From Marinomonas arctica (GTDB lineage Bacteria; Pseudomonadota; Gammaproteobacteria; Pseudomonadales; Marinomonadaceae), in assembly GCF_003259225.1 (NCBI RefSeq), contig NZ_QHJF01000011.1:124001-188000 (forward strand): a stretch of 64,000 nucleotides of DNA. Direction: 5' to 3'. This document shows positions 1 to 64,000 of this stretch, in pieces. Under the pieces are notes generated by a model that saw nothing but the letters and a program-made list of their open reading frames with translations, did not search any database and was not told the origin of the DNA. The first letter of the stretch is position 1. Each line of letters begins with the position of its first letter. The position numbers were made by a program, and so were the translations under genes.

Positions 1-1002
1 CAGCAGAAACTCTATGGTAAGACGATGATTTCGGGGCCGCTGCCGATTCGTTTAGCCAATGGTGACTATTATCTTTATATCGGTACTCGATGGAGTGAGC
101 CGCCACACTTTTTATTGCAACTGTTCGATCACCCATTGCGTTTGTTGCTCGCGGTCATGCTGGTGAGTACCCCCTTATTACTCTGGTTGGCTTGGGCCTT
201 AAGTCAGCCTGCTCGCCGATTAGAAAAGGCAGCTCAGCGAGTCGCGCAAGGGGTTTTTGAAATTGATCCAGAGTTGGAAAGAGGCACCTCAGAATTTCGC
301 CAAGCCGGGGCCAGTTTTAACCAAATGGTGGAGGCGGTGAATGTGATGATTTCCCGTCAACAGCGTTTATTATCGGATATCTCCCATGAGTTGCGTTCCC
401 CTTTGACGCGACTACGGATGGCGCAAGCGTTAGCCAGAAGAAAGATGGGAGAAAGTCCAGATTTAGCGCGCATAGACATTGAGGCCCAGCGTCTGGAGCA
501 AATGATTGGTAAATTGCTCGAATTGTCGAGTGTACAGGTGGACAGTCATCTTAATCGAGAAGTACAGCCGTTTTCGAGCTTGTGTGAAGCGCTACTAGCA
601 GACTGTCAATTTGAAGCGGAGCAAATGGGTAAGACCCTTTCGGTATCGGATATTCCTGATCGAATGATAACGTGCCATCCTCAACTGCTGATGAGCGCGC
701 TGGAGAATATTGTTCGTAATGCCATTTATTATGGCAATCAGCAAATTCGAGTAGCCTTGACCGCTGAAGTTAACCGTTTGGTTATTCGAGTGGAAGACGA
801 TGGTGAAGGCGTGCCAGAAGATGAGTTGGATTCTATCTTTCGACCTTTTTACCGTGTTTCAACGGCGCGAGATCGGCATAGTGGTGGGGCGGGGTTGGGG
901 TTAGCGATTGCCGAAAATGCGATTCGTCAGCATAACGGTACTATAACCGCGGCTCGGAGTGAGCTTGGTGGGTTGTTGGTTGAAATCATTTTGCCATTGT
1001 GA
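1..1002 (+). CDS. cpxA: CpxA-like envelope-stress sensor histidine kinase, 5' end outside the window
   Basis: Inner-membrane sensor kinase that phosphorylates a CpxR-type response regulator. The frame is open from base 1, so the N-terminus and most of the periplasmic sensor are missing. What remains is the end of the periplasmic part, one membrane segment (about bases 133-200), a HAMP linker, the H box SDISHELRSPLTRL with the phospho-accepting His at about base 385, an N box (ENIVRNA), a G1 box (EDDGEGVPEDEL) and a G2 box (GGAGLGLAIAENA). The H-box surroundings and the GESPDLARIDIEAQRLEQMI stretch match enterobacterial CpxA closely. A cpxR gene would be expected just upstream, outside the window. 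Confidence 0.88.
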   Translation, partial: QQKLYGKTMISGPLPIRLANGDYYLYIGTRWSEPPHFLLQLFDHPLRLLLAVMLVSTPLLLWLAWALSQPARRLEKAAQRVAQGVFEIDPELERGTSEFRQAGASFNQMVEAVNVMISRQQRLLSDISHELRSPLTRLRMAQALARRKMGESPDLARIDIEAQRLEQMIGKLLELSSVQVDSHLNREVQPFSSLCEALLADCQFEAEQMGKTLSVSDIPDRMITCHPQLLMSALENIVRNAIYYGNQQIRVALTAEVNRLVIRVEDDGEGVPEDELDSIFRPFYRVSTARDRHSGGAGLGLAIAENAIRQHNGTITAARSELGGLLVEIILPL

Positions 1003-1326
1003 AATTGAGTTTAATAGAACAACGTAATGGGGTATTTTTCAGGTTATTTGCTTTTAATGGAAAGGATTAGTAGACAAAGCCATGGATTCGGCTCATATTA
1101 GTGTGATACGTCGTGCTTAGGGAAGGCACGGCTCAGTCCTTCTGTTTACGCATATGGATCAAAACCGTATTCGAGGCGAATTCTGAATTTCTTCAAGTAC
1201 TCTGCCCATTACTTATCCCAAAGTCACATATAAGTCTGCTCTTTTTCTTTTATTTGAAATGACGCTTTAATTTAGTAGTAAGAAAGAAGGGGGAGTCACG
1301 TAATTTTTTTACATCATAGGAACCAT
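1003..1326. other. Intergenic region with no recognised gene
   Basis: A 324-bp gap between the kinase and a small gene. It holds short imperfect inverted repeats around 1110-1145 (GTGCTTAGGGAAGGCAC). A frame open for some 35 codons at 1150-1260 has no start or ribosome site and resembles nothing I know. I see no tRNA, promoter or terminator I would defend. Confidence 0.4.
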
Positions 1327-1548
1327 ATGATAAATAGCGCTAAAGAGTTTGTACTACAACGTATTTGTGTGTTTGCCAGCCAAGTGTTCGATCCTAATTC
1401 AGATTCACAGGTTGTGAATATACTAAAAAGTAAATTCAATATACGTTTACCGCAAAGACGTTCAATGAACGAGTCTTTATCTTCTACCGTTAGTGACCAT
1501 GAAATCATTGCCTTGATATTAAAATATCGCTCTATGAACGAATCTTAA
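1327..1548 (+). CDS. Small protein of unknown function ending in a repeated RSMNES motif
   Basis: A 73-residue soluble protein that I do not recognise. Its composition looks coding (mixed helix-forming residues, no low complexity). An AGG six bases before the ATG gives a modest ribosome site. The hexapeptide RSMNES occurs at residues 45-50 and again as the last six residues, 68-73. The underlying codons differ at several third positions, which suggests selection on the protein and not a recent DNA duplication. An overlapping 64-codon frame on the other strand looks like a shadow. There is no signal peptide or membrane segment. Confidence 0.55.
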   Translation: MINSAKEFVLQRICVFASQVFDPNSDSQVVNILKSKFNIRLPQRRSMNESLSSTVSDHEIIALILKYRSMNES

Positions 1549-1567
1549 GCTCGTCACTTGCCTGCTC

Positions 1568-2311
1568 TTATTTTTTTACGCACAAAAAAATAGCGTTGCC
1601 TGATTGTTTGTTCCATGCAATGATTTTGTCGTGTTCATGCTCGAAAACATGAACGTCAAAATAGGGCGTTAATAATTCTTGTAACTGGTTGAAGTTCAAC
1701 GCCACCATAGGATGTTCGTCAGCCCAGACCTGTTTTGCCTCAGCGTTTGTTTTTTCTATGCTTAGTTTGAGTGTTTGTGTTTCCCCTTCACCACGGTAGT
1801 GCCAAGAGGATACAAAAGAAAACTGGCTGTCTCCTTCTACAACGCTGTGTTTTGCCGATATAGCATTATTTATCTGGTCCTTATCGACAGCGTTAAAGCA
1901 AAATACGCCACCGGCGTTAAGTGCTTTATGAACGCTTTCGATACAGTCTGTTAAACGTCCAATATCGCCGCTGTAATGAATTGAATACAAAAAACAGGTA
2001 ATGAAGTCATAGGGAATGGCCACGTCAAACTCACACATGTTACCTAATTCGAATTGCGCCTGAGGGCAACGTTGCTTAGCAATATCGAGCATGGGCTGAT
2101 TAATGTCCAATCCGCTGCATTGATAGTTTTCTTGGCTAAGATAGTAAATGTGTGGGCCCGTGCCACACGCCAAATCCAAATGCCGTCTCCCGCCGTTGCC
2201 GAAAATTTGATGAAGACGATGGGCATTATTGCTTTGAGCGTGATAATTAATATCGGCACACATTAAATCATAGTAGCCGGATAAGTCCGTATAGAGCGCA
2301 TTGTCAGACAT
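1568..2311 (-). CDS. Class I SAM-dependent methyltransferase
   Basis: A 247-residue protein with a Rossmann-type methyltransferase fold. Motif I is HLDLACGTGPH (about residues 44-54). It is followed by an acidic motif II (CSGLDINQPMLDIAKQRCP) and a motif IV-like DFITCFLYSIHY. The SAM-binding half is clear. The acceptor cannot be read from sequence; small-molecule methylation is typical of this group. Only a weak ribosome site precedes the ATG (AAGCGAAGC). It is monocistronic, converging on the small + strand gene. Confidence 0.8.
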   Translation of the reverse strand: MSDNALYTDLSGYYDLMCADINYHAQSNNAHRLHQIFGNGGRRHLDLACGTGPHIYYLSQENYQCSGLDINQPMLDIAKQRCPQAQFELGNMCEFDVAIPYDFITCFLYSIHYSGDIGRLTDCIESVHKALNAGGVFCFNAVDKDQINNAISAKHSVVEGDSQFSFVSSWHYRGEGETQTLKLSIEKTNAEAKQVWADEHPMVALNFNQLQELLTPYFDVHVFEHEHDKIIAWNKQSGNAIFLCVKK

Positions 2312-2437
2312 GTTTGCTTCGCTTGGAGGGTAAAAAAAGATGGCGAATCATATAGTAGATACAGCGATAGGACTACTGGATTCAGTTGTGCTTTATTGAA
2401 AATAGAGGGCAACAGGGGTTTTACTTCTTGGGGAAAG

Positions 2438-2474
2438 TAAAAAAGCAGAAGCAAAGTGAGACTTTACTTCTGCT
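2438..2474 (-). terminator. Rho-independent terminator of the purine permease gene
   Basis: The arms at 2444-2457 and 2461-2474 pair at 13 of 14 positions with a 3-base loop. Read on the minus strand the stem is followed by TTTTTTAC, directly after the permease stop at 2495. Confidence 0.75.
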
Positions 2475-2494
2475 TGTTGGTTTTTCCGTTCTTG

Positions 2495-3787
2495 TTAAAC
2501 GAAAATAAAGAATTTGGCAATAAACAAGGCCGCTAGAATATAGACAGCAAGACTGACTTTTTTACCTTGACCAGATAATAGCTTGATAACAGCGTAGCTG
2601 ATAAAAGACAACGCGATGCCGTCTGCTATGGAGTAGGTCAGCGGCATAGTGAATGCAGCAATGAGTACTGGTGCGGCTTCGGTAATATCGTCCCAATCCA
2701 CATGAGCGAGACTGCTTGTCATCAAAACCGCCACGTACATGAGGGCACCCGCTGTTGCATACGCAGGAATGGAGCCAGCTAACGGTGCAAAGAAGAGGCT
2801 TAATAAAAATAATAAAGCCACGACCACAGCCGTTAATCCCGTGCGTCCGCCCGCAGAAACGCCAGAAGCACTTTCAATGTAGCTGGTGGTAGAAGAGGTG
2901 CCTAAAGCCGCCCCGACCACAGTGGCACTTGAATCGGCAAGCAGCGCTTTTTTCAAACGTGGTAATTTACCGTCTTTGTCTAATAACTTGCCACGCTGAC
3001 CCACACCAATCAGTGTTCCAGATGTATCAAATAAATCCACAAAGAAAAACGCAAAGATGACGCTTAGCATACTGAGTTGGAAGGCACCTTCAATGTCCAT
3101 CGCAAGGAAAGTCGGTGCAATGGATGGTGGTACAGACACCAATCCACCAAATTCATTTTGACCGAATAGCATAGACAGGACAGTGACCAGTAGTATACCG
3201 ATCATCACGGCACCGGTGACATTTAGATAAGACAAGGCACAGATCACGAAGAAACCAAGCAAGCCATAGATGGCAGAAGGTGATGATAGGTCTCCTAATG
3301 ACACCATTGTTGCTGGGTTTTTAACAATGATCCCTGAGTTTTGTAGCGCGATCATGGCAAGGAAAAGACCAATGCCCGCCGCAATCCCTAGCTTTAAAGA
3401 CGAAGGAATGGCGTTAATAACCCATTCTCGGATACGGAAGATACTGATAAAGATGAATAAAATACCAGATAAAAACACCGCCCCTAGCGCTTGTTCCCAG
3501 GAGTAGCCCATGCCTAGGACAACACCGTAGGTGAAAAAAGCGTTTAAGCCCATACCAGGCGCTAGTGCGATTGGGTAATTGGCATAAAGGCCCATGATCA
3601 AGCAACCAATCGCGGCGGCAAGACAGGTGGCAACAAATACTGCGCCTTGATCCATGCCTGCTTGTGCCAGTATTGAAGGGTTAACAAAGATGATGTAAGC
3701 CATGGTCAGGAAGGTGGTGATACCACCAATGACCTCATTACGTACCGACGTGTTATGAGCTTTAAGTTGGAAATAACGTTCGAGCAT
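2495..3787 (-). CDS. NCS2-family guanine/hypoxanthine or adenine permease
   Basis: A proton-coupled purine permease of the AdeP/GhxP (AzgA-like) branch of the NCS2 family in the inner membrane. The family's substrate-site signatures are present: FFTYGVVLGMGYSWEQALGA, ALAPGMGLNAF and FVDLFDTSGTLIGVG, plus about 12-14 hydrophobic segments. I chose the ATG at 3787 (MLERYFQLKAHN, 430 residues) because AAAAGG lies 7 bases upstream and the length fits the family (about 430-450). The longer frame reaches a GTG at 3889 but has no ribosome site and an atypical polar leader of 34 residues. The exact purine specificity cannot be told. Confidence 0.88.
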   Translation of the reverse strand: MLERYFQLKAHNTSVRNEVIGGITTFLTMAYIIFVNPSILAQAGMDQGAVFVATCLAAAIGCLIMGLYANYPIALAPGMGLNAFFTYGVVLGMGYSWEQALGAVFLSGILFIFISIFRIREWVINAIPSSLKLGIAAGIGLFLAMIALQNSGIIVKNPATMVSLGDLSSPSAIYGLLGFFVICALSYLNVTGAVMIGILLVTVLSMLFGQNEFGGLVSVPPSIAPTFLAMDIEGAFQLSMLSVIFAFFFVDLFDTSGTLIGVGQRGKLLDKDGKLPRLKKALLADSSATVVGAALGTSSTTSYIESASGVSAGGRTGLTAVVVALLFLLSLFFAPLAGSIPAYATAGALMYVAVLMTSSLAHVDWDDITEAAPVLIAAFTMPLTYSIADGIALSFISYAVIKLLSGQGKKVSLAVYILAALFIAKFFIFV

Positions 3788-3979
3788 AGGGGAACCTTTT
3801 GCTAGTTGGCCGACGATATTCATTCTATTGTTAGCCGACATACTAGAATGCAGGCTGGCAATAGAATGCGCCGAGAGGGGTTTTGACACTGATCATTTGG
3901 TCAGTTAACTATTTCGGCGCCAAGTATAAAAAATTCGTGATGATTTGGGGAGAAAAATTGCAATAAATAATCGTTTTCT

Positions 3980-4840
3980 TTAAAGCTTGGTGACTTGATA
4001 ACCGTTGGTTTTGAGTTTTTCCAATAAACTGTCAGGGCCAGCAAGGTGCATAGCGCCTACCATGATAAACTCAACCCCAGTGTTTTCTAACATCTGTTCA
4101 ATTTGGGGGAGCCAAAGATTGTTACGAGTCACCAACAACGACTGATAGACTTCAGGATAATCGGTTTTGAAATCTTTTAATTCTATGTCTGCCATGGCTT
4201 CCATATCACCGCTGCGCCAGCTTTGTCTTAGCTTTTCCATATTGCTCGGCATGTCTTTTATGTCTGTTAGGGCATAATTGATAACATCGTTGCTGTTTTC
4301 TGTACTAATGTCGCTGAGTATCTCAACCTGTTTTTCGGGTTCTTCAAGCCAGCCGCTAGGCTTGTTATCCTGCTTCGCTTTTTGAGCGTAAAAATGATCC
4401 ACGCCCTCACTGGTAAATCCTAGATGTTTGAGTTCAATCATACTAAGAGAAATTGCTAAGGCACTGGGTTTTAAGTTTTGTACCGCGGTAAAGGGGATTT
4501 GTCGAGCATCGAGGTAAATCTTTAATGATTGGTAGGTGTCAGGTGAGATGATTTGATCAATGGTGGTGCCGTCAGAATAGGAGAGCTCTTTTTTCATTTG
4601 TTGCTTAAAAGCATGGTTACTAATGGCGTCCATATTGGTTTCAAACACAACTTTATCTGCCGCTTGATAGGCTTTTTCGTATGCCAAGGGCAAGGGGTAA
4701 TCTTGTGGGGTTAATAAATGAATGGTACCGCCAATGTAGATGGTATTGGTGCCAGAGGTGACTTTCCAAACAGAGGCTGCTTGTGTTTCAAAGGTCGCAG
4801 CGGCTAGCAGGGTTAAACCAAGTTTTTTAAGGCGGTTCAT
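3980..4840 (-). CDS. TraB/GumN family protein, exported
   Basis: A 286-residue exported protein. A signal peptide spans about residues 1-21 (cut near TQA-AS). The family's paired metal-site motifs are visible: an N-terminal GGTIHLL and a C-terminal VGAMHLAGPDSLLEKL. These place it in the TraB/GumN/PrgY group, related to Tiki metalloproteases. Bacterial members have no settled function; peptidase-like activity in the periplasm is inferred from fold. The start is supported by AGGAC upstream of the ATG. It is a single gene. Confidence 0.8.
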   Translation of the reverse strand: MNRLKKLGLTLLAAATFETQAASVWKVTSGTNTIYIGGTIHLLTPQDYPLPLAYEKAYQAADKVVFETNMDAISNHAFKQQMKKELSYSDGTTIDQIISPDTYQSLKIYLDARQIPFTAVQNLKPSALAISLSMIELKHLGFTSEGVDHFYAQKAKQDNKPSGWLEEPEKQVEILSDISTENSNDVINYALTDIKDMPSNMEKLRQSWRSGDMEAMADIELKDFKTDYPEVYQSLLVTRNNLWLPQIEQMLENTGVEFIMVGAMHLAGPDSLLEKLKTNGYQVTKL

Positions 4841-5038
4841 AGTTGTCCTAAATAGGGTGTCGAGATGCGTTTAATCCCTTCAGTGTACTCATCTTCTTGG
4901 TTAGCGGAAGGGATCAGGGGAGGATGTATTTGTTTTTTCTTATTTTTTGCTCAACCTACAATGCGTTCTAACGCCTTCCCCCCGCTAAAATAATGTTATT
5001 ATTCTGTCTCTTTTCCTGGTGAGTGATGTGAGTCTGTA

Positions 5039-5563
5039 ATGAAAAAAGAGTGTGTTTCTATTGGCTTAATCAATCCTAAAAGCGCATCCAATGTTGGCTC
5101 TGTCATGAGGGCTGCTGGGTGTTATCAAGCAAATCAGGTTTTATACTCTGGGCATCGTTATGATCGCGCTGTCAAAATGTCCACGGATACCAAAAAGGTG
5201 AGTACCTCGATTCCACTAATTAATATTGAGTCTTTAGGGGTGGATAGCTTAATTGACGCTGTGACTCCGGATACAAAGATTGTCTGTGTTGATTTGATTC
5301 AAGGAGCAACCCCGTTACCTGCTTTTTCGCATCCAGATAATGCCCTCTATATATTCGGTCCTGAAGACGGAACGATTGACCAAAAACTGGTGGATAGAGC
5401 CGATTTTGTGGTGTTCGTTCCAACGATTGGCTGTATGAATCTCGCTGCATCCGTCAATGTTTTGCTGTATGACCGATTAGCAAAGTCCGCCCGTGCTTTT
5501 GCAGGTGATGACCTCATTTGTCAGAGTAAAGATATAAATAATAACGTTAAAGTGCGTGTTTGA
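5039..5563 (+). CDS. SpoU/TrmH-type RNA 2'-O-methyltransferase
   Basis: A 174-residue SPOUT-class methyltransferase that would transfer a methyl group from SAM to a ribose 2'-OH in RNA. The three SpoU motifs are present: motif 1 NPKSASNVGSVMRAAG (with the conserved N and R), motif 2 LYIFGPEDGTI, and motif 3 VFVPTIGCMNLAASVNVLLYD, which forms the SAM-binding knot. It lacks an N-terminal RNA-binding extension, so it is closer to minimal TrmL-sized enzymes than to TrmH or RlmB. The target nucleotide is unknown. Confidence 0.85.
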   Translation: MKKECVSIGLINPKSASNVGSVMRAAGCYQANQVLYSGHRYDRAVKMSTDTKKVSTSIPLINIESLGVDSLIDAVTPDTKIVCVDLIQGATPLPAFSHPDNALYIFGPEDGTIDQKLVDRADFVVFVPTIGCMNLAASVNVLLYDRLAKSARAFAGDDLICQSKDINNNVKVRV

Positions 5564-5791
5564 GCTGTTGTGTAAGGCTTCTGTATTTTTTATCTATTAC
5601 TTTTCAAATAGTTAACGAAATTTTGACTGTGATATTTTGCTATCAATGTAAGAATGTCCCTAAGCCTGATGGTCGTTAAGGAAAGGGGACAAGTCTTGGC
5701 GTTGTGTTAGTCTTTTATGTTTCTGTTTCCCCCCTTTTTTCCTTTTAACCACTTCGGAGTTTGTTTGATGAGATAAAAGGAAGACATTCCA

Positions 5792-6547
5792 ATGAAACCG
5801 CTTCTGTTATCGATATTGACCGGTTTGGCTTGTTCAGTTTCATCGCTTCATGCGGTCGAGCCTGAACAGTTAGAAGTACCTTTAGAGCCACTAAGTGCTG
5901 AGGTTGAGCTTGGGGTGATTGCAACAACAGGAAATACAGAAAGTTCAGCTGTAAAAGGTAAAGCAACGATTAAGCAAGATTTTAGAGAGTGGAAAAACAA
6001 ATATCAGTTCGATGCTTTGTACAAACGCAATACTTATGAAGGAGATGATCAAACAACCGCTCAAAAAGTATTTTTCTCGGCGCAAAGTGATTATAAGTTA
6101 AGTCCTGAGAATTCATCAGTGTTTGTTTATGGCTCTTACACTGACGACCGTTTTAGTGGCTATGATTATCAAAATACTGTTGCCATTGGTTACTCTACAA
6201 GATTGTTTGCTGACCAAGACTCATTTTTAGACTACAACATCGGTCCTGGCTATTCTTTTAACCGAACGAACGAAGGGGAGTTGGATGACGCATTTATTGT
6301 GCATTTACAAATGGAGTATGAATACAATTTTAGCCCTGAGGTAAAATTCACTCAAATGCTAGGCAGTGATGTGGCGCTGGAAAGTAACAAGAATACAGCG
6401 TCTAAGTCGGAGTCTTCTATCACCTCGAAGTTAAGAGACAATCTGAGTATGAAGGCGGCTTACAATATTACACATAATAGTCTCTCTTTGGACATGAGAG
6501 AAAAAACAGATTCCATCACAAGCGTCACGTTAATTTATGCTTTTTAG
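5792..6547 (+). CDS. DUF481 (YdiY-like) outer-membrane beta-barrel protein
   Basis: A 251-residue protein with a signal peptide (cut near LHA-VE, residues 21-22). It then has alternating beta strands rich in aromatic residues and ends in Phe (VTLIYAF), typical of outer-membrane barrels inserted by BAM. The strand pattern GVIATTGNTESSAVKGK fits DUF481, which includes E. coli YdiY and salt-induced outer-membrane proteins. A good ribosome site (AAGGAAG) precedes the ATG. No ligand is known for the family. Confidence 0.82.
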   Translation: MKPLLLSILTGLACSVSSLHAVEPEQLEVPLEPLSAEVELGVIATTGNTESSAVKGKATIKQDFREWKNKYQFDALYKRNTYEGDDQTTAQKVFFSAQSDYKLSPENSSVFVYGSYTDDRFSGYDYQNTVAIGYSTRLFADQDSFLDYNIGPGYSFNRTNEGELDDAFIVHLQMEYEYNFSPEVKFTQMLGSDVALESNKNTASKSESSITSKLRDNLSMKAAYNITHNSLSLDMREKTDSITSVTLIYAF

Positions 6548-6622
6548 ACGCGCATAATGTTGTTTTTATTGTTTGATGCTGTCATGTTTTGCGCTCTCGT
6601 TATTTTCTGAGTGTGTAAAGCT

Positions 6623-7663
6623 ATGCGTTATCAAGGGATAAAAGTGACTTTGATCACAGGATTTCTAGGGGCCGGTAAAACTACCTTGATTCGGCAGCTG
6701 TTAACACAAGCACCTCCTCATGAGCGTTGGGCTGTGCTGGTGAATGAATTTGGTGATATTGGCCTTGATGGCGCCTTCTACGCAGATCTAGGTGTGGCGA
6801 TTCGTGAGGTGCCGGGTGGGTGTGTTTGTTGTACCACGTCGGCTGCATTCCAGTTGGGTTTGAATCAATTAATTCGTCAACATAATCCTGATCGCATTTT
6901 CATAGAGCCTTCGGGCCTTGGTCACCCGCAACAAATCATTGCTAAATTACGAAGTGACTCATATCACAACGTTTTGTTATTCACGGGGGCATTTTGTGTG
7001 CTGGATGCCCGTCATTTAAACGATGAACGTTATACAAAGCACGACATTTTTCATGACCAAATTGAGTCAGCCGATGGCATTGTTTTTAGTCATGTAGATC
7101 GCTATCTGCAAGCTGATAAACAGAATATCACGTCGCGATTCGGTGAGTTTTCGCCTTCAGCAAAGCCTTTACTTTATCTATCGGACCCCATGCATCTTGA
7201 TCTTGATGCTCTGGATATTGGCTTGGCCGATTTATCGCATCCAGACTCTATGTTGGTCACTCATAATATTGCCCGCTCTTCTTCTGCCCATGAACACGAA
7301 CACGAACACGAACACGACCATCAGAGTCATGATTCGTCTTCTCAAGAGGTTGGCTGGCATTATCAAAAACAACAGGATGCTATGCAGGTATTGGGTTGGA
7401 AGTGGTCAAAAGATAAGGTTTTTGATGCAATCGAGCTAAGATCAAGCATCCAGTCTATGGTGATTCTTGAAGGGGTTTATCGTATTAAAGGTGTGTTTGT
7501 TACTGGCCTAGGCGAAGCACTTTTTGTCAATGCATCACAGGGAGAAATTACCTTATCGGTATTCCCTTGGAGCGAGTCAAGCCGCTTGGAGATCATAGGG
7601 GACGTAGAAGGGACATGGCCATTTTCTTGTAAGCAGACGCTTTCGATAGCGGGCCAATTCTAG
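6623..7663 (+). CDS. CobW/COG0523 family GTP-binding metallochaperone
   Basis: A 346-residue G3E GTPase that probably delivers a metal (zinc or cobalt) to a client enzyme. Visible features are Walker A GFLGAGKTT (residues 13-21), the metal-site motif GGCVCC (C67, C69, C70), NEFGDIGLDG, a His-rich linker (HEHEHEHEHDH) near residue 225, and a C-terminal CobW_C domain. The base-recognition motif, normally NKxD, reads SHVD here, which is unusual. A GTG lies 12 bases upstream at 6611, but neither start has a strong ribosome site; the ATG fits the family's short N-terminus. The tandem GAACAC repeat encoding the linker is replication-slip prone. Confidence 0.83.
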   Translation: MRYQGIKVTLITGFLGAGKTTLIRQLLTQAPPHERWAVLVNEFGDIGLDGAFYADLGVAIREVPGGCVCCTTSAAFQLGLNQLIRQHNPDRIFIEPSGLGHPQQIIAKLRSDSYHNVLLFTGAFCVLDARHLNDERYTKHDIFHDQIESADGIVFSHVDRYLQADKQNITSRFGEFSPSAKPLLYLSDPMHLDLDALDIGLADLSHPDSMLVTHNIARSSSAHEHEHEHEHDHQSHDSSSQEVGWHYQKQQDAMQVLGWKWSKDKVFDAIELRSSIQSMVILEGVYRIKGVFVTGLGEALFVNASQGEITLSVFPWSESSRLEIIGDVEGTWPFSCKQTLSIAGQF

Positions 7664-7804
7664 AGTAGGTTTGATGGTGCGTTCGTAGAGAGTATGGTGT
7701 TTAACCAATTACTTGATGGTTTAGGCTAACTGGAAAAATCACATCTTGGTCTATTTTGTCATTAACTTTGGCATCTTTTGTTATTGAGAGAAAGTCTCTG
7801 ATAG

Positions 7805-7832
7805 AGGAACCTTTCTGGTATTAAAGGTTCCT
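7805..7832. promoter_or_regulatory. Perfect 10-bp dyad in the acyl-CoA dehydrogenase leader
   Basis: AGGAACCTTT and AAAGGTTCCT are separated by 8 bases, 41 bp before the ATG at 7873. No T-run follows, so it is not an ordinary terminator. It could be an operator or an RNA hairpin. It does not resemble PsrA or FadR sites that I know. Confidence 0.4.
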
Positions 7833-7872
7833 ATGAAACATATGGAATAAAAACAATAAGAGGTCACAAGTC

Positions 7873-9678
7873 ATGCCAGAATATAAAGCGCCCTTGCGCG
7901 ACATCAAGTTCGTAACGGAAGAAGTACTCGATCTTCATGGACACTACGCCAAGTTGCCAGGTGCCGAAGAAGCCACGCCAGACATGGTGGCGGCCATTCT
8001 AGAAGAAGGCGCCAAATTTGCTGAGCGTGTCCTTTCGCCTCTAAACCGCATTGGCGACCAACAGGGTTGTCAGTTCAAAGATGGCGTGGTGACGACGCCA
8101 GATGGTTTCAAAGAAGCCTATAAGCAATATGTGGAAGGTGGCTGGCCGTCCTTATCACACCCAGAAGACATGGGTGGTCAAGGTTTACCCGATTCATTAG
8201 GGATGTTGGTTACTGAAATGATTGCCACGTCTAACTGGTCATGGGGAATGTACCCAGGCTTGAGTCATGGTGCCATGAATACCATTGAATTGCATGGTAC
8301 AGATGAGCAAAAGCAAACCTATTTGACCAAATTAGTGTCCGGTGAGTGGACGGGGACCATGTGTCTTACCGAGCCTCATTGTGGTACCGACCTTGGTATG
8401 TTGAAAACCAAGGCAGAGCCACAAGCTGATGGCAGTTACGCCGTGACTGGGACGAAAATTTTCATTTCGGCAGGCGAACACGATATGGCGGACAACATTG
8501 TTCACATCGTATTGGCTCGTTTGCCAGATGCACCTGCGGGTACCAAAGGTATCTCATTGTTCATTGTGCCTAAGCACAATGTTAATAGCAGTGGCGAAAT
8601 TGCTGACCGAAATCAAGTTTCCTGCGGTTCCATTGAACACAAAATGGGCATTCATGGTAACGCGACTTGTGTGATGAATTTTGATGGCGCCAAAGGTTTC
8701 CTTATTGGAGAGCCAAACCGTGGTTTGAACTGCATGTTTACTTTTATGAACGCTGCTCGTTTGGGAACCGCATTGCAAGGTTTAGCACACGCTGAATGGG
8801 CATTACAAAACTCTGTGGCGTATGCAAAAGACCGTTTGCAGATGCGTGCCTTATCTGGGCCTAAAGCACCGGAGAAAGCCGCAGACCCTATCATAGTACA
8901 CCCAGATGTTCGCCGTATGTTATTGACGCAAAAAGCGTTTGCTGAGGGTGGACGGGCATTAATTCATTATTGTTCTATGCTGGTTGATACCATGAAACGA
9001 GGTACCGCCGAAGAAAAAGCAGAGGCAGATGAATTAATGTCGTTGCTGACTCCAATTGCTAAAGCCTTTTTAACCGAGACGGGTTTTGAAGCGGCAAACC
9101 AAGGCTTACAAGTGTTTGGTGGCCATGGTTTTATTGCAGAGTGGGGTATGGAGCAAAATGTACGAGATTGTCGTATTTCTATGTTGTATGAGGGCACAAC
9201 GGGCATTCAGGCGCTGGATTTACTAGGTCGTAAAGTATTGATGACTCAAGGTGCCACATTGCGACGCTTTACCAAAATCATTCATAAATTCTGTAAAGAA
9301 CACAAAGGCGATAAGCGTCTTAAATCTTACATTACCGTTCTCGATAAATTGAATGGTGAGTGGGGCGATGTGACGATGAAAATCGGTATGAAAGCGATGC
9401 GCAATAAAGAAGAAGTCGGAGCAGCGTCGGTGGATTATTTGATGTTCTCAGGCTATGTCGTTTTGGCGTACTTTTGGGCGCGTATGGCCGTCACGGCGCA
9501 AGCCAAATTAGATGCAGGTACAGATGAAGTGGGCTTCTATACCGCCAAGTTACAGACAGCTACTTTTTATTATGAGCGTTTGTTGCCACGTACGCGTGCC
9601 CATGTTGAGGCAATGTTGTCTGGCGCGGATAACTTATTGGCAATGGACGAAGAAAACTTCGTCTTCTTAAATGCCTAA
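7873..9678 (+). CDS. Acyl-CoA dehydrogenase with C-terminal extension (DmdC/long-chain type)
   Basis: A FAD enzyme of 601 residues that oxidises acyl-CoA to trans-2-enoyl-CoA and passes electrons to ETF, encoded downstream. The layout is a short ACAD N-terminal segment, the ACAD core with [18 protein letters not shown] (flavin and substrate contacts), and the catalytic-base segment [21 protein letters not shown]-terminal helical extension of about 130 residues follows. This architecture is shared by methylmercaptopropionyl-CoA dehydrogenase DmdC and by long-chain enzymes. The setting in a full beta-oxidation block favours fatty acyl-CoA. The ribosome site is AGAGG. Confidence 0.87.
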
Positions 9679-9693
9679 TATGTAGCAAATTAC

Positions 9694-9747
9694 GTCTCGC
9701 TCAGCTTTGCTTCAGTTAGAAGCGGGATGAGCGAGACACAATATTTT
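9694..9747 (+). terminator. Intercistronic hairpin/terminator after the acyl-CoA dehydrogenase gene
   Basis: GTCTCGCTCA (9694-9703) pairs perfectly with TGAGCGAGAC (9728-9737). It is followed by ACAATATTTTT. It may terminate or attenuate between the dehydrogenase and the SCP2 gene. Confidence 0.55.
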
Positions 9748-9768
9748 TGACGGGTTGAAGAGGGTACT

Positions 9769-10086
9769 ATGATGAGCGAAGCAAAATCAGTGTTTGAATC
9801 TATGTTGGGTCGATTTGATGCCGATGAAGCCGATGATATGGAGGCAACATTTCAATTTGACTTAGACGATGCGGACAGCTATCACTTAACTATCGCGGAT
9901 GGCGAATGTGAGATGGGAGAAGGGGAGCATGATGATCCTACGGTGACTCTAAGTATGGATTTAGATACCCTCAAAGCAGTCATGAGCGGTGAATTAGACG
10001 GCATGGCGGCTTTTATGCAAGGTAAAATTAGAGCCGATGGTGACATTATGTTAGCAACCAAGTTGACGCAAATTTTTCCAATTTAG
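9769..10086 (+). CDS. Single-domain SCP2 sterol-carrier-like protein
   Basis: A 105-residue SCP2-type lipid-binding domain. It has an acidic N-terminal half, the repeated strand pattern ADSYHLTIADGECEMGEGEH, the central PTVTLSMDLDTLKAVMSGEL and the family's closing MQGKIRADGDIMLATKL. Stand-alone SCP2 proteins bind fatty acyl chains. Lying between an acyl-CoA dehydrogenase and an acyl-CoA ligase, it probably shuttles or buffers acyl-CoA. Two ATGs in tandem follow a GAGGG ribosome site; the first is used here. Confidence 0.85.
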   Translation: MMSEAKSVFESMLGRFDADEADDMEATFQFDLDDADSYHLTIADGECEMGEGEHDDPTVTLSMDLDTLKAVMSGELDGMAAFMQGKIRADGDIMLATKLTQIFPI

Positions 10087-10114
10087 GTTTGATTTGATGC
10101 GCTTGAATGCTCTG

Positions 10115-10147
10115 AAGCTCAACGGCAATTTGCACAGTTGAGCTTTT
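10115..10147 (+). terminator. Weak hairpin terminator after the SCP2 gene
   Basis: AAGCTCAAC (10115-10123) and GTTGAGCTT (10137-10145) pair perfectly and are followed by only a short T-run (TTTTG). It may attenuate and not fully terminate. Confidence 0.45.
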
Positions 10148-10194
10148 GCGTTTACTTATTCTCCTAAATAAAAAAAACAAATGGAGCGTTTATT

Positions 10195-11892
10195 ATGTCA
10201 ATGGATACTACTCGTCACAGCACGGCCGATGTTGGAAAAGCGCCAGGAAGCTACTTGCCAGCGTCGCTTAATCCTAATGGCTATCAGTCGTTAACGGATG
10301 TCCTCGCTGCGGCTGTCAGCAAATACGCTGACCTACCGGCCTTTACGAGCGTTGGAAGAACACTAACGTATCGTGAGTTGAATGAAAAATCCGATCAGTT
10401 TGCCGCTTATCTTCAGCACGAAACGGATTTGATACCTGGGGATCGCATCGCGATCCAATTGCCTAATGTGATTCAATATCCTGTTGTTCTTTTTGGTGCG
10501 ATGAAAGCCGGGCTGATCGTGGTTAATACTAACCCTTTGTATACCCCGAAGGAGCTTGAGCATCAATTTAATGACTCTGGTGTTAAAGCCTTGGTCGTGT
10601 TTGCCAACATGGCACATAACGTCGAAAAAATCTTAGCCAAAACCTCGATCAAACACGTCATTATTACTGAAATTGCCGATTTTCACTCCCCGCTAAAACG
10701 TTTGTTGGTCAACTCAGTGGTTAAATATGTTAAAAAAATGGTGCCAGCCTACCATCTTCCTCATGCGCTTGCGTTAAACGACGTATTGGCAAAAGGTAAA
10801 GATAAACAGGTCGATAAAGTCGCTTGTCAGCCAGAGCAAATTGCGGTGTTGCAATATACTGGGGGAACAACAGGCGTTGCCAAGGGTGCCATGCTGACGC
10901 ACGCTAATTTGATCGCCAATTTGAACCAACTAAGTTCTCGTTTAAGTTCGATTATTGAACCCAAAGCTGAACTCTACATTGCGCCTTTGCCCTTGTATCA
11001 CATTTACGCCTTTCTTATTCATGGTTTGACCCTAGTTGAGAAAGGTGCGCATAGCGTATTAATCCCAAATCCACGAGACTTGCCAGGTTTTATTAAAGAA
11101 CTAAAAAAATGGCCATTTACAGGCTTTGTTGGGCTAAATACGTTATTTGTTGGGCTTTGTAATAAAACCGATTTTCGCGCGTTGGACTTTTCACACTTGA
11201 AACTGACCTGTTCGGGCGGTATGCCGCTCACGCATGCGGCCGCCGATGAATGGCAAAAAGTGACAGGATGCAAAGTGGTCGAAGGGTATGGTTTAACAGA
11301 AACCTCTCCTGTCGTGTCTTTTAACCCTATTGGTAAAGAACGTATTGGTACAATTGGTGTGCCAGTGGCCGAAACAGATATCAAAATTCAAGGCCAAAAT
11401 GGTGAAGCATTACCGCAAGGAGAAGCGGGCATGCTGTGCGTGCGTGGTCCACAGGTGATGAAAGGCTATTGGAATCGCGAAGAAGCGACGCGCGATGTCA
11501 TGACTGAGGATGGCTTTTTAATTACGGGTGACATTGCGGTGCAACATCCAGATGGCTATTTGCAAATTGTGGATCGAGCCAAAGACATGATCATTGTCTC
11601 AGGTTTCAATGTGTACCCAACAGAAGTGGAAGATTGTCTTTCTTCTCACCCATCGATTCTTGAGTCGGCAGCGATTGGCGTGCCAGACGATAAAACGGGT
11701 GAAGCGGTTAAAGCCTTTGTGGTGTTAAGAGCGAATGTTGACTCATTGGACGAAAAAGCGCTACGGGCATACTGTAAAGAGAACTTAGCTGCTTACAAAG
11801 TGCCTAAGTTTGTTGAAGTGCGTAAAGAGTTGCCTAAGACAAACGTAGGGAAAGTGTTGCGTCGTGCCTTGCGTGAAGAGAAGCAAGCCTAA
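10195..11892 (+). CDS. fadD: Long-chain fatty acid-CoA ligase
   Basis: Activates fatty acids to acyl-CoA with ATP. The 565-residue ANL-superfamily enzyme shows the AMP-binding P-loop YTGGTTGVAKGAMLTHANL, the A5 motif GYGLTETSPVVSFNP, the fatty-acyl-CoA-synthetase signature running from FLITGDIAV to GFNVYPTEVED, and the C-terminal catalytic Lys in LPKTNVGKVLRR. Length and motifs match gammaproteobacterial FadD. The ribosome site GGAG precedes the ATG. It is the activation step for the beta-oxidation genes around it. Confidence 0.92.
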   Translation: MSMDTTRHSTADVGKAPGSYLPASLNPNGYQSLTDVLAAAVSKYADLPAFTSVGRTLTYRELNEKSDQFAAYLQHETDLIPGDRIAIQLPNVIQYPVVLFGAMKAGLIVVNTNPLYTPKELEHQFNDSGVKALVVFANMAHNVEKILAKTSIKHVIITEIADFHSPLKRLLVNSVVKYVKKMVPAYHLPHALALNDVLAKGKDKQVDKVACQPEQIAVLQYTGGTTGVAKGAMLTHANLIANLNQLSSRLSSIIEPKAELYIAPLPLYHIYAFLIHGLTLVEKGAHSVLIPNPRDLPGFIKELKKWPFTGFVGLNTLFVGLCNKTDFRALDFSHLKLTCSGGMPLTHAAADEWQKVTGCKVVEGYGLTETSPVVSFNPIGKERIGTIGVPVAETDIKIQGQNGEALPQGEAGMLCVRGPQVMKGYWNREEATRDVMTEDGFLITGDIAVQHPDGYLQIVDRAKDMIIVSGFNVYPTEVEDCLSSHPSILESAAIGVPDDKTGEAVKAFVVLRANVDSLDEKALRAYCKENLAAYKVPKFVEVRKELPKTNVGKVLRRALREEKQA

Positions 11893-11928
11893 TTTAGGCT
11901 TGCTCAAATATCGATCAGGAGGGCGATA

Positions 11929-12489
11929 ATGACACAAATAAAGCGCAAGCTAATGCATCGGCGCTGTATCGAATCGTTTGGTTTTTTACGCGAGGATGGT
12001 CTTTGGGACATAGAAGCCACTATGCAAGATTTGAAGTCTTACGATGTTAATCGTGAGTTTGATGGCAGTGTGGTGCCAGAAGGCAGTCCTTTTCACGATA
12101 TCAGTGTTTGCTTAACGCTCGATGACACTTTTTTAATCAAGGGAGTGTCTGTTTCCATGGAGGCTTTCCCTTTTCCAAACTGCGCAGGTGCGGTGCCCAG
12201 CTTTTCCGTTTTAAAAGGCACGCGCATTGGGCCTGGTTGGAATCGTTGGCTGAAGCAAACCTTTAGTGGAAAAGTGGGTTGTACTCATGTGTTGGAGTTG
12301 TTTCCTGTGATTGCAACGACCGCTTTTCAAACTATGTGGCAACCCCTAGGAGAGAAGTACCCAACGCATGTCCCCGATGCTTTAATTAAGTTGGTGAATT
12401 CTTGCCACGGTTGGTCTGAAGACGGACCTATGGTGCGCAAATTGGTTGAGGAACAGGTGCTTCATCTACCATCAGAGGAGTGTCAGTAA
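11929..12489 (+). CDS. DUF2889 domain protein
   Basis: A 186-residue protein. The opening MTQIKRKLMHRRCIESFGFLR and the DGLWDIEATMQDLKSY segment, with CTHVLEL near the middle, fit DUF2889. No biochemical role is established for this family, which recurs beside acyl-CoA and aromatic degradation genes. The ribosome site AGGAGG is strong. Its TAA overlaps the ATG of the next gene by one base, so the two are probably translationally coupled. Confidence 0.78.
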   Translation: MTQIKRKLMHRRCIESFGFLREDGLWDIEATMQDLKSYDVNREFDGSVVPEGSPFHDISVCLTLDDTFLIKGVSVSMEAFPFPNCAGAVPSFSVLKGTRIGPGWNRWLKQTFSGKVGCTHVLELFPVIATTAFQTMWQPLGEKYPTHVPDALIKLVNSCHGWSEDGPMVRKLVEEQVLHLPSEECQ

Positions 12490-13241
12490 TGAATGATTTT
12501 GTTACTGAAAGTATGGAGTCAGGTATACAGGTTTTGTGTTTGAACCGAACCGATAAGAAAAACGCCATTACCTTAGACATGTACCAAGCATTGACGAATG
12601 CATTGCGTAGCGCAGAACATAACGACCAAGTCAAAGTCACCATGTTATATGGCCTTGGAGGGGATTTCTCTTCGGGGAATGATATTAATGAATTTGTACA
12701 CATCGCTCAAACACCTGAAAAAATGGAAGCAATAATGGCTTTCTTGCAGGTGTTGAGTTGCTATAAAAAACCACTCATTGCGGGTGTTGAAGGTCGTGCA
12801 GTGGGTGTGGGGGCGACCATGCTGTTGCACTGCGATTTGGTACTGGCTTCCCGCGAAGCGCGGTTACAGTTTCCATTTGTACAGTTAGGTTTGGTGCCAG
12901 AAGCCGCATCCAGCCACCTATTGCCTCAGTTAGTAGGGCATCAAAAAGCCTTTGAAATACTTGTGTTAGGAGAAGTGGTTAGCGCAACACAGGCCCATGA
13001 AATGGGACTAGTAAATCACTTGTGCGAAGAAGGTGAGGCCTACAAGTTGGCTTTATTCTATGCACAAAGAATCGCTGCTTTACCGGTTGAAGCGGTGGCT
13101 TTAAGTAAAGATTTACTGAAATTCAGAGGGCAAGACGATGTGCAGATGGCATTGATGCGAGAAGGGCGTATTTTCAAGGATCGATTACGATCGACTGAGG
13201 CACATCAAGCCTTTACCGCCTTTTTATCGCGCAATAAATAA
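12489..13241 (+). CDS. Crotonase-family protein, probably delta3-delta2-enoyl-CoA isomerase
   Basis: A 250-residue crotonase fold (oxyanion-hole motifs GGDFSSGNDINEF and GRAVGVGATMLLHCDL). Both hydratase glutamates are replaced: the first position is in GVGATMLL and the second in LQFPFVQLG. Instead a Glu occurs in GLVPEAASS, where enoyl-CoA isomerases of the ECI/PECI type carry their single catalytic acid. I therefore read it as an isomerase that brings unsaturated acyl-CoAs into beta-oxidation, and not a hydratase. The start is the ATG in the TAATG overlap (ribosome site GAGGAG). A GTG 9 bases upstream would overlap the ribosome site. Confidence 0.8.
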   Translation: MNDFVTESMESGIQVLCLNRTDKKNAITLDMYQALTNALRSAEHNDQVKVTMLYGLGGDFSSGNDINEFVHIAQTPEKMEAIMAFLQVLSCYKKPLIAGVEGRAVGVGATMLLHCDLVLASREARLQFPFVQLGLVPEAASSHLLPQLVGHQKAFEILVLGEVVSATQAHEMGLVNHLCEEGEAYKLALFYAQRIAALPVEAVALSKDLLKFRGQDDVQMALMREGRIFKDRLRSTEAHQAFTAFLSRNK

Positions 13242-13263
13242 GTGGCGTGTAGCGTATGACAGA

Positions 13264-13294
13264 AAGCTTCACTTTTTAGTGGGGCTTTTTTTTA
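13264..13294 (+). terminator. Terminator after the enoyl-CoA isomerase gene
   Basis: AAGCTTCACT (13264-13273) and AGTGGGGCTT (13278-13287) pair fully if two G-U pairs are allowed. A run of eight T follows. Confidence 0.75.
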
Positions 13295-13551
13295 TCTTAG
13301 GCACTAGACTGAAAGACCTAGAAAGGGGACGAATCAGTCCTTGTTGTCCGCTGAAAATATTGTGCGGTTTATGTCTGAATATTTTTGTCAGTTAACTGGC
13401 GCTTTTTTGTTATTGATGAAAAGCATTCCCAAACTACTATAGAGGGTAAGTAAAGCGTTCTATTGATAGGGAATGTTTGCATGACATGGATCTGGCAATA
13501 TGGGTCAGTTTAATGCATGAAAGAAAGCTTAATAATAAATACGAGGGGCTT
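13295..13551. other. Upstream region of the ETF genes
   Basis: The ETF operon probably starts its own transcript here. A possible promoter is TTGATG with TATAGA 19 bases downstream, near 13415-13445; the spacing is poor. ATTCCC at about 13427 and GGGAAT at about 13470 form a spaced inverted repeat of unknown meaning. I recognise no known operator. Confidence 0.35.
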
Positions 13552-14304
13552 ATGAAAATCTTAGTATCTGTAAAGCGAGTGATAGATTACAACGTCAAAG
13601 TTCGCGTCAAAGCCGACCATACAGCGGTCGATCTTACCAATGTCAAAATGTCCATGAACCCTTTCTGTGAAATCGCTGTGGAAGAGGCCATTCGTCTAAA
13701 AGAAAAAGGTATCGCTTCTGACGTTGTGGTGGTCTCGGTGGGGTCTAAATCTTGCCAAGAAACCTTACGCACGGCATTGGCTTTGGGTGCTGATCGCGCG
13801 ATCCAAGTGGAAACAGAAGACGGTTTGGATTCTTTATCGGTTGCCAAGTTAATTGCTAAGGTGGCCCAAGAAGAAGCCGCTGATTTAGTGATCATGGGTA
13901 AACAATCTATCGATTCTGATAATAACCAAACCGGCCAAATGCTGGCGGCTTTATTGGATTACCCGCAAGCAACGTTTGCCTCAGAGGTGGTGATTGAAAA
14001 CGGTGAGGCGCACGTCACCCGTGAAATTGACGGTGGTTTGCAGACACTGGCTATTACCTTACCTGCGGTGATTACCACAGATCTGCGTTTGAATGAGCCA
14101 CGTTTTGCTTCTTTGCCAAATATTATGAAAGCGAAGAAAAAGCCATTGGATGTCAAAACCCCAGCCGATCTTGGTGTAGAAGTTGGCTCTAATGTCAGCA
14201 TCGTATCGGTTACACCCCCGCCACAACGTGCTGGTGGTATCAAAGTGGGTTCTGTAGCGGAACTGGTAGACAAACTTAAAAATGAAGCGAAGGTGGTGTC
14301 ATGA
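13552..14304 (+). CDS. etfB: Electron transfer flavoprotein beta subunit
   Basis: The small subunit (250 residues) of the ETF heterodimer, which carries electrons from acyl-CoA dehydrogenases to ETF-ubiquinone oxidoreductase. It has the family opening [40 protein letters not shown], and the adenine-nucleotide segment [20 protein letters not shown]. The ATG at 13552 has GAGGGG upstream and matches the family start. A longer frame begins at a TTG at 13477 but adds an unrelated leader. Its stop overlaps the alpha-subunit ATG by 4 bases. Confidence 0.95.
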
Positions 14305-15230
14305 GCATTTTAATCCTTGCCGAACACGATAATAAATCTTTAAAACCTGCGACATTAAACACAGTGACCGCAGCCACTCAGATTGGTGCCGATGTGCATT
14401 TATTGGTGGTAGGTTTCGAATGCCAAACCGTTGTTGAGCAAGCGTCGCAAGTGGCTGGTGTCAGTAAAGTATTGGTGGCTGATAACGCCGTTTATGAGCA
14501 TCAATTGGCTGAAAATGTCTCCAAATTAGTTGTTGATATAGCCAGTGGCTACGGTCATATCTTAGCGCCTGCAACCACAACAGGGAAAAATACCTTGCCA
14601 CGTGTGGCGGCGCTTTTAAACGTGGCGCAGTTGTCTGACGTTATTAAAGTCGAATCCGCAGACACCTTTGTTCGTCCAATTTACGCAGGTAACGCCATTG
14701 CTACGGTAAAAACCACAGACGCGGTAAAAGTGTTGACGGTTCGTTCAACCGGTTTTGATGCAGCAGCGAGCACAGGCGGCAACGCCGAGCGTGAAGTGCT
14801 TTCGCAAGTGATTGCCTCTGATCGCAGTCGCTTTGTGAAGGAGCAGCTAGCCGAATCTGACCGTCCTGAATTGACGGCCGCCAACGTGATTATTTCAGGT
14901 GGTCGTGGTATGGGGAATGGCGAAAACTTCAAATTGCTAGAAGGCGTTGCAGACAAACTTGGTGCTGCTATTGGTGCATCACGTGCTGCTGTCGATGCGG
15001 GTTTTGTGCCAAACGATTTACAAGTTGGCCAAACAGGTAAAACCGTTGCGCCGGATCTTTATATTGCCGTTGGTATTTCGGGTGCGATTCAGCATTTGGC
15101 CGGCATGAAGGATTCCAAGGTGATTGTTGCCATCAACAAAGACGAAGACGCGCCCATTTTCCAAGTAGCGGATTATGGCTTGGTAGCGGATTTGTTTGAT
15201 GCTGTGCCTGAGCTGGAAAAAAGCTTGTGA
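14301..15230 (+). CDS. etfA: Electron transfer flavoprotein alpha subunit
   Basis: The 309-residue FAD-binding subunit of ETF. The C-terminal FAD signature is clear: [36 protein letters not shown], then [16 protein letters not shown] and [20 protein letters not shown]. The gene overlaps etfB by ATGA, so the subunits are made in equal amounts. With the acyl-CoA dehydrogenase upstream it forms the electron exit of beta-oxidation. Confidence 0.95.
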
Positions 15231-15347
15231 TTTTTGAGAGAACAGTCGGTTTAGCTGAGTAATCTTACGTCTAAACTGCCTTTAAATACCGGATGACGGT
15301 GAGCGCAAATGCCATCGTCATCAAAATAAAAATAATGGGAGACCAGC

Positions 15348-17498
15348 ATGATTTTCGAAGGACAAGCAATCAAGGTTGCAGTCGATGATGCCGGCGTGGC
15401 AACTGTCACTCTGGATTTGGTCGGTGAATCGGTCAATAAGTTCAATAGCCTTACCTTGAATGAATTGGCCGAAGCCGTTACTGCGCTCAAACACATTGAT
15501 GATTTGCAAGGCGTTATTTTTGCCAGTGCGAAAGACGTTTTTGTCGTAGGAGCTGACATAACTGAGTTTACTACTTGGTTTGAACTCGAAGAGGATGAAT
15601 TGTCCGATAAACTTCGCCTTGCTCATACTATTTTTAACGACATTTCGAATCTATGCTGCCCAACGGTTGCGGCCATTAATGGTATTGCGCTTGGCGGTGG
15701 TATGGAACTGGTGTTGGCCTGTGATTATCGAGTGATGGCGGATTCTGCGAAAATCGGTTTGCCAGAAACACAATTGGGTATTTATCCTGGGTGGGGTGGT
15801 ACGGTTCGTTTGCCTCGCTTAATCGGTGCGGATAATGCTTGCGAATGGATTTGTGGTGGCGCTCAAAAACGCAGTGAAGAAGCGTTCAAAGATGGCGCGG
15901 TTGATGCGGTGGTCCCGGCGGCAAAAGTGAATGAGTCGGCACGTCATCTTATCCAACAAGTGCTCGACGGGAAGTTGGATTACCATGCACGTCGTGAAGA
16001 ATTGCGTGCCCCTATGGTGTTTTCACCCATTGAAAAAATGATGATTTTCGAGTCCGTTCGTGGTGTGGTTGGGGCTAAGGCAGGTAAACATTATCCTGCG
16101 CCTATGGCGGCCATCAAGACTATCGAAAAGGGCATTAGCCAAGATATGGAAAAAGCCATAGAGACAGAGATAAAAGGCTTTGTTAAATTGGCCAAAGGCC
16201 CTGTGGCTAAAGCACTTGTGAATCTTTTCTTAAGCGATCAACAGATTAAGAAAACCGCAGGTAAATATGCGAAAAATGCTACGCCAGTCAAACAAGCCGC
16301 TGTTTTGGGAGCAGGGATTATGGGGGGAGGTGTGGCTTATCAGTCCGCCTCTAAAGGCACGCCAATCATCATGAAAGATATTCGCCCTGAAGCCTTAGAG
16401 TTAGGTTTGAGTGAAGCGAATAAACTGTTTAATGGTCAGGTAGAACGCGGACGTTTAACCACAGATCAAGCCTTTAAAGCCATGAATGGTATTATTCCAG
16501 CGTTAAGTTATGGCGAATTTGAGCACGTTGATCTAGTAGTCGAAGCGGTGGTTGAAAACGTCAAAATCAAAAAATCTGTGTTGGCTGAGGTAGAAACCAA
16601 AATAGCCGACGATGCTATTTTAACGTCGAATACCTCGACGATTTCCATTACTGAATTGGCGAAAGATCTAAAACGCCCAGAAAATTTCTGTGGTATGCAT
16701 TTCTTTAACCCTGTGCATCGTATGCCATTGGTGGAAGTGATTCGCGGTGAAAAAACCAGCGATGCGGCCATTGCAAAAACCGTAGCCTATGCTCAAGCCA
16801 TGGGCAAAACACCTGTCGTGGTAAATGACTGTCCAGGCTTCCTTGTAAACCGTGTATTGTTCCCTTACTTTGCTGGTTTCTCCTTGATGATGCAAGAAGG
16901 CGCAGATTTCCAAGTAGTGGATAAAACCATGGAGAAATTCGGTTGGCCAATGGGTCCGGCTTACTTGCTTGATGTGGTGGGTATTGACACAGCGTACCAT
17001 GCCGATCAAGTGATGGCGGAAGGCTTCCCTGATCGTATGAAACATGACGGCACCAATGCGGTAGATCGTTTATTTGAGTTGAAGCGTTTTGGTCAAAAGA
17101 ATGGTCATGGCTTCTATCGTTACGAAGCAGATCGTAAAGGTAAGCCGAAGAAAGTTTTTAACGACGAAATTAATGACTTACTTGCGCCTGTAGTGAGCTC
17201 TCATGCTGAATTGACAGAAGACGATATTGTGGCTCGTATGATGATACCACTTTGTATCGAAACAGTGCGTTGCCTAGAAGAAAACATAGTCGCATCAGCT
17301 GCAGAAGCGGATATGGGGTTAATTTATGGTATTGGTTTCCCTCCATACCTTGGTGGTGCCTTGCATTACCTAGACCAAATGGGACTGCAGGCGTTTTGTG
17401 ATCTTGCAGACAAATACAGCCACTTAGGTAAGTTGTACGAGCCAACCGCGAAGATGCGTGACATGGCCAGTAACAACGATACTTTTTACGGCGCATAA
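15348..17498 (+). CDS. fadB: Fatty acid oxidation complex alpha subunit
   Basis: A 716-residue multifunctional enzyme. The N-terminal half is an enoyl-CoA hydratase/isomerase with both catalytic glutamates ([11 protein letters not shown] and [15 protein letters not shown]). The second half is 3-hydroxyacyl-CoA dehydrogenase, with NAD site [17 protein letters not shown] and catalytic His in [16 protein letters not shown]. Length and order match E. coli FadB (about 729). The ribosome site GGGAG is in place. It forms a complex with FadA, encoded 27 bp downstream. Confidence 0.95.
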
Positions 17499-17513
17499 CT
17501 TCCCATAGGTTAG

Positions 17514-18701
<1,188 letters not shown>

Positions 18702-18784
18702 GGCGTCTATTTTTACGTCGTCTTGATTTCGTTCGTGACGTTGTAAGACGTTGCGATCAATGCGTAAAGGTAATCTCTGTCTTT

Positions 18785-18811
18785 AGCCCCACCTAACGTG
18801 GGGCTTTTTTT
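18785..18811 (+). terminator. Terminator of the fadBA operon
   Basis: AGCCCCA (18785-18791) and TGGGGCT (18799-18805) form a perfect GC-rich stem with a 7-base loop, then a T-run. Confidence 0.88.
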
Positions 18812-18893
18812 GCTCTGGTGTTTTGCATTCACTTGACGGATGATAAGCGCAATTTAATAGGTAACAGCAATAGGATCGAAAGAGGGCTTTCTC

Positions 18894-19859
18894 GTGAAAA
18901 TAGCGGTATTGGATGATTATCAAGATGCAGTCAAAGATCTTTCATGTTTTTGCCTTTTGCAAGGCCATGATGTGCATGTGTTTAATGAAACCTTTAGCAA
19001 GACGGATGATTTAGTTGATAAGTTAAAGGACTTTGAGGCGCTTGTTCTGATACGGGAACGCACGGTGATTACGGAAGCTTTACTGGCCAACTTGCCTAAT
19101 TTGAAACTGATTAGTCAAACGGGAAAAATCAGTAATCACATTGATGCCAAGCTTTGCCATCAGTACGGTGTGGCAGTGGCTGAGGGTGTGGGTTCGCCTG
19201 TAGCCCCCTCTGAGTTATGTTGGGGGTTAATCATGTCAGCCAGTCGACATATTCCTGAGTATGTTGCGCAATTTTCGCAAGGTCACTGGCAACAGTCTGG
19301 CTCTTTGGGTTTAGGTCGAGTGTTGAATGGCTCTGTATTAGGGATTTGGGGCTACGGTAAAATTGGACAACGAATCGCGCAATATGCCAAAGCTTTTGGT
19401 ATGAAGGTGTTGGTTTGGGGCAGTGAAAGTTCTAGAACGTTAGCGCAACAACATGGCTTGACTGCGGCATCATCTAAAGCCGAATTCTTCCAAAGTGCAG
19501 ATATTGTTACGCTGCATTTGCGACTTAACGATGCGACCAAAGCGATTGTGACTCAGAAGGATTTGGCATTGATGAAGCCAGACTCTTTATTGGTAAACAC
19601 CAGTCGAGCTGAGTTGATTGAAAGCGATGCCTTGTATCGTGAAATGTTGTCTAACCCGAGCAAACGGGCAGCTGTCGATGTATTTGAGACCGAACCTGCG
19701 AATGCTGATAATCAGCCTCTATTGTCTCTGCCAAATGTGCTTTGTACACCGCATATAGGATACGTTGAAAAGGCCAGCTACGAATTATATTTTGAGAAAG
19801 CGTTTGAAAATGTCGTAGCTTTTGCTGATGGGAAGCCACAAAATATAGTATTGGTGTGA
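18894..19859 (+). CDS. D-isomer-specific 2-hydroxyacid dehydrogenase
   Basis: A 321-residue NAD(P)-dependent oxidoreductase. The Rossmann motif GYGKIG is at residues 153-158. The catalytic triad typical of the family is R238 (VNTSRAE), E267 (FETEP) and H287 (CTPHIGY). It resembles the PGDH-like branch without a regulatory domain. The substrate is unknown. It starts with GTG, backed by AGAGGG 8 bases upstream. It stands alone between the fadBA terminator and a small secreted-protein gene. Confidence 0.85.
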   Translation: MKIAVLDDYQDAVKDLSCFCLLQGHDVHVFNETFSKTDDLVDKLKDFEALVLIRERTVITEALLANLPNLKLISQTGKISNHIDAKLCHQYGVAVAEGVGSPVAPSELCWGLIMSASRHIPEYVAQFSQGHWQQSGSLGLGRVLNGSVLGIWGYGKIGQRIAQYAKAFGMKVLVWGSESSRTLAQQHGLTAASSKAEFFQSADIVTLHLRLNDATKAIVTQKDLALMKPDSLLVNTSRAELIESDALYREMLSNPSKRAAVDVFETEPANADNQPLLSLPNVLCTPHIGYVEKASYELYFEKAFENVVAFADGKPQNIVLV

Positions 19860-19913
19860 AACGCGAAATCGTTTCGTTTTTTGGTGATTTTTTAAACGCA
19901 TAGGATAGAAATT

Positions 19914-20327
19914 ATGAAATCTTGTTTGTCTGCATTGGTTGCGATAGTGCCACTTATGGTTTCTTCTACGCAATTGGCGGCAGAGGACACCACAGAGTTA
20001 CCCGTTTGTGAAAGTAAGGACATCACATCTTTTTCTTACATGGAAAACCTTCAGCCTAATTCTGATGTGGATGTGGGAGCGATTTATAAATCCAAAACAC
20101 AAGAAGTGATCGCTTTTGGTAAAAAGAACAAACTAGAAGAATTCCAAATAATAAGCCAAGACGCATCGTTTACGCCCAATAATTTTGGCGCTCAAATCAA
20201 TATGAATTACACGGTGAGCTACAAGCCTAATTATGATGCATTCAATGCTTTTCGTAAGTTTGCCGACATGAGTACCGTTTCCACTTATCGCGTTGGCATG
20301 GAGAACTGCCCAACAGATAAGCCATAA
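19914..20327 (+). CDS. Exported protein of unknown function
   Basis: A 137-residue protein with a signal peptide (about residues 1-23, cut near LAA-ED). The mature part has two cysteines (VCES and MENCPTDK) that could form a disulfide in the periplasm, and a Tyr/Asn-rich centre. I do not recognise the family. The ribosome site AGGATAG is good. A strong terminator follows directly. Confidence 0.7.
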   Translation: MKSCLSALVAIVPLMVSSTQLAAEDTTELPVCESKDITSFSYMENLQPNSDVDVGAIYKSKTQEVIAFGKKNKLEEFQIISQDASFTPNNFGAQINMNYTVSYKPNYDAFNAFRKFADMSTVSTYRVGMENCPTDKP

Positions 20328-20339
20328 TGAATGAAATGA

Positions 20340-20379
20340 CCTTGCTCTTTAACCACGGTTAAAGAGCAAGGTTGCTTTT
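20340..20379 (+). terminator. Terminator after the exported-protein gene
   Basis: A 13-15 bp stem, 20340-20354 with 20357-20371 (CCTTGCTCTTTAACC and its complement), followed by TTGCTTTTG. It may also act for transcription coming from the - strand. Confidence 0.75.
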
Positions 20380-20495
20380 GTTAAGAAAGTGCGTTTCTTA
20401 CCACCATCAATCCCCCCTTTAGACTTTAAAGTTGCCAACTTCCTTATTAAGTGTTTTATACAAGTCGGTTATCTCTTGATCTATTTATTGAAGAT

Positions 20496-21755
20496 TTAGC
20501 GCGTTGTTGCACCAGTAATCCAAGGCGGAGAAATGACTTTAGAGGGCTGGCGTTGCATGATGATTTCGCCATGGCGTACCGAAAGCCGTACTTCGCCTTG
20601 CTGACGTAAAACGCTGTAATCATCGTGTCCATCCAGCAAGATAAAGTTTGCAGCGTTGCCGACTTCTATGCCATACCCTTGTAAGCACAAGGTACGAGCA
20701 CTGTTGTCAGTAATCATATCTAATGCCCGAGCGTAGTCTTGATATCCCATCATTTGGCAGATATGCATGGCGTAATCTAAGGTGCGAAGCAACTTACCAT
20801 TGCCTAATGAATACCAAGGATCAAAGATAGAGTCCTGTCCTAGGCAGACGTTGATATTGGCTTCTCTAAGCTCTTTGACTCTCGTGACGCCACGGCGTTT
20901 TGGGTAGCTGTCAAAGCGACCTTGCAAGTGAATGCTTTCCGTCGGACAGGATATAAAGTTAATACCGGAGTGTTTCAATAAACGAAACAGCTTCGAGCAA
21001 TAGGCATTGTCATAAGAGTGCATGGCGGTGGTGTGGCTTGCAGTGACTTTGGATCCCATATCATGGAATAACGCTTCACAGGCAAGGAATTCCAAAAAAC
21101 GAGAATTGGGATCATCGATTTCGTCGCAATGCACATCGATCAACCGATCGTACTTTTTGGCCAATTCTATAATCAGTTTGACAGATTTTTCACCCAATTC
21201 TCGAGTGTATTCGAAGTGCGGAATGCCACCAACCACATCGGCGCCAATTTCCAACGCTTCTTCCATCAGTTTTAAGCCATTGGGGTAAGACAACATGCCG
21301 TCTTGGGGAAAGGCTACCACCTGTAAATCAATTTTGTCTTTTAGCTCATCACGAAGCGCGCAAAGCGTGCGAACACCGACTAGGGTTGGGTCAGTGGTAT
21401 CCGCATGAGTTCGAATAGCCTGTACGCCGTTTTGTACCAAAAGCTCTATGGTGGATAAGGCGCGACGTCGAATATCCGCTTCATTCAACATGGGTTTGCG
21501 TTGACTCCAGCGCTCGATGCCTTCGAATAAGGTGCCGCTTTGGTTCCATTCTGGCTCACCAGCGGTTAACGCTGCGTCCAGATGAATATGGGGTTCGACA
21601 AAAGGAGCGCAAACGAGTTTTCCACCTGCGTCAACATGGTTTTCTGCTGCGACTAACCTATCGTTTTGAGGTGTTATCTTGCTGAAAATACCATTGGTAA
21701 TCTGAATGGAGAATAGCTCTGGGCGGTGTCGCAAACGAGCATTGATAATATGCAT
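20496..21755 (-). CDS. Cytosine deaminase-like amidohydrolase (CodA family)
   Basis: A 419-residue metal-dependent hydrolase closely matching E. coli CodA along its length. Metal ligands and catalytic residues are visible: H56 and H58 (EPHIHLD), H209 with E212 (DVHCDEID), H241 (ASHTTAMHS) and D308. Q151 (AFPQDG) matches the base-binding Gln. The E. coli GHDD segment (D313, D314) reads GQDS here, so the position matching D314 is Ser309. VNIHLQGRFD also becomes ESIHLQGRFD. The substrate could therefore be cytosine or a related pyrimidine or purine. The ribosome site AGGAAAG supports the start. No codB permease is adjacent. Confidence 0.85.
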   Translation of the reverse strand: MHIINARLRHRPELFSIQITNGIFSKITPQNDRLVAAENHVDAGGKLVCAPFVEPHIHLDAALTAGEPEWNQSGTLFEGIERWSQRKPMLNEADIRRRALSTIELLVQNGVQAIRTHADTTDPTLVGVRTLCALRDELKDKIDLQVVAFPQDGMLSYPNGLKLMEEALEIGADVVGGIPHFEYTRELGEKSVKLIIELAKKYDRLIDVHCDEIDDPNSRFLEFLACEALFHDMGSKVTASHTTAMHSYDNAYCSKLFRLLKHSGINFISCPTESIHLQGRFDSYPKRRGVTRVKELREANINVCLGQDSIFDPWYSLGNGKLLRTLDYAMHICQMMGYQDYARALDMITDNSARTLCLQGYGIEVGNAANFILLDGHDDYSVLRQQGEVRLSVRHGEIIMQRQPSKVISPPWITGATTR

Positions 21756-22011
21756 GATGCTTTCCTAAATCGTGAGTTAAGTCATGTTTATCTAAGTAAA
21801 GCATGCTTTATGATGAATGAGTACTACTGGGTTATTGTCATGTGATGTCATGAAAAATGAGGCCTTTTGTGGCGTAGCCTATTGGAATATTAGGTTTTAT
21901 TTATTAGCAACTTGGTCCATCAGGGGCTATAACTATTAGGACAAGAGAGAAGAGTATTTTATTTTGTGTCACAAAACTCGTGTAGAGTGAACAAACAGTC
22001 AGTCAGAATAG

Positions 22012-24249
<2,238 letters not shown>

Positions 24250-24293
24250 TCTCCTAAGGGCGTTTTGTCCTTTAGTTAGTGCTGCCAACAGCC

Positions 24294-24331
24294 AGCCCCC
24301 ACTTTTCTCAAAGATTGTGGGGGCTTTTTTA
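24294..24331 (+). terminator. Terminator of katG
   Basis: AGCCCCCAC (24294-24302) pairs with GTGGGGGCT (24317-24325) and is followed by TTTTTTATT. Confidence 0.88.
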
Positions 24332-24518
24332 TTCTCTGCCTAAACTTTAGTTACCACAAAAAACAATGGTTAAAGGTGGTGCTTTGATGAGCATTAAGAT
24401 AAATTCCACTGAAATTCGTTAAATTGACACAATTTTATGGTCATATTAAAGGTCGTTTGGATTTTGCAGGGAAGCAGGTATATGGCTTGCTTAAATTTAA
24501 TATTGGTAGGTAAAGTGA

Positions 24519-26399
24519 ATGAAAGTCTCTCATAAAGTGGTGTTGTGTGCTTCCGTGGTCGTTGTGTTGGCATTCTCGATGTACTCTTGGTTGCAATACT
24601 CAAGTCTGCGTGCGGCACTGTTTGAAAAAACCATGACCAGTACGCAAGAAAGCAGTAAAGCCTTGGCGTTACAGGTGGATAATTGGCTTAAAAATAAAAT
24701 GGATTTAATTGAGTCGATTTCACAGACAGTGGATGCCGATTTTAGCCCAGAGACGATTCAAAACGCCTTTGATCTTCCTATTTACCAAAAAGAATTTTTA
24801 TTACTATTTGGTGGTTTGGACAGTGGTGGTCCTCGTTTTACGAACGATCCTAATTGGAATCCACCGGGTTGGGATGCTCGCAAACGCCCTTGGTATGATA
24901 TGGGCAAAAACCAGAAACAAGCTATATTGACTGAACCTTATGTGTCTACGGAAGGGGACATTTTGATTTCAGTGATTGCCGATTTTTCGGACCGCGGTCA
25001 ATTCAAAGGGGCGTTTGGTGGAGATCTGAGTCTCAAAACCGTATCAGATGCGGTGAACACCTTAAATTTTAACGAGACCGGTTATGCCTTTTTGTTAAAT
25101 AAATCGGGCAAGATCATCAGTCATCCAAACGCCGATCTGAATGGCAAATCCGTAGCGGATTTATTGCAAGGCGGCGTGCCAACTTTGAGTAATGATTTGT
25201 TGCCAAATACACTCGCAGATGGCACATCGGTTTATGTGTCGTTTAGTCCATTACCGAATTTATACGGGGCTGATTGGTACATTGGCGTGGTATTGGACGA
25301 GGCTAAATTATTTGCTGACGTGCGCTCCTTTGGTTGGATAGCCTTATGGAGTACCTTGATTGCCGGTTTGCTGGTTTCGATTATCTTGTATGTTGTGGTT
25401 ACTCGTCTGTTGGAACCTTTGCGCGCCTTGCGTGAGTCTTTACAGGAGATCAATGGTGGAGAAGGGGATTTAACCAAGCGCTTAGACATCATCAGCAATG
25501 ATGAATTTGGTGCCGTATCGAGTGAGTTTAATCAGTTTGTTGATTACCTACAGCAAATGATACGTGAAGTAAAAGGACGGTCTTTACGTGTCCGTGAAAA
25601 TACCGATAAAACGGCAGCCTCTTCTGCACGTTCTTCCTCAGAGCTTTATACTCAGCTGAATGAACTGGATCAGTTAGCGACGGCCATGCACCAAATGTCA
25701 GCCACGGCTCATGATGTGGCGGATAACGCTCAAACGGCCGCCAGTCGCGCTAATCATGCCGATGCAGCAGCGAAAGAAGGCTCTCTTGTGGTGGAACGTA
25801 CGACGGCTTCGATTGCGCAGTTGACCGATAAAATGGGCGGCGTAGTTACGACCATCAATGAGTTAGTCGTATACAGTAATAATATCGAATCTATTTTGAC
25901 AGTGATAACCGATATTGCGGATCAAACGAACTTATTGGCTTTAAATGCTGCGATTGAAGCGGCCAGAGCGGGCGAGCAAGGTCGAGGGTTTGCTGTTGTT
26001 GCGGATGAGGTGAGAACATTAGCCTCGAAGACACAAGAATCGACCGAACAAATTCAGAAAATGATTCAGCAACTTCAAAATGGTGTGAGAGGGGCTGAGA
26101 AAGTCATTCTTGAGAGTCGAGAAAGTGCCAACGCCACTCAGCACATTGCGAATCAGGCGAAAGCGTCGTTAGAAGCCATTCGTGCCAGTATTAATGAAAT
26201 TAATGAGATGACGGTACAAATAGCCGCTGCAGCGGAAGAGCAAAGTGCAACGTCCAACGAAATTAATCGCAATACGACGAACATTCGTGATATCAGTCAG
26301 TCGGTTTCTGATGCGGCGACTGAACAGTCTAGCTTGTGTGAGACCATGGTAGAAATAACGATAGAGCAAGCAAAATCTTTGGATAAGTTTAAAGTGTAG
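24519..26399 (+). CDS. Methyl-accepting chemotaxis protein with dCache sensor
   Basis: A 626-residue inner-membrane chemoreceptor. TM1 is at about residues 7-27. The periplasmic double-Cache-like domain (about 35-265) includes [15 protein letters not shown], typical of dCache_1. TM2 is at about 268-292, then a HAMP domain and a long cytoplasmic coiled coil. The hairpin tip is [20 protein letters not shown]. No C-terminal NWETF-type CheR/CheB docking pentapeptide is present. The ligand is unknown; dCache receptors often bind amino acids, amines or organic acids. Confidence 0.93.
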
Positions 26400-26417
26400 G
26401 CTATTTTTAATTCTGTA

Positions 26418-26456
26418 AAGGCGAGTTGGGCTTTTGAGTTTGGCTCGCCTTTTTTG
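26418..26456 (+). terminator. Terminator of the chemoreceptor gene
   Basis: AGGCGAG (26419-26425) and CTCGCCT (26444-26450) flank an 18-base loop and are followed by TTTTTG. Confidence 0.7.
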
Positions 26457-26571
26457 TTTGTTCTATTGGGTACCAAAAACCATCAAGCAGAATCAAAACA
26501 AAAAGATATCGCTATCACTTTTTTTTCATCTATTTTGTGTATGCTGATTTTTTTCAGAAAAAGTCGAGTTT

Positions 26572-27039
26572 ATGAAGTTTGAAGGTTTAAAAGCAATTGC
26601 GGTAGTCGATGGGATAAAAGGTGTGTTGGCCTTATGCTTGGCTCTGAGCGTCAATGCAATTGCTAAACAAGACCTTCACCAGCTTGCTGTTCAAGTAATG
26701 CAAAACTGGCCAATTTCACCAAGTAATTATTATGTTAATCTGCTGTTAACCTTTGTCGAGAGAGCCACTCAGCAAGATCATATATTAGTTATCTCCATTT
26801 CTCTGATGTATGCCTGCTTTCGCTTTGTTATAGCCTATGGGTTATGGCATAAACTGCGCTGGACGGAATGGTTCGCTTTCATCAGTGGCTCACTTTATAT
26901 TCCCTTTGAGCTCTACGCTATTTATCAAAATCCCAACCATGTTAACTTCGCAATACTGCTGCTTAACTTATTGGTTGTGGCTTATTTGTATTGGGTGCTT
27001 AAACGTGGTGAAAAAGCGTTAGCGATGACCGCCAAATAG
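26572..27039 (+). CDS. DUF2127 membrane protein
   Basis: A 155-residue integral membrane protein with four likely helices. The opening LKAIAVVDGIKGVLALCLAL and the later AYGLWHKLRWTEWFAFISGSLYIPFE are characteristic of DUF2127. No function is known. The GNAT gene follows after 16 bp, so the two may share a transcript. Confidence 0.8.
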   Translation: MKFEGLKAIAVVDGIKGVLALCLALSVNAIAKQDLHQLAVQVMQNWPISPSNYYVNLLLTFVERATQQDHILVISISLMYACFRFVIAYGLWHKLRWTEWFAFISGSLYIPFELYAIYQNPNHVNFAILLLNLLVVAYLYWVLKRGEKALAMTAK

Positions 27040-27055
27040 GAGAGATTTTAGTTTT

Positions 27056-27475
27056 ATGAATATCCGTCAATACGAAGAAAAAGACAGAAAAACGGTGATT
27101 GCTCTATGGAATCAATGCGGTTTGGTAGCCCCTCAGAATGACCCGCATAAAGATATTGATCGCAAACTGAAGGTGGATGCTGACTTGTTTCTTGTTGGCG
27201 TTGTTGATAATGAGCTAGTCGCTACTGTAATGGGAGGCTATGAAGGTCATCGTGGCTGGATTAATTATTTGGCCGTTAGCCCAGATCACCAAAGAAAAGG
27301 CTATGGACAAGCCATTATGAAAGCAGTTGAAAGGTTAATCATAGCCAAAGGTTGTCCTAAAATTAATTTGCAAGTGCGTAATACGAATCAAACCGTCATC
27401 GCATTTTACAATGCGATTGGTTACGGCAATGATCAAGTTGTTAGCTTAGGAAAGCGCTTCGAAAACGATAATTAA
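27056..27475 (+). CDS. ypeA: GNAT acetyltransferase, YpeA type
   Basis: A 139-residue N-acetyltransferase. The acetyl-CoA loop is HQRKGYGQAIM in the family Q/RxxGxG/A form. The segments APQNDPHKDIDRKL, TVMGGYEGHRGWINYLAV and KGCPKINLQVR match E. coli YpeA closely. Its acceptor is not known. Its stop codon overlaps that of the convergent RpiR gene by 4 bases, leaving no room for a terminator between them. Confidence 0.85.
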   Translation: MNIRQYEEKDRKTVIALWNQCGLVAPQNDPHKDIDRKLKVDADLFLVGVVDNELVATVMGGYEGHRGWINYLAVSPDHQRKGYGQAIMKAVERLIIAKGCPKINLQVRNTNQTVIAFYNAIGYGNDQVVSLGKRFENDN

Positions 27476-28332
27476 TGCTTCCATTCGATTTGTTTGGTAT
27501 CGCCCATCTTGCCGTCACTGTTGAGGCGATACGCCAAAGCGACGAGTAGGGTTTGAGCCAATGTCATAGAGGAAGTAAGGGAGCGAAACCCTAGCACTTC
27601 CGCTTCTTTTATATCAAAACAAACATTTGAAAGAGCGGCTAATGGGCTGATTTTACTGTCGGTAATGGCAATGATTTGTGCGCCCGTTTTAAATGCATAT
27701 TCGCTGACATTGACGGTTTCTTTAGCATAAGGACTGAATGCGGTGGCAATGACGACGTCACCTTCACGAATGTTGCTGGCTTGTTCAATTAACATACCGC
27801 CTCCACCGTCGATAAGGTGAGTGGTTTTGTTTAAATGTCTTAAACTGTAGGCAAAGTAGCTTGAAATAGGAAAAGCGCGGCGTAAACCAATGAGGTAAAT
27901 GTTGTGCGCGTTTTCGAGTAAATCGACCGCCTTGTTGAGCATTTCTTGAGAGAAGTGGTGGTTCATATGGTTCATCGAGAACGCATTACTGCTGCTGAAT
28001 TCTTCTAGAATATGCGAGGCATCAATCGTGGTACTGAGGGTGCTTTTGCTTAACTTAACCCGTTCGCTATAGCTGGATGTTTGTTCGACGAGCGCTTGCC
28101 GAAACAAATTTTGCATTTCACTAAAGCCGTTGTATTCAAAAGCTGCCGCAAAACGAACCAATGTGGAGGGTGGGACATCGCATTGCTCAGCCAGACTTGC
28201 CACTGTTTCTAGGGCAACTGTATTGGGGTGCTCTAGTAAAAAACGCGCCACTTGTTGTAAGCGTTTACTTAAATCGTCGTAGTTTCGACTAATGGCTTGC
28301 TGTAGTTGGTCAAGAGAAGTTGGTGCGCCCAA
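27472..28332 (-). CDS. RpiR-family transcriptional regulator of inositol genes
   Basis: A 286-residue regulator with an N-terminal HTH (VASLAEQCDVPPSTLVRFAAAF) and a C-terminal SIS domain that would bind a phosphorylated sugar or inositol metabolite (YLIGLRRAFPISSYFAY, TAFSPYAKETV, ITDSKISPLA). RpiR proteins commonly control iol genes in proteobacteria, and this one lies next to the inositol transporter and iol operon. The start is TTG, chosen because AGGAG sits 7 bases upstream and no in-frame ATG occurs before the HTH. It may be co-transcribed with the binding-protein gene upstream. Confidence 0.87.
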   Translation of the reverse strand: MGAPTSLDQLQQAISRNYDDLSKRLQQVARFLLEHPNTVALETVASLAEQCDVPPSTLVRFAAAFEYNGFSEMQNLFRQALVEQTSSYSERVKLSKSTLSTTIDASHILEEFSSSNAFSMNHMNHHFSQEMLNKAVDLLENAHNIYLIGLRRAFPISSYFAYSLRHLNKTTHLIDGGGGMLIEQASNIREGDVVIATAFSPYAKETVNVSEYAFKTGAQIIAITDSKISPLAALSNVCFDIKEAEVLGFRSLTSSMTLAQTLLVALAYRLNSDGKMGDTKQIEWKH

Positions 28333-28412
28333 AAATGGCTCCTAAATTGTGATCTATATAGTTGTTTAACGGTTCGCATTATAGCGATATTTCGTTGTAA
28401 ATACTTATTGGT

Positions 28413-28458
28413 TTCTCAGCCAGCGACAAGCTAGATCAGCATTGCCGATGGTTGAGAA
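28413..28458 (-). other. Hairpin between the binding-protein and rpiR genes
   Basis: TTCTCAGCCA (28413-28422) pairs with TGGTTGAGAA (28449-28458) with one G-U pair and a long loop. Such a structure may stabilise the binding-protein mRNA relative to the regulator message. I see no clear T-run. Confidence 0.35.
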
Positions 28459-28505
28459 GTTGTGCTGAGATCAATCATGACCTCGGCTATTTTGATTAAA
28501 TTGAA

Positions 28506-29465
28506 TTAACGGAATTCACCTGCGTATTTTTCAACCAGTGCAATGTTGTCTTTGGTGATGAAACCAGGGCCAGAGTTCACATCGTTACTTGGAATCAAGC
28601 CGTAACGAGTGTAAAGCGTCAAGAAGCTGATAGGTAGGTAACCTTGTAAGTAGGGTTGTTGGTCAATAGCAAAGTTAATTCGACCATCTTTAATGGCTGC
28701 TGAAATTTCCCCACTTAAATCAAAAGTACCGAAGTAAATGTCTTTAAGATTGCGGTTTTTTTCCAGCGCTCGCAACGTTGGATGCGCTGAGGTTGGCCCT
28801 AAGGTTAGAATTGCTTCAGTATTTGGGTTCTTACGCAGGTAAGCCGATACTTTGGTTTCTACATCGGTCGGATCCGATCCAGAGTCGATCATCTGACTAC
28901 CTAATTCAACACCTAAACCTTTGGCAAAGCCCATGCAGCGCTCTACAGACGCTGGGTTAGTAATATAGTGGTTAACACACAAGAAGGATTTCACTCCTTG
29001 CTTCTTCGCTCGCTCACCAGCGCCCAAACCTGCTGCAAATTCAGGCTGTCCCACATGCAATAATGCCCCTAATGCTTTGGATTGTTCTTGGGTGCCTGAG
29101 TTCATCGTAATGAACGGAATGCCTTTTTTAGCGGCTTTTTCTAATGGGCCTTCTAAGGTATCGAAGTCTGCAATTGATAGCACAATACCATCAGGGTTAG
29201 TAGCCACGGCTTGTTCAACGATTCGTGCCATATCGGCTAAATCCCCTGTGGGTGGGTTACGATATTCGACGGTGACGTTCATATCGGAAGCAGCTTGTTT
29301 AACCGCGTTTTTAATTACGTTCCACCATGAATCAGAATCTGGTGCGTGGGAAATGAACACATAGCGTTCGCCTTCAGCGTGCGCCGCGGTGGACATTGAT
29401 ATCACGCCTAATGTCGCAGCACCTGCGACTAATATGGCTGTACTTTTCTTTAGAAAGTTTTTCAT
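28506..29465 (-). CDS. Periplasmic sugar/inositol-binding protein of an ABC transporter
   Basis: A 319-residue type I periplasmic binding protein (ribose/inositol-binding group). The signal peptide ends near AHA-EGERY (about residue 30). The core segments FISHAPDSDSWWNVIKNAVKQA, DGIVLSIAD, TMNSGTQEQS and TLGPTSAHPTLRAL are typical. Its position, divergent from the permease and beside iol genes, indicates myo-inositol as ligand, in the manner of IbpA. The ATG at 29465 has GGAG upstream at good distance; a GTG 6 bases earlier would be too close to it. Confidence 0.88.
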   Translation of the reverse strand: MKNFLKKSTAILVAGAATLGVISMSTAAHAEGERYVFISHAPDSDSWWNVIKNAVKQAASDMNVTVEYRNPPTGDLADMARIVEQAVATNPDGIVLSIADFDTLEGPLEKAAKKGIPFITMNSGTQEQSKALGALLHVGQPEFAAGLGAGERAKKQGVKSFLCVNHYITNPASVERCMGFAKGLGVELGSQMIDSGSDPTDVETKVSAYLRKNPNTEAILTLGPTSAHPTLRALEKNRNLKDIYFGTFDLSGEISAAIKDGRINFAIDQQPYLQGYLPISFLTLYTRYGLIPSNDVNSGPGFITKDNIALVEKYAGEFR

Positions 29466-29934
29466 TACCACTATCTCCGTTTCGTTTAATTATTTTTGTT
29501 ATTACTTATTTTTGGATTTAGCAAACACAGCTTCTGATCTATTTTTAATCAGAATTGAAGTGATATTAGAATGAATGTTTCATAATTGCAATATTTTGAA
29601 ATTTTTTATTCTGACGTGATGGTTTTCTTATATTTATTTGTTTTTAAAGGATTTATAGTTATTTTTTGACGGTTTATCTAGGTTTTTTAGGCACTTTTTT
29701 TTGTGTCTAATGTAAATTTTTATTTTGCCTATTGAATAAAATGAAATAAATATTCTATTATGGTTTCATTGTTGAAATGAAAAGACATTAAGCTCTATCG
29801 TGTTACTGAGTGCGCTTTAAACAGCAACTTATGCGAGAGTCAGAGACGTAACGAGTTGTTAGCAAAATACAACAGTTTGCTGGTACACGGTTAGAAATCA
29901 CAAAAATAAATATAAAAAAGTAAGGTGTGACGCT
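29466..29934. promoter_or_regulatory. Divergent inositol promoter region with repeated TTTCATT/AATGAAA half-sites
   Basis: A very AT-rich 469-bp region between the binding-protein gene (-) and the permease operon (+). Three copies of one heptamer lie close together: AATGAAA at 29740-29746, TTTCATT at 29764-29770 and AATGAAA at 29776-29782. The last two form a dyad with a 5-base spacer. GAATA at 29734 and TATTC at 29751 form a second one. A looser TTTCA/TGAAA pair lies at 29578-29601. I infer RpiR-type operators here. Confidence 0.5.
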
Positions 29935-31092
29935 ATGACTGATCAAACTCAATCGGTTGATTTATCTAAAATGGCAGAAGATAACTCAACAGAAGAAAAA
30001 TCGACTGGAGATGAACGGGTTCGCAAGGTTCCTGCTTGGAAGCGACTGTTGCATCGACCTGAGTTTGGGGCGATTTCTGGTACAGTATTGGTATTTGTTT
30101 TCTTTTTGATCACCGCGGGAGACTCCGGCATGTTTGCCTCCGATGGCATCATGAATTGGACAACCGTATCAGCGCAATTAGGCTTAATTGCGATCAGTGC
30201 ATGCCTATTGATGATTGCGGGTGAGTTCGATTTGTCGATTGGTTCGATGATTGGTTTCGCTGGCATGATGATGACGATTCCTGCTGTTTATTGGGGCTGG
30301 CCAATCTGGGGGGCGATTCTTTTTGCCTTTGCTGGTGCCATGCTAATTGGTTTTTTGAATGGCTATATTGTCGTTAAAACCGGTTTGCCGTCCTTTATTG
30401 TTAGTCTTGCTTTTCTTTTCATGTTGCGCGGTTTGACCATCGCCCTGTCTATTTTATTTACTAATCGCACCATAGTGGGTGGTATCGACAAATACGCCGA
30501 TGGAGATTGGCTCGCGGCGGTGTTTGGCGGTGTCATTGGTAAAAGTCTGTTTGTCTGGTTTGCTAATATCGGCTTGATTAGCTCTTACGATGATGGCACC
30601 CCAGTGGTTGAAGGTATTCCTATGGTGATTGTCTGGTGTGTATTTCTTGCCATCGCTGCAAGCTGGATTCTATTACGTACGAAATACGGTAACTGGATTT
30701 TTGCCACAGGTGGTGATGATAAAGCTGCTCGTAACGTTGGTGTGCCAGTTGATAAAGTCAAAATATCTCTGTTTATGTTCACGGCATTCACCGCAACGGT
30801 TTACGCTGCTTGTCAGGTGTTTGAATTTGGTTCCGCCTCCGCTGACCGCGGTGTTTTAAAAGAGTTTGAAGCCATTATTGCCGTGGTAATCGGCGGTGCG
30901 TTACTGACTGGCGGTTATGGCTCGGTGATTGGCGCGTGTTTTGGTGCCTTGATATTTGGTGTCGTGCAAATGGGCATATTCTTCACCGGTATCGATTCAG
31001 ATTGGTTCCGCGTGTTCTTGGGAGCCATGTTGTTAATCGCGGTTTTGTTCAATAACTACATTCGTAAAAAGGTGACAGAGGCGCGTCATTAG
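29935..31092 (+). CDS. Inositol ABC transporter permease
   Basis: A 385-residue membrane protein of the RbsC/BPD_transp_2 group with about ten hydrophobic segments after a charged N-terminal tail. Family landmarks are LLMIAGEFDLSIGSMIGFAG, FLNGYIVVKTGLPSFIVSL, GGDDKAARNVGVPVDKVK and AIIAVVIGGALLTGGYGSVIGACFGA. It starts the + strand operon: the ATPase gene follows after 53 bp and the catabolic genes after that. Confidence 0.9.
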   Translation: MTDQTQSVDLSKMAEDNSTEEKSTGDERVRKVPAWKRLLHRPEFGAISGTVLVFVFFLITAGDSGMFASDGIMNWTTVSAQLGLIAISACLLMIAGEFDLSIGSMIGFAGMMMTIPAVYWGWPIWGAILFAFAGAMLIGFLNGYIVVKTGLPSFIVSLAFLFMLRGLTIALSILFTNRTIVGGIDKYADGDWLAAVFGGVIGKSLFVWFANIGLISSYDDGTPVVEGIPMVIVWCVFLAIAASWILLRTKYGNWIFATGGDDKAARNVGVPVDKVKISLFMFTAFTATVYAACQVFEFGSASADRGVLKEFEAIIAVVIGGALLTGGYGSVIGACFGALIFGVVQMGIFFTGIDSDWFRVFLGAMLLIAVLFNNYIRKKVTEARH

Positions 31093-31145
31093 TGGCGTGC
31101 CCGTATTCGAGTTTACTTTTTAGAAAAAGAATTTAGGAGAACAAA

Positions 31146-31943
31146 ATGAGCGAATTTATTATTGAATTGAAAAAAGTGAGCCGCTATTTCGGTTCGGTTA
31201 TTGCCATTAAAGACATCGATATGAAGGTGAAACTGGGCGAAGTGCATTGTTTGTTGGGTGATAACGGTGCAGGCAAATCTACCTTGATTAAAACCCTAGC
31301 AGGTGTTCATGCGCCAAGCGATGGTGAGTATTTGTTTGAAGGCAAACCAGTGGTTTTCGAATCGCCAGTGGAAGCCCTTGATTCCGGTATCGCGACGGTT
31401 TATCAAGATCTCGCATTAGTGCCCTTAATGAGCGTGACACGTAACTTTTTTATGGGGCGTGAGATCACCAAAGGGCGCGGGATTTTTAAGCGTTTTGATA
31501 TTGAAACCGCGAACCAAATTGCTCAAAAAGGCATGGCCGAAATGGGCATTAATGTCCGTGATCCTTCCCAAGCGATTGGCACCATGTCAGGCGGTGAACG
31601 GCAGTGTTTGGCGATTGCTCGCGCAATTCATTTTGGTGCCAAGGTATTGATCCTAGATGAACCAACGGCGGCACTTGGTGTGAAGCAATCGGCCAATGTT
31701 TTAAAAGTCGTCGCGAAAGCCAAAGCCAGAGGTTTGGCGGTGATTTTGATTACTCATAACGTTCATCACGCTTATCCGATTGCCGATCGTTTCACTTTAT
31801 TGAATCGTGGTCAGAGTCTAGGTTCCTTTATGAAATCCGAAGTGAGCCGTGAAGATGTATTGGAAATGATGGCAGGCGGTCAGGAGCTAGATGAACTCAC
31901 GGCTGAGTTAGAAGAGTTTAGCCGCTTGGATGCTACCGCATAA
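31146..31943 (+). CDS. Inositol ABC transporter ATP-binding protein, single domain
   Basis: A 265-residue ATPase with Walker [10 protein letters not shown], signature [14 protein letters not shown], Walker [12 protein letters not shown] and an H-loop ([11 protein letters not shown]). Most ribose/inositol ATPases (RbsA, IatA) are about 500 residues with two ABC domains. This one has only one domain, as in FrcA-type systems, so it should work as a homodimer. The ribosome site AGGAGA is strong. Confidence 0.9.
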
Positions 31944-31954
31944 GGAACGACATC

Positions 31955-33121
31955 ATGACAAAGAAACAAATGCGCGTTGGTTTGGTGGGCTCTGGATACA
32001 TGGGCAAAGCTCATGCAATAGCTTACCGAAATGCGATGGCGGCTTTTGCCATTCCCCAAGATCAGTTGCACTGCGAAATGTTAGCTGATGCGACCCCTGA
32101 ATTAGCGAAAACGAAAGCCTTAGAGTTGGGTTTTAATCGTTCGACAGGTGATTGGAAAAGCCTAATTAGCGATGCTGATATTGATGTGGTTGATATCTGC
32201 GCACCGAACTTTTTGCATAAAGAAATTGCCCTCGCTGCTATTGCCGCAGGCAAGCATGTTTACAGTGAAAAACCATTGGCACTAAACGCCGATGATGCCA
32301 AAGAAATGACCGAAGCGGCAGAAAAGGCTGGTGTGAAAACACTGGTTGGCTTTAATTACATCAAGAACCCAACGGTGCAATTTGCTAAGCAATTAATCGC
32401 TCGTGGTGATATCGGTGAGGTAGTGCATTTTCGCGGAGTCTTTAATGAAGATTATCTTGCTGACGCAAACTTACCCTTTAGCTGGCGTTTACAAAAGGAG
32501 TTTGCCGGCACGGGAGCACTGAATGATTTAGCCTCACATCTTGTGCAATTGGCCATTCATCTTGTTGCACCGATCACGTCATTGTGTGCCGATTTAAAAA
32601 TCGTGCATCAGCACCGTCCACTATCTCAAACGTCCGACGACTCGAAAGCGGGTGTTGGCGAAGTCGAAAACGACGACCAAGCACATATGATGGTGCGTTT
32701 TGCCAATGGTGCTCAAGGTACATTGGAAGCATCACGTATCGCGTGGGGACGTAAAAATGGTTTGTCGTTCGAAATTACAGGAACCAAAGGAAGCTTAATC
32801 TTCGATCAAGAAACCTTATCTGAATTGTCTTTGTATATCGCAGAGGGCAACCCTCAAACCCAAGGTTTTAAACGTATTTTAGTGGGACCGGAGCATCCCG
32901 ATTATCAGGCTTTTTGTGTATCAGCAGGTCATGGATTGGGCTTCAACGACATGAAAGCGGTTGAAATTCGGGACTTGTTCCAAGGTGTCGTTAACAACGC
33001 TCCTTTGTGGCCAGATTTTCGAGCCGCGACTCAGGTCAATATTGTTCTCGACAGCGTGGTGGAATCTGTTGATAAAAGAGCGTGGGTCGAGGTAGAGCAA
33101 TACGATGGGGATCACAGATGA
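31955..33121 (+). CDS. Gfo/Idh/MocA oxidoreductase of the inositol operon
   Basis: A 388-residue NAD(P)-dependent dehydrogenase: GLVGSGYMGKAHA dinucleotide motif, EKPLAL with the catalytic Lys, and the GALNDLASHLVQLA segment with the Asp and His of the active site. It is only distantly like the IolG encoded at the end of the cluster. It may act on another inositol isomer (scyllo- or D-chiro-inositol) or on a substituted inositol. It lies 11 bp after the ATPase gene and overlaps iolC by 4 bases. Confidence 0.85.
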   Translation: MTKKQMRVGLVGSGYMGKAHAIAYRNAMAAFAIPQDQLHCEMLADATPELAKTKALELGFNRSTGDWKSLISDADIDVVDICAPNFLHKEIALAAIAAGKHVYSEKPLALNADDAKEMTEAAEKAGVKTLVGFNYIKNPTVQFAKQLIARGDIGEVVHFRGVFNEDYLADANLPFSWRLQKEFAGTGALNDLASHLVQLAIHLVAPITSLCADLKIVHQHRPLSQTSDDSKAGVGEVENDDQAHMMVRFANGAQGTLEASRIAWGRKNGLSFEITGTKGSLIFDQETLSELSLYIAEGNPQTQGFKRILVGPEHPDYQAFCVSAGHGLGFNDMKAVEIRDLFQGVVNNAPLWPDFRAATQVNIVLDSVVESVDKRAWVEVEQYDGDHR

Positions 33122-35076
33122 ATAATAAAAATTTGGATGTTATTTGCTTAGGGCGTGCTGCGGTTGACCTCTATTCGGAACAAATTGGCGCGCCACTAGA
33201 AGACGTGAGTAGTTTCAAAAAATACCTTGGTGGTTCGTCTTGTAATATCGCCTTTGGAACGTCTCGAATGGGATTAAAATCAGCCATGCTAACCCGCGTT
33301 GGTGATGAACACATGGGGCGTTTTGTGCGCCAAGAGCTCGCGCGAGCGGGTGTGGATGTTTCTCATGTGGTGACGGACAAAGAGCGTTTAACCGGCTTGG
33401 TGTTGCTTGGTATTAAAGACAAAGATACGTTTCCATTGATCTTTTATCGTGAAAACTGCGCGGACATGGCAATCAGTGAAGGCGATTTTGATGAAGCCTA
33501 TATTGCTTCTGCAAAAGCCTTGCTGATTACCGGAACGCATTTTTCTACCAAAGGCACAGATCAAGCGGCTAGAGCAGCGATCGAATACGCCAAAGCTAAT
33601 AACACAAAAGTCGTGGTCGACATCGATTACCGACCTGTATTGTGGGGTTTAACCGGCAAGGGCGAAGGCGAAAATCGTTTTGTATCCAATGACTCTGTTA
33701 CCCAGCATTTGTTGTCTATTATGCCTTTGTGCGATTTGGTAGTAGGCACTGAAGAAGAGTTTCATATTGCGGGTGGCTGTGAAGATACCATTGAATGTTT
33801 AAAACGTATTCGCAAAGTGTCATCCGCTGAATTTGTGGTGAAGCGTGGTGCCTTGGGATGTTCTGTTTTTAAAGCAGAGATTCCTGAAACCTTGGACGAA
33901 GGTATCACTCGTTATGGTGTCACCGTGGATGTGCTGAATGTACTGGGTGCTGGCGATGCCTTTATGAGTGGTTATTTACGTGGCTGGATTTCAGGTGAAG
34001 CGACCGAAAATGCTTGTGATTATGCCAATGCTTGCGGAGCGATTGTGGTTTCCCGCCATGGTTGTTCGCCTGCTATGCCTAGTCTTGAAGAGCTGGATTA
34101 TTACTTGGCCAATCGCAATGACATACCAAGACCCGACCTTGATCCAGTATTGAACTATTTGCATCGGGTCACGACTCAGCGCATGTTGCGTGAAGAGCCA
34201 ACAAAAGAATGGCAAGATATGTGTATTTTGGCGTTCGATCATAGACGCCAATTTGTCGATATGTGCCGTGAAGCGGGCGCACCTTTGTCACAAATATCGA
34301 AAGCAAAGAAATTGATTCTGCAAGCCGCTTATGAAGGGGCTTCTGCTTTAGAAGGTAAAGTCGGCGGCACGGGAATCTTGGCGGATGGCACGTTTGCCCA
34401 AGACGTTTTGAATGATATTACCGGCAAAGACTTTTGGATCGCTCGACCTGTGGAATTACCCAGCAGCCGTCCGCTGCGCTTTGAACTAGGCAATAATGTC
34501 GGTCAAGCGATTGCTACATGGCCAGCCAATCATATTGTGAAATGTTTGGTGTTTTATCACCCAGATGATGACGTCAGTTTGCGTAATGAACAAGAACAAA
34601 AGGTCATGGATCTGTATCGTGCTTGCTGCACAACGGGCCATGAATTGCTGGTGGAGATTATCCCGCCTGTGGGATCCGAGGTAAAAGACGATACCTTGTC
34701 GCGTTCCATCGAGCGTTTCTATAATTTGGGCATATTTCCAGATTGGTGGAAATTGCCGTCACCAAGTAAAGCCGCTTGGCAAAATATTAGCGACTTGATC
34801 AAGGTGCGAGCGCCGTATTGTCGCGGTGTTGTCTTGTTAGGCTTGGATGCGCCAGTGGATGCACTAAAAGCAGGTTTTGAAGCAGCCGCAGGGCAAGACA
34901 TTTGTAAGGGTTTTGCCATTGGTCGCACGCTATTCTCTGAGCCGGTAAAAGCTTGGTTAAGAAAAGACATTGATGATGCTGTGCTTGTTGAGCGTGTAAC
35001 GCAAAACTACTTAGAAATGAGTGCATTGTGGCAGCAGCGAAACGACAGCCAGATGATGAAAAGGAAGGAGGCATGA
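33118..35076 (+). CDS. iolC: 5-dehydro-2-deoxygluconokinase fused to a DUF2090 aldolase-like domain
   Basis: A 652-residue fusion. The N-terminal half is a PfkB kinase (VICLGRAAVDLYSEQIG opening; anion-hole and base motif LNVLGAGDAFMSGYLRG) that phosphorylates 5-dehydro-2-deoxygluconate. The C-terminal part, from about residue 350 (FDHRRQFVDMC onward), is DUF2090, a TIM-barrel domain thought to cleave the phosphorylated product. No separate iolJ aldolase is in the cluster, which supports that reading. The start is the ATG overlapping the previous stop (ATGA). The longer frame from 33082 lies inside the upstream gene. Confidence 0.93.
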   Translation: MNNKNLDVICLGRAAVDLYSEQIGAPLEDVSSFKKYLGGSSCNIAFGTSRMGLKSAMLTRVGDEHMGRFVRQELARAGVDVSHVVTDKERLTGLVLLGIKDKDTFPLIFYRENCADMAISEGDFDEAYIASAKALLITGTHFSTKGTDQAARAAIEYAKANNTKVVVDIDYRPVLWGLTGKGEGENRFVSNDSVTQHLLSIMPLCDLVVGTEEEFHIAGGCEDTIECLKRIRKVSSAEFVVKRGALGCSVFKAEIPETLDEGITRYGVTVDVLNVLGAGDAFMSGYLRGWISGEATENACDYANACGAIVVSRHGCSPAMPSLEELDYYLANRNDIPRPDLDPVLNYLHRVTTQRMLREEPTKEWQDMCILAFDHRRQFVDMCREAGAPLSQISKAKKLILQAAYEGASALEGKVGGTGILADGTFAQDVLNDITGKDFWIARPVELPSSRPLRFELGNNVGQAIATWPANHIVKCLVFYHPDDDVSLRNEQEQKVMDLYRACCTTGHELLVEIIPPVGSEVKDDTLSRSIERFYNLGIFPDWWKLPSPSKAAWQNISDLIKVRAPYCRGVVLLGLDAPVDALKAGFEAAAGQDICKGFAIGRTLFSEPVKAWLRKDIDDAVLVERVTQNYLEMSALWQQRNDSQMMKRKEA

Positions 35077-36938
35077 TGGACACGATACGTTTAACAATGG
35101 CGCAAGCCTTGGTAAAGCATTTGCAGGCGCAATTTACCGTGGTGGATGGCATAGAAGTGCCTTTATTTGGCGGCGCTTGGGCCATTTTTGGTCATGGCAA
35201 CGTGGCTGGCATGGGCGAAGCCTTGGCTCAAGTCAAAGACGAGTTCACTACCTTTCGAGCGCATAATGAACAAGGTATGGCATTAGCGGCTTGCGCTTAT
35301 GCTAAGCAACATCGTCGTCAACGTATTATGGCTTGTACCTCTTCTATTGGTCCCGGTGCACTTAACATGGTGACGGCGGCGGGCATGGCGATGGCGAATC
35401 GTTTGCCAGTGCTGTTTTTGCCCGGTGATGTTTTTGCTACGAGAACGCCTGACCCAGTACTGCAACAGGTCGAGCATTTTAATGATCCGACCCTGTCGGT
35501 GAACGATTGTTTTCGTCCTGTATCGCGTTATTTTGACCGAATCAATCGACCAGAACAGCTGATTACCAGCTTGCCTGTGGCGATCAATACCATGTTAGAT
35601 CCAGCCACTTGCGGACCAGCCACCTTAGCATTGCCGCAAGATGTGCAAACCATGGCGTTTGATTATCCTGTTAGTTTTTTTGCCAAAAAAGTGCATAAGT
35701 TACGCCGTAATCGTGCTGATGTGGATCAGTTGGCGGCAGCGGTTGCGGCGATCAAACAAGCGAAGAAACCCTTAATTTTGCTTGGTGGTGGAGTGCATTA
35801 CAGCTTAGCACTTGAAGAGGCCACTGCTTTGATTGAGCAATGCCATATTCCCGCTTGTGAAACGCAAGCAGGCAAAGGCGCATTGCCTTGGGATCATGAA
35901 TTTAATCTTGGTTCTGTGGGCGTGACTGGTTCAAGCGCTGCGAATACGGCGGCACAAGAAGCGGATTTAATTATTGCGATTGGCACGCGTTTGCAAGATT
36001 TTACCTCAGCGTCGCGTACCTTGTTTGCCAATCCAGATCACATCTTATTAAGCATCAACGTAACGCCTTTTGATGCAGAAAAACACAATGCCGTGCCTCT
36101 AATCGGCGATGCAAAAGTCACCTTACAAGAGTTGTTGGCCGAGGTTGATGGTTACCAAACACCTGCGACTTGGACTGATAAGGTGAAAGCCTTGAATCTT
36201 GATTGGCTCGCTGCAGTGGATCAACTTACCGCCTTACCAAAACAAGCAAGCGATCACGACTATTTGCCAACTGATGCGAATGTGATTGGTGTGATTAATC
36301 GCGCGGCAAGCGCCAACAGCACCTTAGTGCAAGCAGCAGGCGGTTTGCCTGGCGAATTGCACAAGTTGTGGCGTACTTCGTCAGACCTTGGTTATCACGT
36401 GGAATATGGTTTTTCCTGTATGGGTTACGAGCTAGCGGGCGGGCTGGGTGTAAAAATGGCGACACCAGAGCGTGAAGTGATTGTGATGGTGGGGGATGGT
36501 AGTTATTTGATGCTGAACTCTGAAATCGCCACGTCGGTGATGTTAGGTTTAAAGCTCATCATCGTTGTTTTGGATAACCGCGGTTACGCCTGTATCAACC
36601 GCTTACAACAAGCCTGTGGTGGCGAATCATTCAATAATTTATTGCAGCACTGCCATACCGTAGAAGCCGGTGCACCAAAGACGGACTTTGCCGCTCATGC
36701 CAAAGCCTTAGGGGCAAATTCCGAACAAGTCGCTTGTCTGGCAGATTTAGAACCCGCCTTAATGCGGGCAAAAGCCAGTGATAAAACCTATGTGATCGCT
36801 ATCGACACGGACCCCATGCCAAGTACACAAGCAGGCGGCGCTTGGTGGGATGTGGCGGTGCCAGAAGTGTCGAGTCGTGAGCAAGGTATGAAAGCCGAGC
36901 GGCAATACAAAATAGCTAAAAAACAGCAACCTTATTAA
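35073..36938 (+). CDS. iolD: 3D-(3,5/4)-trihydroxycyclohexane-1,2-dione hydrolase
   Basis: A ThDP-dependent ring-opening enzyme of about 621 residues. It has the family opening TIRLTMAQALVKHL, the PYR-domain Glu in FRAHNEQGMALAACA, and the ThDP/Mg motif beginning GDGSYLMLNSEIATS and ending VVLDNRGY. It hydrolyses the diketo-inositol to 5-deoxyglucuronate. Two ATGs in tandem (35073, 35076) follow AAGGAAGGAGG. Either may be used, and the gene overlaps the end of iolC by 4 bases. Confidence 0.94.
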   Translation: MMDTIRLTMAQALVKHLQAQFTVVDGIEVPLFGGAWAIFGHGNVAGMGEALAQVKDEFTTFRAHNEQGMALAACAYAKQHRRQRIMACTSSIGPGALNMVTAAGMAMANRLPVLFLPGDVFATRTPDPVLQQVEHFNDPTLSVNDCFRPVSRYFDRINRPEQLITSLPVAINTMLDPATCGPATLALPQDVQTMAFDYPVSFFAKKVHKLRRNRADVDQLAAAVAAIKQAKKPLILLGGGVHYSLALEEATALIEQCHIPACETQAGKGALPWDHEFNLGSVGVTGSSAANTAAQEADLIIAIGTRLQDFTSASRTLFANPDHILLSINVTPFDAEKHNAVPLIGDAKVTLQELLAEVDGYQTPATWTDKVKALNLDWLAAVDQLTALPKQASDHDYLPTDANVIGVINRAASANSTLVQAAGGLPGELHKLWRTSSDLGYHVEYGFSCMGYELAGGLGVKMATPEREVIVMVGDGSYLMLNSEIATSVMLGLKLIIVVLDNRGYACINRLQQACGGESFNNLLQHCHTVEAGAPKTDFAAHAKALGANSEQVACLADLEPALMRAKASDKTYVIAIDTDPMPSTQAGGAWWDVAVPEVSSREQGMKAERQYKIAKKQQPY

Positions 36939-37002
36939 TTTTCACTTTTACTTTTATTTAAATAGAAAATAGAAGATAGAACAGAGATCTTGGAGCAACT
37001 TC

Positions 37003-37935
37003 ATGAACAGCACGAATAAAAATAACAATGCGACAACGGAATCAAAGATCAGAATTGGCATTAATCCTCTTACTTGGACCAATGATGATTTGCCATCTTT
37101 GGGTGCCGATACACCGCTAGAAGTGTGCTTGAGCGAAGCGCGTCAGGCAGGTTACAGCGGCATTGAGTTAGGCAATAAATTTCCCCGTGATGCCAGTGTG
37201 CTTGGACCAATCCTCAAGCAACACGACATATCATTGGTGTCTGGCTGGTACAGCGCACGTTTGTTAGAGCGTAGCGTGGAAGAAGAAATTGCTGCCATGC
37301 AGGATCACCTTAATCTACTAAAAGCCTTGGGTTCTAACGTCATGGTATTTGCCGAGGTGAGTGGTTGTGTTCATGGGGATCAATCCGTGCCTTTATCCCA
37401 GCGTCCACGCATGACCCTAAGTCAGTGGGAGGAATACACAAAACGCATGACAGCTGTCGCGGACTATATGGCGTCAGAAGGTGTAAAAATGGCTTATCAC
37501 CATCATATGGGCACCGTGATCGAAACCGCGGAAGAGGTCGATAAACTTATGCAAATGACGGGCGACAATGTGGGGTTATTGTTGGATACCGGACACATAA
37601 CCTTTGCTGGAGGCGATGCGTTGGCGATGGCGAAAAAACACGCCAAACGTATTGTTCATGTGCACTGTAAAGACATTCGCCCCGCTGTTTTGCAAGACAA
37701 CCTTAATCGCGACAGTGCCTTTTTGAACGCGGTTCTGGATGGTGTTTATACCGTGCCAGGAGATGGCAGCATTGATTATTTTCCCATTTTTGAAGTACTG
37801 AAAGCCGCCAATTATCACGGCTGGGTTGTGGTAGAGGCTGAACAAGATCCTGCTATTGCGCATCCATTAACCTATGCGACAAAAGGCTATGAGTATTTGT
37901 CAGCGAATTTAGCAAAGGCCGGTTTTCATTTTTAA
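37003..37935 (+). CDS. iolE: Myo-inosose-2 dehydratase
   Basis: A 310-residue sugar-isomerase-like TIM barrel that dehydrates 2-keto-myo-inositol. Family segments are IGINPLTWTNDDLP, YSGIELGNKFPRD, YHHHMGTVIETAEEVD, LLLDTGHITFAGGDAL and HVHCKDIRPAVL, which carry the metal-binding Glu/Asp/His positions. The N-terminus has about 17 extra Asn/Thr-rich residues. The ribosome site TTGGAG is adequate. The gene sits 64 bp after iolD. Confidence 0.93.
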   Translation: MNSTNKNNNATTESKIRIGINPLTWTNDDLPSLGADTPLEVCLSEARQAGYSGIELGNKFPRDASVLGPILKQHDISLVSGWYSARLLERSVEEEIAAMQDHLNLLKALGSNVMVFAEVSGCVHGDQSVPLSQRPRMTLSQWEEYTKRMTAVADYMASEGVKMAYHHHMGTVIETAEEVDKLMQMTGDNVGLLLDTGHITFAGGDALAMAKKHAKRIVHVHCKDIRPAVLQDNLNRDSAFLNAVLDGVYTVPGDGSIDYFPIFEVLKAANYHGWVVVEAEQDPAIAHPLTYATKGYEYLSANLAKAGFHF

Positions 37936-37988
37936 TCTGGCATTTGTCATTCACGTACTTTAAGCGATAAGAAAGAAGAGAGAATAAA

Positions 37989-39509
37989 ATGTCTAATAAG
38001 GTCATGGGTAACTTCATCAATAACCAGAGGGTAGCAAGTGCTTCTTCACGCCAAGCCAAGGTCTTTAATCCTGCAACAGGTGATGTGTCATTACAGGTTG
38101 CCTTGAGTACCGTTGAAGAAACACAGGGGGCGATTGCCGCTGCACAAACCGCGTTTGAAACCTGGTCTCAGGTAACGCCATTAAATCGCGCTCGTGTATT
38201 CTTTAAGTTCAAAGCCTTGGTAGAAGAACATAGCCATGAGTTGGCGGAATTGATTTCCAGCGAACACGGCAAAGTCTATTCCGACGCCATGGGTGAATTG
38301 ACCCGAGGTCTGGAAGTGGTGGAATTTGCTTGTGGTATTCCTCATCTACAAAAAGGCGAGCACAGTTTGAATGTAGGACGTGGTGTCGACAGCTATAGCT
38401 TGATGCAACCGCTAGGCGTTTGTGCTGGTATCAGTCCATTCAATTTCCCCGCCATGGTACCTATGTGGATGTTCCCCGTGTCCATCGCCTGCGGCAATAC
38501 CTTCGTGATGAAGCCGTCTGAAAAAGACCCAAGCACCATTATGCGTCTTGCCGAATTGTTAAAAGAAGCGGGTTTACCAGACGGTGTGTTTAACGTGGTT
38601 AACGGTGATAAAGAATCGGTTGATGTCTTGCTGACCGACGAACGCATTCAAGCGGTGAGCTTTGTTGGTTCTACGCCAATCGCAGAATACATTTACGCCA
38701 CGGCGAGTGCTCACGGCAAACGTGTTCAAGCTCTGGGCGGCGCAAAAAACCATATGTTGGTGATGCCTGATGCCGATCCAAATCAAGTAGTGAATTCACT
38801 AATGGGCGCGGCTTATGGTTCGGCAGGTGAGCGCTGTATGGCGATTTCCGTTGCTGTATGTGTCGGTGATGATGTTGCTGATAATTTGATTATCAAGTTG
38901 AAAACAGAAATTTCCACCATGACCATAGGGCCGGGTTTGTACAAACAATTTGGCATTGAAGAAGAGCCACACATGGGGCCGCTAATCAGCAAAGAACATG
39001 CGCAAAAGGTTCGTGATTACATTACTTCAGGTGTTGAACAAGGCGCAACTTTGGTCGTTGATGGTCGTGATTTTGTGCGTAAAAATCACGAGCAAGGTTA
39101 TTTTGTCGGACCAACTTTGTTTGATCATGTGAAAGCAGGCATGCGTATTTATGACGAAGAAATCTTCGGTCCCGTTTTGTGTGTCGTGCGGGTGGATTCG
39201 TATGAAGAAGGCTTGGCACTCATTAATCAGCATGAATACGGTAACGGCACGGCGATTTTCACTCGTGACGGAGATACGGCACGACAGTTTACCGAGAAAG
39301 TTCAAGTCGGCATGGTGGGGGTAAACGTACCAATACCTGTACCAATGGCGTTCCATAGTTTTGGGGGTTGGAAGTGTTCTTTATTTGGCCCCCTACACAT
39401 GCATGGGCCAGATGGCGTGCGTTTTTACACTCGTATGAAAACCATTACCGCGCGCTGGCCAACGGGTTTACGTGCGGGCGCTGAGTTCTCAATGCCAACC
39501 ATGAAATAA
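37989..39509 (+). CDS. iolA: CoA-acylating malonate/methylmalonate-semialdehyde dehydrogenase
   Basis: A 506-residue aldehyde dehydrogenase of the MmsA/IolA branch that makes acetyl-CoA or propionyl-CoA. The nucleophile is the Cys in GSAGERCMAIS. The usual ALDH general-base Glu is missing, with ALGGAKNHMLVMPDAD in its place, as is normal for CoA-acylating members. The segments GISPFNFPAMVPMWMFP and FGGWKCSLFGPLHMHG are characteristic. It performs the last step of the inositol pathway. Confidence 0.94.
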   Translation: MSNKVMGNFINNQRVASASSRQAKVFNPATGDVSLQVALSTVEETQGAIAAAQTAFETWSQVTPLNRARVFFKFKALVEEHSHELAELISSEHGKVYSDAMGELTRGLEVVEFACGIPHLQKGEHSLNVGRGVDSYSLMQPLGVCAGISPFNFPAMVPMWMFPVSIACGNTFVMKPSEKDPSTIMRLAELLKEAGLPDGVFNVVNGDKESVDVLLTDERIQAVSFVGSTPIAEYIYATASAHGKRVQALGGAKNHMLVMPDADPNQVVNSLMGAAYGSAGERCMAISVAVCVGDDVADNLIIKLKTEISTMTIGPGLYKQFGIEEEPHMGPLISKEHAQKVRDYITSGVEQGATLVVDGRDFVRKNHEQGYFVGPTLFDHVKAGMRIYDEEIFGPVLCVVRVDSYEEGLALINQHEYGNGTAIFTRDGDTARQFTEKVQVGMVGVNVPIPVPMAFHSFGGWKCSLFGPLHMHGPDGVRFYTRMKTITARWPTGLRAGAEFSMPTMK

Positions 39510-39529
39510 GTGATTTCGAGGTTTTTAAT

Positions 39530-40345
39530 ATGTCACATCTACTAAGTAAAAGAAGCCAGCAAGCAGGGCAGTCACAGACTCAATTAGTGACGCCAGAAAG
39601 TGCCCATTGGCGTTATGTGGGATTTGAAGCGCACCTGCTTAAAGCTGGTGGGTCGGTTGTTATTCAAACCGGAACCGATGAAGTATGCGCGGTGATTTTG
39701 TCTGGTAAAGTCAACGCGAGCACTCAAAAAGAAGCATGGGAAAATATTGGCGACCGCATGAGTGTGTTTGAGCAAAAAGCCCCTTATTCTGTGTATTCCC
39801 CAGCGCACGATGAAATTCGGATCGAAGCCATTACCGATGTGGAAGTCGCCTTTTGCAAGGCACCGGGGAAAGGCGGATTTCCAGCGAAATTGATTACCCC
39901 TGAGCAATGCCAGTACGAAACTCGCGGTGTGGCCAGCAACACCCGTCATGTGTGTAATATCCTATTTGGCAATGAGCCTGCTGACAGTTTACTGGTGTGC
40001 GAAGTGATTACACCAAGTGGCGGTTGGTCTAGTTATCCGCCTCACAAGCATGATACCGATGCGGCGCCTGCGGAAACACAATTGGAAGAAACTTATTACC
40101 ACAAGATTGATCCACCACAGGGCTTTGTCTTCCAACGAGTTTATACCGATGACAGAAGCATCGATGAAACCATGGCGGTGGAAAATGGTGATTTGGTCAT
40201 GGTGCCAGAGGGCTATCATCCAGTTGGCGTACCGCATGGTTATCAATCCTATTATTTAAACGTCATGGCAGGGCCAAGTCGGAATTGGATTTTTCATAAT
40301 GATCCGGATCACGCTTGGATTATTGAACGAGATAAAAAATTATAA
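39530..40345 (+). CDS. iolB: 5-deoxy-glucuronate isomerase
   Basis: A 271-residue double-cupin isomerase converting 5-deoxyglucuronate to 5-dehydro-2-deoxygluconate. The metal-site cupin motif is recognisable in YPPHKHDTDAAPAETQLEE and in MVPEGYHPVGVPHGYQSYYL. The family closing pattern GPSRNWIFHNDPDHAWI is intact. It begins 20 bp after iolA. A MITE-like element separates it from iolG. Confidence 0.94.
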   Translation: MSHLLSKRSQQAGQSQTQLVTPESAHWRYVGFEAHLLKAGGSVVIQTGTDEVCAVILSGKVNASTQKEAWENIGDRMSVFEQKAPYSVYSPAHDEIRIEAITDVEVAFCKAPGKGGFPAKLITPEQCQYETRGVASNTRHVCNILFGNEPADSLLVCEVITPSGGWSSYPPHKHDTDAAPAETQLEETYYHKIDPPQGFVFQRVYTDDRSIDETMAVENGDLVMVPEGYHPVGVPHGYQSYYLNVMAGPSRNWIFHNDPDHAWIIERDKKL

Positions 40346-40361
40346 ATGGTTTTAATTTTTG

Positions 40362-40554
40362 GGCGACTACTGTGCTCGCCAATACTTTGTTGAAAATAGG
40401 AATAAGAAGGTTTTTGAAAGGTCTTCATTCATCGTCGCGACGTTACGAGCGAAGTAAAGACAAGGCAAAAACGAACGAGAAAACGGAGTTTATAGGTATA
40501 AATGAGTATTTCGAGTTCGTTTTTAACACAGTATTTACAAGCACAGTAGTCGCC
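40362..40554. mobile_element. MITE-like element with terminal inverted repeats between iolB and iolG
   Basis: A 193-bp non-coding element. The ends are perfect 14-bp inverted repeats: GGCGACTACTGTGC at 40362-40375 and its complement at 40541-40554. Similarity continues inward for about 20 more bases (AATACTTTGTT against AATACTGTGTT). Inside there is a second dyad (AAAAACGAAC 40467-40476, GTTCGTTTTT 40515-40524) and the palindrome CGTCGCGACG at 40433-40442. It has no convincing target duplication and no gene. I saw no other copy in the window. Confidence 0.75.
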
Positions 40555-40577
40555 TTAAATATACCTAAGGAAATATC

Positions 40578-41576
40578 ATGCTTAATTTTGCGTTATTCGG
40601 TGCGGGTCGAATCGGAAAGATGCACGCTCAAAATATTCAGGCGTTTGCTCAATCTAACTTAAAATATGTCTTTGATGTCTATGCGCCGGCGGCAGAGGCC
40701 GTTGCGAAAGCCACTGGTGCAAAGGTTGCCGAAAGTGTGGAGATGGCCTTGGCCGATCCAGATGTGGATGCGGTATTGATTGCCACCAGTACGGATACCC
40801 ATGTGGAGCTGATTATTAAAGCCGCCAAAGCGGGTAAAGCCATTTTATGTGAAAAGCCGATAGATCTAGACACAGCGACAGTAAACGCCTGCTTAGAGCA
40901 AATTAAAGATTGCCATGTGCCTATTCAGATTGGTTTTAATCGTCGCTACGATCCAAGCCATGCAGCCGTGGTAAAAGCCGCGCAAGATGGCAGTATTGGC
41001 AAATTAGAACAGATCATCATTACCAGCCGTGATCCGGGCATGGCGCCTGTGGAATACCTTAAATCGTCCGGTGGTATTTTCCGTGACATGATCATTCATG
41101 ATTTTGATATGGCGCGTTTTGTCTTGGGTGAAGAGATTGTGGAGCTGCAAGCGTTTGGCAGCGCCATGGTGGATGAAAAAATCACCGAGATTGGCGATGT
41201 GGATAGTGTGATGGTCATCATGAAAAGCCAATCTGGCCGCTTGATTCATATCAACGGTTCACGTCGCGCGATTTATGGTTACGATCAACGGGTTGAAGCG
41301 TTTGGCTCAGAAGGCATGGTCATCTCGAATAACCAAACGCCGACTTCCGTCACCCGTTACACCAAAGATACAACGCAAGTAAAAGACCCATTGTACAACT
41401 TCTTTATTGATCGTTATGTGGATGCCTACAACTTGCAGCTAACCTCTTTTATTGAAAATGTTCTTGCAAAGAAACCTGTCTCCCCAAGTTTCGAAGATGG
41501 ACGTCGTGCGCAAATGCTCGCCGATGCAGCACAGAAATCTTTGGAAACAGGGCAGAAAGTAACCTTGAGCTGGTAA
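40578..41576 (+). CDS. iolG: Myo-inositol 2-dehydrogenase
   Basis: A 332-residue Gfo/Idh/MocA dehydrogenase that oxidises myo-inositol to 2-keto-myo-inositol, the first pathway step. The NAD motif GAGRIGKMHAQN, the EKPIDL motif with catalytic Lys, and FRDMIIHDFDMARFVLGE with the active-site Asp and His are all intact. GFNRRYDPSH is typical of IolG. It is separated from iolB by the MITE-like repeat, so it may depend on read-through or have its own promoter. A terminator follows at 41603. Confidence 0.93.
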   Translation: MLNFALFGAGRIGKMHAQNIQAFAQSNLKYVFDVYAPAAEAVAKATGAKVAESVEMALADPDVDAVLIATSTDTHVELIIKAAKAGKAILCEKPIDLDTATVNACLEQIKDCHVPIQIGFNRRYDPSHAAVVKAAQDGSIGKLEQIIITSRDPGMAPVEYLKSSGGIFRDMIIHDFDMARFVLGEEIVELQAFGSAMVDEKITEIGDVDSVMVIMKSQSGRLIHINGSRRAIYGYDQRVEAFGSEGMVISNNQTPTSVTRYTKDTTQVKDPLYNFFIDRYVDAYNLQLTSFIENVLAKKPVSPSFEDGRRAQMLADAAQKSLETGQKVTLSW

Positions 41577-41602
41577 TTTCTAAACCGTGTTCTTTAGAAT
41601 GC

Positions 41603-41626
41603 AAAAGGGCGAATAGCCCTTTTTTA
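41603..41626 (+). terminator. Terminator of the iol operon
   Basis: AAAAGGGC (41603-41610) pairs with GCCCTTTT (from 41616) over a 5-base loop and runs into six T. Confidence 0.82.
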
Positions 41627-41655
41627 TTATCAGTTTTAACGTCATTTTGTTGGGT

Positions 41656-42069
41656 CTATTCAAATTCGGCAATAGATTGCTCGACTTTTTGTCTTATATC
41701 ATCAGGAAACGGAATAGCTGCTTTTGCGGCTTTGGAGAAGCATACATAGGTGACATCGGCTTCAACGACGGGGGTGTTTGTTTCTACATTGATGATGGTT
41801 TGTTTCATGGTGATACTACGATTACCGATCTTAGTGTAATGGGTCTGTACTTCGAGCAGGTCGCCGAAGTTGGCTTCGGATTTAAAGTTGATGTTTATAT
41901 TCACCACAGGCCAGACCAGATCTTGCTGCATCCAGTCGTCTTTATCGAAAAACTCATCAAAAAATGCCCAACGACCTTCTTCAATAAATTCTAAATAGCG
42001 GGCGTTGTTGACGTGTTGGAACAAATCTAGGTGATAACCACGTACTTTGATTCTTGTTTTGTTGAACAT
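41656..42069 (-). CDS. Acyl-CoA thioesterase, hotdog fold (4HBT/YbgC type)
   Basis: A 137-residue hotdog-fold thioesterase. The active-site signature VRGYHLDLFQHVNNARYLEFIEE has the Asp and His/Asn of the 4HBT group. The start is the ATG at 42069, with GGGGA 8 bases upstream; a GTG at 42084 would overlap that ribosome site. It is a single gene, unrelated in content to the neighbouring iol and LacI genes. Confidence 0.85.
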   Translation of the reverse strand: MFNKTRIKVRGYHLDLFQHVNNARYLEFIEEGRWAFFDEFFDKDDWMQQDLVWPVVNININFKSEANFGDLLEVQTHYTKIGNRSITMKQTIINVETNTPVVEADVTYVCFSKAAKAAIPFPDDIRQKVEQSIAEFE

Positions 42070-42179
42070 GCTGTTTTTCCCCACATAAAAATATCAGTCA
42101 AGAAGGTTACGGTTCTTCAAAAGGGAAGCAAATAACAAAATCGCTCGATTTTACTAACAGAGAATCTTGATGGTTGCGT

Positions 42180-43196
42180 TTAGCGTGGACGAACCGAGTG
42201 TCTCCAAACGGGCGGAGCGTGAAATATTAGATGCTGTTTTTTGCGCTCTTTATCAGAAGCATTTTCCAGTAATGTTGAAATGGCATCGGCCATTGCGCCA
42301 AGTGGTTGCGCAAAGGTGGTGAGTTGATAGCCAAGCCAACTGGCTTGTTCTATGTCATCGAATCCGACAATGCAAATATCTTCTGGAATACGTAGACCAA
42401 ATTCCTTTTTTGCAACATCCATAAAGCCACAGGCGATCAAGTCGGTAACACAAAAAACACCATCGGGTCTGTCCCGTGAAGCCAATAAACGCCGTGCTGC
42501 ATCAACGCCCGTTTGGTAGCTGGTGGGGCCAGCCCGTAGTAGGGTACAAGCTTGATTGGCGTTTTCTGCCGCTTTAATGAACAAGTTTTCACGGGCCAAT
42601 AAGCTGGGTGATTGAATCGTAGACGAGACAACCGCAAGATTGCTACAGCCCGCTCGTAGCAGCATGTGATGGGCGTCAGCCATGGCAGATTGGTAATCTA
42701 TGCTGATGTGGTCTGTGCCTTCAAATTGTCCGGCACGGTTCACAAGGATCACTTGTTGACCACTTTGTACACAAGTTTCAATCAAAGTAGTTTGTGGTGT
42801 GCCAGATAAAACAATGGTTGCCGAGGCGCGATAATTTAACGTTTGACGTAACGCCGCATCTGCACTGGCTTCGCCACCAGAGGTATTGATTACCATGACG
42901 GCTCGACCTGCTAGTTGAAGGCGCTGGGTGAGAGCGTCGAGCAAACTGGCTTGGTATGGGGCGTTAAGATTGGCACCAAGAATACAAACAGGGCGACTTT
43001 TCTCGCTGGATAAACCACGGGCAAGATGATTGACGTGGTAATTCAGTTCTGCCGCAGCAGCAAGTACGCGTTCACGTGTGTCTTTGGAAACGCTCGCACC
43101 TTGTGTAAAGGTGCGAGAAACAGCGGACCGAGAAACGCCAGCGAGTCTGGCAACCTCTGCAGCGCTGGCGATGTTTTTCGGTGGTTGTTTTTTCAT
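42180..43196 (-). CDS. LacI-family regulator, last gene of the transporter-phosphatase operon
   Basis: A 338-residue repressor: HTH ASAAEVARLAGVSRSAVSRTFTQG and hinge NYHVNHLARGLSS, then a periplasmic-binding-type effector domain ending in VGFDDIEQASW and LTTFAQPLGAMA. It overlaps the phosphatase gene by ATGA and closes an operon with the ABC transporter and two phosphatases, so it should be autoregulated. Its likely operator is the palindrome at 49083, upstream of the operon. The effector may be the imported sugar or polyol or its dephosphorylated product. Confidence 0.88.
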   Translation of the reverse strand: MKKQPPKNIASAAEVARLAGVSRSAVSRTFTQGASVSKDTRERVLAAAAELNYHVNHLARGLSSEKSRPVCILGANLNAPYQASLLDALTQRLQLAGRAVMVINTSGGEASADAALRQTLNYRASATIVLSGTPQTTLIETCVQSGQQVILVNRAGQFEGTDHISIDYQSAMADAHHMLLRAGCSNLAVVSSTIQSPSLLARENLFIKAAENANQACTLLRAGPTSYQTGVDAARRLLASRDRPDGVFCVTDLIACGFMDVAKKEFGLRIPEDICIVGFDDIEQASWLGYQLTTFAQPLGAMADAISTLLENASDKERKKQHLIFHAPPVWRHSVRPR

Positions 43197-43828
43197 TTAT
43201 TTTTCATATCCTGACCAAAGCCTGCTTTGCGTAGTATTTTTTCCATGCTCGCTGCACGTTCTGCTAAGTGAATCAACGCCGGTTTTGGGGTTTCAAACCA
43301 TTCATCGGGATGAAGCTCTCGTGTTTTACGAATGTGTGCGATGGCAGAATCCAGCGTCGGGTAGCGATCAGGGTATTCAAGATGTAAAAATAAGGCAACT
43401 ATGATGACAGAACGGCTGCGTCCACCGCGACAATTCACTAAGATATTGCCTTTTTCGCGAACTTTATAAGAGGCTTTCTCAGGCAGTACTTGATCCAGTG
43501 CTGAACGCATTAAGTGATAACCTGCCAAGACCATAGATTCAGGATTACCAGGGCCGTCAATAAGGCCAATTTTATAATAACGAACACGAGCCGAACCATG
43601 CTTTAGTAAATGTTCTGGCGTATCTGGTTCCATCGAATCAACTAGGTCAATGTCTAGGTTTACAGCACAGTTTAGCACGACTTTGATGTTGTGTTTTTCA
43701 AGCAAATCCGCGTCGGCAACACCTGTGGAGCCGCCGATATAAATGTCAACGTCCCAGCCAGGAGTCTTGCTTTCGATTAAGCTAATCGGTGGACGCGGAT
43801 AATGCTTTATTAATTTTTCAGATGTCAT
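43193..43828 (-). CDS. Dual-specificity/tyrosine-phosphatase-like cysteine phosphatase
   Basis: A 211-residue protein with the cysteine-phosphatase P-loop CRGGRSRS (nucleophile C133, R139, S140) in the CxxGxxRS form. D91 in the loop LIDGPGN is a plausible general acid. The residue before the nucleophile is Asn132, where the family almost always has His (HC). No signal peptide is visible, so it should act in the cytoplasm. It lies between a monophosphatase gene (57-bp gap) and the lacI gene (4-bp overlap). A small-molecule phosphate is more likely than a phosphoprotein as substrate, but that is inference. Confidence 0.82.
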   Translation of the reverse strand: MTSEKLIKHYPRPPISLIESKTPGWDVDIYIGGSTGVADADLLEKHNIKVVLNCAVNLDIDLVDSMEPDTPEHLLKHGSARVRYYKIGLIDGPGNPESMVLAGYHLMRSALDQVLPEKASYKVREKGNILVNCRGGRSRSVIIVALFLHLEYPDRYPTLDSAIAHIRKTRELHPDEWFETPKPALIHLAERAASMEKILRKAGFGQDMKNK

Positions 43829-43885
43829 GATGTTTCGTTCTCTTTTTTGCGCTTGTCTTTTATAAGGTACAAATAAGCCAAGGTG

Positions 43886-44758
43886 TTAGGCAGTAAGTTC
43901 AAGTTCAGTCGCATGTTGGCTATTCATCGCTTCTTGGTCATTATGTTCAGCTGCAAGCGAGATCATGGTGTCATTGGAAAACTGTTCTGCCACACCGGGT
44001 GCAACAGCGAGAATGGGGCCGCCATGCGCTATCTCTTCGTGATTTTTAGGATAAACTCCCGTTCGTCCACCAGCCTCTCGAACCATGAGTAAACCTGCCA
44101 AGCAATCCCATGCGTTCATGTGTGACTCTGCGTAGCCATCGGTTCGGCCTTCAGCCACCCAAGCCAATGCCAATGCACCGGAGGCACCACGTCGAATATT
44201 GGTACCGCTTGCCAAAAGAGAAGAAACTATCGTCAAGTAGATTCCTTGGGGAACCCGTGTAGACCATCCTAATTCAAAGGAGGAACTATGAGTATCTCTT
44301 ATGCCAGAAACACGTAGAGCTTGACCATTTTTGGTGACGTATTGGTCTTTTCTAGCCAAGTACATTTCGTTCGTCGCTGGATTATAAATCGCGCCAAGTA
44401 ATGTCTCGCCATTATAAACAAAGGCGATGGAAATACAGAAATGATCTATGCCACGAGCGAAGTTGGCGGTGCCGTCAATCGGGTCAACTACCCAGAGTGA
44501 GGCATTGGTGACTGAACCTCCTGTTTCTTCCCCAAGTAATCCATCTTCAGGAAAAAGACGATAAATAGCCTGACGAATGTGTTCCTCGACCAGTGCATCG
44601 GCTTCAGTTAAAAAGTCTTGCTGTCCCTTCATGGTGAAGTCGCCGGGTTGTCTGGCGCGATAGCGTTCCAGTGCTAATGCGCCTGCGGAGAGAGTGATAG
44701 AATGTAGGGCGGCTTCGCGTTTTTCTAGTTCGCTTTTTTTGATGGTGTTGGGTGTCAA
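43886..44758 (-). CDS. Inositol-monophosphatase-family phosphatase
   Basis: A 290-residue Mg-dependent phosphatase of the IMPase/SuhB/CysQ fold. The metal ligands are visible: E77-E78 (GEETGG), D92 and D95 (DPIDGTANF), and a WDCLAG motif with a later Asp. Typical substrates are inositol monophosphate, fructose-1,6-bisphosphate or PAP. Beside an organophosphate-type transporter and the iol cluster, a sugar or inositol phosphate is likely. The start is TTG with AAGGA 7 bases upstream; the next in-frame ATG lies too deep, after residue 40. Confidence 0.85.
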   Translation of the reverse strand: MTPNTIKKSELEKREAALHSITLSAGALALERYRARQPGDFTMKGQQDFLTEADALVEEHIRQAIYRLFPEDGLLGEETGGSVTNASLWVVDPIDGTANFARGIDHFCISIAFVYNGETLLGAIYNPATNEMYLARKDQYVTKNGQALRVSGIRDTHSSSFELGWSTRVPQGIYLTIVSSLLASGTNIRRGASGALALAWVAEGRTDGYAESHMNAWDCLAGLLMVREAGGRTGVYPKNHEEIAHGGPILAVAPGVAEQFSNDTMISLAAEHNDQEAMNSQHATELELTA

Positions 44759-44787
44759 GGATGGATCCTTTTCTAAAATGTGGGATT

Positions 44788-44824
44788 GAGATCAGCTAAG
44801 AGTATTCTCGTCCTAACTGATCTC
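44788..44824 (-). other. Intercistronic hairpin between binding-protein and monophosphatase genes
   Basis: GAGATCAG (44788-44795) pairs with CTGATCTC (44817-44824), and the stem extends imperfectly to 12 of 14. A T-run follows only on the + strand. On the operon's strand it is therefore more likely an mRNA-stabilising or partial stop structure that makes more binding protein than enzyme. Confidence 0.45.
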
Positions 44825-44850
44825 TTTTTTCGTTATTAATTAAGCTATCT

Positions 44851-45975
44851 CTAGTTTATTTTTTTAAAGCTTAGGCTCCATAGATCTTGCCAGTCTTGAC
44901 GGCTTTCCCAGTCAGATTTTGCTGTAGACGCATCGTACCCCATGATTTGGTCGCGGACTTTATCGATACCTGCTGGTTCGTTATCAGGTAATTTAATGGT
45001 TTGATTGGTTGACATTTTACCGTCAACACCCTGTGGTGCGATGCCTTCGGCTGTCATCATGTAATGAATGAACAATTTTGCTGCGTTGGGGCTTTTCGTT
45101 CCCGTGGTAATGAAGCCTAAACCTGGATAGCTCCAACCACTAAATGGTACCATATCGGCACAAAGGCCTAGTTTCATGCCATTTTCGTTTTGACGAAATT
45201 TCGCTGCGCTCACCATGCCGACAAAGCTGTCTTTCACATCTGGTGCACCAACGGCATCAGCGGCTTCTGTATCAGAACTTGTGACTAATGGATGATTTTC
45301 TGCGAGTGCCTTTATGAAAGCCGCGGTGGCACTGTTTTCTTTGGTCTTTAGTGGCTTGCCGAATTCAGCTTGATAGGCATCGGCCATAGCTTTATCATGA
45401 TGTGTGGCCAGCTGGTTAAACCAATCAGTGTAAGATGGCTTGCCAAGTGGGTCTTGCATGGCGACTTTGCCACGCCATTCAGGTTTGGTCAGTTGCCAAA
45501 TATTGGTGACTGGACAGTTGTCATAAAGACCTGTGTTATAAGCCCAAATGTTGGGCGCTAAAACCACGGTAAGTGGGCTTTGATAGGTGGCTGGAATATG
45601 CTCAGCAAGATCCGTAGGAACCCAGCTGGTGACATAACCTTTAGATAATAACTGTTCCATACCTGCTGGCGCATCAGCAAGTATAGCGACGTCTGCTTTC
45701 ACATTACCCGCTTTGGCTTCACGACTTACAATTTCTAGAATTTGTGACGCTTTGGCTTTTATGCCCGTTGCTTGAACACCGTATTTTTCGCTAAAAGATT
45801 CTGCCTGTTTAACAATTTTCCCTGTGGAATCATACACAGTCAACGGCGCTTCTTGTTTTGCGGCTGCGATTAATGCTTGAAGATCAAACGAGTCTGCGGC
45901 AGAAGCAGAAATAGAACTGAGAGCTGTTAAGCTAACACTCAGAGCAAGAAGGCTTTTTTTCATCGGGAAGTTCAT
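44851..45975 (-). CDS. Fe3+/sugar-phosphate-type ABC transporter substrate-binding protein
   Basis: A 374-residue periplasmic binding protein with a signal peptide (about residues 1-26, ASA-AD). It belongs to the extracellular binding protein group that includes FbpA, AfuA and PhnS: LTVYDSTGKIVKQAESFSEKYG, YQSPLTVVLAPNIWAYNTGLY, WRGKVAMQDPLGKPSYTDWF. I do not find the paired-tyrosine iron site of FbpA near the C-terminus. That favours an organic anion, as for AfuA (hexose phosphates). The operon partners are two phosphatases. The ribosome site AAGGAAA is good. Confidence 0.85.
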   Translation of the reverse strand: MNFPMKKSLLALSVSLTALSSISASAADSFDLQALIAAAKQEAPLTVYDSTGKIVKQAESFSEKYGVQATGIKAKASQILEIVSREAKAGNVKADVAILADAPAGMEQLLSKGYVTSWVPTDLAEHIPATYQSPLTVVLAPNIWAYNTGLYDNCPVTNIWQLTKPEWRGKVAMQDPLGKPSYTDWFNQLATHHDKAMADAYQAEFGKPLKTKENSATAAFIKALAENHPLVTSSDTEAADAVGAPDVKDSFVGMVSAAKFRQNENGMKLGLCADMVPFSGWSYPGLGFITTGTKSPNAAKLFIHYMMTAEGIAPQGVDGKMSTNQTIKLPDNEPAGIDKVRDQIMGYDASTAKSDWESRQDWQDLWSLSFKKIN

Positions 45976-45999
45976 AATAGTTTCCTTTTTAAGATTAGC

Positions 46000-47184
46000 T
46001 TATGCTTGTTTAACGAAGGGTTGATTGGTGTTTTTGGGGTTAGCTTTTTTAGGGTTAGGCAATGCTGAGCTGAGCAGTAAATGGCTGTAATCAAGGTGAG
46101 TTTCTGACAAAACAAGACGCTTCTCATCATGATCAAAAAAGTGCAATGAGTGTGTGGGTAAATAGGCGTTAATTTGCTCACCTTCACGCCATTTAGGACG
46201 TGACTGAGTGGAGTGGAATAATCGGTCTTCATCCAAGCTCAATTCAATTACCCAGCTACCGCCTGTGGGCATGATGTTTTCAATGTTCATTGGCAGAGTG
46301 TTGGCGTTTGCCGTGTCGGTCAGAATGATTTCTTCAGGACGAATGGCGCAGACATCAGCGAATTTGCTTTCTGGCAGTCTGGCTAGGATATGACTGGCAA
46401 GATTCATGAGTTCATCATTGGATTCTTTTAGCTTGATCAGATTGATTTTCGGATTACCAATAAACTCCGCCACAAAGCGATTGCTCGGCTCGGCGTAAAT
46501 TTCGTCTGGTGTGCCGATTTGTTGTAGCTGTCCCTTATTCATCACCGCAATGGTATTGGCAAGGGTCATGGCTTCCCATTGGTCGTGGCTGACAAAAATA
46601 ATGGTGGTGCCAAAGGTTTGATGCAAGCGACGCAGCTCGGCGCGCATTTCGAGTCGAAGAGTCGCATCAAGGTTTGATAAAGGCTCATCTAATAGCAGCA
46701 CACCTGGATTTACCGCCAGCATGCGTGCTAAGGCAACACGTTGTTGCTGACCGCCCGACAATTGCGACGGGTAACGGTCTGCGTACTCAAGAATGCGTAA
46801 CTTGCTCATCACATCAACGCAACGTTCTTTGCGTTCTTGGGCTGGCACCTTTTGTAAGCGCAAACCAAAATCCACATTGCGTTCCACTGTCATGTGCGGC
46901 CACAGAGCATAGTTCTGGAAGACTAAACCAATACGACGCTTTTCAGGTGGAATGAAACAAGACTGATGAACAGAATCGACAACTAAATCGTCTACGGCAA
47001 TCTCCCCGCTGGTGGAATGTTCAATACCCGCAATCATACGCAAAATGGTGGTTTTGCCACAGCCCGATGGGCCTAGCAAACACATGAATTCGCCGTCTTC
47101 CACTGTCAGTGATACTTGGTCAACGGAAGGTTCAGTATTGCCGTCGTAGCATTTTGTTAGATTGGTTAATGTGATCGTAGGCAT
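46000..47184 (-). CDS. ABC transporter ATP-binding protein (PotA/FbpC/AfuC type)
   Basis: A 394-residue ATPase with Walker A GPSGCGKTTILRM, signature LSGGQQQRVALARM, Walker B VLLLDEPLSNLD and H-loop FVSHDQWEAM, plus a C-terminal TOBE-like regulatory domain (CAIRPEEIIL). This architecture fits importers for Fe3+, spermidine, 2-aminoethylphosphonate or sugar phosphates. A single base separates it from the permease gene. Confidence 0.9.
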   Translation of the reverse strand: MPTITLTNLTKCYDGNTEPSVDQVSLTVEDGEFMCLLGPSGCGKTTILRMIAGIEHSTSGEIAVDDLVVDSVHQSCFIPPEKRRIGLVFQNYALWPHMTVERNVDFGLRLQKVPAQERKERCVDVMSKLRILEYADRYPSQLSGGQQQRVALARMLAVNPGVLLLDEPLSNLDATLRLEMRAELRRLHQTFGTTIIFVSHDQWEAMTLANTIAVMNKGQLQQIGTPDEIYAEPSNRFVAEFIGNPKINLIKLKESNDELMNLASHILARLPESKFADVCAIRPEEIILTDTANANTLPMNIENIMPTGGSWVIELSLDEDRLFHSTQSRPKWREGEQINAYLPTHSLHFFDHDEKRLVLSETHLDYSHLLLSSALPNPKKANPKNTNQPFVKQA

Positions 47185-47185
47185 A

Positions 47186-49015
47186 TTAATTCTCCAGACC
47201 TTGAGCCAAACCGGTACCAGAGATCTTTTGGATCAATACGGTGCCAAGCCAAGCGATAAGCGCAATCATTAAGACCACCGCATTGGCGGCTTGGTCGTAG
47301 TTATAATCGAGTAAACGCAGTGAATACGTGGTGAGAACATCGGTGGATGGAATCGCCAAGATAATGAACAGGCTGACGCCTTTAATACCGGAAATGAACG
47401 GCAACAGAATCCCAGTCGCCAATGGTCCAGCTTGTATTGGAATAATGATTTTGCCCATGCGGCTCAACCAATTGGCACCGGCAATACGCGCCGCTTCTTC
47501 GGGTTCTTTACCCAGTTGCGTCATGGCTGCGATGCCAGATCGGCTCGCAAAGGGCATTTTTTCTGCTACGAGAGCGATGATGAGAATCAGCGGTGTCCCA
47601 TACAGCGCTGGAATCGGGCCACGCGCCACCGCGAACAAAGATAAAAACGCTGCCGCAAAGGCAATGCCGGGAACCAAGTAAGGCAAGAAGGTAATTTGGC
47701 GTAAGAAAGAGCTCACACTTTTGAATGAGCAACGTAACACCGCGTAACCGACTAACAAACCAAGCACACCAGAGATTATTGAAGACGAACCGACAATCAC
47801 AATAGTGTTCCATGCGGCTTGCCAAAATTCTGGTGTCAGTAAGATGCCGTTGCGAAGGGCAACCGTGTCTAAATTACTGCCTATCCAATAGTCGAACGTG
47901 AAGTTTTCAAGGGTAAAGCGACCGGGCAAAATCATGATGGTGGATAAAAACAGGGTCAGTAGCGGTAGAACCACACCGATCAATACAAAGGCACCCGCAA
48001 AGCCAGATGCAGGTATGCGCATACGGCCCAGCTTGCGTAATCTGTCCATATTGCCTTTGCCGCCAACAGTAACGAAGCGACGGGCTTCTTTCATCATGCG
48101 TACATCAATCAGTAAGGTCATCACGCCAATGATCATAATCACACCGGCAATGACCGCGGCTACGCCATTTTGTCGTGTGTCTAAGGCGCGATATAGTCCA
48201 GTTGCTAATGTGTCGTAGCGCACTGGTAAACCTAAAATATACGGCACCGCAAATTCGCCAATACAATCGGCAAATATCAATAAAACCGCTGACATTAGTG
48301 CAGGGCGAATCAAGGGTAATACGATAGAGAAGGTGATGACTCGTGATGGTGCACCGAGTACACGAGCGCTGTCTTCCATTTGTGTATCAAGACGGCGTAA
48401 CGCATTGCCGACAATCAGAATTACCAATGGCGTGTAATGCAAAACCAAGATAAAAACGATAGGAAAGTAACCGTAAGCCACACTGTTTGATGTGGTTATG
48501 CCTAAGGATTCTAGCCAACCGGGTTGTCCGCCAACAGTGCGGTTTTTAAAAATCGTCGTCCAAGCAAGGGCGAACGTCCACGTCGGTAACATAAAAGGCA
48601 CAATCAGCGCCGTGGCGAACCAAGCGCGTCCCGCCATGTTGGTGCGATTCACTAACCATGCCAGCACCACGCCAATACTCATAGAAAACATCACAGTGCC
48701 AGCGGCAATGGCTAAGGTGTTGTAGAGTGGTTGCCATAACAAGATTTCAGAAATACGTGAAAACAGCGTACGAACAATATAGTAAAGGGTAAAGCTGCCT
48801 TCGTCTTGATGGGTTCTTACTTCGTCTCCGGATTGCACGATAAAGGAATCCACAAGAATGGAGAGCACAGGTGCAAGAATCAAATAAGCAAAGAAAATAG
48901 CCAGAACCAGACCCATCAAATTAGCGGGTTCATGTCTGGCAACAGCAAATGAATGCCTTGCGCGTCGCCAAAGATTTGGCTTCTTTTGCTCTGTTGCGTT
49001 GAGCAGGGTGGACAT
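47186..49015 (-). CDS. Fused two-unit ABC transporter permease (FbpB/AfuB type)
   Basis: A 609-residue inner-membrane protein carrying two permease units in tandem, about twelve membrane helices in total. Each half has an EAA-type loop (ARVLGAPSRVITFSIVLPLI and EAARIAGANWLSRMGKIIIP). Fused permeases are usual for FbpB- and AfuB-type importers. It is the first gene of the operon, ahead of the ATPase and the binding protein, although binding protein first is the common order in such systems. Confidence 0.9.
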   Translation of the reverse strand: MSTLLNATEQKKPNLWRRARHSFAVARHEPANLMGLVLAIFFAYLILAPVLSILVDSFIVQSGDEVRTHQDEGSFTLYYIVRTLFSRISEILLWQPLYNTLAIAAGTVMFSMSIGVVLAWLVNRTNMAGRAWFATALIVPFMLPTWTFALAWTTIFKNRTVGGQPGWLESLGITTSNSVAYGYFPIVFILVLHYTPLVILIVGNALRRLDTQMEDSARVLGAPSRVITFSIVLPLIRPALMSAVLLIFADCIGEFAVPYILGLPVRYDTLATGLYRALDTRQNGVAAVIAGVIMIIGVMTLLIDVRMMKEARRFVTVGGKGNMDRLRKLGRMRIPASGFAGAFVLIGVVLPLLTLFLSTIMILPGRFTLENFTFDYWIGSNLDTVALRNGILLTPEFWQAAWNTIVIVGSSSIISGVLGLLVGYAVLRCSFKSVSSFLRQITFLPYLVPGIAFAAAFLSLFAVARGPIPALYGTPLILIIALVAEKMPFASRSGIAAMTQLGKEPEEAARIAGANWLSRMGKIIIPIQAGPLATGILLPFISGIKGVSLFIILAIPSTDVLTTYSLRLLDYNYDQAANAVVLMIALIAWLGTVLIQKISGTGLAQGLEN

Positions 49016-49082
49016 AGGTTATTCCCTAGAGGTGTATTTAATTTTCTAAACAATAATCTTCCTCTATGACAAGCCGATGACA

Positions 49083-49102
49083 TTTTGCACATATGTGCAA
49101 AA
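49083..49102. promoter_or_regulatory. Perfect 20-bp palindrome, probable LacI-family operator
   Basis: TTTTGCACATATGTGCAAAA is fully self-complementary and lies 68 bp before the permease ATG, in the divergent region with the pentapeptide gene. Size and symmetry suit a LacI-family dimer, and the operon's last gene encodes one. The same sequence was not seen elsewhere in the window. Confidence 0.6.
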
Positions 49103-49209
49103 ATTTTTACCTTACATTCACACTCATGTTGACGATGGACGTAGCATGATTCGATTGAGCGTACTGAGATCTCTTGATACCTTTGTTTTTCTAATCACAG
49201 GAGAATTTG

Positions 49210-49824
49210 ATGGCCAATTTAACGAATCCACAGCAATTGCTGAACGATGAGGCTTTTTATGGAAAGACCTTTACTGATTTGTCTATGGTTCAGGAAAGTG
49301 TGAGCCGTAAGGTGTTTGAGTCTTGTGTGTTTGAGTCATGTGATTTCAGCGAAGCATTTTTTGATGCCTGTACTTTTAAAGATTGTCAGTTCCGTAAGTG
49401 CAAATTAACCGCAGTGAATGTGAGAAACAGCAAGTTCTCCGACGTGCAGTTTTATGAATCAAAGGTGTTGGGTGTGGATTGGACCAAAGCCTATTGGCGA
49501 GGCTTGGAGCTTGGTGCGCCGCTATTTTTTAAAGAGTGTCTGCTCAATGAATCGTCGTTTTATGGCTTGAAGCTATCGGGAATTGTTCTCGAAGATTGCC
49601 GAGCGCATGACGTGGATTTTAGAGAAGCAACGATTTCCCGGGCGCGTTTTACTGGTACCGATTTAACCAATAGCTTGTTTGTGAATACCAATCTAACTGG
49701 TGCCGATTTTAACGGTGCGACCAACTATGATATTGATGTGAAGAAAAATACCATTAAAAACGCCATCTTTTGTCGTTACGAAGCGGTCAGTTTGCTGACG
49801 TCACTGGGTATCAAATTGGTTTAA
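49210..49824 (+). CDS. Pentapeptide-repeat protein
   Basis: A 204-residue right-handed quadrilateral beta-helix: repeats of the A(D/N)LXX kind such as CVFESCDFSEAFFDACTFKDCQF and later ARFTGTDLTNSLFVNTNLTGADF. Size and layout resemble the Qnr/MfpA-like group that can mimic DNA, but function is not predictable from repeats alone. The ATG at 49210 has AGGAG upstream; a TTG 3 bases earlier is less likely. It is divergent from the ABC operon across the palindrome. Confidence 0.83.
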   Translation: MANLTNPQQLLNDEAFYGKTFTDLSMVQESVSRKVFESCVFESCDFSEAFFDACTFKDCQFRKCKLTAVNVRNSKFSDVQFYESKVLGVDWTKAYWRGLELGAPLFFKECLLNESSFYGLKLSGIVLEDCRAHDVDFREATISRARFTGTDLTNSLFVNTNLTGADFNGATNYDIDVKKNTIKNAIFCRYEAVSLLTSLGIKLV

Positions 49825-49856
49825 AAGTAGCGTGTAACAATAAAAAGGAAAGCAGC

Positions 49857-50396
49857 ATGTTAAGAAAAGACAAAACGGGTTTGGTGGTGATCGATGTTCA
49901 AGGAAAGCTAGCGACGATCGTTCATGACAGTGAGGTGTTTATCGCCAATTTGGTTAAGCTGGTAAAAGCCGCCAAACTATTGGGTTTACCCATTTTGTGG
50001 CTGGAGCAAAACCCAGAAAAATTGGGCGCAACGGTGCCTGAGTTACGCGAAGTGTTGGATAGGGTTGAGCCCATTGCTAAGTATTCCTTTAGCGCCTGTG
50101 GTGAACCTGCTTTTGTCGAGGCAGTGAAAAAAGCCAAGATGAATTCGTGGCTGATTACCGGTATTGAAGCGCATATTTGTGTGTATCAAACCGCGTTAGG
50201 CTTGCTGGATTTAGGTTATGACGTGGAGCTGGTCAGCGATTGCGTGTCATCTCGAACGATAGAGAATAAAGACATGGCGCTTGCTAAATTGGCTCGTAAA
50301 GGCGCGGAAGTGACCAGCCTTGAAATGTGCTTATTTGAACTGATTGGTGATTGTCGAGCGGATGAGTTTAGAGGAGCGCTTAGTCTAATTAAGTGA
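49857..50396 (+). CDS. Isochorismatase-like cysteine hydrolase
   Basis: A 179-residue member of the isochorismatase/YcaC superfamily with the full catalytic triad: D13 (VVIDVQ), K75 (IAKYSFSA) and C108 (TGIEAHICVYQTALGL), plus the cis-peptide region before the Cys. The true substrate is unknown; members hydrolyse amides, ureides or vinyl ethers. The ATG at 49857 follows AAAAAGGAAAG; the longer frame from 49770 runs back through the pentapeptide gene. Confidence 0.85.
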   Translation: MLRKDKTGLVVIDVQGKLATIVHDSEVFIANLVKLVKAAKLLGLPILWLEQNPEKLGATVPELREVLDRVEPIAKYSFSACGEPAFVEAVKKAKMNSWLITGIEAHICVYQTALGLLDLGYDVELVSDCVSSRTIENKDMALAKLARKGAEVTSLEMCLFELIGDCRADEFRGALSLIK

Positions 50397-50513
50397 TTGA
50401 CCTCCTGTAGGGTGGGGTTATTTTGTGTTTAATTTACCTTGATTGGTCTGCTTTGTGGTTTAATCCAAAGATTCGTTTTCCTTGTAATTACCTTTTCCCT
50501 TTAGGCAGGCCGC

Positions 50514-50798
50514 ATGAACATAGATAAATCGAAAAAACGTATCGCAAAGAAAGTCAAAATGGGTTTTAAAGGTTATCCGCAACTGTCCATTGCGTATTTC
50601 GGTGACACAAAAGACATCGCTACAGAAGTTGTGGTGACTTTTACTGCAGAAGAGGGCGCAGAGCCGCAAGCACAGCGTTTTGCAGGACAAAGTGATGTAC
50701 GCGAAGACGAAGTGATTCAATCGGCCTTGGTGAAAATTATGGAACGCACCGATGCCAAAACGGTATTAGAAGTAGAAGGTGTTTCAATTAAGAGCTAA
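50514..50798 (+). CDS. Small conserved protein of unknown function
   Basis: A 94-residue soluble protein with a basic N-terminus (SKKRIAKKVKMGFKGYPQ), a beta-rich middle (ATEVVVTFTAEEGAEPQ) and an acidic helix (REDEVIQSALVKIMERTD). I recall similar unnamed proteins in marine gammaproteobacteria but know no function. The ribosome site is weak (AGGCCGC). The zinc-ATPase promoter follows 38 bp later. Confidence 0.7.
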   Translation: MNIDKSKKRIAKKVKMGFKGYPQLSIAYFGDTKDIATEVVVTFTAEEGAEPQAQRFAGQSDVREDEVIQSALVKIMERTDAKTVLEVEGVSIKS

Positions 50799-50835
50799 GA
50801 CTCTTTTTATTTTTTAAATAATAGGCAGTAGATGC

Positions 50836-50867
50836 TTGACCTTGGAGTATGCTCCAAGGTCTACACT
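50836..50867 (+). promoter_or_regulatory. MerR-family (ZntR/CadR-like) promoter-operator
   Basis: The -35 TTGACC (50836-50841) and the -10 TACACT (50862-50867) are 20 bp apart, the overlong spacing activated by MerR proteins. Between them lies the dyad ACCTTGGAG-TATG-CTCCAAGGT (50839-50860), very close in layout to the E. coli zntA operator. It drives the P-type ATPase gene. The regulator is not encoded in the window. Confidence 0.85.
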
Positions 50868-50897
50868 CTTGTTATAGACTCATAACAGGAGAGATTT

Positions 50898-53300
50898 ATG
50901 CATCACTCATCAGGTAAACATACAGAAAATTGCCAATCTCATTCTTCATGTCAGTGTTACCTTTCTAGTCAATCACAAGTTCATGTTCATCGAGCTCATT
51001 ATCATCAAGAGACAAGCGGGTCTTGTTGTTCAGCGCCAAGTGACGTTTCCTCTTGTTGCGCAAGCGATGATAGTGGCTCAAAAGAAAGTCAGTGTTGTTC
51101 TTCCAGTGAGGAAGACGACGCCAGTTGCTCTGCCTCTACTAATACAAATGACGATGCCTCTGTAGCGCAAGAAGTCGGAAAGCAAATATATAGTTGGCGT
51201 GTCAGCGGTATGGATTGCGCCAGTTGTGCGCGCTCTATTGAGAAAGCGGTTTCTTCCGTAGAAGGTGTAGTAAGTGCCAATGTGGTTTTCTCTACTGAAA
51301 AACTTCGCGTGTCGGTGAATGCTGATGTGTCTGACAAAATTCAACACGCTGTAAAAGGCATTGGCTTTGACTTAGTTTCTTTGAGTGACAGTGCTGCCAA
51401 GCAGCAGAGCCAAAAGCCTACCCACTCTGAACAACAAATGACGTCATGGTTTTCTCGCCAAAAATTAACCGAATACGGTCCAATCATCGCTTTGGCTGTA
51501 CTGATGTTATTGAGCTGGGGGATAGCCCAGTTTAACCCTGTGTTTGGCGAAACGGCTTTTATTGTCACGACCTTGGTTGGCTTAGTCCCCATCATGAAAA
51601 AGTCATGGCGCATGATGCGCAGCGGTTCGCCGTTCGCCATTGAAACCCTAATGAGCGTGGCGGCAATCGGCGCGTTATTCATTGGCGCTACGGCAGAAGC
51701 GGCCATGGTGTTGTTGCTGTTTATGATTGGCGAGAGCTTGGAATCCTTTGCGGCGAATCGTGCGCGCAAGGGCGTTAGCGCCTTGATGGCCTTGTTGCCA
51801 GAAGAAGCGTTGATTATCAAAGATGGCGAGCGCCAAAAAATCGCTATTGTGGATTTACGTCCAGGTGATGAAATTGAAGTATCACCGGGTGAACGCTTGC
51901 CGGCGGATGCTGAGCTGTTGTCCGGTATGGCAAGCTTTGATGAAAGCGCCTTGACGGGGGAATCTGTTCCTGTTGAGCGTTCATCTGGTGAAAAAGTGCC
52001 AGCAGGGAGTCTGTTGGTCGATAAGGTGGTGCGGCTCAAGGTAGTGTCAAAGCCGGGTAAAAACGCCATAGATCGAATTTTACAGCTTATTGAAGAAGCG
52101 GAAGAGCGCCGAGCACCACTTGAGCGCTTCTTAGATAAATTCAGTCGTATTTATACGCCCGTGATCATGCTGATTTCTGTCTTGGTGATCTTGATTCCGC
52201 CTTTGGCTTTCGCTCAATCTTGGGATACGTGGATTTATCGCGGTTTGGCTTTGTTACTGATTGGCTGTCCTTGTGCCTTGGTGATTTCGACACCAGCAGC
52301 GATAACCTCTGGGTTGGCAGCGGCAACTCGTCGAGGCGCTTTGATTAAAGGGGGCTTGGCGTTAGAGCAGCTTGGTCGAATCAAAACCATCGCTTTCGAT
52401 AAAACGGGTACGTTAACCGAAGGTAAGCCAAGTGTGACAGATGTGGTGACTTTTCATAACGTTAATGTGAATGATGTATTGGCGGCAGCAGCGTCCGTTG
52501 AGATGGGATCGCACCATCCTTTGGCGAAAGCTATTGTGCATTACGCCGAACAGCAAGGCGTTGCTTTCGTTCACGCTGATAATCGTAAAACCTTGGCGGG
52601 TGTTGGTGTGGAAGGGGATTTTGCGGGAAAGAAAATCAAGATCAGTTCCCCTAGTAAGCTGGATCAGGCTTTAGACGAGTCGATTCAACAGCAAGTGATG
52701 GGCCTTGAAGAAGAGGGCAAAACAGTCGTTATTGTACTGGAAGACGGCGAGCTAACGGGTTTGATCGCATTACGAGACAGATTGCGTGATGATGCGAAGG
52801 CGGCATTGAAAGACTTGGCGGATCTGGGGATTAATGGCGTGATGTTAACGGGGGATAATCCCCGTGCCGCGGCGGCCATTGCTACCGAGCTGAACATAGA
52901 TTTTCGCGCGAGTTTATTACCAGAAGACAAGGTCGCTGCTGTCACTGAGCTTAACCAACGACAAGCCACCGCCATGGTGGGCGATGGCATCAATGATGCG
53001 CCCGCGATGAAAGCGTCTACGATAGGTATTGCCATGGGTAGCGGCACAGACGTGGCGTTAGAAACCGCCGATGCTGCCTTGACCCACAATCGTTTGCAAG
53101 GCTTGGCTGAGATGATTCGTTTATCCCGCGCGACGAACGTGAATATTCGTCAAAATATTACCATCGCCTTAGGCTTAAAAGCCGTGTTTTTAGTGACAAC
53201 TTTGTTAGGTATAACGGGGTTGTGGTTGGCGGTATTGGCGGATTCTGGTGCGACAGCATTGGTGACAGCGAATGCTTTACGCTTGTTAAGAAAGCGCTGA
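50898..53300 (+). CDS. zntA: Zn2+/Cd2+/Pb2+-exporting P1B-type ATPase
   Basis: An 800-residue inner-membrane metal exporter. The N-terminus is unusually rich in His and Cys (about the first 75 residues: HSSCQCYL, SCCSAPSDVSSCCAS). One HMA domain with MDCASC follows (C107, C110). The ion-path CPC motif (C457-P458-C459), the phosphorylated Asp D501 in DKTGTLT, an HP motif (SHHPLAKA) and the hinge MVGDGINDAPAMK are present. The motif set and the ZntR-like promoter favour Zn/Cd/Pb over copper. Confidence 0.92.
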   Translation: MHHSSGKHTENCQSHSSCQCYLSSQSQVHVHRAHYHQETSGSCCSAPSDVSSCCASDDSGSKESQCCSSSEEDDASCSASTNTNDDASVAQEVGKQIYSWRVSGMDCASCARSIEKAVSSVEGVVSANVVFSTEKLRVSVNADVSDKIQHAVKGIGFDLVSLSDSAAKQQSQKPTHSEQQMTSWFSRQKLTEYGPIIALAVLMLLSWGIAQFNPVFGETAFIVTTLVGLVPIMKKSWRMMRSGSPFAIETLMSVAAIGALFIGATAEAAMVLLLFMIGESLESFAANRARKGVSALMALLPEEALIIKDGERQKIAIVDLRPGDEIEVSPGERLPADAELLSGMASFDESALTGESVPVERSSGEKVPAGSLLVDKVVRLKVVSKPGKNAIDRILQLIEEAEERRAPLERFLDKFSRIYTPVIMLISVLVILIPPLAFAQSWDTWIYRGLALLLIGCPCALVISTPAAITSGLAAATRRGALIKGGLALEQLGRIKTIAFDKTGTLTEGKPSVTDVVTFHNVNVNDVLAAAASVEMGSHHPLAKAIVHYAEQQGVAFVHADNRKTLAGVGVEGDFAGKKIKISSPSKLDQALDESIQQQVMGLEEEGKTVVIVLEDGELTGLIALRDRLRDDAKAALKDLADLGINGVMLTGDNPRAAAAIATELNIDFRASLLPEDKVAAVTELNQRQATAMVGDGINDAPAMKASTIGIAMGSGTDVALETADAALTHNRLQGLAEMIRLSRATNVNIRQNITIALGLKAVFLVTTLLGITGLWLAVLADSGATALVTANALRLLRKR

Positions 53301-53639
53301 GTAGAGCATGGTAGTAGTGCCCTAAATGAACCGCCAGTCATAAATATTTCATTTATGTTAATGAAATGGGTAAGAAAAAATTAATAACCGCCATAAGCTA
53401 CGAAGTTTTGCTTTGTAGGCTCATCTTTATAGAAAGTTGGTGATAGGATTTCGCACCTTGTGTTTGATGTTGGTCGTAGAGCGGATGTTTTTGGTGGTGT
53501 TAAACCAACCACAAAACGCTCACACTGCGGTTAGCCTATATCAATGTCTGATGCTGGTGAGGTGCTTTTAGTCTGTCTTTTTGAAGACGGCAAGCACGTC
53601 CTATCATCCAACTATAAAATAATAGATGTTGTTTGCTTT
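53301..53639. other. Region between zntA and the FucP-type gene, with two dyads
   Basis: This 339-bp gap has no convincing gene. TTTCATT-N6-AATGAAA lies at 53347-53366, the same half-sites as in the inositol promoter region. A hairpin with one bulge (53396-53405 with 53411-53421) lacks a T-run and may be a weak zntA terminator. No promoter for the transporter gene stands out. Confidence 0.4.
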
Positions 53640-54944
53640 ATGAAAAATCAAAATACAGCTCCTGAAAAGTCCCTCTCTGCCCCGTTCGTTTATCCGAACA
53701 TGAAAATCGCGTTTATCCTATTGATTACCTGTTTTGCGGCATGGGGCGTTGCGGCCAACATGACCGATCCATTGGTAAAAGTGTTTAGCAAGATTTTTAC
53801 CATGAGCACCTTTGAATCCGCCCTTGTGCAGTTCGCTTATTACGGCGCATATTTCTGTTTGGCGATCCCAGCGGCGTTTATCAACGCACGTTACTCTTAT
53901 AAAGCGGGTGTATTGACTGGTTTAGGTTTGGCTATTTTAGGGGCCTTGGCTTTTTATCCTGCCAGCGTGTCGATGACTTATGGTTTCTTTTTGGCGGCGC
54001 TGTTTATTTTGGCAGCAGGCTTGTCTATTTTAGAAACCTCAGCGAATCCTTTTGTGATGACCATGGGGCCAGAAGGCAGCGCAGCGCGTCGTTTGAACTT
54101 AGCTCAGGCGTTCAATCCGGTTGGTACTAACATCGGTGTATTTCTTGCTGCGACATTGATTCTTCCTAACCTAAACACAGCTTCAGCCGAAGAAAGAGCC
54201 AGCATGGCGCCAGAAATGCTACTGAGCATTCGTGCGGATGAGCTAAACAGCGTGATGACACCTTATGTCGGCATGGCGTTTGTGTTGATGATTATCTGGG
54301 CGCTTATCTATTTCATGCGTATCCCTAAATCAGAGAACAAGGTTAATGTTGACGAAGTTCAGACGATTGATTTCATGGCGACATTAGGCCGATTACTTGC
54401 CCGAAAACAGTACCGTTGGGGTGTAGTAGCGCAGTTTTTTAACGTAGCGGCGCAAACTTGTACTTGGACCTTTACCATTCAATACGTACAAGAAACTCTA
54501 GGTGGCACCGAAGCCAGCGCGTCTGATTATTTACAGTACAGTTTGATTATTTTCTTGATATCGCGTTTTGTGATGACCTGGTTGATGGGCTTTTTCCGTC
54601 CCGCTGTGTTGTTGAGTATCTTGGCGCTATTGGGTACGGCTTTGTGTTTGTACGCTGTTATGGTGCCAGATGTAACCGGTGTTTGGGCTATCGTGTCTAT
54701 TTCTGCCTGTTTATCTTTGATGTTCCCAACCATTTACAGCATCGCGTTGGACGGTCTTGGTAGCGATACGAAATTTGGTTCTGCGGGTTTGGTCATGGCT
54801 ATTTTGGGTGGTGCGGTTATGCCGCTTGTGCAAGGCGCAACCATTGATGAATACGGCGCGATTATTTCTTATGTTGTGCCTGCAGTCTGTTTCTTAGTGG
54901 TGGCAGCGTACGGCATGTTCTCAGTGAAAAATACCACGGTTTAA
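53640..54944 (+). CDS. FucP-family sugar:H+ symporter (MFS)
   Basis: A 434-residue major-facilitator transporter with twelve helices, of the FucP group (L-fucose, glucose/galactose, N-acetylglucosamine). Recognisable segments are GVAANMTDPLVKVF, with the Asp matching FucP's first-helix site, ILETSANPFVMTMGPEGSAARRLNLAQAFNPVGT, and the C-terminal YSIALDGLGSDTKFGSAGLVMAILGGA. The ATG at 53640 gives the usual family length; an in-frame start at 53544 would add an unrelated 32-residue leader. The exact sugar cannot be told. Confidence 0.87.
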   Translation: MKNQNTAPEKSLSAPFVYPNMKIAFILLITCFAAWGVAANMTDPLVKVFSKIFTMSTFESALVQFAYYGAYFCLAIPAAFINARYSYKAGVLTGLGLAILGALAFYPASVSMTYGFFLAALFILAAGLSILETSANPFVMTMGPEGSAARRLNLAQAFNPVGTNIGVFLAATLILPNLNTASAEERASMAPEMLLSIRADELNSVMTPYVGMAFVLMIIWALIYFMRIPKSENKVNVDEVQTIDFMATLGRLLARKQYRWGVVAQFFNVAAQTCTWTFTIQYVQETLGGTEASASDYLQYSLIIFLISRFVMTWLMGFFRPAVLLSILALLGTALCLYAVMVPDVTGVWAIVSISACLSLMFPTIYSIALDGLGSDTKFGSAGLVMAILGGAVMPLVQGATIDEYGAIISYVVPAVCFLVVAAYGMFSVKNTTV

Positions 54945-54966
54945 TCACTGATAAACATCTATAAAG

Positions 54967-54993
54967 AGCCTCGCTAATGCGGGGCTTTTTTTT
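54967..54993 (+). terminator. Terminator of the FucP-type gene
   Basis: AGCCTCGC (54967-54974) and GCGGGGCT (54979-54986) pair with one G-U, followed by a run of eight T. Confidence 0.85.
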
Positions 54994-55013
54994 GCCTGTG
55001 ACTTTGTGCCTTA

Positions 55014-55047
55014 ACTTCCTTATCATCCGGTAAACTATTAAGGAAGT
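55014..55047 (+). promoter_or_regulatory. Dyad covering the ribosome site of the AraC-family gene
   Basis: ACTTCCTTA (55014-55022) and TAAGGAAGT (55039-55047) are perfect inverted repeats with a 16-base spacer. The right arm contains AAGGAAG just ahead of the ATG at 55057. It could hide the ribosome site in RNA or serve as an operator. Confidence 0.4.
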
Positions 55048-55056
55048 AGGTTTGTT

Positions 55057-55956
55057 ATGTATTTGTCGAACAGAGCGGAAATATTAGAAGAAGAAAGCCG
55101 CGTATTTGCCCATTCTGTGACGCAGTGCGAGTTGCATCATCACGATGCACATGAGTGTTTGTGGGTAGTAAAAGGCCGTATTCGCGTACAAGTCATGGAT
55201 GAGATATTCGCTTTACAGGAAGGCGATGTGTTATTCATCAATAAAGACTTACCTCATGCCACACAATCGATAGAGGACGATAACCTAGTACTTTGTCTGC
55301 AACACAATTTTGCCAGTTTGGCTTTGGATAGCAGGCCAATGAAAGACTGGAACTTAGTCCAGAAAAGTATGTTGCCGAACATTAAGCAGCTCATAGCGCA
55401 CCTCTGGTGGGAACAGCACTATAAAGCGGATCATTGGCAACAAGCACAAACGAGCTTATTGGCTCAACTTGGATTGTTATTTACTCGATATTTTCCTCCT
55501 ACAAATCCCACTAAGCCTGATTTGATGGAATCTACTCTATTAATGAATGACTTGCTAAGTCAAATTTCTTCGCGTTATCAAGAGCATATTTCTTTGTCTC
55601 TGTTAGCCGAGGAGCTAGGTTTGTCGGAGGCCTATTTAAGTCGCTACTTTAAAGCCAAAGTTGGCGAGACTTTTTTGCGTTATCTGACACTTTATCGGTT
55701 GGAAAAGAGCTTGTCTGATCTTGCTCAAAAACCGAAAAAGGCCATATCAGATATTGCTTTGGATCACGGTTTTCCTTCGGTGAAAGCCTTTAATATGGCG
55801 TTCCGTAGAGAATACGATTGCACACCAACAGAGTTTCGTCTTAAACATGAGAAAGTAGCTTTGGTGAGTGTTGGCCAAGCGTATGCTGGAATTGATATTG
55901 CACTGTTAAAGATGCGAATTATGCCTTGGTTGGATAAGCAATTTTTATACTTATAA
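55057..55956 (+). CDS. AraC-family regulator with cupin sensor
   Basis: A 299-residue regulator. The N-terminal cupin has a His-rich pocket (CELHHHDAHECLWVVKGRIRV, LFINKDLPHATQ). Two C-terminal HTHs follow (LSLLAEELGLSEAYLSRYFKAKVGE and ISDIALDHGFPSVKAFNMAFRREYDCTPTEFR). It lies just upstream of a GPH symporter and a GH3 glycosidase, so it probably activates them through the repeats at 55972-56018. The sensed ligand is presumably a sugar. Confidence 0.88.
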   Translation: MYLSNRAEILEEESRVFAHSVTQCELHHHDAHECLWVVKGRIRVQVMDEIFALQEGDVLFINKDLPHATQSIEDDNLVLCLQHNFASLALDSRPMKDWNLVQKSMLPNIKQLIAHLWWEQHYKADHWQQAQTSLLAQLGLLFTRYFPPTNPTKPDLMESTLLMNDLLSQISSRYQEHISLSLLAEELGLSEAYLSRYFKAKVGETFLRYLTLYRLEKSLSDLAQKPKKAISDIALDHGFPSVKAFNMAFRREYDCTPTEFRLKHEKVALVSVGQAYAGIDIALLKMRIMPWLDKQFLYL

Positions 55957-55971
55957 CCTACGCTGATTTTT

Positions 55972-56018
55972 CAGGTTAAATTTTCAGGTCAAAAAAAGGC
56001 TATTGAGCAGGTCAAAAA
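55972..56018 (+). promoter_or_regulatory. Direct repeats CAGGTCAAAAA, probable AraC-type activator sites
   Basis: Two identical 11-mers at 55985-55995 and 56008-56018 are 23 bp apart, about two helical turns, as expected for AraC-family binding. A weaker copy (CAGGTTAAA) starts at 55972. They lie directly upstream of the symporter-glycosidase pair. Confidence 0.6.
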
Positions 56019-56085
56019 TCGGATAGCGTGTTTGATATTAATTCCCATAATGAAGCCAAACAATAAATACAAAAAAGGTTTCATT

Positions 56086-57432
56086 ATGAAGAAGTTGTCG
56101 TTTTTCGATAAGGTTAGTTATGGCTTTGGTGACTTAGCCAGTAATGTGGTGTTTACTGCGGTTGGCACCTATTTAATGTTTTTTTATACCGATGTGTTTG
56201 GAATTTCTGCGGCTTTGGTCGGGACTTTGTTCTTTGTCACCCGAATGTGGGACGCCATATCCGATCCCATTATGGGTATGATAGGTGATAGAACCCAAAC
56301 GCGGTTTGGTAAGTTTCGACCTTATTTACTCTATGTGCCTATTCCTTTAGCGATTGTCGCTGTACTCACGTTTACGACGCCTGATCTGGATGAATCCGGC
56401 AAGATCATTTGGGCATTTGTCACCTATATTCTATTGATGACACTGTATACGGCCATCAATATTCCATACTCTTCTTTACCAGCCACCATATCGGATAGCC
56501 CAATTGAGCGCGGTCAAATGGCATCGTTTCGTATGGTGTTGGCGTTTACAGGTGCCTTGTTGGTTAACGCCGGAACCCTTCCCTTAGTGGAATTCTTTGG
56601 CAATGGCAATAAACAGCAGGGTTTTCAATACACCATGATGTTGTTAAGTGCCATTATGGTGGTGATGTTTTGGTTGTGCTTTTCCCGTGTTAAAGAGCGA
56701 GTTCCGGTTATCAAACAAGACTCTTCCCTAAAAGACGATTTTGCTGTGGTAATCAAAAATCGTGCATGGTGGGTGACATTATTAGTAGGGATACCGACTT
56801 TCACCTTTGCTTTATTGCCTTTTTCAGTAGCTATGTACTTTTTCACCTATAACGTGGGGGATGTCAGTGCAGCAGGACTGTTTTTTACTTTTGGTACGTT
56901 AGGCATGATTGCGGGAGCTCTCCTGACGATTACAGTCGTAAAGTATCTATCTAAACGCATTATTATGATTATCTCAGCGCTGGGCAGCATGCTTTGCATT
57001 GGTAGCTTATATTGGCTTTATGTTGTCGATGTTAAAGTCATTTACGCCATTATTTTTGTTAGTCAATTCTTTATCGGCATGTGCGCTTGCGCTCTTTGGG
57101 GAATGGTATCGGATACCGCGGATTATATTGAGTGGAAATCGGGTCGACAAGTTGTTGGTTTATCAACGAGCTCTGTTACTTTTTCACATAAATTTGGTAT
57201 GGGTTTAAGTGGAGCCTTTGTTGGGGCAGGGCTTAGTTTTGTTGGTTATCAGGCAGGTGTAGAACAAAGTGAAGAATCTAAACATATGATTTTATTACTG
57301 ATGAGTCTAATTCCTGCTTTTGGATGTGCATGTATTGCTTTGATTGCCAATTTTTATCCAATTACTCAAGCCGTAGAGAACGCTATGCAATCTGAGTTAC
57401 GAGCTAATCGTGAAGCCAAATTAAGAGTGTAA
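56086..57432 (+). CDS. GPH-family glycoside:cation symporter
   Basis: A 448-residue twelve-helix MFS transporter of the glycoside-pentoside-hexuronide group (MelB/XynB-like). Markers are KVSYGFGDLASNVVFTAVGTYLMFFYTDVFG, MWDAISDPIMGMIGDRTQTRFGKFRPYLLY, NIPYSSLPATISDSP and WGMVSDTADYIEWKSGRQVVG. The ATG at 56086 has AAAAAAGG upstream and fits the family start; an ATG 18 codons earlier lacks support. With the GH3 gene 28 bp downstream it forms an uptake-and-hydrolysis pair. Confidence 0.92.
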   Translation: MKKLSFFDKVSYGFGDLASNVVFTAVGTYLMFFYTDVFGISAALVGTLFFVTRMWDAISDPIMGMIGDRTQTRFGKFRPYLLYVPIPLAIVAVLTFTTPDLDESGKIIWAFVTYILLMTLYTAINIPYSSLPATISDSPIERGQMASFRMVLAFTGALLVNAGTLPLVEFFGNGNKQQGFQYTMMLLSAIMVVMFWLCFSRVKERVPVIKQDSSLKDDFAVVIKNRAWWVTLLVGIPTFTFALLPFSVAMYFFTYNVGDVSAAGLFFTFGTLGMIAGALLTITVVKYLSKRIIMIISALGSMLCIGSLYWLYVVDVKVIYAIIFVSQFFIGMCACALWGMVSDTADYIEWKSGRQVVGLSTSSVTFSHKFGMGLSGAFVGAGLSFVGYQAGVEQSEESKHMILLLMSLIPAFGCACIALIANFYPITQAVENAMQSELRANREAKLRV

Positions 57433-57460
57433 GCTAATATTTAATAAAGGAATTGTTACT

Positions 57461-59122
57461 ATGTATGAGTCTTTTCGAAAGACACCGTTTTATCTAAACG
57501 ATCAAGCCATTGAGTGGGTTAGTAAGACTTATTCAGAATTAACATTGGAACAAAAAGTTGGACAACTTTTTAATCTAATGATTTTAAATAACTCAGATGA
57601 AGAATTATCTTTAGTCAAATTAATTCAGCCAGGTGGCATAACGAAGTTTATAGTGGAGGAGCTTGATAGCGAAGTGAAGATTATGAATCAACTTCGTGAT
57701 CATTCTAATCTTCCTCTTTTGGTGAGTGGCGACCTTGAAGGTGGTGGCATGAGCTTTTCATTTGGTGCTCAAGTGCCAAACCAGCTTGGCCTTGCGGGAC
57801 TAAAAGATGAAAGGGCGGTGGAGTATTGTACTCAGGTTATTGCACAAGAATCGAAACTTTTGGGGTTCAACTGGTCTTTTACCCCAGTTATCGATATCAA
57901 TGCTAAGTTTCGTAGTGCCATAGTGGGTACCAGATCTTATGGTAGCGATGTTGATATCATTGAACGCATGAGTCGGGCAAATATTACGACTTTCCAAAAC
58001 AATGGCATTGCGGCCACGGCTAAGCATTGGCCGGGTGAAGGTTTCGACGATCGAGACCAACATCTAGTCACGACGGTCAATCCACTAAATATGTTGGAAT
58101 GGGAAGAGCGTTATGGACGACTTTATCGTAGTGCGATTGAATGCAATGTGATGTCGATTATGTCGGCGCACATTGCGTTGCCTGAGTACGTAAAATCCCA
58201 TGATGACAACCCTGAAGAATGGTGGCGACCAGCCAGTGTAAGCAAATTGCTTAATGAAAAACTGCTGCGTGGTGAGTTGGGCTTTAATGGCTTAATTGTT
58301 TCTGATGCGACTACCATGGCTGGTGTGAGTGGTTGGGCAAAACGAGAAGACGTGGTGGCTGAGATTATTGAAAATGGCTGCGATATGCTGTTATTTTGCA
58401 AAGACCCAGTCGAAGATTATGCGTTTATGTTAAAAGCGGTGCGTGAAGGTCGAGTATCGGAAGCGCGACTAGAGCAATCTGTGCTGCGTATTTTAGCGAT
58501 GAAAGCGGCCTTGGGTTTGCAGAACAAACCGGAAGAAATTAGTGTCGATAAATTTAATGCACTGTTGGCTTCTGACTACGCCGATAAGATATCTGAGTTA
58601 AATCGTCGTACTGTGCATTTAGTCAAAAATCGTAATGATATTTTGCCGATTAGTTTAGACCATCATAAGCGAGTGTTGATTATTTCCACAGGTTTACGAC
58701 ATACTTTTGTTGCTGAGCCTCTGCCACTGAGCGTGGCGAGTATATTAAGGAATGAAGGCTTTCAGGTAACAGAGTTTCATGCAGGAATGGCTTTAAATGT
58801 GAATGATTATGATTGGGTGCTCTATCTATCCGCAGATGAATCCATGTTGTTGAAGTCGCATATTTATATTGATTGGATGGCATTACAAGATGGTTTTGTG
58901 AATGCTACCTATCGTCCTTGGGTGGATATTCCAACGGTGATGGTGTCTTTTGGTCACCCTTATCTTTTGTATGATGCGCCGAAAGCGCCAGTTTACATTA
59001 ACGCTTACAGCCCTTTATTAGAGGTTCAACAGGCCGTTGTCGATGGTTTATTAGGCCGACTGAGCTTTAATACCGATGCTGCTATTGATCCGTTTTGTGG
59101 GTTAGAGCAGCTGCGTTATTGA
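57461..59122 (+). CDS. Glycoside hydrolase family 3 enzyme, cytoplasmic
   Basis: A 553-residue GH3 enzyme without signal peptide, so it acts on imported sugar. The TIM barrel has KHWPGEGFDDRDQH (K188-H189, and D199-x-H201, the Asp-His acid/base pair of NagZ-type GH3 enzymes). The nucleophile is D282 in GLIVSDATTMAG. A second alpha/beta domain follows from about residue 380. The Asp-His dyad points to a beta-N-acetylhexosaminidase or GlcNAc-type phosphorylase rather than a beta-glucosidase. It is paired with the GPH symporter. Confidence 0.87.
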   Translation: MYESFRKTPFYLNDQAIEWVSKTYSELTLEQKVGQLFNLMILNNSDEELSLVKLIQPGGITKFIVEELDSEVKIMNQLRDHSNLPLLVSGDLEGGGMSFSFGAQVPNQLGLAGLKDERAVEYCTQVIAQESKLLGFNWSFTPVIDINAKFRSAIVGTRSYGSDVDIIERMSRANITTFQNNGIAATAKHWPGEGFDDRDQHLVTTVNPLNMLEWEERYGRLYRSAIECNVMSIMSAHIALPEYVKSHDDNPEEWWRPASVSKLLNEKLLRGELGFNGLIVSDATTMAGVSGWAKREDVVAEIIENGCDMLLFCKDPVEDYAFMLKAVREGRVSEARLEQSVLRILAMKAALGLQNKPEEISVDKFNALLASDYADKISELNRRTVHLVKNRNDILPISLDHHKRVLIISTGLRHTFVAEPLPLSVASILRNEGFQVTEFHAGMALNVNDYDWVLYLSADESMLLKSHIYIDWMALQDGFVNATYRPWVDIPTVMVSFGHPYLLYDAPKAPVYINAYSPLLEVQQAVVDGLLGRLSFNTDAAIDPFCGLEQLRY

Positions 59123-59145
59123 TCGATGGGGGTTTTGATAACAAG

Positions 59146-59179
59146 AGCTTGTGTGCTTTATGCATACAAGCTTTTTTTG
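59146..59179 (+). terminator. Terminator of the symporter-GH3 operon
   Basis: AGCTTGTGTGC and GCATACAAGCT form an 11-bp stem with one mismatch, followed by a run of seven T. Confidence 0.85.
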
Positions 59180-59183
59180 TTTG

Positions 59184-59374
59184 CTGACTTTGTGTTTAAA
59201 CTCGCTTATGATGGTCCATTGTGGTGCAAAACCACCGCTCTACTTGGAAAGAGCGAGTGTTATAAAAACAAGGAAGGTTTCTTGCCAGAGCAAATTCCCC
59301 TTCCACTATACTTTTTACACACGAAAAAATTTCTGAATCAAGTCGTAGGTGACTCGTTTACTTACGGCTTTTTT
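59184..59374 (+). ncRNA. Candidate small RNA with its own promoter and terminator
   Basis: A possible promoter is CTGACT (59184-59189), 17 bp, TATGAT (59207-59212). The predicted transcript from about 59219 carries three consecutive hairpins: GTGGT/ACCAC (59221-59235), CGCTCT/AGAGCG (59236-59255) and GGAAGG/CCTTCC (59272-59304). It ends in a stem (AAGTCGTAGGT against ACTTACGGCTT) followed by TTTTTT near 59370. It matches no RNA family I know. Confidence 0.45.
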
Positions 59375-59418
59375 CTATTTTAAGCAATAGGTTAGACCAA
59401 GAGAATAATAGGTAGATT

Positions 59419-59832
59419 ATGATGCAAAGACCGCAAATAACCATTTCATCATTAGATGCTGTGAGACTTGAGAAAATACTGGATTCGCTCAGCTATGCGC
59501 AATTTCCTAACAAAGATGACTTGCAGGAGGAAATTAACCGCGCCGACATTGTTGAACCACAAGAGATGCCAGACAATATTGTGACGATGAATTCAACGGT
59601 GACGTTTCGCGTTTTGTCTTCAGACAAGTCGTTTTCAAAAACCTTGGTGTATCCAAAAGATGCCAACGGCGCTGAAGATACGGTTTCTGTTTTAGCCCCT
59701 GTTGGCAGTGCCTTACTGGGTTTAAAAGAGGGCGATCAAATCGATTGGCCAAAGCCAAATGGTGATGTACTGTCGGTTGCCATTATTAAAGTGGAGTATC
59801 AGCCTGAACGTGCTGGGGAGTTTCAACGGTAG
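59419..59832 (+). CDS. rnk: Regulator of nucleoside diphosphate kinase
   Basis: A 137-residue GreA/GreB-like protein that binds RNA polymerase. It has the opening RPQITISSLDAVRLEKILDSL, an N-terminal coiled coil shorter than in GreA, and the C-terminal FKBP-like domain with VLAPVGSALLGLKEGDQIDWPKP. These match Rnk. The ribosome site is AGGTAG with tandem ATGs. The stop codon opens a tract of nine G (59832-59840). A terminator follows. Confidence 0.92.
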   Translation: MMQRPQITISSLDAVRLEKILDSLSYAQFPNKDDLQEEINRADIVEPQEMPDNIVTMNSTVTFRVLSSDKSFSKTLVYPKDANGAEDTVSVLAPVGSALLGLKEGDQIDWPKPNGDVLSVAIIKVEYQPERAGEFQR

Positions 59833-59860
59833 GGGGGGGGCCTGTATTATTGTGCCGATA

Positions 59861-59904
59861 AACAATAACCCCTTACGTTGCGTTTGGGGTTATTGTTATC
59901 TTTT
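59861..59904 (+). terminator. Terminator of rnk
   Basis: AACAATAACCCC (59861-59872) pairs perfectly with GGGGTTATTGTT (59886-59897), then ATCTTTTT. It may also stop the convergent peptide-synthetase transcript, though the T-run on that side is weak. Confidence 0.85.
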
Positions 59905-59917
59905 TGACTCTTTAAGC

Positions 59918-62900
59918 TTAGGTGTTTGTTTTTTCAGCCGAAAGTCGCAGATGGTCATTGATAATAGGGCCAATGAGGTTCAATGGGTCAGAATCCAGCA
60001 TGTCTTGGTGTCTACATGGAATGTGGTGAGTCTCTATCTTGCCTGTAATTCTCGACGCCCAAGCGTTGGATTGATGCTCAAGGATGTTGCCCATTGAACC
60101 ATTGGCGCTGTCCTCGGCGACAAAAAACAGTAAATCTGCATCCACCTTGCCAGGTTTAAAGCGCCCTGCGAGTGCTAGATTGTTCTCTATGACAGTTTGG
60201 ACTCGATCCATAATATCCGCTTGTTTTTTTTGTATATCTTGTACCACTGACATGGATGAGTCGTCGTAATTTCGCCATAGCAGTGAGGCCAGCTCTTCTT
60301 TGTTAACCGGTAGCTTTTCTAGTGTGCTGAGATCATAACCAAGAAAGAGCAAAGCGGCCCTGATAATATCCGCTTCATTGTCAGGCTGTTGGTAGTCAAG
60401 TTTATATGGGTAGCTGTCTAGCATGCATAAAAAGGACACCGTTTCCTGTTCTGTTTGCAGCTTTTCTGCAATAGCATGAGCAACCAACCCACCAAATGAC
60501 CAACCTAGTAGACGATAGGGGCCTTGAGGTTGCACGCGCTTAATCTGTAATAAATATTCTTCTGCCATTTCTTCGATGGAGGTTGGTAAGCGTGCTGAAT
60601 GGCGTAATCCTATGGCTTGCAAGCCAAATACAGGTGTGGACTTGGCTAAATGACGCAGTATACCTGCGTATCCCCAAGAAAGCCCCAGCGCAGGGTGAAT
60701 GCAAAACAACGGTGAATCCGTACCGCTTGATTTGATTGGTAGCATGCTAATCATGGGATCCCAGTCGTCGCTATGACTGAGATAATCTGAAAGATCGGCA
60801 ATGGTTGACGCTTTAAAGAGCACGCCCAGTGGCACTTCAATTAACAGGTTCTTTTGAATGTGATTTAAAATTCTTGTCGCCGATATGGAATCGCCGCCAA
60901 TTTCAAAAAAGTTATCGTGGATGCCAACTAATGTAAGCCCCAGCGTTTCCGCCCACAGATTGGCCAGCATTTCTTCTAACTGATTTCTTGGTGCCTCGTA
61001 ACTATTCGATGCTTGCCAAGTTGGCAATGGTAAGGCTTTTCGATCCACTTTTCCGTTTGCGGTTAATGGTAAGTCATTTAGCAATATAAAGTGTGCAGGG
61101 ACCATATAGTCAGGTAGCACATTTATCAGCTGTCTACGCAGTTCATTGGTGTCTAGATTTTTATCGACAGGGATGACATAGGCAACCAGTTGTTTGTTTT
61201 CATCGGGTGAGGTTTGAGCCACGACAATGGCTTGTGTCACTTCTCGACACGCAAGTAATGCGGATTCTATGTCGCCTATTTCAATACGGAAGCCGCGGAT
61301 TTTAATTTGATGATCGTCGCGACCTTGATATTCCAGTAGCCCGTCTTGGCGCCAACGGGCTTTGTCTCCTGTGCTGTATAGGCGGCTGCCTTTTTTACCG
61401 TATGGATTGGGGATAAAACGTTCTTTCGTTAACTCCGGTCGTTGGTAGTAGCCCAGTGCTAAACCGTCTCCGGCAATGTACAAATCCCCTGTTACTCCCA
61501 CAGGGACAGGCTCCATGGCGTGGTCTAAAACATACATTTGAGTGTTTAGTAGAGGTCTACCAATAGGAGGATGATTGAGGTCCGTTGGCTTAACAAGCGG
61601 CATAATACTCGACCAGATGGTGGTTTCGGTTGGGCCATAAAGATTGATAACAGGGTGCCCCAAATTTGCCATGGTTTGAGCCAGTTGACCTGGTAACGCT
61701 TCACCGCCCACCAAAGGTTGAATACCTTTGAGTTCATTGCTGTAGGTTGGTAACAGTGCCTGCCAAAGCGAAGGGGTCGCTTGAAGCAAGGTGACTTTTT
61801 CTTTGACTGCGAGTGCGGTTAATGCCTGTGGATCACGAACGGTTTTTCTATCCGCAATAACAACGGATGCTCCGCTGGTAATCGGCAAGAAGAGTTCAAG
61901 GATAGAAATGTCGAAGGAAATGGTTGTCACCGCCAGGAACGTATCTTTACCGGTAAGATTGAGTTCTTTTTGCATGGCATATAAAAAATTCATTAAGGCG
62001 CGATGCGGAATTTCTACGCCTTTTGGTCGCCCAGTAGAGCCCGACGTATAGATAACATAAGCGGGGCTGTTTCCTTGAATTGATACGTCAGTAGGGTGCG
62101 TAATATGGCTGTCTAGGGGGATATCCGAATGCAGTTCATCAATCAATATGATCTGAGTGTCTACTTTGGGTAACTGTTCGATGGCGTCTCGACAACTGAG
62201 TATTAATTTGGGCTGAGCGTCTTCGAGTATGCTGCGAAGGCGCTCCTCTGGAAAATCTGGATCCAGTGGTAAATAGGCGGCTCCGGCTTTTAGTGTGCCC
62301 AGTAACGCCACTAGCATGTTGCTATTGCGAGTGAGCGCAATCGCTACCAAATCCCCTGAACCTATGTGTTCACTGATCAGTTTGTTTGCCCACGCATTAG
62401 ACAGAGCATCCAGTTCTGAATAGGTTAATTTACTTTGCTCAGAAGAGACCGCGATGGCAGTTGGCGTACGGAGTACTTGGTCTCTAAAGGCTTCAACTAT
62501 GGACTGTTGTGGAATCGAATAAGCGGTATCGTTCCAAGTATGCAGGATTTTATGACGCTCATCCTCTGATAATAATGTGGCTTTACTGACTGGGTCGCTT
62601 GGCGCAGCAAGCATTCCGTTGATCAGGCGTTCAAATTGCGCAAGATGGTTCTCTAATTCACGTTCTGTGTAGCGAGTAGGATTCGCATCGAATTCTACTT
62701 TTAGGCCATTGTTGTCGTGTCGATCGAAGATAAACACCGTCAAGTCATCAATTAAAGCATTGCTTAAGTTATGCAAAGACGTTTTGCAATCACCAAAGGT
62801 TAAGTCGTAATCAAAAGGTTCAATATTGACCCCTAAAGAGGCTATTTGTTGCCCTGCCGACATGAGCCCAAGTTCACGCTTGAGATCTTCATAGCGATAC

Positions 62901-63916
62901 TGTTGGTGTCTTAGAGCATTCAGTACGACTTTAGACACTTGTTTGATGAGTTGTTCTAGTGTTATCTCTGTGGTTAAACGCAGCCGAATGGGTACGGCAT
63001 TGGCCATCATTCCTGGAATACTGCGTTGTAATCGATTGGTTCTTGCTGTGACAGGCATAGCAAACACTAAGTCATCAGCTCCCGTCACGCGATAAAAATA
63101 CGCCGCCACGAAAGCAATAAGGGTTTGCGGCAAACTGGCGCCTACACGCTGTGCCAGCGTCGATAATGCGTTGGTTAATGTCTGGGATAAGTGCACATTT
63201 TTTCGCAGCTGTTTTTGATTAGATGGCGTGACCCTTTGTGAGAGTGAAGTGGTTTCTGGTAAGTTGATTAGGTTTCCTAGCCAGTATTGGCGGTCTTTTT
63301 TGTAACGCTTAGAGGATTTATACTCATGCTCACTTTCGATAAGCGCCTTTAAAGAGCCAAACGGATTTTCTTCCTCGTTCTGGTTGGTGAGCCTCGCTTG
63401 ATATATGTCAGCAAGTCTTTGCGTCAGTAAATTTCCCCCAAAGCCATCTAATGCAACATGATGACAACGATGGTACCAGTAATAATGTTGTTCGCTGATT
63501 TTTATCAAAGCACTCAACCATAACCTATCATGAGGTTGGGTGAGTGGTTGTTGCATGTCATCTTTCATCCATTGCATGGCAGTCTGGTGGGGAGTGTTGG
63601 TCGAGCTGACATCAAAGAAACAGAAGTAGTTATCGCCTGCTTCGTCGATGACTTGCATCAGTTGATCGTCCTTTTCGACGATACGAGTACGAATACATTC
63701 CGCTTCGGTAATTAATTGCTTAATAGCCTCGGTGAAGCAATCTATGTTAAGAGCACCTTGTATCTCGATGTATTCAGCGATATTAAAGGCCGTATTTTTA
63801 GAAGAGAGTTTTTGAGCAATCCATTGCCCGCGCTGTGCGGTTGAAAGAGGTAAGGTTAGTGATTGTTTTAACGCAGTATTTTTTGAACCATAGGGGGGAT
63901 TTTGAGTGTTAATCAT
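59918..63916 (-). CDS. Single-module nonribosomal peptide synthetase, C-A-PCP-TE (EntF/DhbF-like)
   Basis: A 1332-residue synthetase. The condensation domain opens with LPLSTAQRGQWIAQKLSSKN, as in EntF and DhbF, and has the active HHxxxDG motif (H152-H153, CHHVALDG). In the adenylation domain (IYTSGSTGRPKG, LYGPTETTIW) the specificity residues read D-I-L-Q-L-G-L-I-W-K. This is the glycine code of the first DhbF module, not the serine code of EntF. The PCP carries S1010 (GGDSISA). The thioesterase has S1140 (GWSFGG) and a His in CRHQDML. A siderophore or aryl-glycine product is likely. The ATG at 63916 has AGGAG upstream; a TTG 15 bases earlier overlaps it. Confidence 0.9.
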   Translation of the reverse strand: MINTQNPPYGSKNTALKQSLTLPLSTAQRGQWIAQKLSSKNTAFNIAEYIEIQGALNIDCFTEAIKQLITEAECIRTRIVEKDDQLMQVIDEAGDNYFCFFDVSSTNTPHQTAMQWMKDDMQQPLTQPHDRLWLSALIKISEQHYYWYHRCHHVALDGFGGNLLTQRLADIYQARLTNQNEEENPFGSLKALIESEHEYKSSKRYKKDRQYWLGNLINLPETTSLSQRVTPSNQKQLRKNVHLSQTLTNALSTLAQRVGASLPQTLIAFVAAYFYRVTGADDLVFAMPVTARTNRLQRSIPGMMANAVPIRLRLTTEITLEQLIKQVSKVVLNALRHQQYRYEDLKRELGLMSAGQQIASLGVNIEPFDYDLTFGDCKTSLHNLSNALIDDLTVFIFDRHDNNGLKVEFDANPTRYTERELENHLAQFERLINGMLAAPSDPVSKATLLSEDERHKILHTWNDTAYSIPQQSIVEAFRDQVLRTPTAIAVSSEQSKLTYSELDALSNAWANKLISEHIGSGDLVAIALTRNSNMLVALLGTLKAGAAYLPLDPDFPEERLRSILEDAQPKLILSCRDAIEQLPKVDTQIILIDELHSDIPLDSHITHPTDVSIQGNSPAYVIYTSGSTGRPKGVEIPHRALMNFLYAMQKELNLTGKDTFLAVTTISFDISILELFLPITSGASVVIADRKTVRDPQALTALAVKEKVTLLQATPSLWQALLPTYSNELKGIQPLVGGEALPGQLAQTMANLGHPVINLYGPTETTIWSSIMPLVKPTDLNHPPIGRPLLNTQMYVLDHAMEPVPVGVTGDLYIAGDGLALGYYQRPELTKERFIPNPYGKKGSRLYSTGDKARWRQDGLLEYQGRDDHQIKIRGFRIEIGDIESALLACREVTQAIVVAQTSPDENKQLVAYVIPVDKNLDTNELRRQLINVLPDYMVPAHFILLNDLPLTANGKVDRKALPLPTWQASNSYEAPRNQLEEMLANLWAETLGLTLVGIHDNFFEIGGDSISATRILNHIQKNLLIEVPLGVLFKASTIADLSDYLSHSDDWDPMISMLPIKSSGTDSPLFCIHPALGLSWGYAGILRHLAKSTPVFGLQAIGLRHSARLPTSIEEMAEEYLLQIKRVQPQGPYRLLGWSFGGLVAHAIAEKLQTEQETVSFLCMLDSYPYKLDYQQPDNEADIIRAALLFLGYDLSTLEKLPVNKEELASLLWRNYDDSSMSVVQDIQKKQADIMDRVQTVIENNLALAGRFKPGKVDADLLFFVAEDSANGSMGNILEHQSNAWASRITGKIETHHIPCRHQDMLDSDPLNLIGPIINDHLRLSAEKTNT

Positions 63917-63933
63917 CACTTGCTCCTGCAAAA

Positions 63934-63971
63934 AACATAATCCGTGTAAAGTACGTGATCAATTTGTACTT
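63934..63971 (-). promoter_or_regulatory. Possible promoter with flanking dyad upstream of the peptide synthetase
   Basis: On the minus strand, TTGATC (63957-63962) and TATGTT (63934-63939) are 17 bp apart. AAGTAC (63949-63954) and GTACTT (63966-63971) form an inverted repeat around the -35. I see no convincing Fur box. Confidence 0.4.
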
Positions 63972-64000
63972 AATTTTTACATAACTTAACATGAATCAAT

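What the first reader, a model, noticed from the sequence alone, without database searches (positions are those of the whole stretch)
42180..49015. Candidate organophosphate import-and-dephosphorylation operon beside the inositol cluster
One minus-strand operon holds an AfuABC/FbpABC-type importer, an inositol-monophosphatase-family enzyme, a CX5R cysteine phosphatase and a LacI regulator. It sits directly after a complete myo-inositol pathway. The binding protein lacks an obvious iron site. Two mechanistically different phosphatases without signal peptides suggest cytoplasmic, stepwise dephosphorylation of an imported compound such as an inositol phosphate, a phosphoinositol headgroup or another polyol phosphate, with the product passed to iol genes. 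AfuABC is an established importer of hexose phosphates. I know of no described system with this gene set.
Basis: partly seen in the sequence, partly recalled or inferred. Interest (0 to 1): 0.78.

Follow-up and report, generated by a model that had tools for sequence, protein, structure and literature searches.

The report
Inositol-phosphate import and dephosphorylation operon
These six genes look like a bacterial system that carries phosphorylated inositols, the breakdown products of plant phytate, into the cell and strips off their phosphate there, a step of phosphorus uptake for which I found no described importer.

Summary
The six genes are present as described. In 48 genomes of the genus the importer occurs in 18; both phosphatases and the LacI gene lie beside it in all 18. 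The unit recurs in Vibrio, Klebsiella plasmids, rhizobia and Rhodobacterales; in Klebsiella and Erwinia the two phosphatases are one protein.

Three findings suggest cargo and role. (1) A 20-bp palindrome before the operon (49083-49102) occurs 20 times in the 48 genomes: 16 importer promoters, 3 MINPP phytase promoters elsewhere, 1 stray; reversed control none. (2) A phytase-like gene adjoins the operon in Klebsiella and Vibrio sp. HDW18. (3) A Pho box follows the palindrome in 21 of 40 loci, pointing to phosphorus acquisition.

The iol link is weak: 7 of 18 operon genomes lack iolD over cut-off, and no palindrome lies at iol. The window's own genome has neither phytase family searched, and the phytase association is not significant once descent is allowed for. 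Substrate, activities and effector are inferred. Literature listings showed no described inositol-phosphate importer.

The parts
42180..43196 (-). LacI-family regulator, last gene of the operon; presumed to bind the palindrome at 49083-49102
   Evidence: Pfam LacI + Peripla_BP_3; beside the importer in all 18 operon genomes of the genus
43193..43828 (-). Dual-specificity-phosphatase-like (CX5R) phosphatase, 211 aa
   Evidence: DSPc 30.8 bits, under cut-off; C133, R139, S140, D91 invariant in 31 sequences; model pLDDT 91, Foldseek best hits are DUSPs; fused to the IMPase in Klebsiella and Erwinia
43886..44758 (-). Inositol-monophosphatase-family phosphatase, 290 aa (TTG start as listed)
   Evidence: Pfam Inositol_P E 1.4e-51; PDB inositol-1-monophosphatases E 7e-38; motif residues invariant in 25
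44851..45975 (-). Periplasmic substrate-binding protein, 374 aa
   Evidence: SBP_bac_11; model pLDDT 92; profile matches iron-binding proteins and AfuA weakly; found in 18 of 48 genus genomes
46000..47184 (-). ABC importer ATPase
   Evidence: ABC_tran, TOBE_2; best NCBIfam UgpC and PhnT2, both under cut-off
47186..49015 (-). Fused ABC permease, 609 aa, first gene of the operon
   Evidence: BPD_transp_1, two stretches; PhnU2 model under cut-off
49083..49102 (.). Palindrome TTTTGCACATATGTGCAAAA, presumed operator of the LacI regulator
   Evidence: only match in the window at up to 3 mismatches, chance mean 0.01; at least 14 of 20 bases before the permease in 39 of 40 loci without and 7 of 15 with the metallophosphoesterase; 20 places in 48 genomes, 19 of them at importer or MINPP promoters
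49066..49083 (-). Pho-box-like repeat ATGTCATCGGCTTGTCAT, presumed PhoB site
   Evidence: 12 of 14 to CTGTCATNNNNCTGTCAT and the best match in the window, where 8 matches at up to 3 mismatches stand against 4.97 expected; at +19 from the operator start in 21 of 40 loci

Best explanation
The operon imports and dephosphorylates phosphorylated inositols, most likely lower myo-inositol phosphates left when a phytase acts on phytate outside the cytoplasm. The binding protein and ABC importer carry the compound in; the IMPase-family enzyme and the DSP-type phosphatase remove phosphate in the cytoplasm. The LacI-family protein binds the palindrome before the operon and, where present, before one type of MINPP phytase gene, so that outer degradation and inner uptake are switched together, probably relieved by an inositol phosphate. 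PhoB adds phosphate-starvation control in many lineages. The gain is mainly phosphorus; free inositol can enter the iol pathway where a genome has it. Shown by sequence: gene content, conservation, fusion, operator and Pho-box positions, adjacency to phytase-like genes in two lineages. Inferred: substrate, enzyme activities, effector, regulator-operator pairing.
For: Operator scan of 48 genomes at up to 2 mismatches: 20 places = 16 importer promoters + 3 MINPP promoters + 1 stray; reversed control 0. I fetched 9 of the 11 histidine-phosphatase places: all four of the 554-aa type carry the operator (17-19 of 20 bases), about 100 bp before the likely start. MINPP identity: two proteins searched; PDB entry 7zgf, named MINPP, matches at E 3e-85 and 1.6e-66. 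Vibrio sp. HDW18: a MINPP-like gene (7zgf E 9e-66) divergent from the permease with the operator between them. Klebsiella plasmids: KdgM porin and phytase-like histidine phosphatase (best PDB match Klebsiella 3-phytase, E 8.5e-82) directly upstream in 3 of 3 annotated records read, of 4 found. IMPase-DSP fusion. PF00328 or PF02333 phytase family in 16 of 18 operon genomes against 6 of 30 others, p 3.6e-6 without correction for descent. Pho box at fixed distance. A metallophosphoesterase in 11 of 48 named loci, with a Na/Pi transporter in 5 of these.
Against: The window's own genome and one other operon genome (G145) show neither phytase family. Corrected for descent on an rpoB tree the phytase association is 3 concordant to 0 discordant independent pairs, p 0.25; the test cannot reach 0.05 with so few. 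PF02333 alone is not associated (6 of 18 against 6 of 30, p 0.32). Outside the genus PF00328 occurs in 6 of 28 operon genomes against 5 of 37 controls, no clear excess (a 38th intended control, G837, proved to carry the binding protein, and has no match). The 459-aa MINPP type (5 of 7 fetched) lacks the operator. No phytase is annotated in the other plasmid operon stretches read: Erwinia, Sinorhizobium, Ensifer, Shinella HZN7, Thioclava, Devosia. The Pho box is missing at +19 in 19 of 40 loci, two of these having it at +20, and in all 15 loci with the metallophosphoesterase; there the operator itself is weak or absent in 8 of 15. More distant relatives of the binding protein occur without the phosphatases. 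The binding-protein fold is shared with iron, citrate, opine and hexose-phosphate binders.
Confidence: 0.7

Rival explanations
1. General sugar- or polyol-phosphate importer (hexose, pentose or other polyol phosphates), like AfuABC, with broad cytoplasmic phosphatases; inositol phosphates are at most one of several ligands.
For: Profile matches AfuA (4r72, E 1.6e-5) besides iron binders, and Foldseek lists AfuA and the G6P binder VcA0625; IMPase-family enzymes are broad (recalled).
Against: At up to 2 mismatches the operator ties the importer to MINPP genes and, one stray apart, to nothing else in 48 genomes; phytase-like genes adjoin it in Klebsiella and Vibrio sp. HDW18; the AfuABC paper's main text holds the word phosphatase 0 times.
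Confidence: 0.15
2. Importer of a phosphodiester such as glycerophosphoinositol or an opine-like sugar phosphodiester, cleaved inside by a phosphodiesterase and then dephosphorylated, as in the acc agrocinopine system.
For: A metallophosphoesterase follows the DSP in 11 of 48 named loci and in Sinorhizobium, Ensifer and Shinella plasmids, with Na/Pi transporter and two IMPases in some; an MBL-fold hydrolase takes this place in a distant variant; the acc-like cluster of pAoF64/95 also has an IMPase-family gene and a Na/Pi transporter.
Against: No such enzyme gene in the window's operon or between the operon genes of the gamma-proteobacterial loci read; MINPP and histidine phytases act on phosphomonoesters (recalled).
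Confidence: 0.1
3. 2-aminoethylphosphonate or other phosphonate importer.
For: NCBIfam PhnT2 and PhnU2 models are among the best hits of ATPase and permease, all under cut-off; Pho-box control; a 45% relative of the binding protein in Shinella sp. WSC3-e sits in an importer next to a phnD-type gene.
Against: That Shinella importer has no IMPase or DSP beside it, so it is another system; no phosphonate-degrading gene is annotated beside the operon in the seven other plasmid operon stretches read, and two phosphomonoesterase-type enzymes are present instead.
Confidence: 0.03
4. Ferric iron importer of the FbpABC type, with the phosphatases by accident in the operon.
For: Sequence and fold matches include ferric-binding proteins.
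Against: No adjacent tyrosine pair in the window protein (the iron motif is recalled); phosphatases conserved and fused; Pho box and MINPP operator. Iron-responsive (Fur) sites were not looked for.
Confidence: 0.02

Closest known systems
acc operon (agrocinopine import and catabolism, Agrobacterium)
   Same: ABC import of a phosphorylated compound, cytoplasmic phosphodiesterase AccF and putative phosphatase AccG, dedicated repressor AccR whose effector is the sugar phosphate released inside (PMC4526662, passages); the acc-like cluster on pAoF64/95 has an IMPase-family gene and a Na/Pi transporter
   Different: Oligopeptide-type importer, GDPD-type phosphodiesterase, DeoR-type regulator, no DSP phosphatase, plant-tumour opine as substrate
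AfuABC hexose-phosphate importer
   Same: Same broad class of binding protein, with weak profile and fold similarity; imports intact phosphorylated ring compounds (PMC4546632, passages)
   Different: The word phosphatase is absent from the paper's main text; its H205/D206/E229 motif could not be aligned here; no LacI operator of this kind known to me
PhoB-controlled organophosphate uptake such as Ugp
   Same: Pho-box control and ABC import of a phosphate ester (recalled for Ugp); ATPase closest to the UgpC model, under cut-off
   Different: Different binding protein, fused permease, two phosphatases, LacI operator; Ugp details are recalled
Bacterial phytate degradation by MINPP, histidine-acid or beta-propeller phytases
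   Same: Supplies the presumed substrate; one MINPP type shares the operator
   Different: The phytate pathway paper looked at names an inositol transporter and the Pst phosphate transporter (PMC7618129, passages); here phosphorylated inositols would be taken up

Membership tests
Inositol monophosphatase family (PF00459) | Profile match over cut-off and invariant metal-site motif | tested here: met
   176 bits against 27; E77-E78, D92-P93, D95-G96-T97 and W217-D218 invariant in 25; the meaning of the motif is recalled
Cysteine-based phosphatase of the DSP class | C-X5-R-S signature plus general-acid aspartate (recalled definition) | tested here: met
   C133, R139, S140, D91 invariant in 31; best structural matches DUSPs
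Pfam DSPc (PF00782) | Curated score cut-off | tested here: inconclusive
   30.8 bits against 33.5
PTP-like phytase | Match to the Pfam family of that name | tested here: not met
   Only DSPc matched at E up to 0.001
AfuA sugar-phosphate binding proteins | Sugar-coordinating H205, D206, E229 (PMC4546632, passages) | not tested
   No residue alignment to AfuA obtained; last PDB search returned nothing
FbpA ferric-binding proteins | Adjacent tyrosine pair of the iron site (recalled) | tested here: not met
   No YY in the window protein
Pho regulon | Pho box CTGTCAT-N4-CTGTCAT in the promoter (consensus recalled) | tested here: met
   12 of 14 in the window; fixed position in 21 of 40 loci
Pho regulon | PhoB-dependent expression | not testable with these tools
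   Needs expression data
Regulon shared with phytase | Same operator before importer and phytase genes | tested here: met
   3 MINPP promoters among 20 genome-wide sites, a fourth at 17 of 20; in relatives only: the window's own genome has one site and no MINPP
acc-type system | Oligopeptide-type importer plus GDPD phosphodiesterase | tested here: not met
   Importer families differ and no phosphodiesterase gene lies in the operon
iol pathway module | Constant occurrence with iol genes or shared operator | tested here: not met
   11 of 18 operon genomes have iolD over cut-off against 12 of 30 others; no operator at iol in the window

The most novel reading that the evidence does not exclude
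Proteobacteria have an unrecognised inner half of phytate use: a dedicated importer brings partly dephosphorylated inositols into the cytoplasm, where a DSP-fold phosphatase and an IMPase, sometimes fused, finish the job, under a LacI regulator that senses an inositol phosphate and also drives a MINPP phytase. Two physiological versions exist: a phosphorus-scavenging one with a Pho box, and one with metallophosphoesterase, sometimes Na/Pi transporter, and no Pho box that may use the compound for carbon and export the phosphate.
Probability: 0.5. Interest if true: 0.85.

Novelty: new variant of a known kind. Interest (0 to 1): 0.74.

Why it matters
Phytate is a major organic phosphorus store in plants and soils (recalled). 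Bacterial phytate use is usually pictured as complete dephosphorylation outside the cytoplasm (recalled). A dedicated importer for partly dephosphorylated inositols would add a missing step, give a metabolic role to bacterial DSP-like phosphatases that are annotated with protein dephosphorylation, offer ligand-tuned binding proteins and regulators as biosensors for inositol phosphates, and explain plasmid cassettes in Klebsiella and rhizobia whose permease now carries the label 'iron ABC transporter permease'. The claim can be tested with one binding assay and one growth test.

Tried and rejected
Obligatory coupling to inositol catabolism: rejected. Iron import: thought unlikely (see rivals). 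CG-centred LacI palindromes: no conserved one found; the palindrome reported came from a general inverted-repeat scan. Operator at the solo DSP genes beside iol (5 loci): best 10-13 of 20, so absent. Operator or strong Pho box at the Klebsiella KdgM promoter: absent, 12 of 20 and 9 of 14. Operator at the histidine phosphatase genes of Vibrio salinus and three Rhizobium: absent, 11-13 of 20. Literature on the Sinorhizobium copy: the transportome paper is not held; passages of PMC4207669, PMC4961836 and PMC8829014 gave nothing on this locus. Two structural second looks were unavailable. The AfuA residue motif could not be tested. Sampling limits: the named loci were chosen by the DSP, so DSP presence there is by construction; the unbiased coupling test is the binding-protein search of the genus. 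In one search, 11 loci that duplicate others were dropped before counting. Flanks of the 48 named loci were not searched systematically for phytase genes. L135 (G837) was fetched but not examined. The chance figure of 2e-14 uses rounded genome sizes and ignores relatedness, so it is not used as evidence.
Full report
What is there. Pfam gives LacI, DSPc (just under cut-off), Inositol_P, SBP_bac_11, ABC_tran and BPD_transp_1. No NCBIfam model listed reaches its cut-off for any of the six (for the ATPase the best 25 of 188 were listed). Genes for iolG, iolB, an iolA-type dehydrogenase, iolE, iolD and fused iolC/J lie on the other strand, all over their cut-offs (iolG), with a thioesterase gene between.

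Conservation. In 48 genomes of the genus the binding protein occurs in 18 and the DSP in 20. All 18 importer loci hold all six genes: the window, 15 regions L047-L061, and L064 and L067, which by coordinates are the two remaining places. Elsewhere the unit is rare and patchy: the binding protein is found in 1 of 369 genomes of the class (the window's own) and 4 of 398 of the phylum (two in the genus, one of the other two weak). A DSP-based scan of named genomes gave 48 loci, from Marinomonas, two Vibrio, Rhizobium, Agrobacterium vitis, Shinella, Devosia and many Rhodobacterales. Of these 37 hold all six genes, 5 have importer and DSP but no IMPase hit of the window's type (one of these has the second type, and one also lacks the LacI hit), and 6 have no importer permease over my threshold. 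More distant relatives of the binding protein (about 45% identical) stand without the phosphatases in Shinella sp. WSC3-e and an Agrobacterium plasmid.

Fusion. In Klebsiella pneumoniae plasmids and Erwinia sp. E602 the IMPase and DSP are one protein (479 and 528 aa; IMPase part 56-58%, DSP part 62-66% identical to the window's). This ties the two enzymes to one pathway.

Phytase next door. On Klebsiella plasmids a KdgM-type porin gene and a histidine-type phosphatase gene stand directly upstream of the operon in three of three annotated records read, of four found, with insertion sequences around. The phosphatase's best PDB matches are Klebsiella 3-phytases (E 8.5e-82); the AppA phytase model matches under its cut-off. 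In Vibrio sp. HDW18 a 516-aa gene divergent from the permease matches a histidine acid phosphatase structure (6rxd, E 5e-70) and one named MINPP (7zgf, E 9e-66) and has the HAE motif (that it marks MINPP is recalled); the operator lies in the gap of about 174 bases between the two genes. No phytase is annotated in the other plasmid operon stretches read (Erwinia, Sinorhizobium, Ensifer, Shinella HZN7, Thioclava, Devosia).

Operator. Upstream of the permease lies TTTTGCACATATGTGCAAAA (window 49083-49102), the only match in the window at up to three mismatches. At least 14 of its 20 bases are kept before the permease in 39 of 40 loci without the metallophosphoesterase, from Marinomonas, Vibrio, rhizobia, Rhodobacterales, Klebsiella and Erwinia, and in 7 of 15 with it. 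In 48 whole genomes at up to two mismatches it occurs at 20 places in 17 genomes: 16 are importer promoters, 3 lie about 100 bp before the likely start of a MINPP gene far from the operon, 1 lies inside an open reading frame in a genome without the operon; the backwards control gives none. The two other importer promoters have 16 of 20 bases, and a fourth MINPP gene of the same type has 17 of 20. One protein of that type was compared with the PDB: 6rxd, named histidine acid phosphatase, E 2.9e-67; 7zgf, named MINPP, E 1.6e-66. A second, 459-aa type (one searched: 7zgf, E 3e-85) lacks the operator in the 5 of 7 loci fetched. The regulator is presumed to be the operon's LacI protein; this was not shown.

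Pho box. Directly after the palindrome stands ATGTCATCGGCTTGTCAT, 12 of 14 to the Pho-box consensus (recalled). At exactly 19 bases from the operator start a match of at least 11 of 14 occurs in 21 of 40 loci without the metallophosphoesterase, and in 0 of 15 with it; per position the rate in the same upstream DNA is 0.0019. Two further loci have it one base on (L072, L078). Many of the 21 are related Marinomonas, but Rhizobium, A. vitis, Falsirhodobacter, Paracoccus, Poseidonocella, Rhodobacter capsulatus and Thioclava are among them.

Co-occurrence. In the genus the histidine phosphatase family of MINPP (PF00328) occurs in 10 of 48 genomes, all 10 within the 18 with the operon (p 6.7e-6); the Pfam Phytase family (PF02333, beta-propeller type, recalled) in 12 of 48, of which 6 have the operon, alone not associated (p 0.32). 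Either: 16 of 18 against 6 of 30, Fisher p 3.6e-6. On an rpoB tree the independent pairs are 3 for, 0 against, 5 without difference, p 0.25, so descent may explain part; so few pairs cannot reach 0.05. For iolD: 11 of 18 against 12 of 30, p 0.23, with pairs leaning the other way (0.5 to 1.6). Outside the genus 6 of 28 operon genomes have PF00328 against 5 of 37 controls, no clear excess; a 38th intended control, G837, carries the binding protein and has no match. The six are both Vibrio and four Rhizobium. The window's own genome has neither family; its nearest relative on the tree (G175) has iolD but no operon.

Variants. In 11 of 48 named loci, and in Sinorhizobium, Ensifer and Shinella plasmids, a metallophosphoesterase (PF00149) follows the DSP; 5 of the 11 and the Sinorhizobium and Ensifer loci also have a Na/Pi cotransporter-family gene, some a second IMPase. 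These lack the Pho box. I read them as a version that uses the compound as carbon source and disposes of phosphate; this is inference. A distant variant has an MBL-fold hydrolase instead of the IMPase.

Structure. The binding-protein model (pLDDT 92) is closest to metal-citrate, ferric, opine and hexose-phosphate binders: the fold does not decide the ligand. The DSP model (pLDDT 91) is closest to DUSPs.

Solo DSP. In five genomes a DSP gene stands by the iol locus without the importer at that place: G065, G125, G149, G177 (61-64% identical) and G169 (85%); three of them have the importer elsewhere. These genes lack the operator. Their survival suggests that the enzyme can work on a compound made in the cell.

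Literature. Searches for the gene set and for bacterial inositol-phosphate import listed no described system, judged from titles and abstract starts; one search matched 11,960 papers of which 10 were listed. A phytate pathway paper names an inositol transporter and a Pst phosphate transporter among its induced genes (PMC7618129, passages). A LacI regulon survey mentions inositol once, as IolR (PMC4052901, passages). Most subscription papers are not held.

Verdict. Real, conserved, and best read as an inositol-phosphate import and dephosphorylation system for phosphorus acquisition, coupled in relatives to a phytase by a common operator. Substrate and activities remain to be measured.

Noticed in passing
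window 26572-33121: Beside the iol genes lies a second ABC importer with a rhizopine-type binding protein (under cut-off), permease, ATPase and RpiR-type regulator, and a levoglucosan-dehydrogenase-like oxidoreductase (under cut-off).
   Followed up: no
L042, L043, L044, L045, L046: Five genomes keep a DSP gene and the thioesterase beside iol genes without the importer at that place; in two of the genomes (G125, G169) no binding protein was found at all.
   Followed up: partly
L044, L050, L055, L060: iolD and neighbours are missing from the iol cluster next to the operon or solo DSP although iolB and iolG remain; iolD lies elsewhere in these genomes.
   Followed up: partly
L108, L109, L186, L187: A distant operon with ATPase, binding protein, permease, MBL-fold hydrolase, DSP and LacI regulator in Martelella, a Rhodobacterales bacterium, Pannonibacter and Alloyangia; substrate unknown.
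   Followed up: partly
L121 7944-12500: A related importer on Sinorhizobium meliloti pSymA is followed by a histidine phosphatase of the CobC/GpmB type (under cut-off) instead of IMPase and DSP.
   Followed up: no
L110, L122, L123: In Klebsiella pneumoniae the porin-phosphatase-importer cassette lies on plasmids with IncFIB or IncFII replicons between insertion sequences, which suggests that it moves.
   Followed up: partly
L112, L113, L124: Sinorhizobium and Ensifer carry two IMPase-DSP pairs around one importer, with a short RpiR-type gene near.
   Followed up: no
L119 4976-10098: Shinella sp. WSC3-e has a more distant importer (binding protein about 45% identical to an alpha-proteobacterial member) without IMPase or DSP, next to a phnD-type gene.
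   Followed up: no
window 41656-42084: A YbgC/FadM-type thioesterase gene follows the LacI gene and stays with the solo DSP genes in related genomes.
   Followed up: no
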